A DNA stretch of 24,215 bases from a virus. The notes below the pieces were generated by a model. That model had not been told where the DNA came from, did not search any database, and saw only the letters and a program-made list of their open reading frames with translations. The translations under genes and the position numbers were made by a program. Positions 1-24,215 of the stretch are shown piece by piece; positions within the stretch are counted from its first letter, which is position 1; every line of letters begins with the position of its first letter. Where the stretch lies: positions 1-24,215 of the IMG/VR virus record IMGVR_UViG_3300034101_001784, one strand, 5' to 3'.

Positions 1-1260
1 TAAAAAATCTTGTTTGTCAAAATCAGCATTGATGCAAGGTATGCCAGCTTGATGCTGTGCTTCTTGTAATAAATCTTTTTTGCCATTGCTTGAAAATGCC
101 CTTTTAAGATTTGACAATGTTTCTTTTCTAACTCTCTCATCATCAATGTGTTGAGCTTCTAACTTCATTTCATTAAGCATCAAATCTGCAAACACTTTGA
201 TTTTGCCCATTCCATCAACTTGCCACCACTTGCCATTCCAGATGAGCCACTTGCCATTGTCCTTGTTGTATTTGATGTTGCCACCATACTTTTCAATAAA
301 ACGCAAAGCATTGCCTGTATCATTAAGGTCATAGTTTTCTTGCTTCGCAACCAACACTTCTCCTGTTTGAGCATTGACCAAAACCTTAGTTTCATCTGTG
401 TGTGTTTTGGTATAAATGGTTTTGCAGTTAGCAATGGCATTATCAATAGTCAGCCAACCATAAGTGGATCCTGTTTGTTTTCTGTCCCACTTATCTCTAA
501 ACAGTCCAGACATTCTCATAATTCTGTCTATTTGGTTTTTGTCCTTACCAGACCAAAATGCCAAGAGATTGCAAAATGCCATATCAGCTTCACTTTGGCT
601 TGGGTAATTAAGAGCTGACCAATTACCATCAAACAGCATCTTAAACTGTTGCCCATTCCTACTATTCATTGCCTTAAAAAGTAAATCTTGGTCAGTAAGT
701 TGTATAGGTTGAAGATTGGTGACTGCTGTTATTTGTGTGTCCTGAGCAAGCACAGGTCTTTTCTCTAATATGTATTTTTCATAAAGTGGCTTGATGCGTT
801 CAGTGCAATCTTCAATAGGTAATTTATTGATTGCTTTTCCTGTCATCACAAAAAATCTTCCACCCTTATAGATTTCAATACCTTTTGTTCTGGCACTCTT
901 TGGTATATCACCTTTGCAGATGATATGAATGCCTTTGCCTGATTGTGACAATTCTGTGTAAGATTGCAGCTGGGCAATAAACTCTTGTTTCAATTCTTCT
1001 GTGCAGTCATCTAAATCAACACCAAAATAACCGTTCTCCAAAACAAAGCCAATGCCATCAAGGCCATATTGCTCAGCCCCAATGATTGCTCCCATCATAT
1101 CTGTCCAAGTGTTTGAGTTGCTGACAGAAGCATTGTCATTGGTAATTGGGTTAATTGGTTTCTTTGTTGCTTTGCCATTTTCTAATGGCACTTTTTTCCA
1201 GCACACCCATTGTTTCAAATGGTGTAGTTCAGCTGGTATGTTTGTAACATCATATTGCAT
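1..1260 (-). CDS. Prim-pol / D5-type primase-helicase, N-terminal part (cut by window edge)
   Basis: This is the first 420 codons of a replicative primase-helicase; the frame stays open to base 1, so the helicase half lies outside the window. It would make primers and unwind phage DNA. Residues about 1-150 look like an archaeo-eukaryotic-type prim-pol domain: GVDLD (D82, D84), SGKGIH (H112) and GIEIY (E129) fit its three catalytic motifs. Residues about 290-420 resemble the D5_N region that precedes an SF3 helicase, with the tryptophan-rich GKWLIWNGKWWQ. The ATG at 1260 follows a modest AAGGCAGG site and lies 19 bases after the SSB-like gene, so it is the last visible gene of the early operon. 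The domain call is from motif recognition only; the helicase Walker motifs cannot be seen here. Confidence 0.85.
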   Translation of the reverse strand, partial: MQYDVTNIPAELHHLKQWVCWKKVPLENGKATKKPINPITNDNASVSNSNTWTDMMGAIIGAEQYGLDGIGFVLENGYFGVDLDDCTEELKQEFIAQLQSYTELSQSGKGIHIICKGDIPKSARTKGIEIYKGGRFFVMTGKAINKLPIEDCTERIKPLYEKYILEKRPVLAQDTQITAVTNLQPIQLTDQDLLFKAMNSRNGQQFKMLFDGNWSALNYPSQSEADMAFCNLLAFWSGKDKNQIDRIMRMSGLFRDKWDRKQTGSTYGWLTIDNAIANCKTIYTKTHTDETKVLVNAQTGEVLVAKQENYDLNDTGNALRFIEKYGGNIKYNKDNGKWLIWNGKWWQVDGMGKIKVFADLMLNEMKLEAQHIDDERVRKETLSNLKRAFSSNGKKDLLQEAQHQAGIPCINADFDKQDFL

Positions 1261-1279
1261 AATGAATGACCTGCCTTAA

Positions 1280-1768
1280 TTAAAATGGTAAGTCATCATC
1301 ACTGATTTCTGTTACCTGCTTAGCTTGCTTTGTGTCCTTGACTGTAATGTCTGCAAGTTTTTTATTTGGTTTTTTTGTCTTAGAGTAATAGGCAATTTTA
1401 TTGACATCTGTTTTTTTGTAATCATCAAAAGAAATAATAACTTTTACTTTTAATTTAGCATTCTTTAATGTATCAATAATTTCTTGAATGCTTTTATAAG
1501 TAGTTCCATCTGCAACTTCTTGGGATCCAAGCAGCTGGTTTAACCGTTTTCTATTATAGTAGTTAGTATCTTTTTCTTGCCAGATGGCTTCATAGATAAC
1601 TCTGTTTTGATGTTCTTGTTCAACATCTTGTCTAATTCTAAAAGCAATATCAAGTTTCTTTTTTCCACTGATAGTGCTTGCTTCACTGATAAGCTCTAAG
1701 GTTACTTCATATTCACCTTCAACAATCAATGAGTATTGGTCTGGTCTTTTTTCAAATGTATAGCTCAT
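1280..1768 (-). CDS. Single-stranded DNA-binding-like protein with acidic DDDLPF tail
   Basis: A 162-residue protein beginning MSYTFEKRP. The ATG at 1766-1768 is preceded by AGGAG and overlaps the TGA of the nuclease gene (ATGA), so it is preferred over a TTG further upstream at 1819. The body is beta-rich and lacks a clear classical OB-fold signature, but the last residues, ISDDDLPF, match the acidic aromatic tip that SSB proteins use to recruit replication partners. Phage genes of this kind (DUF669-like) commonly lie next to a Sak4-type ATPase and a PD-(D/E)XK nuclease, as here. The likely role is coating single strands during phage replication and recombination. The role is inferred from the tail and neighbours; the exact family is unverified. 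Confidence 0.75.
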   Translation of the reverse strand: MSYTFEKRPDQYSLIVEGEYEVTLELISEASTISGKKKLDIAFRIRQDVEQEHQNRVIYEAIWQEKDTNYYNRKRLNQLLGSQEVADGTTYKSIQEIIDTLKNAKLKVKVIISFDDYKKTDVNKIAYYSKTKKPNKKLADITVKDTKQAKQVTEISDDDLPF

Positions 1769-2379
1769 AATGCTTCTCCTGTGTTTTTTATTTCCCAATT
1801 TTTTGTATATGTTTCCCAAAGTTTGTTATCTCTTAGAAATTGGTAAAACAAAGAGATAGTATTTGCCACATCTAATTTTTCTTGTTTGCTATATTCTTCT
1901 TGATAGAAGGTTAAGTAATCTTTGTTGTCACTTGTTCCTGCTGCAATAAGATATACAAACTTTTGTGCTTCATCTACCAACTCAAAATAGATGTGGTGTT
2001 GATATGAAGTGTAGTATTTTTGAAGGTCATATTGATTTACTCTTTTAATATCATAAATCACACCTTCTTTTAAGACATCTAAGACACCAACCAATGTTAC
2101 ATTGTATGGATCCAGAGATATTTGCTTTTCAATATAAACTTGATACGCACCATCTCTAATCACTTTGCTGATGTCTGGCACTAAACCATTGTAGCAATCT
2201 TTTTCAAACTCTAAGCCCCTAAGCATAAAGAAGTTAGGTGGCTCTTTGATGCGTTGAAGCGTTTTTAAGAAACTGTCATAAGCATCTTGGTATTTGTCAT
2301 CTTCTACTTGATAAATATAATTCCAGCTGTTTAGTAAGGTTGCTGTAATCTTAAATGAAGGCTTTAATGTTGCTGTCAT
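1765..2379 (-). CDS. PD-(D/E)XK (RecB/Cas4-like) nuclease
   Basis: A 204-residue protein with the motif order of RecB-like PD-(D/E)XK phage nucleases: RGLEFE (residues 54-59), then LVGVLDVL with D101, then YDIKR with D110 and K112, and a downstream YxxSYQHHIYF segment resembling the QxxxY motif. It would use metal ions to cut or resect DNA during recombination-dependent replication. It is flanked by the ATPase (overlap of 29 bases) and the SSB-like gene (ATGA overlap), so the three proteins are translated together and probably act on the same DNA ends. The start at 2379 is an ATG. Whether it is an exonuclease or a structure-specific endonuclease cannot be told from sequence. Confidence 0.8.
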   Translation of the reverse strand: MTATLKPSFKITATLLNSWNYIYQVEDDKYQDAYDSFLKTLQRIKEPPNFFMLRGLEFEKDCYNGLVPDISKVIRDGAYQVYIEKQISLDPYNVTLVGVLDVLKEGVIYDIKRVNQYDLQKYYTSYQHHIYFELVDEAQKFVYLIAAGTSDNKDYLTFYQEEYSKQEKLDVANTISLFYQFLRDNKLWETYTKNWEIKNTGEAL

Positions 2380-3274
2380 ATTTGTAACCCAACTCTTTTG
2401 CTTTATTCATAAGGTGAGATTTTAACTCTCTTTCACTTGTTAAAGCGTGTTTGATTTTTAACACTCTGTCCAACATTGAGTTTAATTGTTCTAATGTTGT
2501 GCAAGAGTTAATAAGTGCAACCATCTTCATAGCAGCTTTATAAGCATCTTGCTTTTCACCAAGCTCAGTAGTTGTTGCCTGTAAAGTGTTGATATAGTTT
2601 TCAAACAGCTTAGATAAGAAGTTATTTTCACTACCTTCAAATAATTGTGGTATGTCAAATGTTCCTGTCACACCGTTTGTTCCTTTTGCGTAATAGCGTT
2701 CTGTGTTTGAAAAACCAATAGTTCTTTTCTTACCTTGTATTTCCACAAAACCACCCAAGTCCATATCTTCCCAAATCTTAGTTTTAATAGAGCCTTCAAC
2801 TGCAATACGCAAACGCACAGCATCTCCATCACTTTCTTCTTTGGTATGAAAAATAAAGATGATGTGTTTGTTCATTTGGCCAATGAGATTTGCAAATCTC
2901 TTAAACTCTTGGGCAACTGCACCCCAACCTTTAATTGACAGCGTGCCATCTTTTTGACCGTTTTGTTGATTTTCTTTAATCACATAAGGTTTCATCAAGT
3001 CTAATAACTTACCACCTGTGTCAATGATAAATGTTTCATATTGTGTAAAGGCTTCTTGTTCTAAATCTTTAAGCAGACCTTCATAGTTTTCAACAACCAA
3101 TGTATCTTTTCTGTAAAGGCCTTCAACACGATCCACACCACCTTCAATGTCAAACAGAAGTGGTTTAGGTGCTGATAAACCAAGAGTGGTTTTACCAATA
3201 CCTGCATACCCAGCAATAATCATCTTAATCTTTTTGTTTGTGAAATCTAATTCACTTGCTTTTTTAATTGGCAT
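2351..3274 (-). CDS. RecA-superfamily ATPase, Sak4-like recombinase
   Basis: A 307-residue P-loop ATPase. The Walker A motif GYAGIGKTT is at residues 22-30 and a Walker B strand ends in FIIDTGG (D85); a later strand, HIIFIFHTKEE, fits the sensor region of RecA-like ATPases. Such phage proteins (Sak4-like) anneal or exchange single strands together with an SSB and a nuclease, both encoded directly downstream here. I start it at the ATG of MPIKKASE, at 3274, because AAGGAG lies nine bases upstream; an in-frame GTG at 3316 would add 14 residues deep inside the previous gene and has no clear binding site. It overlaps the upstream gene by 11 bases. The superfamily is confident, the Sak4 assignment likely. 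Confidence 0.85.
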   Translation of the reverse strand: MPIKKASELDFTNKKIKMIIAGYAGIGKTTLGLSAPKPLLFDIEGGVDRVEGLYRKDTLVVENYEGLLKDLEQEAFTQYETFIIDTGGKLLDLMKPYVIKENQQNGQKDGTLSIKGWGAVAQEFKRFANLIGQMNKHIIFIFHTKEESDGDAVRLRIAVEGSIKTKIWEDMDLGGFVEIQGKKRTIGFSNTERYYAKGTNGVTGTFDIPQLFEGSENNFLSKLFENYINTLQATTTELGEKQDAYKAAMKMVALINSCTTLEQLNSMLDRVLKIKHALTSERELKSHLMNKAKELGYKYDSNIKAFI

Positions 3275-3512
3275 TTTTTGTTTCTCCTTGTTCCAATAGT
3301 TTTGCAATTTTTTCACCTAACAATAATAAGTCTTTTTCTTTTATATGATTTACTTGATGGTGATGACCAAGTATAACATCATTGTATATTCCAACTATTG
3401 TTCTTAATAGTTGTAGCTTACCAAATGAGCCATCATAATCTCTCAGCTCATTGTAAGTTTCATCTGCTTCTACTTTGTAAGTAATCTTAATAATGCTTTT
3501 GTTTTCTTCCAC
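3264..3512 (-). CDS. Hypothetical protein (82 aa), GTG start
   Basis: An 82-residue protein of unknown function starting MEENKSIIKITYKVEAD. The start codon is GTG at 3510-3512, supported by AAGGAG nine bases upstream and by fit between the SpoVS-like gene (stop TAG at 3517) and the ATPase. The N-terminal third looks beta-stranded; the rest is charged and probably helical, with an HHHQVNH segment in the middle. No transmembrane segment or signal peptide. Its position just before the Sak4-like ATPase suggests an accessory role in replication or recombination, but that is inference from context only. Confidence 0.6.
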   Translation of the reverse strand: MEENKSIIKITYKVEADETYNELRDYDGSFGKLQLLRTIVGIYNDVILGHHHQVNHIKEKDLLLLGEKIAKLLEQGETKNAN

Positions 3513-3516
3513 CTTG

Positions 3517-3816
3517 CTATTCTCCTTCTTCTATCAATTTGATAGTAAATCTAATTGCAGTTTTTTCACCGTAACCTTCTAAATCTAACATCTTAAAACT
3601 TGGTGTTAAAAATAGGTCTTGGTTATTTGGTGCTAAGTATCTGCGTGCTGTGATAATTGCCTTGATTGCCTGATTGACAGCGTTGCCACCAATAGATTGC
3701 ACAACAGCAACTTTCTCAGCTCTTAACCTTAACGCAATGGATCCTGCAAGTGCATTGACATCACTGTCTTGTGCAACTCTAATAACATTGTCATCTCGGT
3801 CAAAGCTATTGCTCAT
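3517..3816 (-). CDS. SpoVS-like (Alba-fold) protein
   Basis: A 99-residue protein resembling stage V sporulation protein S over almost its whole length: IRVAQDSDVNALAGSIALRL, then VVQSIGGNAVNQAIKAI, ARRYLAPNNQDLFLTPSF, and GYGEKTAIRFTIKL. These match, in order, the SpoVS pattern of an N-terminal strand-helix, the IGxxAxNQAxKA helix and the final strand pair. SpoVS belongs to the Alba-like fold, which binds nucleic acid, and affects sporulation in Bacillus. The gene overlaps the XRE regulator by ATGA and has a good AAGGAG site. A nucleic-acid-binding or regulatory role in the phage is inferred. There is an extra charged N-terminal stretch, and the family call is by recall of the SpoVS sequence, not a search. 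Confidence 0.8.
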   Translation of the reverse strand: MSNSFDRDDNVIRVAQDSDVNALAGSIALRLRAEKVAVVQSIGGNAVNQAIKAIITARRYLAPNNQDLFLTPSFKMLDLEGYGEKTAIRFTIKLIEEGE

Positions 3817-4028
3817 AATTTTTCTCCTTCCTTCATTACTTGTCTTAACTCAAAGTAATTGATGCCTAATACTTCTGCAATCTTCCTTAGCGTTGATATG
3901 CTTGGGTTGTTTCTTCCATTCTCAATAAAGTTAATTGCTTGAATGGTAAGCCCACATTTCTGTGCAAGTTCTTTTTGCATCAACCCTACATCTAAACGCT
4001 TTTCCCTGATATATTTTCCAATGCTCAT
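3813..4028 (-). CDS. XRE/Cro-family helix-turn-helix regulator
   Basis: A 71-residue DNA-binding protein that is little more than one XRE domain: MSIGKYIREKR, then MQKELAQKCGLTIQAI (helices 2-3), FIENGRNNPSISTLRKI and AEVLGINYFELRQ. This is the Cro/C1 pattern seen in phage and host repressors. I start at the ATG at 4026-4028 because a GGGGGTGAT site sits six bases upstream and the codon overlaps the previous stop (ATGA); a second in-frame ATG at 4049 would add seven residues. It is made with the SpoVS-like protein by translational coupling. Candidate operators are the inverted repeats in the promoter region 5767-5893, which is inference. With no integrase in view, lysogeny cannot be concluded. 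Confidence 0.85.
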   Translation of the reverse strand: MSIGKYIREKRLDVGLMQKELAQKCGLTIQAINFIENGRNNPSISTLRKIAEVLGINYFELRQVMKEGEKL

Positions 4029-4366
4029 TTTGTTATCACCCCCTTCCATCTTGTTTTACCTATAAAAACAAGTTCTTCAACAAACTTGTTATCTGGCACA
4101 ATTTTATATTGGTTGGTATGCAACATATCTTTGATTGCCTGACCAGCAAGCCCAACCCACTTACTAATACCTATTTTTGTCTTCGTGTGAATGTCTAAGT
4201 ATCTTGATGAAAATACATAGTTACAAGTCTTGAAATCTTGATATGCAATAGGCTCATTGTCACACATAAGATATGTTCTGTTCTGGGCTGTTTCACTTTG
4301 CCAGAAGCAGTGTCTAATGTTAGTCCATTTCAAGTTAAACAATTCTTTTTTTGGTTTTAAGCTCAT
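4025..4366 (-). CDS. Hypothetical early protein
   Basis: A 113-residue protein of unknown function, starting MSLKPKKELFNLKW at the ATG overlapping the previous stop (ATGA); a TTG two codons upstream is also in frame. It is basic and rich in aromatics, with Trp at several points and three Cys (in the RHCFW, YLMCD and KTCNY segments) that do not form a recognisable zinc motif. No membrane segment. It lies between another unknown gene and the XRE regulator within the early operon, so a role in early take-over of the host or in regulation is possible. Nothing in the sequence identifies it. Confidence 0.55.
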   Translation of the reverse strand: MSLKPKKELFNLKWTNIRHCFWQSETAQNRTYLMCDNEPIAYQDFKTCNYVFSSRYLDIHTKTKIGISKWVGLAGQAIKDMLHTNQYKIVPDNKFVEELVFIGKTRWKGVITK

Positions 4367-4644
4367 AACCAATACCTGTTTGATTTTACTATCTTATTCC
4401 AGACAGCAAACAAGCCTTCTTCATCAAGTGCCATTGCATAACCAAACAAATACATCACAATATAATCTACATTTTTTAAGTTCTCACTTATCAATTTTCC
4501 AAAATGTCTTAACTCACAAGAGAAACAGCTGTCACTAATCTCTGTGAAAAACAATTCTATTTGACTGCCTTTGTATAGATCCAGCTTCCTGTTAGCTTCT
4601 TTTACAAAATCTCTCAACATATTTCTTTCAACTCTTCCAATCAT
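4363..4644 (-). CDS. Hypothetical early protein
   Basis: A 93-residue protein of unknown function. The ATG at 4644 has a clear AAGGAG seven bases upstream and overlaps the stop of the SprT-like gene (ATGA). The N-terminus is basic and helical (MIGRVERNMLRDFVKEANRK), followed by two close cysteines (SCFSCEL, C-x2-C) and a hydrophobic stretch, VDYIVMYLFGYAMAL, that is more likely a buried helix than a membrane anchor. It is translationally coupled at both ends to its neighbours, which supports it as a real gene of the early operon. Confidence 0.55.
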   Translation of the reverse strand: MIGRVERNMLRDFVKEANRKLDLYKGSQIELFFTEISDSCFSCELRHFGKLISENLKNVDYIVMYLFGYAMALDEEGLFAVWNKIVKSNRYWL

Positions 4645-5156
4645 TTTTTTTCTCCTTTGAAATCTTCATATTTCACAATGTCTAATAAAAACCGTTCATC
4701 ATATTTTGGGTGGCACAAACTGCAACTTCTTCTACCAACAAACTTGTAATATCTTCCAACCACATTATGCACTTTGCAGATGCCCAGATATTTTGGTTTG
4801 ATTTCTTTTTCATCTCCTGTTGCACTTGCACATCTTTTTGTTCTTGCTCCAACAATTTTGCAAGCATCATAGAAGAAGTGATTGTGACCTGCACCAGCGT
4901 TACCGTTGTAATGATAACTATATGCGTGTGCCACTTCGTGTTTTAATGTGTCCTTCATTTCTTCTAAGTTTGTGCATTCAATATGGATCCTGCTTAGATA
5001 TATTTTCTTTTCATTGTAATTACATAAACCTAATCTTCTTTTTGCTTTGTCAAGTTCAAATCTGTAACCAAGTAATTCTATTGAGTATTTTTCTTTTAAT
5101 TCATACCAAAGATTTTGTAATGTTTCTAACTTTTCTGCAAATGTAATTTGTTCCAT
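4641..5156 (-). CDS. SprT-like zinc metalloprotease-fold protein
   Basis: A 171-residue protein with the SprT/Spartan pattern. HEVAH (H73, E74, H77) is the zinc-binding active site, and H91 in AGHNHFF fits the third ligand of the HGxxF position. A C-terminal zinc ribbon follows: C127-x2-H130 and C145-x2-C148 (CKVH, CSLC). SprT domains in cells digest proteins crosslinked to DNA; in phages the substrate is not known. The N-terminal 70 residues are the helical part of the SprT domain. The ATG at 5156 follows AGGGG at a normal distance, and the stop overlaps the next start. It sits early in the replication operon, consistent with a role at replication forks or against a host DNA-bound protein (inference). 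Confidence 0.85.
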   Translation of the reverse strand: MEQITFAEKLETLQNLWYELKEKYSIELLGYRFELDKAKRRLGLCNYNEKKIYLSRIHIECTNLEEMKDTLKHEVAHAYSYHYNGNAGAGHNHFFYDACKIVGARTKRCASATGDEKEIKPKYLGICKVHNVVGRYYKFVGRRSCSLCHPKYDERFLLDIVKYEDFKGEKK

Positions 5157-5158
5157 AC

Positions 5159-5446
5159 TTAACCCCTGATATATTGTTTAGAGTTTCTTAAAATGTTTTC
5201 AACTTGTTCAAGCCCAAATCTTCCACCAAGATTTATAATGTTAGATAAAGCTTGAATGTAACCTGACATTTGCTTAGCATCATTATATTCAGCAAATTGA
5301 TATTGGGCATTACCTTTTGGTGTCCATAAATCATAGATAGCAATATAACCAAATGTGCTAATTTGTTTTATAGTAACAACTCTTTTTACTTCATTATATT
5401 TTTCTAATTGATTGTTTAAGTCTATGATTGCATTTTTTAATTTCAT
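5159..5446 (-). CDS. Hypothetical early protein (95 aa)
   Basis: A 95-residue protein of unknown function beginning MKLKNAIIDLNNQLEKYNE. I use the ATG at 5444-5446, with AAGGA eight bases upstream; the longer frame from a TTG at 5518 would run through a hairpin and the end of the previous gene, and is rejected. The middle (VTIKQISTFGYIAIYDLW) looks like paired beta strands and the C-terminal half is helical. It is a soluble protein with no recognised motif. The hairpin at 5463-5488, between its start and the previous stop, may tune its expression. Confidence 0.6.
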   Translation of the reverse strand: MKLKNAIIDLNNQLEKYNEVKRVVTIKQISTFGYIAIYDLWTPKGNAQYQFAEYNDAKQMSGYIQALSNIINLGGRFGLEQVENILRNSKQYIRG

Positions 5447-5461
5447 AATGTTTCCTTTTTG

Positions 5462-5503
5462 AGCTGGTAACCTTTTACAGCTACCAGCCCTTTTATTTTT
5501 TTT
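5462..5503. other. Hairpin in 55-base gap, with two competing folds
   Basis: The gap between two early genes holds a 7-bp perfect stem, GCTGGTA at 5463-5469 and TACCAGC at 5482-5488, with a 12-base loop. A second, mutually exclusive fold pairs AGCTG at 5462-5466 with CAGCT at 5478-5482 and extends with one bulged G. On the plus strand the hairpin is followed by a T-rich run (5491-5503), so it resembles a terminator for antisense transcription. On the minus strand it lies just upstream of a ribosome binding site and has no U-tract, so it could instead act as an mRNA stability or translation element. Confidence 0.45.
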
Positions 5504-5744
5504 AACTATTTGTTTCAACAGCTACACAGGTTTTTTTAGTTATGACTGCTCTACTTTTCATTGTAGTAAGTCTGTAAAGAAACTTGTTTGTATTGTCATC
5601 TTTGTCTTTTGCTTCAACATAGATTTCTGCAAAAGTGATTTTATGAAATGTGTAACTTGCTTCATAAAATGCAATCTTAGTTGCAAACATACTCTGTTCA
5701 TCTAAGTCAGCTATAATCTTCTTTGTGTAGGCATTCAAGTTCAT
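5502..5744 (-). CDS. Hypothetical first gene of the early operon
   Basis: An 80-residue protein of unknown function, the first gene after the strong promoter at 5795-5822. The ATG at 5742-5744 has AAGGAG nine bases upstream. The sequence begins MNLNAYTKKIIADLDE, and a run of alternating hydrophobic residues (ITFAEIYVEAK, FLYRLTTMKSR) suggests a small beta-sheet protein. No membrane segment or known motif. Being first in the early transcript, it would be made earliest, a position often held by host take-over or anti-defence proteins; that is inference from position only. Confidence 0.6.
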   Translation of the reverse strand: MNLNAYTKKIIADLDEQSMFATKIAFYEASYTFHKITFAEIYVEAKDKDDNTNKFLYRLTTMKSRAVITKKTCVAVETNS

Positions 5745-5766
5745 AATGCTTTGCTCCTTGTTTCTT

Positions 5767-5779
5767 GGTGATGGTCACC
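5767..5779. promoter_or_regulatory. Short dyad just downstream of the early promoter
   Basis: GGTGA (5767-5771) and TCACC (5775-5779) form a 5-bp inverted repeat around TGG, roughly 10-20 bases downstream of the predicted start of transcription. It could be an operator for a repressor or a small hairpin in the 5' leader. The XRE protein encoded at 3813-4028 is a possible binder, unproven. Confidence 0.35.
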
Positions 5780-5794
5780 ACCCTTGATACTTAT

Positions 5795-5822
5795 ACTATA
5801 CATCATAGAAACCACTTGTCAA
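5795..5822 (-). promoter_or_regulatory. Strong sigma70-type early promoter
   Basis: Read on the minus strand, a perfect -35 TTGACA (5817-5822) and a -10 TATAGT (5795-5800) are separated by 16 bases. Transcription would start near 5788 and run into the early/replication genes. It is the best promoter-like sequence in the window and lies in one of its two largest non-coding gaps (5745-5904). Confidence 0.8.
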
Positions 5823-5872
5823 TACTTTTGTTATATTTCTTTTTGCTTTGCTTTTTGTTTCTCCTTTACTAT

Positions 5873-5893
5873 TGTTATACTCTAATTATAACA
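5873..5893 (-). promoter_or_regulatory. Extended -10 promoter overlapped by an operator-like inverted repeat
   Basis: On the minus strand a TATAAT (5885-5890) is preceded by TGT, an extended -10 element, with no good -35. The same bases form a perfect 7-bp inverted repeat, TGTTATA (5873-5879) and TATAACA (5887-5893) with 7 bases between, the size of a classic phage operator. A further TGTTATA half-site lies at 5829-5835, next to the -35 of the main promoter. Confidence 0.45.
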
Positions 5894-5904
5894 CAATTAC
5901 AAGT

Positions 5905-6156
5905 CTATTTTGCAAAGATTGATTTTCTTAGCCAAACAGCAAGTATCACATTGACTACCCACATTGGTGTTGTTGGCAGCATTATAAATACCCAGATTGC
6001 CCCAGACAAAGCATATAAGTTGTCATTTTGAAGTATAAAACCCATTAAAAGTGGCCCAAACCATACCAGAGATGTAATCACATTGGCAATCAACCAAGAT
6101 AACCAACCTTGCTTGGTTAAAAACAGTTCTTTAAGCAGCTTCTTAAACTTTTCCAT
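5905..6156 (-). CDS. Small membrane protein, two transmembrane segments (holin-like size)
   Basis: An 83-residue protein with a basic amphipathic start (MEKFKKLLKELFLTKQG) and two hydrophobic segments, about residues 18-42 and 50-75, ending in a basic tail (LRKSIFAK). Size, two membrane spans and charged ends are what is seen in class II holins, and it is the last gene of the late transcript. There is no clear ribosome binding site; the ATG lies three bases after the previous stop, so it probably relies on coupling. Holin is a guess from architecture; an immunity or superinfection-exclusion protein would look the same. Confidence 0.6.
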   Translation of the reverse strand: MEKFKKLLKELFLTKQGWLSWLIANVITSLVWFGPLLMGFILQNDNLYALSGAIWVFIMLPTTPMWVVNVILAVWLRKSIFAK

Positions 6157-6159
6157 ACA

Positions 6160-7071
6160 TTAAAGCTTTGGATCCAGATGCTCTTTAATAATTTCTTCTT
6201 CTTGCTTATACATATCTCTCTTATTATCATAGGTGTTCTTAAACTCAATTAAAAGGTCAGCCTTGTTGATTTGTCTGTTTCTAAGTTCTGTGATGACATA
6301 ATCTTCACCTTCCATAAAATGAGCAACACCAATCACCAGAATGATGCTAACTTGTATAGCACCCCAAATTAAGCTTTCACCTAAAACAACCTGCACAGCA
6401 AAGTAGCTTGTGATAATAGGTAAGACTGCTTTTGTAACAAGCATTTGCAAGTTAGATATTTTTTCATCTGTCTTTTCATCAACACCTAAATATAAAGTGT
6501 CAAAGTTTTTTGTCTTGCTATGTTCTGTCAATAGGTCACTTGAAGTAAGGGTGGTGATTTTAATTTTTTCCACCTTAGATAAAGCTTCCTTTTGTATCTG
6601 TGATAAATCTGTTTTGTTTTGATAGTAGCCTTTTTTATACAAGACATAAACAAGGCCCTTTGTTTCCAAATAGTTTTTCTTCGCATCTTCAAGAGCTTGC
6701 TTGTTCTTATATTGTAAAAAGACAGGCAACAAATACATAATGTCTTTAATGCTGTTCTTAGCTTCTGCAAGATATTTTAATGCAGCAGTAAAGATGCTGC
6801 TGTCTTTTCCAGATTTCTTGCCAAGTTTTCTCAATGAAACAGAAATATAAAAAGCAAACATATATGTTAAACCCATATTCATCACAAGTGTTACTACATC
6901 TTTTCCACTTGCTGTTAATTCTAAACCTTCTCTAAAAACAAAAAGAATGCTGGCAATAACCAACACGATCCAAGCAAAACGCTTTTTTAGCCACTCCCCA
7001 ACCTTCTTGTTATTTTCTATGTAGTTATATTGTTCTTCTAATGTTTTTTTTACTTGTTGTTGCTCATTCAT
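6160..7071 (-). CDS. Membrane protein with two pairs of transmembrane segments
   Basis: A 303-residue membrane protein of unknown function. Hydrophobic segments lie at about residues 32-46, 59-80, 211-231 and 234-253, forming two hairpins separated by a polar, mostly helical stretch of about 130 residues; the N-terminus (rich in Gln and Lys) and the C-terminal 50 residues are charged and probably cytoplasmic. The start is an ATG at 7071 close to TAGGA. It follows another multispan protein by four bases and ends next to a small two-span protein, so three membrane genes are made in a row. I do not recognise a family. Possible roles are lysis, membrane remodelling or exclusion of other phages. 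Confidence 0.65.
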   Translation of the reverse strand: MNEQQQVKKTLEEQYNYIENNKKVGEWLKKRFAWIVLVIASILFVFREGLELTASGKDVVTLVMNMGLTYMFAFYISVSLRKLGKKSGKDSSIFTAALKYLAEAKNSIKDIMYLLPVFLQYKNKQALEDAKKNYLETKGLVYVLYKKGYYQNKTDLSQIQKEALSKVEKIKITTLTSSDLLTEHSKTKNFDTLYLGVDEKTDEKISNLQMLVTKAVLPIITSYFAVQVVLGESLIWGAIQVSIILVIGVAHFMEGEDYVITELRNRQINKADLLIEFKNTYDNKRDMYKQEEEIIKEHLDPKL

Positions 7072-7075
7072 ATTC

Positions 7076-7510
7076 CTACACTCCCATTATGTCTTCTTGT
7101 GCTTGTTTCCTAACTTGCACCCTTATCTTTTCTTCTTTATAAACTTTATATTCATTAAGATGTCTTTGTCCTAATGCAGATATTCCAATGTAACACACAT
7201 AGCCCACAATCACAGATAATACAACCCAAAATAGTTCTTGTATAACGCTTTCTAAAAACCAAATAATCATTAAGAAAACCACCATTGAAATAAGTGTGGC
7301 AACCTTTGGGCTTATTTCTTTTAATGCACCATTCATCACAAAGATTGCATAAACAAGACCAAGCATAGCACCCAAACTAATTTTAGTTGATTGACCACTA
7401 ATGGTAACCCAAGCTTCATAGTTTATCACAAACAAAATAACTGTTGGCAAAATCAATGCCACAAATGACAATGCTGTATAAGTAAAACCTGCCAATAATT
7501 TTTTATTCAT
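7076..7510 (-). CDS. Membrane protein, four transmembrane segments
   Basis: A 144-residue protein that is mostly membrane: segments at about residues 8-30, 44-60, 70-88 and 92-111, then a basic cytoplasmic tail of about 30 residues rich in Lys, Arg and Gln. It overlaps the end of the preceding signal-peptide gene by eight bases, so translation is coupled, and no separate strong ribosome binding site is seen. I do not recognise a family. Its tight link to the flanking membrane genes suggests the products form one complex or act in one step, perhaps host lysis or envelope modification. Confidence 0.65.
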   Translation of the reverse strand: MNKKLLAGFTYTALSFVALILPTVILFVINYEAWVTISGQSTKISLGAMLGLVYAIFVMNGALKEISPKVATLISMVVFLMIIWFLESVIQELFWVVLSVIVGYVCYIGISALGQRHLNEYKVYKEEKIRVQVRKQAQEDIMGV

Positions 7511-8081
7511 TTATCTCATCACCAAACTCTTTGATAATTAAGTCTTTGATTTGTTCATCTCTTTGCTTAAACTCATCAAGCATCATCTTAATGTTTTCAT
7601 TTGTGATGTTTTGGTTTTGTATTAAGTTCTTCACCGTGTTGTCCAAAGCATCAACTTGTCCCTTCAAAAGAAGTTCAAAGTCTAAAATTGATTTGATTGC
7701 TTTTTGGGCTTGTTCTGTTGAAATCTTATTTTGTGCTTCTGCATCTGTAACTTTTTTTGTCATTTGTTTGGTAAGTTTAGATAATGCCAGCCTAATAATA
7801 AGAGCCACAGTTCCTGTTCCTGCAAATGATGCAAACAAAGCAACAATAATACTTTCTAATTGTGCAAGTTGTTCATCAATTATGTTTTCTAAAACATCTT
7901 CTTCTTCTTCTTCGCTTGATGTTAAAACTTCACTTGATACTTCTTCTTCAATAGAAGATGAAACAATCTCACTTGATGTATTTTCTTCACTTGTGGTGGT
8001 TGTTGCCAATAAGGCTTGTGTTGGTCTGCCTAAAAAAAGCAATGATGCAACCCCTAATACTAATATCTTTTTAACCATCAT
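7503..8081 (-). CDS. Exported or membrane protein: signal peptide, Ser/Glu-rich linker, TM helix and coiled coil
   Basis: A 192-residue protein with four parts. Residues 1-24 are a typical signal peptide (MMVKKILVLGVASLLFL, then a likely cleavage after TQA). Residues about 27-62 are a low-complexity run of Ser, Thr and Glu, ending in SSEEEEED. Residues about 77-98 are a transmembrane helix. Residues about 100-190 are a long charged coiled coil. No cysteine follows the signal, so it is not a lipoprotein. It starts at one of two adjacent ATGs (8081 or 8078) behind AAGGAG, overlapping the previous stop. The layout resembles a spanin- or surface-anchor-like protein with an acidic extracellular part, but no known family is recognised. 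Confidence 0.65.
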   Translation of the reverse strand: MMVKKILVLGVASLLFLGRPTQALLATTTTSEENTSSEIVSSSIEEEVSSEVLTSSEEEEEDVLENIIDEQLAQLESIIVALFASFAGTGTVALIIRLALSKLTKQMTKKVTDAEAQNKISTEQAQKAIKSILDFELLLKGQVDALDNTVKNLIQNQNITNENIKMMLDEFKQRDEQIKDLIIKEFGDEINE

Positions 8082-8323
8082 TTCTTCTCCTTCTTGGCAA
8101 ATGCCAACATAAAGTTTTTTAACTTTTGGTTTGTCTTGTCTTTAACTTTGGTTGCTTGGCTTTTTAAGAAAATGATTTCTTGTTCAAGCTGTGCAATTTT
8201 TAGTTCTAATGGTTTGGTAAGTTCTTCTTTTTTAAGCACATCAAACTTACTATTGCCTGCATAAACAAGCACATCACCTTTTGCTAACTTCTCTGGATCC
8301 CTTACATTTATTTGTATAACCAT
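8078..8323 (-). CDS. Small coiled-coil protein
   Basis: An 81-residue protein with a compact N-terminal half (MVIQINVRDPEKLAKGDVLV, probably beta) and a C-terminal heptad-like helix (LKIAQLEQEIIFLKSQATKVK) ending in Lys. A good TAGGAG lies six bases before the ATG at 8323. It is coupled by ATGATG to the signal-peptide protein downstream. It may be a small structural or assembly protein of the tail, or a cytoplasmic partner of the membrane cluster. The function is unknown. Confidence 0.6.
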   Translation of the reverse strand: MVIQINVRDPEKLAKGDVLVYAGNSKFDVLKKEELTKPLELKIAQLEQEIIFLKSQATKVKDKTNQKLKNFMLAFAKKEKK

Positions 8324-8344
8324 ATTATTCTCCTATACCTTATT

Positions 8345-8641
8345 TTACCACTTTACTTTGTCTGCCCAATAAGCTGCACTCAATCTGCCCTTAGCAATGT
8401 TCTTAGCGTGCCTTGCTTTGAATGACCTGCGTTTAGCTATTTCAGCTGGGGTTGGGTTTTTAGTTTCATCTGTGACAGTATCTGCACCTTGTTGGCCAAA
8501 TCTAATGGTTTTAACTTCATCACCATCTTTTGCCACTACAATATGTGATTTTTCAGGGTGATTGGGTGTTTTCTTGGGTTGGTTAAAACCTTTTACACCT
8601 ACTCTTTGAAATAGTTTTCTAAAACTTTCTGGGTATGCCAT
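8345..8641 (-). CDS. Small conserved phage-type protein (RFGQQG / SFKARHAKNI / AAYWADKVKW)
   Basis: A 98-residue basic protein. The pattern KSHIVVAKDGDEVKTIRFGQQ, then RRSFKARHAKNI, then SAAYWADKVKW at the very end is one I recognise as recurring in small proteins of many tailed phages and some large DNA viruses, where it is annotated as a domain of unknown function. The N-terminal 25 residues are specific to this phage. No Shine-Dalgarno site is obvious before the ATG at 8641; the upstream gene stops two bases away, so it is likely read by coupling. A virion-associated or nucleic-acid-binding role is plausible from the basic charge, but unproven. Confidence 0.65.
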   Translation of the reverse strand: MAYPESFRKLFQRVGVKGFNQPKKTPNHPEKSHIVVAKDGDEVKTIRFGQQGADTVTDETKNPTPAEIAKRRSFKARHAKNIAKGRLSAAYWADKVKW

Positions 8642-8643
8642 AT

Positions 8644-8805
8644 TTATTTTATTTCTGCACTATTCATTGGCAAATCATTTTTAGCAATCAAAAGGTCCTT
8701 ATATTCTTGTTCAGTCAATACAAGTTCTATTTCATCATCACTCATTTTTTGTGAAGACCAAGAAATGATTTTTCCATTTTTCTTGACCACCCATAAAGTT
8801 TTCAT
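8644..8805 (-). CDS. Small hypothetical protein (53 aa)
   Basis: A 53-residue protein that fills the gap after the fibre gene: MKTLWVVKKNGKIISWSSQ, then an acidic stretch (SDDEIELVLTEQEYKDLL) and the end NSAEIK. The ATG at 8805 follows a GGGAGA site at about seven bases and lies directly after the stop of the fibre gene; its TAA at 8644 is two bases before the next start. The tight packing and binding site support it as real. Its small size and place after the fibres suggest a tail-fibre assembly or accessory protein, with no motif to confirm this. Confidence 0.55.
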   Translation of the reverse strand: MKTLWVVKKNGKIISWSSQKMSDDEIELVLTEQEYKDLLIAKNDLPMNSAEIK

Positions 8806-8806
8806 A

Positions 8807-9487
8807 TTATCTCTCCCAAGTTATTCTATATCTAAAAGTTACACCAGCACTATGTCTAAATTGAATGGTGCTTGATGAAGCAGCATAGATTTCAAAGTTA
8901 TCAGCAAAAGTGCTTGTTCCGTTATTCCAGACCATTCTATGAAATCTTGATTGACCTGTTGTTGTGCTTCTTTGGTTTGTATCAGTCAAATCAATTCTTC
9001 CTGTCCATACAGTTGTAGTTGTATTGGCTGCTGTGTTTGATAATTGCACAGTAGCAAATCTAAAACCTGAAACACTATAAGCAGATGTTGATAAAGTATT
9101 TTGAGCCAATGAAGCAATGTCTGTGGTTGAGTATAATTCTGGTCCTATTGACAAACCAGCAGTAGCTGGTGTTACCCAATTTCCAAAATAATGCACACCA
9201 TTGTAACCTGTTGCTTGTAAAAAAGCATTCTGTGAAGCAGCACCACCAGCTACTAAGTTTTGTCCTGTTGAGCTGTAATAAATAACACCACCAGCAGTTG
9301 TAATGCTTGATGAGCCTGTCCCACCCCTTGCAATAGCAAAAGTTCCAGATGTTACATCTGCTGCTGCGTGTGTATGAGCAGATGGTGTAAAAGTAGCTGG
9401 CTTGTTAAGTATTTGTGACCACTCAGTCTGCACATCTACATTTTCCCACGCTGCCCCTGTATATCTTTTTAAGCGTATATTGGGCAT
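8807..9487 (-). CDS. Tail fibre / minor structural protein
   Basis: A 226-residue structural protein. The N-terminus MPNIRLKRYTGAAWENVDVQ is a short docking module shared with the neighbouring fibre gene. It is followed by a fibre signature, HTHAAADVTSGTFAIARGGTG (residues 38-58; the HTHxxxDV and ARGGTG motifs), then a Ser/Thr/Asn-rich beta domain ending in a compact, aromatic-rich C-terminus (FRHSAGVTFRYRITWER), probably the trimeric receptor-binding tip. HTH repeats in fibres can bind metal ions. It lies 12 bases after the longer fibre gene with only a weak AGG site. It very likely takes part in host recognition; the receptor cannot be predicted. Confidence 0.75.
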   Translation of the reverse strand: MPNIRLKRYTGAAWENVDVQTEWSQILNKPATFTPSAHTHAAADVTSGTFAIARGGTGSSSITTAGGVIYYSSTGQNLVAGGAASQNAFLQATGYNGVHYFGNWVTPATAGLSIGPELYSTTDIASLAQNTLSTSAYSVSGFRFATVQLSNTAANTTTTVWTGRIDLTDTNQRSTTTGQSRFHRMVWNNGTSTFADNFEIYAASSSTIQFRHSAGVTFRYRITWER

Positions 9488-9499
9488 TGATTTGACCTA

Positions 9500-10789
9500 T
9501 TATACTGCATCAAACCAAATGTCATCAGTAACCATTCCTGCTGGTGTTCCATCATAATAAACACGCACTCTGCCTGACAAACCGTTTAATTGAGTTTGCA
9601 CAGCAGAAGTTACACCAGATAAGTAACCAAGTTCAGTAGCAGTCACAGCACTTACTGCAACCTTACCAGATCCATCACTTGCTAATGCTCTTGAAGCAGT
9701 CAAGTTTGATGAAACAATAGTTGTTGCACCACCTGTGATAGTGGCTTGTTTTGCGTTAAGTTGCGTTTGTATCGCAGAAGTTACACCATCAAGATAACCA
9801 ATTTCTGTGCTATCAACATTACCAATAGAAGTTGTTGAAGGTAAAACCACAGTGCCTGTAAAAGTTGGTCCAGCAAGATTGGCTTTTGCGTTTAATTGTG
9901 TTTGAATGTTTGAAGTCACACCATCTGTGTAATTTAATTCAGTGGCAGTAGCAGTCAAGTCACTAATGTTTGCCACAGTATGCGTGTGTGAAGTTGCTGC
10001 CTTGCCATCTAATTGAGTTTGAATGGCACTTGTAACACCATCAATATAATTTAACTCTGTGGTGGTGGCAGTAATACCATCTAAAACATTTAATTCACTT
10101 GCAGTGGCAGTGACATCAGTTGCCCCTGCTGCCAATAAATGTGTGTGGCTTGTGTTAGTAAAGTTTTGTCCATCAATCAATGCCTTCAATCTTGCATCAG
10201 TGATAACATTGTTCCCTGCTAAGTTAGCATAAACAGTTTGACTTGATAAGGTCACAATACCTTTGACATTGGTTGCAGCATCTTCATAAGTATTTTCTAC
10301 AACACCAAAATGATAAACAAATGGTGTTCCACTTGTTCCAGCACCTGTGATTTTTGTAATAACAAGCCAATCACCAGCTTCTAATGATGCACCTGTTACA
10401 CCACCACCATAAGTTCCATCATCACTTGGGTTAAGTTCTGTTCTATACCAGAGTGAGCCAATTTGCACAGGTGTTGCTTGTGCAGTCACACCAGCACTTC
10501 CATTTGCAACCCAATAATAACCTAATGCACTTCTACCAAGCGTTATTGCATCAGCTCTTGCAGTATCTGCCAAACTTGACAAAGTAGAAGGCCCAGAAGT
10601 TATTGTGCTGTAAAAATATAAACTATCAAAAACAGCGTTTGGTAAGTATGCAATGTTTATTTTGTCACTGCCATCAAAAATTGCACTTGTTCCATCAGTG
10701 GCAACAATGTTTTGTGCCTTCGTTACAGGAAATTGATTTTCCCAAGTTGTTGTAGTTCCGTTATAGCGTTTGATTTGTATTTTAGACAT
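9500..10789 (-). CDS. Tail fibre protein with tandem TELxYxDGVTSxIQTQL repeats
   Basis: A 429-residue fibre. It begins MSKIQIKRYNGTTTTWENQ, related to the start of the next fibre gene, has a probable globular region at residues about 45-180, and then a shaft from about 230 to 405 made of repeats of the form TELNYIDGVTSAIQTQL plus linker. An HTH segment lies at 215-217 and again at 268-270, as in other phage fibres. The C-terminus (GRVRVYYDGTPAGMVTDDIW) is a short cap. The ATG at 10789 has TAGGAG about ten bases upstream. Repeats of this type form trimeric shafts that vary in copy number between relatives. It is a host-contact protein together with the products on either side. Confidence 0.8.
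   Translation of the reverse strand: MSKIQIKRYNGTTTTWENQFPVTKAQNIVATDGTSAIFDGSDKINIAYLPNAVFDSLYFYSTITSGPSTLSSLADTARADAITLGRSALGYYWVANGSAGVTAQATPVQIGSLWYRTELNPSDDGTYGGGVTGASLEAGDWLVITKITGAGTSGTPFVYHFGVVENTYEDAATNVKGIVTLSSQTVYANLAGNNVITDARLKALIDGQNFTNTSHTHLLAAGATDVTATASELNVLDGITATTTELNYIDGVTSAIQTQLDGKAATSHTHTVANISDLTATATELNYTDGVTSNIQTQLNAKANLAGPTFTGTVVLPSTTSIGNVDSTEIGYLDGVTSAIQTQLNAKQATITGGATTIVSSNLTASRALASDGSGKVAVSAVTATELGYLSGVTSAVQTQLNGLSGRVRVYYDGTPAGMVTDDIWFDAV
9578..10099 (-). repeat. Tandem coding repeats of the fibre shaft
   Basis: Within the fibre gene, residues 231-404 hold four clear copies of a 20-residue unit (T-E-L/I-x-Y-x-D/S-GVTS-x-I/V-QTQL-x-x-K/L; copies start near residues 245, 283, 328 and 385) and one partial copy (SELNVLDGITATT, near 232). 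Spacing between copies varies from 38 to 57 residues, so these are modules with linkers and not a strict tandem array. The DNA copies are similar enough to recombine. Confidence 0.75.
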
Positions 10790-10807
10790 ATTTTATTTTC
10801 TCCTATT

Positions 10808-11128
10808 TTATTTTTTATTCAGCTGGTCAGCTAACAATGCTTCTAATTCAACTGCGTTTTCTAAGCCACCCTGTGTATTTTTTAAGAATGCTCTAAACGC
10901 TTGTTGATAACTTTGAATGTGGCTCACTAACACCTTGATGATTTTTTCTTTTTCTTCAAGTTGTCTTTGCCACTTAGCACCAATATGCTCACTAAGTTTG
11001 CCAATTTCTTGGTCTTTGGCATCTATTGCATTTGCCAAATGCTTTTGCTCATCAATCTTTTGTTGAAGCCTTAGGTTAGCTTCTTGTAAGCTTGCAATTT
11101 TTTCTAACAACTCTTTTTTATTTTCCAT
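10808..11128 (-). CDS. Coiled-coil protein in the tail module
   Basis: A 106-residue, almost wholly helical protein: heptads run from about residue 5 to 45 (LLEKIASLQEANLRLQQKI) and again from about 56 to 82. It is rich in Lys, Glu and Gln and lacks membrane segments. AAGGAG stands before the ATG at 11128. It sits between the BppU-like baseplate gene and the fibre gene, 18 bases from each, so it may join fibres to the baseplate or act as a fibre chaperone. No family is recognised. Confidence 0.65.
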   Translation of the reverse strand: MENKKELLEKIASLQEANLRLQQKIDEQKHLANAIDAKDQEIGKLSEHIGAKWQRQLEEKEKIIKVLVSHIQSYQQAFRAFLKNTQGGLENAVELEALLADQLNKK

Positions 11129-11146
11129 ATTTTTCTCCTTATGGTT

Positions 11147-12190
11147 TTAACTTAATTTATTTAGCCACAGCATTCCATCAAATGTATCTGGTGCTGCTGG
11201 TGGATCCGTGTTGTAGTAAATTGTTCCAAACATCATTCTACCATCAACTACTTCCCATCTCAAAGTGCTACTATTATATTTTAGCACACTGTTGCTTCCA
11301 TATAAGGCAATGTTTGTTGTATCAACATCTTTTATTTGCTTCATTGTAGGCATAAAAGTTGGTCTTACAATTAAGATGCCTTGATTTTGGTGACTGTAAA
11401 TGCTCACAGCAATGGGCATTCTATTGTTTGGTGGCACAGCTGGTGTGTTGGTTAAACCACCTGCAACAGCAATGTTTGGGTATAAAATAGCACCCTGTGT
11501 GTAAGCGTTTGTGTTTATATCTCTAATCAACCCATTGGTGACAACCCTTCCTTCTGCATTGTGCAGCATTGCATCTTTTGCAACCCCAAAGATATATTCT
11601 GGGTTAGTGTTAATGTTGAATGAGCCACTTGCTCTTGCCTTAGCCACCAATATCTTGCCACTTGCCCCAAGCGTTCCTGCAAAAGTGACTAAATCACCAG
11701 CAGCAATGTTTTCACTTGCTCTCACAATATATGTGGCACTATTGACATCAACCAAAGCATCAAGAATGGCTTGATACTGTTGGTCTTCTATTGTGTCCAG
11801 ACTAATAGTTGCACTTGGTAAGATTTGCAGCGTTCCAAGCCCATAGGTTGTTGTAATGTTGGTTGAAGGGTTAAACAGCTTGGCAGTAATTTTTAGCGTT
11901 CCTGCAACACCTAAGGCCCAATCACTAACATTTAGGTTATAACAGATGTTTGTGGTGTTTGCACTTGCCACAATGTTATTTGAAGCTGAGTTATCAGGTC
12001 TTTGAATGTTGATAAGGCATTGGTTGCTTACAATATCTAAAACCGTAAATGGTGTGTTAGTGTCATAGTCCTTAAAGAAAAACCTAAAAACAAGATTGTT
12101 TGCTTGTCCTTGATTGATAACAAAACCACTATCAACTATTGTTTCAAGTGTGTTATCAGCTGTGTCATAGTAAAAATCTATATTTGGCAT
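11147..12190 (-). CDS. BppU-like baseplate / receptor-binding complex protein
   Basis: A 347-residue structural protein in three parts. Residues about 1-130 (MPNIDFYYDTADNTLETIVD, LVFRFFFKDYD, later GTLKITAKLF) look like the N-terminal domain of BppU-type upper baseplate proteins, which hold receptor-binding proteins on the tail. Residues about 150-280 (ENIAAGDLVTFAG, EGRVVTNGLIRDINTNAYT, GAILYPNIAVAGGLT) form a beta domain similar to phage decoration or head-fibre proteins. The C-terminus (YNSSTLRWEVVDG, TFDGMLWLNK) is a small capping module seen at fibre ends. TAGGAA precedes the ATG at 12190. It follows the tail-tip gene and precedes the fibres, fitting a connector between them. Confidence 0.65.
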   Translation of the reverse strand: MPNIDFYYDTADNTLETIVDSGFVINQGQANNLVFRFFFKDYDTNTPFTVLDIVSNQCLINIQRPDNSASNNIVASANTTNICYNLNVSDWALGVAGTLKITAKLFNPSTNITTTYGLGTLQILPSATISLDTIEDQQYQAILDALVDVNSATYIVRASENIAAGDLVTFAGTLGASGKILVAKARASGSFNINTNPEYIFGVAKDAMLHNAEGRVVTNGLIRDINTNAYTQGAILYPNIAVAGGLTNTPAVPPNNRMPIAVSIYSHQNQGILIVRPTFMPTMKQIKDVDTTNIALYGSNSVLKYNSSTLRWEVVDGRMMFGTIYYNTDPPAAPDTFDGMLWLNKLS

Positions 12191-12207
12191 ATTTGTTCCT
12201 ACTTTAA

Positions 12208-14748
12208 TTATACAATAGTTGTGCTATTGAGAAACAGTCTTTGTGTCAAATTGCCATTTCTGGCCACAATAATTTTTCCATCTAAATCACAGATTGCCCA
12301 ACTAACCATAGTGGTAGCATTTGTGTTCCACCAAGAAGTTCCAGAAGATGTTGGGTTGATGTATATTTGATTTCCACTTGTAAGCACTTCAATAAGGCCA
12401 CCAGCAACAACCAGCGTTCCTTTATAGTCTGTATCTAAGTTGTTGTAGGTTAGTGTGGTTGAGTAAGCAATTCTATAAACCATATTGGTTGTTCCAGAGT
12501 AAATAAATGGGCTATACTCTAAAAACTTATCTGTAAAAAATGCGTTGGCTGATTTTCTAAAATGAAATTGTATGGTTTCAGTTGTTATTTCTCTATTATC
12601 TTTATAGCGTTTTTTATAGTCCAATAAACCACCAAAATTGAATGGGCCTGTGTTGATAAAGTTATAAATCTTCTTTGTATCATCAACTCTTGTATATGTT
12701 TGGATCCCAGAAGGCAAGCTGTAAGTTCCGTTTGTTTCAATTACAGGCAACTTTGCTGCTACTTCTGTTCCAAATTGAAGATTGACTGTCCCAAATGTAT
12801 CATCTGGGTTAGTGAAGTTTAAGTTATTAAGAGCAAGATTTCTAATGCCACCTTGTTTATACAATCTAACTGCAATAGCATAAAATCTTCCCAAGTTATT
12901 GACATAACCGTTTTTTCTCATTGATTGCACACTTGCTGCTAATACTCTAAAATCAGTTTCAATAGATACAGCCACATTGGCATTGTCTGCCATTCTCACA
13001 TTATAAATGATGCTGTTGCCAACCCAATGTGCTGTTCCTTCCATTACAAATTGTGATGAAAAGGTATGTGCAAATGGTGCTGTTAATGCTTGATTTGTGA
13101 GTGTTTGCACCAAAGCACCTTGTATTTTTTCAGTGGCTTTTGCAAACTGTAAGAAATAGTTATTGATGCCAACTGTGTTGTTTGCACCACTTGTGGTTGA
13201 TAGTGTGAAAATGTTTTCACTAAGATGATTGCTTAATAGTGCGTTTGTAGCTGATGCAATTTCTGTGTATCTCTTAGAAGTATTGATACCAGCAAACATA
13301 TTGTCTTTGGCATAGTGCTTACTTAATGTGCCTTTGAAGTTATAAAAACCATCATTGAAAATAATTTCTCTTGTTGTCAAAATATATTCATCAAGATAGT
13401 CATTTGCCACAGGTATATCATTATAGTTTGCATATCTTCCTGTGATAATCAATTCTTCATTACCCACTCTATTCACAAACTCTTGTTGTTGTTTGCCCAA
13501 TGACCTTGCATAAACTTCTGCTGTGGTTTGACCGTTTATCAAAACACTTTGATTTCTTGTTGGTATATCTTTGATAACTCTAAATGTAATATCATCAGCT
13601 GAGAGATATTCAACAAAAAACAAAATAGTCTTATCAACCATTGCATCATATTCAGTAGCATTAAAGAAGTTTTTATAAACATTGTTTGTATCATCTAACA
13701 CCCTAAATAAAACATTGACCAAAGCAGCTCTCCCATTGGTATATGGGATCCAAGTGTCTTCTCTATAACCAAGACCAGAGATTGTGTTACCACCTTGTTT
13801 ATAATAAAGGTAATTTCTTCTATATTTTTTTGTTGAAGTATCAGCTATAAAACCTGATGCGTTGGTGTTATAAAAGGTGTCATAAACTGTTTGTTCAACC
13901 ACTCTGCTTGTAATGTCAAGATCCTGCACAATGCTGTCAAAACCTGTTGTAATCAGTATTTTTGCAGTTACTTTTTTAATCTGGAAAATAGGCTTTTGTA
14001 AAACTATTTCTTGATTGTTGCTGGTTAAAAAAGCTTGTTCTGTTGTTCTAACTGTTACAAACTCACCTGTGGTATTTACATTCACATCATAAACATTGCT
14101 TGCTTGCACTTCTATTGATGATGCATACTCTGCAACATTCCTGTTTATCTCATAGCTGCTAAGCTTTGTTTCATCAATTACATTTTTCTTTTCAAATAAA
14201 TCAAGCAAAGAAATTACATTGGATCCTGTGATTGTAACCACACAACCAACAACACTAAGAAGGTCATTTAGCACTTCAAACAGCGTTGGTCTATTCCAGC
14301 TAAACTCTGGGCAGGTCACAGATGCTGTTTTATTTTGCAGGGCTGATGAAATAGTATAACTTGGTGCATAAACTTCAAGAAGCTCTTGAATGACCTTATA
14401 GATGGTTTTGTTGGCAGTTCCATCTAAACTGTTTGTTACCGTTTTTGATGGTAAAACAATTCTTTGCAACTTTAATGTTGTTGAAGCAAGACCAAGCGTG
14501 TAACTATATTTTTTATTGCCTTCAAGATTGATTGCCTTAGCATTGATTTGAGCTACTACCATTCTAATTACCTTAGACACTTCATAAGTAATCACAACTT
14601 CATCTAATGGCTCAATATCAAGTTTATTTGTCTGTGGTATGACCAAAACACCTGTATTAAGCTCTTTGCTTAAAATGTCTGTAATAACAAGCCCATATTT
14701 GAAGCTTACTGATTGTCCATTGACTGTGATTGAGTTTATTGTTGGCAT
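12208..14748 (-). CDS. Large tail-tip / baseplate protein (846 aa)
   Basis: The second longest gene of the window, with 846 residues. The first about 250 residues (MPTINSITVNGQSVSFKYG, LLEVYAPSYTIS, FSWNRPTLFEVLNDLLSVVG, SSYEINRNVAEYASSIEVQ) resemble the gp27/Tal-type hub domains that cap the tail tube. The remainder is beta-rich with long Asn/Thr-rich stretches, like baseplate or spike proteins. No lysozyme, amidase or peptidase motif could be seen, although tail-tip proteins often carry one for wall digestion. It is preceded by the 144-residue protein in the tape-measure slot and followed by the BppU-like gene, which supports a hub/tip role. The binding site is weak (GGAAG about twelve bases before the ATG). 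Annotation rests mainly on position and size. Confidence 0.6.
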   Translation of the reverse strand: MPTINSITVNGQSVSFKYGLVITDILSKELNTGVLVIPQTNKLDIEPLDEVVITYEVSKVIRMVVAQINAKAINLEGNKKYSYTLGLASTTLKLQRIVLPSKTVTNSLDGTANKTIYKVIQELLEVYAPSYTISSALQNKTASVTCPEFSWNRPTLFEVLNDLLSVVGCVVTITGSNVISLLDLFEKKNVIDETKLSSYEINRNVAEYASSIEVQASNVYDVNVNTTGEFVTVRTTEQAFLTSNNQEIVLQKPIFQIKKVTAKILITTGFDSIVQDLDITSRVVEQTVYDTFYNTNASGFIADTSTKKYRRNYLYYKQGGNTISGLGYREDTWIPYTNGRAALVNVLFRVLDDTNNVYKNFFNATEYDAMVDKTILFFVEYLSADDITFRVIKDIPTRNQSVLINGQTTAEVYARSLGKQQQEFVNRVGNEELIITGRYANYNDIPVANDYLDEYILTTREIIFNDGFYNFKGTLSKHYAKDNMFAGINTSKRYTEIASATNALLSNHLSENIFTLSTTSGANNTVGINNYFLQFAKATEKIQGALVQTLTNQALTAPFAHTFSSQFVMEGTAHWVGNSIIYNVRMADNANVAVSIETDFRVLAASVQSMRKNGYVNNLGRFYAIAVRLYKQGGIRNLALNNLNFTNPDDTFGTVNLQFGTEVAAKLPVIETNGTYSLPSGIQTYTRVDDTKKIYNFINTGPFNFGGLLDYKKRYKDNREITTETIQFHFRKSANAFFTDKFLEYSPFIYSGTTNMVYRIAYSTTLTYNNLDTDYKGTLVVAGGLIEVLTSGNQIYINPTSSGTSWWNTNATTMVSWAICDLDGKIIVARNGNLTQRLFLNSTTIV

Positions 14749-14749
14749 T

Positions 14750-15184
14750 TTAATATCTGCTTCCTTCTACTGACACTTTGCCAAGTAGTTCATTTCTAAA
14801 ATCTTGTTCTCTGGTGGCATTCATTTGTGAGATACCAGAGTTAATGAGATTGAGTGTGTGTTTTGACAAAACATAAACAAGACCAACAGGCCCACCTTTC
14901 ATTACAGCTGCAATGTCTGTAACCATTTCAATAGCGTTATTGATGCTCTGTGTTGCCACATAATTACCTGTGATATTTCCATATTGATTGATACCATTGA
15001 TGGCTTGTGTTTTGGCAACATTGATAATACCTGCAATCAGTGCTTGTTGAGCAGCAGAAGGTTTGCCTTCTTCTTTGTCTTGGTCTTTTGCAGTTTCACC
15101 AGCAGATTTTGCTGTGCTTTCTTGGCTTGCAGATGCACCAGATGCTGTTTTTCCTTCTCTTACAATAATTTCAATGTTTGGCAT
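14750..15184 (-). CDS. Small tail protein in the tape-measure position
   Basis: A 144-residue protein. Residues about 10-45 are a disordered Ala/Ser/Lys/Glu-rich segment (TASGASASQESTAKSAGETA); residues about 45-125 are Ala/Gly/Ile-rich helices with a hydrophobic stretch near 95-112 (VMKGGPVGLVYVLSKHTLNL); the end is polar. It lies exactly between the tube/terminator-like gene and the tail-tip gene, where long-tailed phages have a tape measure of 600 or more residues. It could be a very short tape measure or an ejected internal protein with a membrane-active helix. AGGTGA lies a few bases before the ATG at 15184. It shares the MPNI start with other tail genes. Function is inferred from position. 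Confidence 0.55.
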   Translation of the reverse strand: MPNIEIIVREGKTASGASASQESTAKSAGETAKDQDKEEGKPSAAQQALIAGIINVAKTQAINGINQYGNITGNYVATQSINNAIEMVTDIAAVMKGGPVGLVYVLSKHTLNLINSGISQMNATREQDFRNELLGKVSVEGSRY

Positions 15185-15191
15185 ATTTCAC

Positions 15192-15926
15192 CTATTTTGA
15201 GAATGCAAGGCTGATAATTGGCAAAGATTGGTTTTCACTTTGCAAGGCAGCATTCTCCAACACCATTGTATGCGTTTCTTCTGTGTTATTGTCACTAAAA
15301 ACAAACTTCACAGCAAAAGATGTGCTTGGGCTGATAAGGCCTTGTCTAATAGTTCTAATTTTGTTCAACAAAACATTGTTTTTATTTATCATTGTGCAGC
15401 TAAACTTAACCACAGAGTTTTGTATCAATGAAGTGTTAATAAGATTGTTACCAATTCTTTCATTGTTAATGACAGAAACAAACACTAAACTTCTTGATGT
15501 GGTTTCATATTCCACATTATCAATAAACACTTGTTTAATCTCACTAACATTCCTTGAAATAATCAGTGTTGCTGCAATAACAAATTGATGCACAAAGTTG
15601 GATCCTGTTGCATCAAAGTTTTGTAACAACATTGGTGTGCCATAAATAGCTTGCACATAATCAATAGTGCCATCACCATTGTTGTAATAAAAAGGTAAAT
15701 TGTTATAGGTCTTAGAAAAATCTTCTAATAAAGTTTTTGTAGCCTGTAAATCATTGGTGTATGCACTAAGTTGTATAGGTATAATCTTGCTATCTTTGTA
15801 ATTATTTCCAGCAAGATATTTAATAACTAAGGCATTGCCTTCACCGTTATATTGATAGTTGATTTCATCAGTAATTTCAAAAGCAGTAAAAGTAGCTAAG
15901 CTTTTTATGTAATTAAGGTAATTCAT
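15192..15926 (-). CDS. Tail terminator / tube-like protein
   Basis: A protein of 244 residues. The N-terminal half (YIKSLATFTAFEITDEINYQ, IPIQLSAYTNDLQATKTLLE) reads like tail-terminator or minor-capsid proteins that close the tube. The C-terminal half (IKQVFIDNVEYETTSRSLVF, TFAVKF-type strands, ALQSENQSLPIISLAFS) has the strand order and ending of tail tube proteins. The two may be fused here. The start is uncertain: an AAAGGAG site at 15941-15947 is two bases from a GTG at 15938 and fourteen from the ATG at 15926; I list the ATG. Either start overlaps the previous gene. The assignment is moderate and from pattern recognition only. Confidence 0.5.
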   Translation of the reverse strand: MNYLNYIKSLATFTAFEITDEINYQYNGEGNALVIKYLAGNNYKDSKIIPIQLSAYTNDLQATKTLLEDFSKTYNNLPFYYNNGDGTIDYVQAIYGTPMLLQNFDATGSNFVHQFVIAATLIISRNVSEIKQVFIDNVEYETTSRSLVFVSVINNERIGNNLINTSLIQNSVVKFSCTMINKNNVLLNKIRTIRQGLISPSTSFAVKFVFSDNNTEETHTMVLENAALQSENQSLPIISLAFSK

Positions 15927-16203
15927 ATTTGCTATCACTGCTCCTTTGTTGTGCTGCTGTTCTTACAGCTCTCTCAACCCATTGATAATTTACTCTATTT
16001 TTGTTTGGTCCTGTTTTATTTGGTGTTTTCTTTGCATTTACAACTTCTGCATAATCATAACCACTTTTTGTAGGCCCAGAAATAATAATCTTTTGATAAG
16101 TGCCATAATCTTCATAAGTAATATGAGTAATCATATTTGTGGTATCAACAGGGCAAGTTGCTAACAACTTTGTATAAATGGTAAGGTAAAATGGTTGCTG
16201 CAT
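15913..16203 (-). CDS. Neck / tail-completion protein (HK97 gp10-like)
   Basis: A 96-residue protein beginning MQQPFYLTIYTKLLATCPVD. The pattern of a helix with xLLATCPVDT, then two strand pairs (HITYEDYG, KIIISGPTKSGYDYAEVVN) and a basic helical end (YQWVERAVRTAAQQ) fits the HK97 gp10 family of neck proteins: the ARxPVDTGxL and YAxxVExGT positions are recognisable but diverged. It links the head connector to the tail. Its ATG shares one base with the previous TAA (TAATG), and its end overlaps the following gene, as expected in a densely packed head-tail operon. Confidence 0.65.
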   Translation of the reverse strand: MQQPFYLTIYTKLLATCPVDTTNMITHITYEDYGTYQKIIISGPTKSGYDYAEVVNAKKTPNKTGPNKNRVNYQWVERAVRTAAQQRSSDSKYELP

Positions 16204-16565
16204 TATCTTCGTAACCTGATTTCTTTTCTAAAACTTGGTCTATTGCTAAACTCTTTGGCAGGGTTAAAGTCTTCTGCCACAATGTTATCAACAATGTATA
16301 TTTCTCCATCTCCACCATATAAGACAAAATCATCAACTTCTAAATCATTGATGTTATCTGTGGTTTCAATAGTAATAAGCTTCATAGTTTTCTTCATATT
16401 TCCCACAGCCATTGTTTGCTCACTATAAGCAACTTTGTCTGTTGAGTAAAAAATACCTTGTGCTACTGCACCTTTAATAAGTTTCATATTATCTACATAT
16501 TCTCTTTTGTAGTATATGCTTCTATCAAGCTTGTTAGCTCTGCTTTGGTATAAATCAATTCCCAT
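16203..16565 (-). CDS. Head-closure / head-tail joining protein
   Basis: A 120-residue protein (MGIDLYQSRANKLDRSIYY...). The middle has a strand-rich barrel-like core (MKLITIETTDNINDLEVDDF, VLYGGDGEIYIVDNIV), in which a short LEVDDFVLYGGDGEIYIV unit resembles the D-x-hhhx-G-x-xYxV core of head-closure proteins such as SPP1 gp16, and the end is basic (FRKEIRLRR). Its position as the second gene after the coat protein matches the stopper, which seals the portal once DNA is packaged. It follows the connector gene by two bases. The family call relies on context as much as on sequence. Confidence 0.55.
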   Translation of the reverse strand: MGIDLYQSRANKLDRSIYYKREYVDNMKLIKGAVAQGIFYSTDKVAYSEQTMAVGNMKKTMKLITIETTDNINDLEVDDFVLYGGDGEIYIVDNIVAEDFNPAKEFSNRPSFRKEIRLRR

Positions 16566-16567
16566 AA

Positions 16568-16990
16568 TTAAATATATGTGTCAATAATGCCAAATGGGTT
16601 TTTATGAGCAATGTTGCACATACCAGCATTCTTCCAAACCATAAAAGCATTGGGTGCTAATTCTGGTGCCACAGATGTGGTTGTTCTGGCAATACTAACT
16701 GCTTGCACAGACAAGTCACCATTTCTCCTAAGATAATCAATTTGATGTAGCACACCCTTCTTAAAAGCAGCTAAGTCAAAGATTGGGTTGCCATCTTTGT
16801 CTTTTGGATCCTGAGTGGTTACTCTAAAATGATGCGTTAAGTAATCTAAGCACCAAGTTTCCACACGGTATAAAAAAATATCAACAGCATCACTGATATT
16901 GTCATAGTTAGAGCCTTTAAGTTCCAACGCTAAATCAATACCTGACCATTCATAATAATCTTGTTTAGTTACATAAATTGGCTCTGCCAT
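16568..16990 (-). CDS. Head-tail connector (adaptor) protein
   Basis: A 140-residue, mostly helical protein (MAEPIYVTKQDYYEWSGIDL, VDIFLYRVETWCLDYLTHHF, AFKKGVLHQIDYLRRNGDLS). Helices around a central FLYRVETWCLDYL segment and the later KKGVLHQIDYLRRN match the fold pattern of gp6/gp15-type adaptors, which bind under the portal. It is the first gene after the coat protein and its terminator-like hairpin, with an AAGGAG site before the ATG at 16990. A short C-terminal tail (NPFGIIDTYI) may contact the stopper. Confidence 0.6.
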   Translation of the reverse strand: MAEPIYVTKQDYYEWSGIDLALELKGSNYDNISDAVDIFLYRVETWCLDYLTHHFRVTTQDPKDKDGNPIFDLAAFKKGVLHQIDYLRRNGDLSVQAVSIARTTTSVAPELAPNAFMVWKNAGMCNIAHKNPFGIIDTYI

Positions 16991-17017
16991 ATTTTTATTA
17001 TCTCCTTAAACCAAGAA

Positions 17018-17040
17018 GGGCAGGGCATTAAACCCTACCC
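17018..17040 (-). terminator. GC-rich hairpin after the coat gene (partial terminator)
   Basis: On the minus strand an 8-bp stem, GGGTAGGG with CCCTGCCC (one G-U pair), closes a 7-base loop, TTTAATG. It is followed by TTCTTGGTTT, a broken U-tract, 28 bases before the next gene's start. It is likely a leaky terminator or an mRNA 3'-end stabiliser that sets coat protein apart from the less abundant neck proteins. Confidence 0.65.
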
Positions 17041-17068
17041 TAAGTGGTCATATTTTCAGCTATTCAGC

Positions 17069-18181
17069 TTAATAAGTGTCAAGTAAGACAACAGCATTTT
17101 CTGGGTATAACGCAGCAACACCATAAAGCACATCAAATGACACAGTGTCAGTCTTCGTGGCTTGGTCATAACCATAAACAACACGCACAGCCATTCCTTC
17201 ACCATTGACAACAGCAGCTCTTGCTGCACCCATTGGTAAGTCTAATGGTCGCATAACAAACGCAAACGCATTTTTATGCATAGCAATAGAAGAAGCAAAA
17301 CGCACCATACGCACTAAGACAGGGGTGGAAACACCAGCTGGAAACACAGGGCTAACAGCAAGGTTAGCAATAGCAGAGCTAACACCTGTGCCATCAGCAG
17401 TAAAACGGTATAACTTACCTTGATAGATAAAGCCATCACCAATTTTGACAGTCGCAGTAGCAGCACTTAATGAGCCTAATGTGACAGTGTTAGAAGTGCC
17501 AGAAGCAACAGTGAAGGTGCCTTTTGCAGTTCCTGAAACAGCAGCAGTTGATGCTGGTAAGTTTTGGCCCATATAAGAGTTCATATTGTAAATCTTGCCA
17601 AGTAACGCATCACGCAGCGTTTGGTTATCACCAGCTTGATTTACAGCTGATAGATTTGGGGTTAAAGCATAACGGTATTTGTGTTGTGGGTGTAAAACAA
17701 TAGCTCTTTCAATTAAAGGTGCCTTAGCAATGTCTAATTGTTTGCCAGCGTTTGCAATATCAGCAAGCGTGGTTGGGGTAGCAGAAGCACATTCCACAAT
17801 AAATTGGGCTTTTTCAAAAGCAAAGTTAGCAATATCTTCATCAATTTGTTGGGCAAGAGCAACCATTGCTGGCTCAATAACTTGCTTGGCAAAATCTTTG
17901 AGTTCTAAGCTTTGTTGTTTTGAAGTAATAGCAACAGAAACATCTTTGAAACGGTTTAATTGCACGCTAATACCTTGTTCAGTAAGGTCTTGGGTGCTAA
18001 TGGATCCAGCAAAGTCCTTAGCAATTAAGGTGGCTGGTTTTCTAACAGTAATAGTATCGCCTACTTTGACAAACTCATTTGAGTAGTCAGTATGCACTAA
18101 GTCTTTGAAAATAAATTGATTGCGTAAGATAGCTAATGCTTCCATTGCAATAATCTGTGGTGTCAATAATGTATTTCCCAT
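17069..18181 (-). CDS. Major capsid protein, P22 coat-like
   Basis: A 370-residue coat protein. The region GDTITVRKPATLIAKDF (near residue 42), then VSVAITSKQQSLELKDFAKQ and VIEPAMVALAQQIDEDI match the P22 gp5-type coat family, an HK97-fold group with an extra insertion domain, for which the Gly/Ser/Thr-rich stretch at about residues 210-270 is a candidate. The C-terminus (TDTVSFDVLYGVAALYPENA) is the P-domain strand ending found in this family. A TAGGAG is six bases before the ATG at 18181. It directly follows the scaffold gene and the late promoter. Codon choice is richer in Ala, Gly and CpG than in neighbouring genes, typical of a highly expressed coat gene. Confidence 0.88.
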   Translation of the reverse strand: MGNTLLTPQIIAMEALAILRNQFIFKDLVHTDYSNEFVKVGDTITVRKPATLIAKDFAGSISTQDLTEQGISVQLNRFKDVSVAITSKQQSLELKDFAKQVIEPAMVALAQQIDEDIANFAFEKAQFIVECASATPTTLADIANAGKQLDIAKAPLIERAIVLHPQHKYRYALTPNLSAVNQAGDNQTLRDALLGKIYNMNSYMGQNLPASTAAVSGTAKGTFTVASGTSNTVTLGSLSAATATVKIGDGFIYQGKLYRFTADGTGVSSAIANLAVSPVFPAGVSTPVLVRMVRFASSIAMHKNAFAFVMRPLDLPMGAARAAVVNGEGMAVRVVYGYDQATKTDTVSFDVLYGVAALYPENAVVLLDTY

Positions 18182-18217
18182 AATTTTCTCCTATAAGGTT
18201 TTTCCTTTGATATATGG

Positions 18218-18808
18218 TTACAACTTGTTTTTGGCTCTCCAAGCAAGGTATTGTTCCACACTCATATTTGCTAAATCAGGTGTTCCTGAGCCTTTGTTTA
18301 ATGAAACTTGGCTGTCAAGCTTCTTGTAGGCTTCTGTTCTAAATCTTGGGTTGGCTTCCAGAAACTTATTGGCATTTGCCTTGAATGTTTCAATGGTGTC
18401 ACCAAACTCAATCTTAGACAACAAATAATCTGTAAAATCTTTATCTGCTTTGAGTTCTCCTAAAACTTCTAACTTTTGAGCATTGAGTTTTTCACCTTCA
18501 AACTGCTCAACTTTTTTAACAAGGTCTTGATAAGATTGGGCTTTTTTGACCATTTCTTCAACTTGTGCTTCATCTTCAACTCCAAGTTTCTTTAATAGTC
18601 TTTGCCTTTCTTTTCCAAGTCTGTTAATCACAATTTCATCAAGCTGTGCTTGGTTAAACACTTTTTCTTTTTCACCAACTTTTGCTTCCTGATTTGTGGG
18701 TTTGGGTTCCTGCGTTACTTCTTGGATCCCAGCTGTTTGCACTTTATTTGCAACAGGTTGCTCTGTTGTGTTGGTTGATGTGCCAACAACTGCTTTGTTT
18801 TGTTCCAT
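18218..18808 (-). CDS. Capsid scaffold protein
   Basis: A 196-residue, highly charged helical protein between the minor head and coat genes, the standard site of the scaffold. Residues 1-50 are a disordered Gln/Thr/Pro/Glu stretch; KVFNQAQLDEIVINRLGKER (about residues 49-68) is the conserved start of phage scaffolds (FtxeqlDxIvxxRLxRER), followed by a coiled coil to about residue 110; the end (SVEQYLAWRAKNKL) is the basic helix that usually binds the coat protein. A GGGAGAG site precedes the ATG at 18808. It would guide procapsid assembly and be released before or during packaging. No protease domain is seen. Confidence 0.85.
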   Translation of the reverse strand: MEQNKAVVGTSTNTTEQPVANKVQTAGIQEVTQEPKPTNQEAKVGEKEKVFNQAQLDEIVINRLGKERQRLLKKLGVEDEAQVEEMVKKAQSYQDLVKKVEQFEGEKLNAQKLEVLGELKADKDFTDYLLSKIEFGDTIETFKANANKFLEANPRFRTEAYKKLDSQVSLNKGSGTPDLANMSVEQYLAWRAKNKL

Positions 18809-18870
18809 CTTGCCACTCTCCCAAGTGTATTTTAATCTCCAAGTTCTAAGGTAACTTGTAACCTAAGATA

Positions 18871-18879
18871 ATTATAGCA
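18871..18879 (-). promoter_or_regulatory. Extended -10 promoter for scaffold and capsid
   Basis: On the minus strand TGC-TATAAT (18871-18879) gives an extended -10 element; no good -35 lies 16-18 bases upstream. Transcription would start near 18864, about 55 bases before the scaffold start. Lack of a -35 suggests that an activator helps, or that the extended element suffices. Confidence 0.55.
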
Positions 18880-18913
18880 CATCTCTACTTATGTTATATG
18901 CAGATAGTGCTAT
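18874..18913. promoter_or_regulatory. Bulged inverted repeat over the capsid promoter
   Basis: The left arm ATAGCACATCT (18874-18884) pairs with the right arm AGATAGTGCTAT (18902-18913) except for one extra A. It lies over the -10 hexamer and the whole spacer and -35 region, so it reads as a protein-binding operator and not as a transcript hairpin, although read-through RNA from upstream genes could fold it. The centre contains TGTTATA (18892-18898), the half-site also found at the early promoter. Confidence 0.45.
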
Positions 18914-18944
18914 TTTTACTATTACTGTTTTTTTGATAGAAGAT

Positions 18945-19181
18945 TTATAAGATGTCCCACATCTTTTCTGTTGGTATGTAGCCTTTTCTTAAAACCTTTT
19001 CTGCTTCTGGGTAAAATCTTATGATTTTTTTGTTTTTAATGCACCACTCAACTGCTTTTGTGGCTTCTTCTATCTGGGCCAGATTGTCCTTCATTAAAAA
19101 CAATGTCAAATAAGGCTCATCTTTTCTAAACAAGTTATAATATCTTTTGATTTGATACTCTAAAATATCTTTTTCCATCAT
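18945..19181 (-). CDS. Small hypothetical protein in the head module
   Basis: A 78-residue helical protein (MMEKDILEYQIKRYYNLFRK ... YIPTEKMWDIL) of unknown function. The ATG pair at 19181 and 19178 follows AGGAG at nine bases and overlaps the end region of the minor head gene closely. It contains a tyrosine-rich first helix and one WCIKNKK segment. Small genes between a minor head protein and the scaffold are common in phages, but the role is not known. Confidence 0.6.
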   Translation of the reverse strand: MMEKDILEYQIKRYYNLFRKDEPYLTLFLMKDNLAQIEEATKAVEWCIKNKKIIRFYPEAEKVLRKGYIPTEKMWDIL

Positions 19182-19182
19182 A

Positions 19183-21828
19183 CTATCTATCTCCTATTGT
19201 CTTTGGAAAAGCTCTAAAAACTGATTGCTCTTTTGTTCTATCAACAACAGCAACACCAGCTGCCATAATTGCTTCGTGGGCTTCAAAAATATCTGGGTAG
19301 TCCTTTTTCAACGCATTATACAGTCTTGGTGCGTGCATACGCAAGGTCACTAAGTGTGTAAAAATCTCAACATTCCTATTGTCTTGTTCTCTAAAATAAT
19401 CTTGACCGTGTCCCCTTGTAATCACATTTTGAAGTTCATAGCTCCTACCACCACTTAAAGCATCAAAAAAATCTTCAACTTGGCTCATAGATTGTTTTAT
19501 ACCCAGATTTTTTCTTTCTATAATATCAACTTTTGGTTGCAGCAAAGTGTTAATAGCGTTTTCTTCTTGTCTAAGTTTTTTATATTCATTATTTAGAGCT
19601 TGTTGTTCTTTCTCTATTTCTTCTAATCTTTTTCCAATCTCATCATTTCTTCTGTCCATTTCTTCTTCTGTAATTTTCTTTTTGTCAAAGTATAAATCTA
19701 TGTTTTCACTAAGTTGTCTTTGCAGTGTTCCTGTTTCTTTATTTAGCTCACTAACTTTATCTAAAACTTTTATTTGTTCATCATTTAATTTTTGCCAATC
19801 TGTTCCAGCTCTTAATTTATCTATCTCTTTTTCTTCTTCTAATCTTATTTTTTGTATTTCTTTGAATGCGTTAGTTTGTAAGACAGTTTTTTCTTCCCAT
19901 TTTTCCACATCTTCTTTTCTCATTCTTCCACCAACTTTTACAAGCTGGGCTTTTTCTATGGATCGTGAAAACCTTATAGTGTTTTTCCACATTTCTACTT
20001 GTTCTTTATCGTATTTGCCACTGCTTTCAACAGCATCAATAACTCTTTGCACTTCTTCATCAGTAAGTTCTACAAGGTCAAAATAACTTGTTCCTTCCCT
20101 TATACTTTGTCCTGTCAAATTACGGTAAGCAGATGCTAATGGTTTTGCTGTTCCAACAAAACTAAGACCACCATAGTTGCCTAAATTAAACTTAGCTCTC
20201 AAATTATAATCAATAGCGTGTCCCAATTCGTGTGTATAAGTTATAGCGTTTCTTCCCTTTGTCAAATCTTCATTTATTTCTTGCACAGATATGTAGTTAG
20301 AAAAAGGTTTGTAATAACCTTCATTTTGATGCAACACAACAGTAAAGTTTTTTTCTAAAACATTATCTAATTCCTTAAAATAATATGCTGTGATTTTTCT
20401 TCCATCATCTGTTTCAGGCTCATTGTCTATATTTGCAAATCTGCTTTGCCAATTATCATAAGTTCTTTTTTTGGCTTCACCTTTTGTCATATTTGAGTTT
20501 GGTTTTTTCCAATCTATTTCATAAATCTTTTTAACATAAACCTTTTTTTCTTCTGGCACTGCATAATGTGATGCAACAGTTTCATTCATCTTAACTTCTT
20601 CTTTGGATCCAACAGGTGCTGGTGCTGGTGGCAGATTGGTCACAGGTGTGGGTGGTTGCCCTTTATCTTTGAAAAGGTTGTATTTATAGCCCAAATCTTT
20701 AATTAAGATTTTTCTGGTTTCTCTCCTGCGTTCTCTTGATAAGTCTGGGTTTTGTTGCAACAGTTCTCTTAGTTTTTCTTGGCTGTTTGATATTGACAAT
20801 CTTTTTCTTCTAATTGCATCATCAAAATCAGTGCTATTTGTTCTCTTTTTTAGCAATTCAAAAGTTTGCAGGGCTGATTTGTTTTTTCTTATGTTGCGTT
20901 CATAAGCTCTTTGTTGTTTTAGTGCTTCATAGTTTTCAGGCCTATAATTTCCCCTGACACTATCTGTTTTTGTTTTTACAGCGTTCAAACTCTCATTACC
21001 AATACCTTCATCAATACTAATTGGTATAAGTCTGTGTCTGCAATTTGGTCTTGTGGTTAAAAACGGTGCTTCTTCACGCACTTCCTGCACAGACAACATT
21101 TGTTTCTGTTTGATTGCATTTGAAATCAGTTGCTTAGCTTCATCAGTCAGTCTAAAACTTTGATAATCTGCGTTGTAATAAATCTTGCCTTGATAATCAG
21201 CGTGGTCATCAGCACAATCTCCAAACTCATCACACAAGAAAAAAACTATGTTTGCTTGCTTAGCAATTTCAATTTGTTGCTCACCAATTTCTTGCTGTAT
21301 GCCTGTTCTTACAGCCATCTCCATATATTCTCTATAACCAACTTTTCTGCCACCTTTATAAGTAACAGGCAAACCATTTTCTATGCCAGCTTCTGTTTGC
21401 TTAGCAATGCTTGCTTTTAGGTCAGGTATAAACTGTGCAGATGTATTAAACTTATTCAGCCTATAAATCTTTTGCACTTGTTTATTCTGCTCACCTTCTG
21501 CTGATTGCAGCAAAATCTTGCTGCCTTTTTTAATTTCAGCTTCCAAAGGTGCTGTGTTAATGCCAGCATAAGTCCCAATGTTTTTGGCTATGTTGATTTG
21601 TAACTTCTCTGCTTGTTTTGACAAAACCAAAAGCTTTTGATGCAAAGCTTTTTTTTGTGAAGCTTGTTTTATCAAATAATCTTTTGGGCTTGTTACTTTT
21701 TCAATATCAATGTTGAGTGACAGTGCAATCTCTGTAAGCATATTTGCTTCTGTTGCATCTACCACTTCTCTCATTATCATTGAGATGTCATCAGTAACAT
21801 CATTGATGTCTTTTTTAGTTGTGGCCAT
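19183..21828 (-). CDS. Minor head protein (phage_min_cap2/MuF type) with HELGH metallopeptidase-like C-terminal part
   Basis: An 881-residue fusion. Residues about 1-270 are a phage minor capsid domain: CDEFGDCADDHADYQGK at 199-215 and RPNCRHRL at 260-267 are the metal-binding-like Cys/His pattern of this family. Residues about 300-420 are a charged linker with a Pro-rich stretch near 391-405. From about 440 comes a second domain with THELGHAID: H533, E534 and H537 form the HExxH zincin motif, and the Glu in NVEIFTHL (E821) may be the third ligand. A long coiled coil (about 655-765) separates the two halves of this second domain. Minor head proteins enter the host or line the portal, so the C-terminal part could be an injected protease or a maturation protease. 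It follows the portal by 12 bases. Confidence 0.8.
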   Translation of the reverse strand: MATTKKDINDVTDDISMIMREVVDATEANMLTEIALSLNIDIEKVTSPKDYLIKQASQKKALHQKLLVLSKQAEKLQINIAKNIGTYAGINTAPLEAEIKKGSKILLQSAEGEQNKQVQKIYRLNKFNTSAQFIPDLKASIAKQTEAGIENGLPVTYKGGRKVGYREYMEMAVRTGIQQEIGEQQIEIAKQANIVFFLCDEFGDCADDHADYQGKIYYNADYQSFRLTDEAKQLISNAIKQKQMLSVQEVREEAPFLTTRPNCRHRLIPISIDEGIGNESLNAVKTKTDSVRGNYRPENYEALKQQRAYERNIRKNKSALQTFELLKKRTNSTDFDDAIRRKRLSISNSQEKLRELLQQNPDLSRERRRETRKILIKDLGYKYNLFKDKGQPPTPVTNLPPAPAPVGSKEEVKMNETVASHYAVPEEKKVYVKKIYEIDWKKPNSNMTKGEAKKRTYDNWQSRFANIDNEPETDDGRKITAYYFKELDNVLEKNFTVVLHQNEGYYKPFSNYISVQEINEDLTKGRNAITYTHELGHAIDYNLRAKFNLGNYGGLSFVGTAKPLASAYRNLTGQSIREGTSYFDLVELTDEEVQRVIDAVESSGKYDKEQVEMWKNTIRFSRSIEKAQLVKVGGRMRKEDVEKWEEKTVLQTNAFKEIQKIRLEEEKEIDKLRAGTDWQKLNDEQIKVLDKVSELNKETGTLQRQLSENIDLYFDKKKITEEEMDRRNDEIGKRLEEIEKEQQALNNEYKKLRQEENAINTLLQPKVDIIERKNLGIKQSMSQVEDFFDALSGGRSYELQNVITRGHGQDYFREQDNRNVEIFTHLVTLRMHAPRLYNALKKDYPDIFEAHEAIMAAGVAVVDRTKEQSVFRAFPKTIGDR

Positions 21829-21840
21829 AAGACATCACAC

Positions 21841-23496
21841 CTACTCTTTTATTTCTTCTTGGTCTTGCCCTTGCTCTTGTAAGTCTTCTTCATTTTCTTG
21901 TCCTTCTTCTTCAACTTCTTCATTTTGCTCTCCTTCCTGATTGGATCCTGTTTCATCACCATCATAAAGTGTGTCTGCAATGTCTGGTGATTGTCTATTC
22001 ATAAAGCTTTGAATGTAAGAAACAATCTCATCTTTGTTAGGTGCATCTGGGAAAACTTTTTCTACATATTGAGCAGGTGTGATTGCACCACTTGTCAATG
22101 CAGATAAGTAACTATCAATAATCTTGTTAAGGAAATAATCTTGATAGTGGGCTTTGGCTTCTTCTTCTGTTTCACCATACCACTTTTCTCTAAACTCAGG
22201 CACAGACATAATGCCAGCTTGCACATCAAGTCTATCACGGTCCATTTCACTGCCTTTATCTTCAAAGATGCTGTCATCAAACTTAACCTTAATATCAAAA
22301 TCTTCCATAGGGTTAAAGATAACTTCTGTGAAGTCATTACTTGCATAAATAATTGCTTTGGTCATTCTAATTAAAACTTCTTCAAGCAAGATTTGATGCT
22401 TCCTAATGTTTCTAAATAAGCTGCTATTGTCAGCCACAACTTGTGTTGCAGTTGCCACCATTGAGCCATCAAACTTCAAAAAGTTTTCACCTAAGCCACA
22501 CTTCATTGCAATGTAAGACATTTCAGTATTGATGCCACGCACATAAGCATCATAACGCAACTCATCTTTTTGAGTGGTGATAATTGGTTTGCCTTCACTG
22601 TTATCAGGTAGGTGATAAAATAGCGTGTCATACGGATCAAATGTTCTGGTCATCTGGCCATCTTGTTTATTGATTGTCCAAGCTTCTGTGCTAACAAACA
22701 TTCTTTTTCTGCCAAGCACATATTCCAAGTCAAAGCCATCATATTTGTTATCAATAGCCTTAAAGTTGTCTAAACAGTTTGCATAAATAGACACTCCAAG
22801 CTCATCATCTGTAAGCTCAGTTAAGAAATTACTACTGATGTTTGGCTTAATGATAAAAAACCAAGCAATCTGTGATTGGGTGTTAAACACAGTGTGTTCT
22901 AACAACTTGCCTTTACTATCAACAACATAACTATGTATTTGATAAATGCCATTCTCATCTTTGATATGCACAGCATAATTTGTGTAGTCACTTCCTGTGC
23001 TTACAAACGCACATTCTGTGATTTCTTTATTCTCTGTGGTAATAGGGTGGATCTTGGTTTCATTTACAAAGTCAATACAGATATAGGCTTGTTCTTTGTT
23101 GAGCTTGCCTGTGTTTTCTCCTACTTGCAAATCTTTAATGCTCATAACCAAAGCACCATAGCCCAATGCAAAGCTCTTTTCTACACCTTCATTGGCCTTC
23201 TGCCAGAAGTTTGTTTTGTATAAAATATAATCAAGCTTTTGCTTTTCTTCATCTGGCAAGATAATGTCACAGCGTTCATTCAGCAACAGGTTGGCCCAAG
23301 TTTCAGCTACAAACTTTGGCAAGCCCATTGTTTTCCGTTCCATATCTAAATAGTTTGTCCCATTGTATAGCCTGTAATTATGAAAACCCATCACCTTGCC
23401 CCTATACCAGCTCAGCCAATCTTTTGCATAAAAAGATTTTCTTGGTAATGCCTTTTGATAGCCCAATGCATCTGCAATAACTTGTGTAATGTCCAT
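21841..23496 (-). CDS. Portal protein, SPP1 gp6-like
   Basis: A 551-residue portal. SWYRGKVMGFHNYRLYNGTN and MGLPKFVAETWANLLLNERCD near the N-terminus match the conserved start of SPP1-type portals, and VRGINTEMSYIAMKCGLGEN (about residue 315) is a typical segment of the clip/stem region. The last about 40 residues are extremely acidic (Glu/Gln runs, with EEVEEEGQENEEDLQEQGQD), a tail that may sit inside the DNA channel or bind the terminase. The dodecamer would form the DNA gate of the capsid. TAGGAG lies before the ATG at 23496. It lies between terminase and minor head protein, the expected order. Confidence 0.9.
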   Translation of the reverse strand: MDITQVIADALGYQKALPRKSFYAKDWLSWYRGKVMGFHNYRLYNGTNYLDMERKTMGLPKFVAETWANLLLNERCDIILPDEEKQKLDYILYKTNFWQKANEGVEKSFALGYGALVMSIKDLQVGENTGKLNKEQAYICIDFVNETKIHPITTENKEITECAFVSTGSDYTNYAVHIKDENGIYQIHSYVVDSKGKLLEHTVFNTQSQIAWFFIIKPNISSNFLTELTDDELGVSIYANCLDNFKAIDNKYDGFDLEYVLGRKRMFVSTEAWTINKQDGQMTRTFDPYDTLFYHLPDNSEGKPIITTQKDELRYDAYVRGINTEMSYIAMKCGLGENFLKFDGSMVATATQVVADNSSLFRNIRKHQILLEEVLIRMTKAIIYASNDFTEVIFNPMEDFDIKVKFDDSIFEDKGSEMDRDRLDVQAGIMSVPEFREKWYGETEEEAKAHYQDYFLNKIIDSYLSALTSGAITPAQYVEKVFPDAPNKDEIVSYIQSFMNRQSPDIADTLYDGDETGSNQEGEQNEEVEEEGQENEEDLQEQGQDQEEIKE

Positions 23497-23522
23497 ATAT
23501 TTTTCTCTCTCCTATAATTTTA

Positions 23523-24215
23523 TCACATTGTGTCTAACAAATTGTCCATATATTCTTCAACACTATATTCAAATGCATCTATGATGTCTATATCACTTGT
23601 TCCATCATCAAGCCTTTTGCCTTCCTGCTTCTCATTCCATACTGCTGTTCTCAGCCCATACTGTAATGGCTGTGTTGTGGATCTAAGCATCTTCAATCTG
23701 TCTTGGCCCAGCAACCTTGCAACAAGGTCTATTCTGTCTGTGATTGGCTTTTTAAGTGCCAGCTTCACATTGGTCCTTAGCCTACTTTGCAGAGCTGCAT
23801 TCTTTAAGCCCCTAATCAGCACAGGCTCAGCGTTGTCACATCTGGTGTTAAACGGTTTGCCATACTTGGCATAGATGTCTGTTGCAAAAGCTACAAACTC
23901 TTTATCAAGCTGCTCTGGGCTTAGCTTAGCTGTGATACGCACTGCATCAAGCACAATCACTTGCTTTAACATTGGTGTAAAACCTGTGGCCACAAAAGCA
24001 GTAGCTGATTTATTACCACCAAAATCAACCCCAACATTCACTAACATCAGGTCTTCTGGCACACTGTCTATCAGGTATCTGTCCATATTGCTGGCAAACT
24101 TCTCATAGATAACCCCTTCTGCCTGCACCCATTGGCCCAGAATGTAACGCTGATAAAACACACCTTCATACATTGCTTCATATCTGGCTATGATTTTACT
24201 GTCTAAGCTTGGGTT
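23523..24215 (-). CDS. terL: Terminase large subunit, C-terminal nuclease part (cut by window edge)
   Basis: The last 230 residues of the packaging motor; the frame is open to 24215, so the ATPase domain lies outside the window. Visible features: MYEGVFYQRYILGQWV, the ending of the ATPase/linker region in this family; VGVDFGGNKSATAF with the first catalytic Asp of the RNase H-like nuclease; TRCDNAEP with the second; and SDIDIIDAFEYS with the last acidic residues. These metal-binding aspartates cut concatemeric DNA during packaging. The gene ends with TGA, 26 bases before the portal start. Whether packaging is headful or cos-based cannot be told from this part. Confidence 0.93.
   Translation of the reverse strand, partial: NPSLDSKIIARYEAMYEGVFYQRYILGQWVQAEGVIYEKFASNMDRYLIDSVPEDLMLVNVGVDFGGNKSATAFVATGFTPMLKQVIVLDAVRITAKLSPEQLDKEFVAFATDIYAKYGKPFNTRCDNAEPVLIRGLKNAALQSRLRTNVKLALKKPITDRIDLVARLLGQDRLKMLRSTTQPLQYGLRTAVWNEKQEGKRLDDGTSDIDIIDAFEYSVEEYMDNLLDTM

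Follow-up and report, generated by a model that had tools for sequence, protein, structure and literature searches.

The window, meaning the whole stretch of 24,215 nucleotides analysed here (positions 1 to 24,215 of IMG/VR record IMGVR_UViG_3300034101_001784), carries a gene for a minor head protein with a predicted zincin metalloprotease domain at its C-terminus, placed between a portal gene and a small gene (Table 1). The initial annotation had described a minor head protein fused to a metallopeptidase-like domain, and this architecture was borne out. The PF06152 domain (Phage_min_cap2, named MuF2 by Jamet et al., PMC5576092) scored 61.3 bits against a Pfam cut-off of 26.3, the protein matched phrog_581 'minor head protein' (E 1e-18), and a Pro-rich linker and the C-terminal zincin follow. 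The Pro-rich character of the linker is common to the window protein and its relatives L002–L004, and PP pairs occur in the linkers of these proteins and of L069. Beyond the 78-aa gene lie a scaffold-like gene and a P22-type coat gene. No integrase was recognised within the 24 kb of the window, and no relatives of P0001 were found in the genome contigs searched.

Elsewhere in the window, a second metalloprotease-like gene, SprT-like (PF10263, E 7e-12), is located in the left part at 4641–5156, and a fibre-like protein with repeat units of type 'ATELNYIDGVTSAIQTQL' is encoded at 9500–10789. Between the head-completion genes and an 846-aa protein (12208–16990), no gene of the usual tape measure length was seen, and the tail module looks unusually short.

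Table 1. Positions in the window of the head protein gene, its adjacent genes and its domains and motifs.
Feature	Position	Strand	Evidence
Portal protein, 551 aa, directly upstream of the MuF2-zincin gene	21841..23496	minus	phrog_533 E 6.6e-82
MuF2-zincin minor head protein, 881 aa	19183..21828	minus	ATG start, 881 codons, no internal stop; PF06152, phrog_581
Phage_min_cap2 (MuF2) domain, residues 149-357	20758..21384	minus	PF06152 E 1.1e-16
Pro-rich linker QPPTPVTNLPPAPAPV, residues 391-406	20611..20658	minus	Sequence
Predicted C-terminal zincin with helical insert, residues 441-881; fast-diverging half	19186..20508	minus	Identity step, AlphaFold model, family alignment
HELGH catalytic motif, residues 533-537, in helix 526-546	20218..20232	minus	H, E, H invariant in family alignments
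Predicted two-helix hairpin inside the zincin, residues 678-773	19510..19797	minus	AlphaFold pLDDT mostly 86-95; coiled-coil structural matches
GHGQDY motif, residues 806-811	19396..19413	minus	H807 and Y811 conserved in family
NVEIFTH, residues 819-825, with third zinc-ligand candidate E821	19354..19374	minus	Invariant Glu (alignment A7), modelled helix 815-832
78-aa gene, directly downstream of the MuF2-zincin gene; candidate immunity partner	18945..19181	minus	

Relatives and active-site motifs

Relatives of the window protein were found in four viral contigs, among which L002 is the only complete one and retains HELGH, GHGxxY and NVEIFTH. The identity between the window protein and L002 was 70.3% over residues 1–440 and dropped sharply near residue 440, to 29.8% over residues 441–881, whereas the other head and tail genes compared in the same pair were 73–92% identical. 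Within the divergent half, identity to L002 peaked around the active-site motifs, at 48% over residues 521–560 and 45% over residues 801–840. At the sequence level, this sharp C-terminal divergence resembles that of polymorphic toxins.

A search with the Glu-side motif first reached minor head proteins of unrelated phages, namely Listeria B054 gp4, Stenotrophomonas BUCT702/704 and Flyfo myovirus Tbat2_7. Further relatives were found in Streptococcus Javan202, Javan266 and Javan351, Enterococcus VEsP-1, Dulem virus 32 and Clostridioides phiCD418, and two viral-contig scans and one bacterial-genome scan added 53 and 8 loci, respectively. Together with the window, 71 loci in 23 clusters at 70% identity carry HExxH, a later H...Y motif and Glu, in a tally that counts only loci fitting this pattern and leaves out L070, whose contig contains no HExxH half, and L077, where HExxH is followed by a stop. 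In the alignments A6 and A7 of the tblastn relatives, the H, E, H, D, H, Y and E columns were invariant or nearly so, and a profile of the window/L002 pair matched two independent sets of relatives over the Glu half with probabilities of 86.7% and 94.0%.

These alignments uphold the initial assignment of HELGH at residues 533–537 as a correct HExxH motif, and that of E821 as the third-ligand candidate, which aligned with the relatives' invariant Glu of 'E-x-F-A'. Homologues without the His residues were searched for, and none was found. On sequence grounds, a chance origin of the HExxH motif is excluded, because it is kept in a relative that is 30% identical in this half and across a wide family. 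Y811 is a candidate catalytic Tyr by comparison with lethal-factor and PPEP enzymes. As a stand-alone protein, the zincin was not seen in the phage collection; clear matches lay in MuF proteins, except for a fragment in the satellite phage Javan343.

The protein encoded by Listeria phage B054 gp4 (YP_001468708.1), annotated 'minor head protein and DNA pilot', likewise joins a MuF domain to a C-terminal HExxH...H...Y...E zincin and is followed by a 56-aa gene. It differs from the window protein in having PF04233 instead of PF06152, an H-to-E spacing of 82 against 288, and no Pro-rich linker. Among named families, the match of DUF6782 to the window protein was below the Pfam cut-off, and a search of NCBIfam returned nothing useful. 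The MPTase zincins of phage polyvalent proteins (PMC5512222) share the HExxH helix, the Glu helix and variable inserts between them, but the Pfam MPTase-PolyVal family matched only L002 (E 0.17) and L003 (E 0.031), both below cut-off, and the window protein was not listed.

Predicted fold and the insert between the catalytic helices

The window domain was modelled with AlphaFold from a 17-row alignment. The model was mediocre overall (pLDDT 70.5, pTM 0.69) and displayed three strands, the HExxH helix (526–546) and the Glu helix (815–832) in zincin order, with a helical stretch and a hairpin sitting between the two catalytic helices. Structure searches with this model were dominated by the hairpin and listed coiled coils and other long-helix proteins and no zincin, which reflects a limit of the search and is not counter-evidence on the fold. 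Similarly, PDB sequence searches with the whole protein and with the C-terminal pair returned mostly coiled-coil matches.

The compact relative L042, whose domain is of the same type as that of Listeria B054 gp4, was predicted with higher scores (pLDDT 85.5, pTM 0.85). Its best VIA match was the lethal factor protease domain (Z 9.5, 157 residues, rmsd 4.0), followed by PPEP-1 (Z 7.4) and Certhrax (Z 7.2). With Foldseek, even the best E-value was weak (0.045), and siphovirus minor capsid proteins ranked on top in the viral library (E 1.4e-4). The model thus indicates a lethal-factor/PPEP-like zincin fold for the compact relative, with the same order of HExxH, Tyr and Glu. The window protein differs from these enzymes in its lack of significant sequence similarity to them, its fusion to a phage head protein and its large insert.

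In the window model, the hairpin consists of antiparallel helices 678–714 and 721–773 (37 and 53 residues) joined by a short turn; about 130 more residues, also helical, precede this coiled-coil part of about 96 residues. In a crude test, heptads in the insert segment were no better than in shuffles, 142 of 500 of which reached the same level, so the term 'coiled coil' rests on the model and the structural matches.

The H-to-E spacing was 81–166 residues in 21 clusters, 270 in L002 and 288 in the window, the two long spacings belonging to the window's own clade. The arrangement had also been called unusual for a zincin, which is true only of its length; variable inserts between the two catalytic helices of phage zincins have already been described at this position (Iyer 2017, PMC5512222). 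The extreme insert length is variation within an already known kind.

The small downstream gene

An ORF of about 50–90 aa was present directly 3' of nearly every MuF-zincin gene examined; L041 runs out at the edge of its contig. Most of these small ORFs share the loose pattern Y...F....P...I..nk. The 78-aa copy in the window ranked first among 2001 sequences (2000 of them shuffles) against a profile of the small ORF, with a weak E-value of 0.036. In L002, the small ORF after the MuF-zincin gene (3910–4163) appears split over two frames.

Among 295 genomes of one order, the profile gave five strong matches, three of which adjoin MuF-zincin genes (twice in G003, once in G265). The fourth (G252:C4:278067-278294; L085, L100) has a zincin-like stub of 31 residues and a CRISPR array next to it, and the fifth, in G197, occurs without a toxin, in tandem with a second similar ORF. 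At the G252 locus, the small ORF adjoins CRISPR repeats and Cascade-like genes, and the 31 residues before it look like the end of a MuF-zincin. The tandem ORFs of G197:C2 (L099, reverse complement, 8648–8890 and 9033–9263) lie downstream of an ArpU-like gene, and the same TGCTTTTTTGGTATACT stretch precedes each. The record of Streptococcus satellite phage Javan343 (L017, 2501–2958) has both the 3' end of a MuF-zincin gene and an intact small ORF, the same one that follows the MuF-zincin gene in Javan351.

MuF (PF04233) genes were carried by 78 of the 295 genomes. Near those without a zincin, no strong match to the small-ORF profile was found in the same genomes, an absence that is partly by construction because the profile was built from zincin-linked genes and so favours them. 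Behind MuF toxins of other kinds there may be small ORFs of a different type, and the zincin gene of G154 has a B054-type small ORF beyond the reach of the profile.

The C-terminal divergence, together with a small gene that lies behind almost every relative and in some places persists by itself, fits an immunity partner, and the 78-aa protein may have this role. A broader proposal, which we hold tentatively and at somewhat less than even chance, is that these small genes form an unnamed immunity family directed against the MuF protease branch. As proposed, the family would occur in Firmicutes phages and a Saccharibacteria contig and would persist without an intact toxin (in tandem, beside a CRISPR array, and in the record of a Streptococcus satellite phage). 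In the window it would be paired with a protease that gained a long hairpin for substrate or inhibitor binding.

Proposed function and alternatives

For MuF toxins, packaging into the phage head and delivery along with the DNA have been proposed (PMC5576092). In the survey of Jamet et al. (2017, PMC5576092), metallopeptidases accounted for 20% of 191 MuF toxins, and a small ORF followed the gene in 89.4%. The window protein shares with the MuF metallopeptidase toxins a MuF2 N-terminus, a gene position after the portal gene, a predicted C-terminal metallopeptidase and a small downstream ORF; its insert is about 200 residues longer than in the most compact relatives, and its toxicity is a prediction. 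Neutralisation by an adjacent non-enzymatic protein has been shown experimentally for Bxa, a Bacteroides prophage MuF fusion (PMC11699363), which resembles the window locus in its MuF fusion and, if the 78-aa protein has that role, in its adjacent immunity protein, but is an ADP-ribosyltransferase and not a protease. The MuF toxins with laboratory data in these two papers are ADP-ribosyltransferases and alarmone synthetases.

By analogy with MuF toxin delivery and Bxa neutralisation, we consider it probable that the window protein belongs to the MuF-type polymorphic toxins of tailed phages, as a head-borne protease with a candidate immunity partner. The analogy with effector delivery by MuF toxins, raised in the initial annotation, is supported. 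Gene order and family suggest that, through the MuF2 domain, a single copy or a few copies would sit at the portal within the head. Judging from conservation and the compact relative's fold, H533, H537 and E821 would bind zinc in a lethal-factor/PPEP-like zincin, with E534 as the putative general base and Y811 probably stabilising the transition state. The helical insert is predicted to leave the core between the catalytic helices, where the inserts of relatives are shorter, and would probably serve substrate or partner binding rather than catalysis. Following the MuF literature, the zincin domain would travel with the DNA into the newly infected cell and cut one of its proteins there, and the 78-aa protein would bind and inhibit the zincin in the producing or lysogenic cell.

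Two alternatives without a toxin were weighed against this explanation. The zincin could be a processing peptidase that cuts the protein it belongs to, with the Pro-rich linker as one conceivable site, or cuts other head proteins at assembly or ejection; self-processing was proposed for phage zincins by Iyer et al., who give the cleavage of P1 DdrB as an example (PMC5512222), and both the closeness of the relative's fold to Pro-Pro endopeptidases and the PP pairs in the linkers agree with it. However, we regard this as unlikely: linker self-cleavage ranks lower because B054- and BUCT704-type relatives have no Pro-rich linker, and neither the 30% identity against 73–92% in head genes nor a small partner gene surviving alone is expected of a self-cleaving assembly enzyme. 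A little less likely still is a non-toxic helper acting after injection, for instance by degrading a defence or regulatory protein, with the small downstream protein as an assembly factor. Low-toxicity MuF peptidases that steer the lysis-lysogeny decision were suggested by Jamet et al. (PMC5576092), and the ArdC antirestriction zincin ranks among the lower structural matches; an assembly factor would not be expected to persist alone, and the small ORF was not seen with the zincin-tuned profile beside the other MuF genes surveyed.

It is highly improbable that the functional novelty lies in the insert, as a stalk that holds the protease in position near the portal or takes it along through the tail. 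Although the hairpin is predicted with high confidence, the insert is the least conserved part of the protein (10–15% identity to L002 at residues 641–760), that of L002 is shorter and different, and most relatives have only 81–166 residues between the ligands. No support was found for the earlier suggestion of a long arm reaching the portal channel.

For the favoured explanation, a head-borne protease toxin with a candidate immunity partner, the architecture and the position of the insert are already described in general terms (PMC5576092, PMC5512222). About one in five MuF toxins of the published survey bears a protease (PMC5576092). The conserved active site, the compact relative's predicted fold and the candidate partner gene make this MuF protease branch directly testable at the bench, and the candidate immunity family most deserves further attention.
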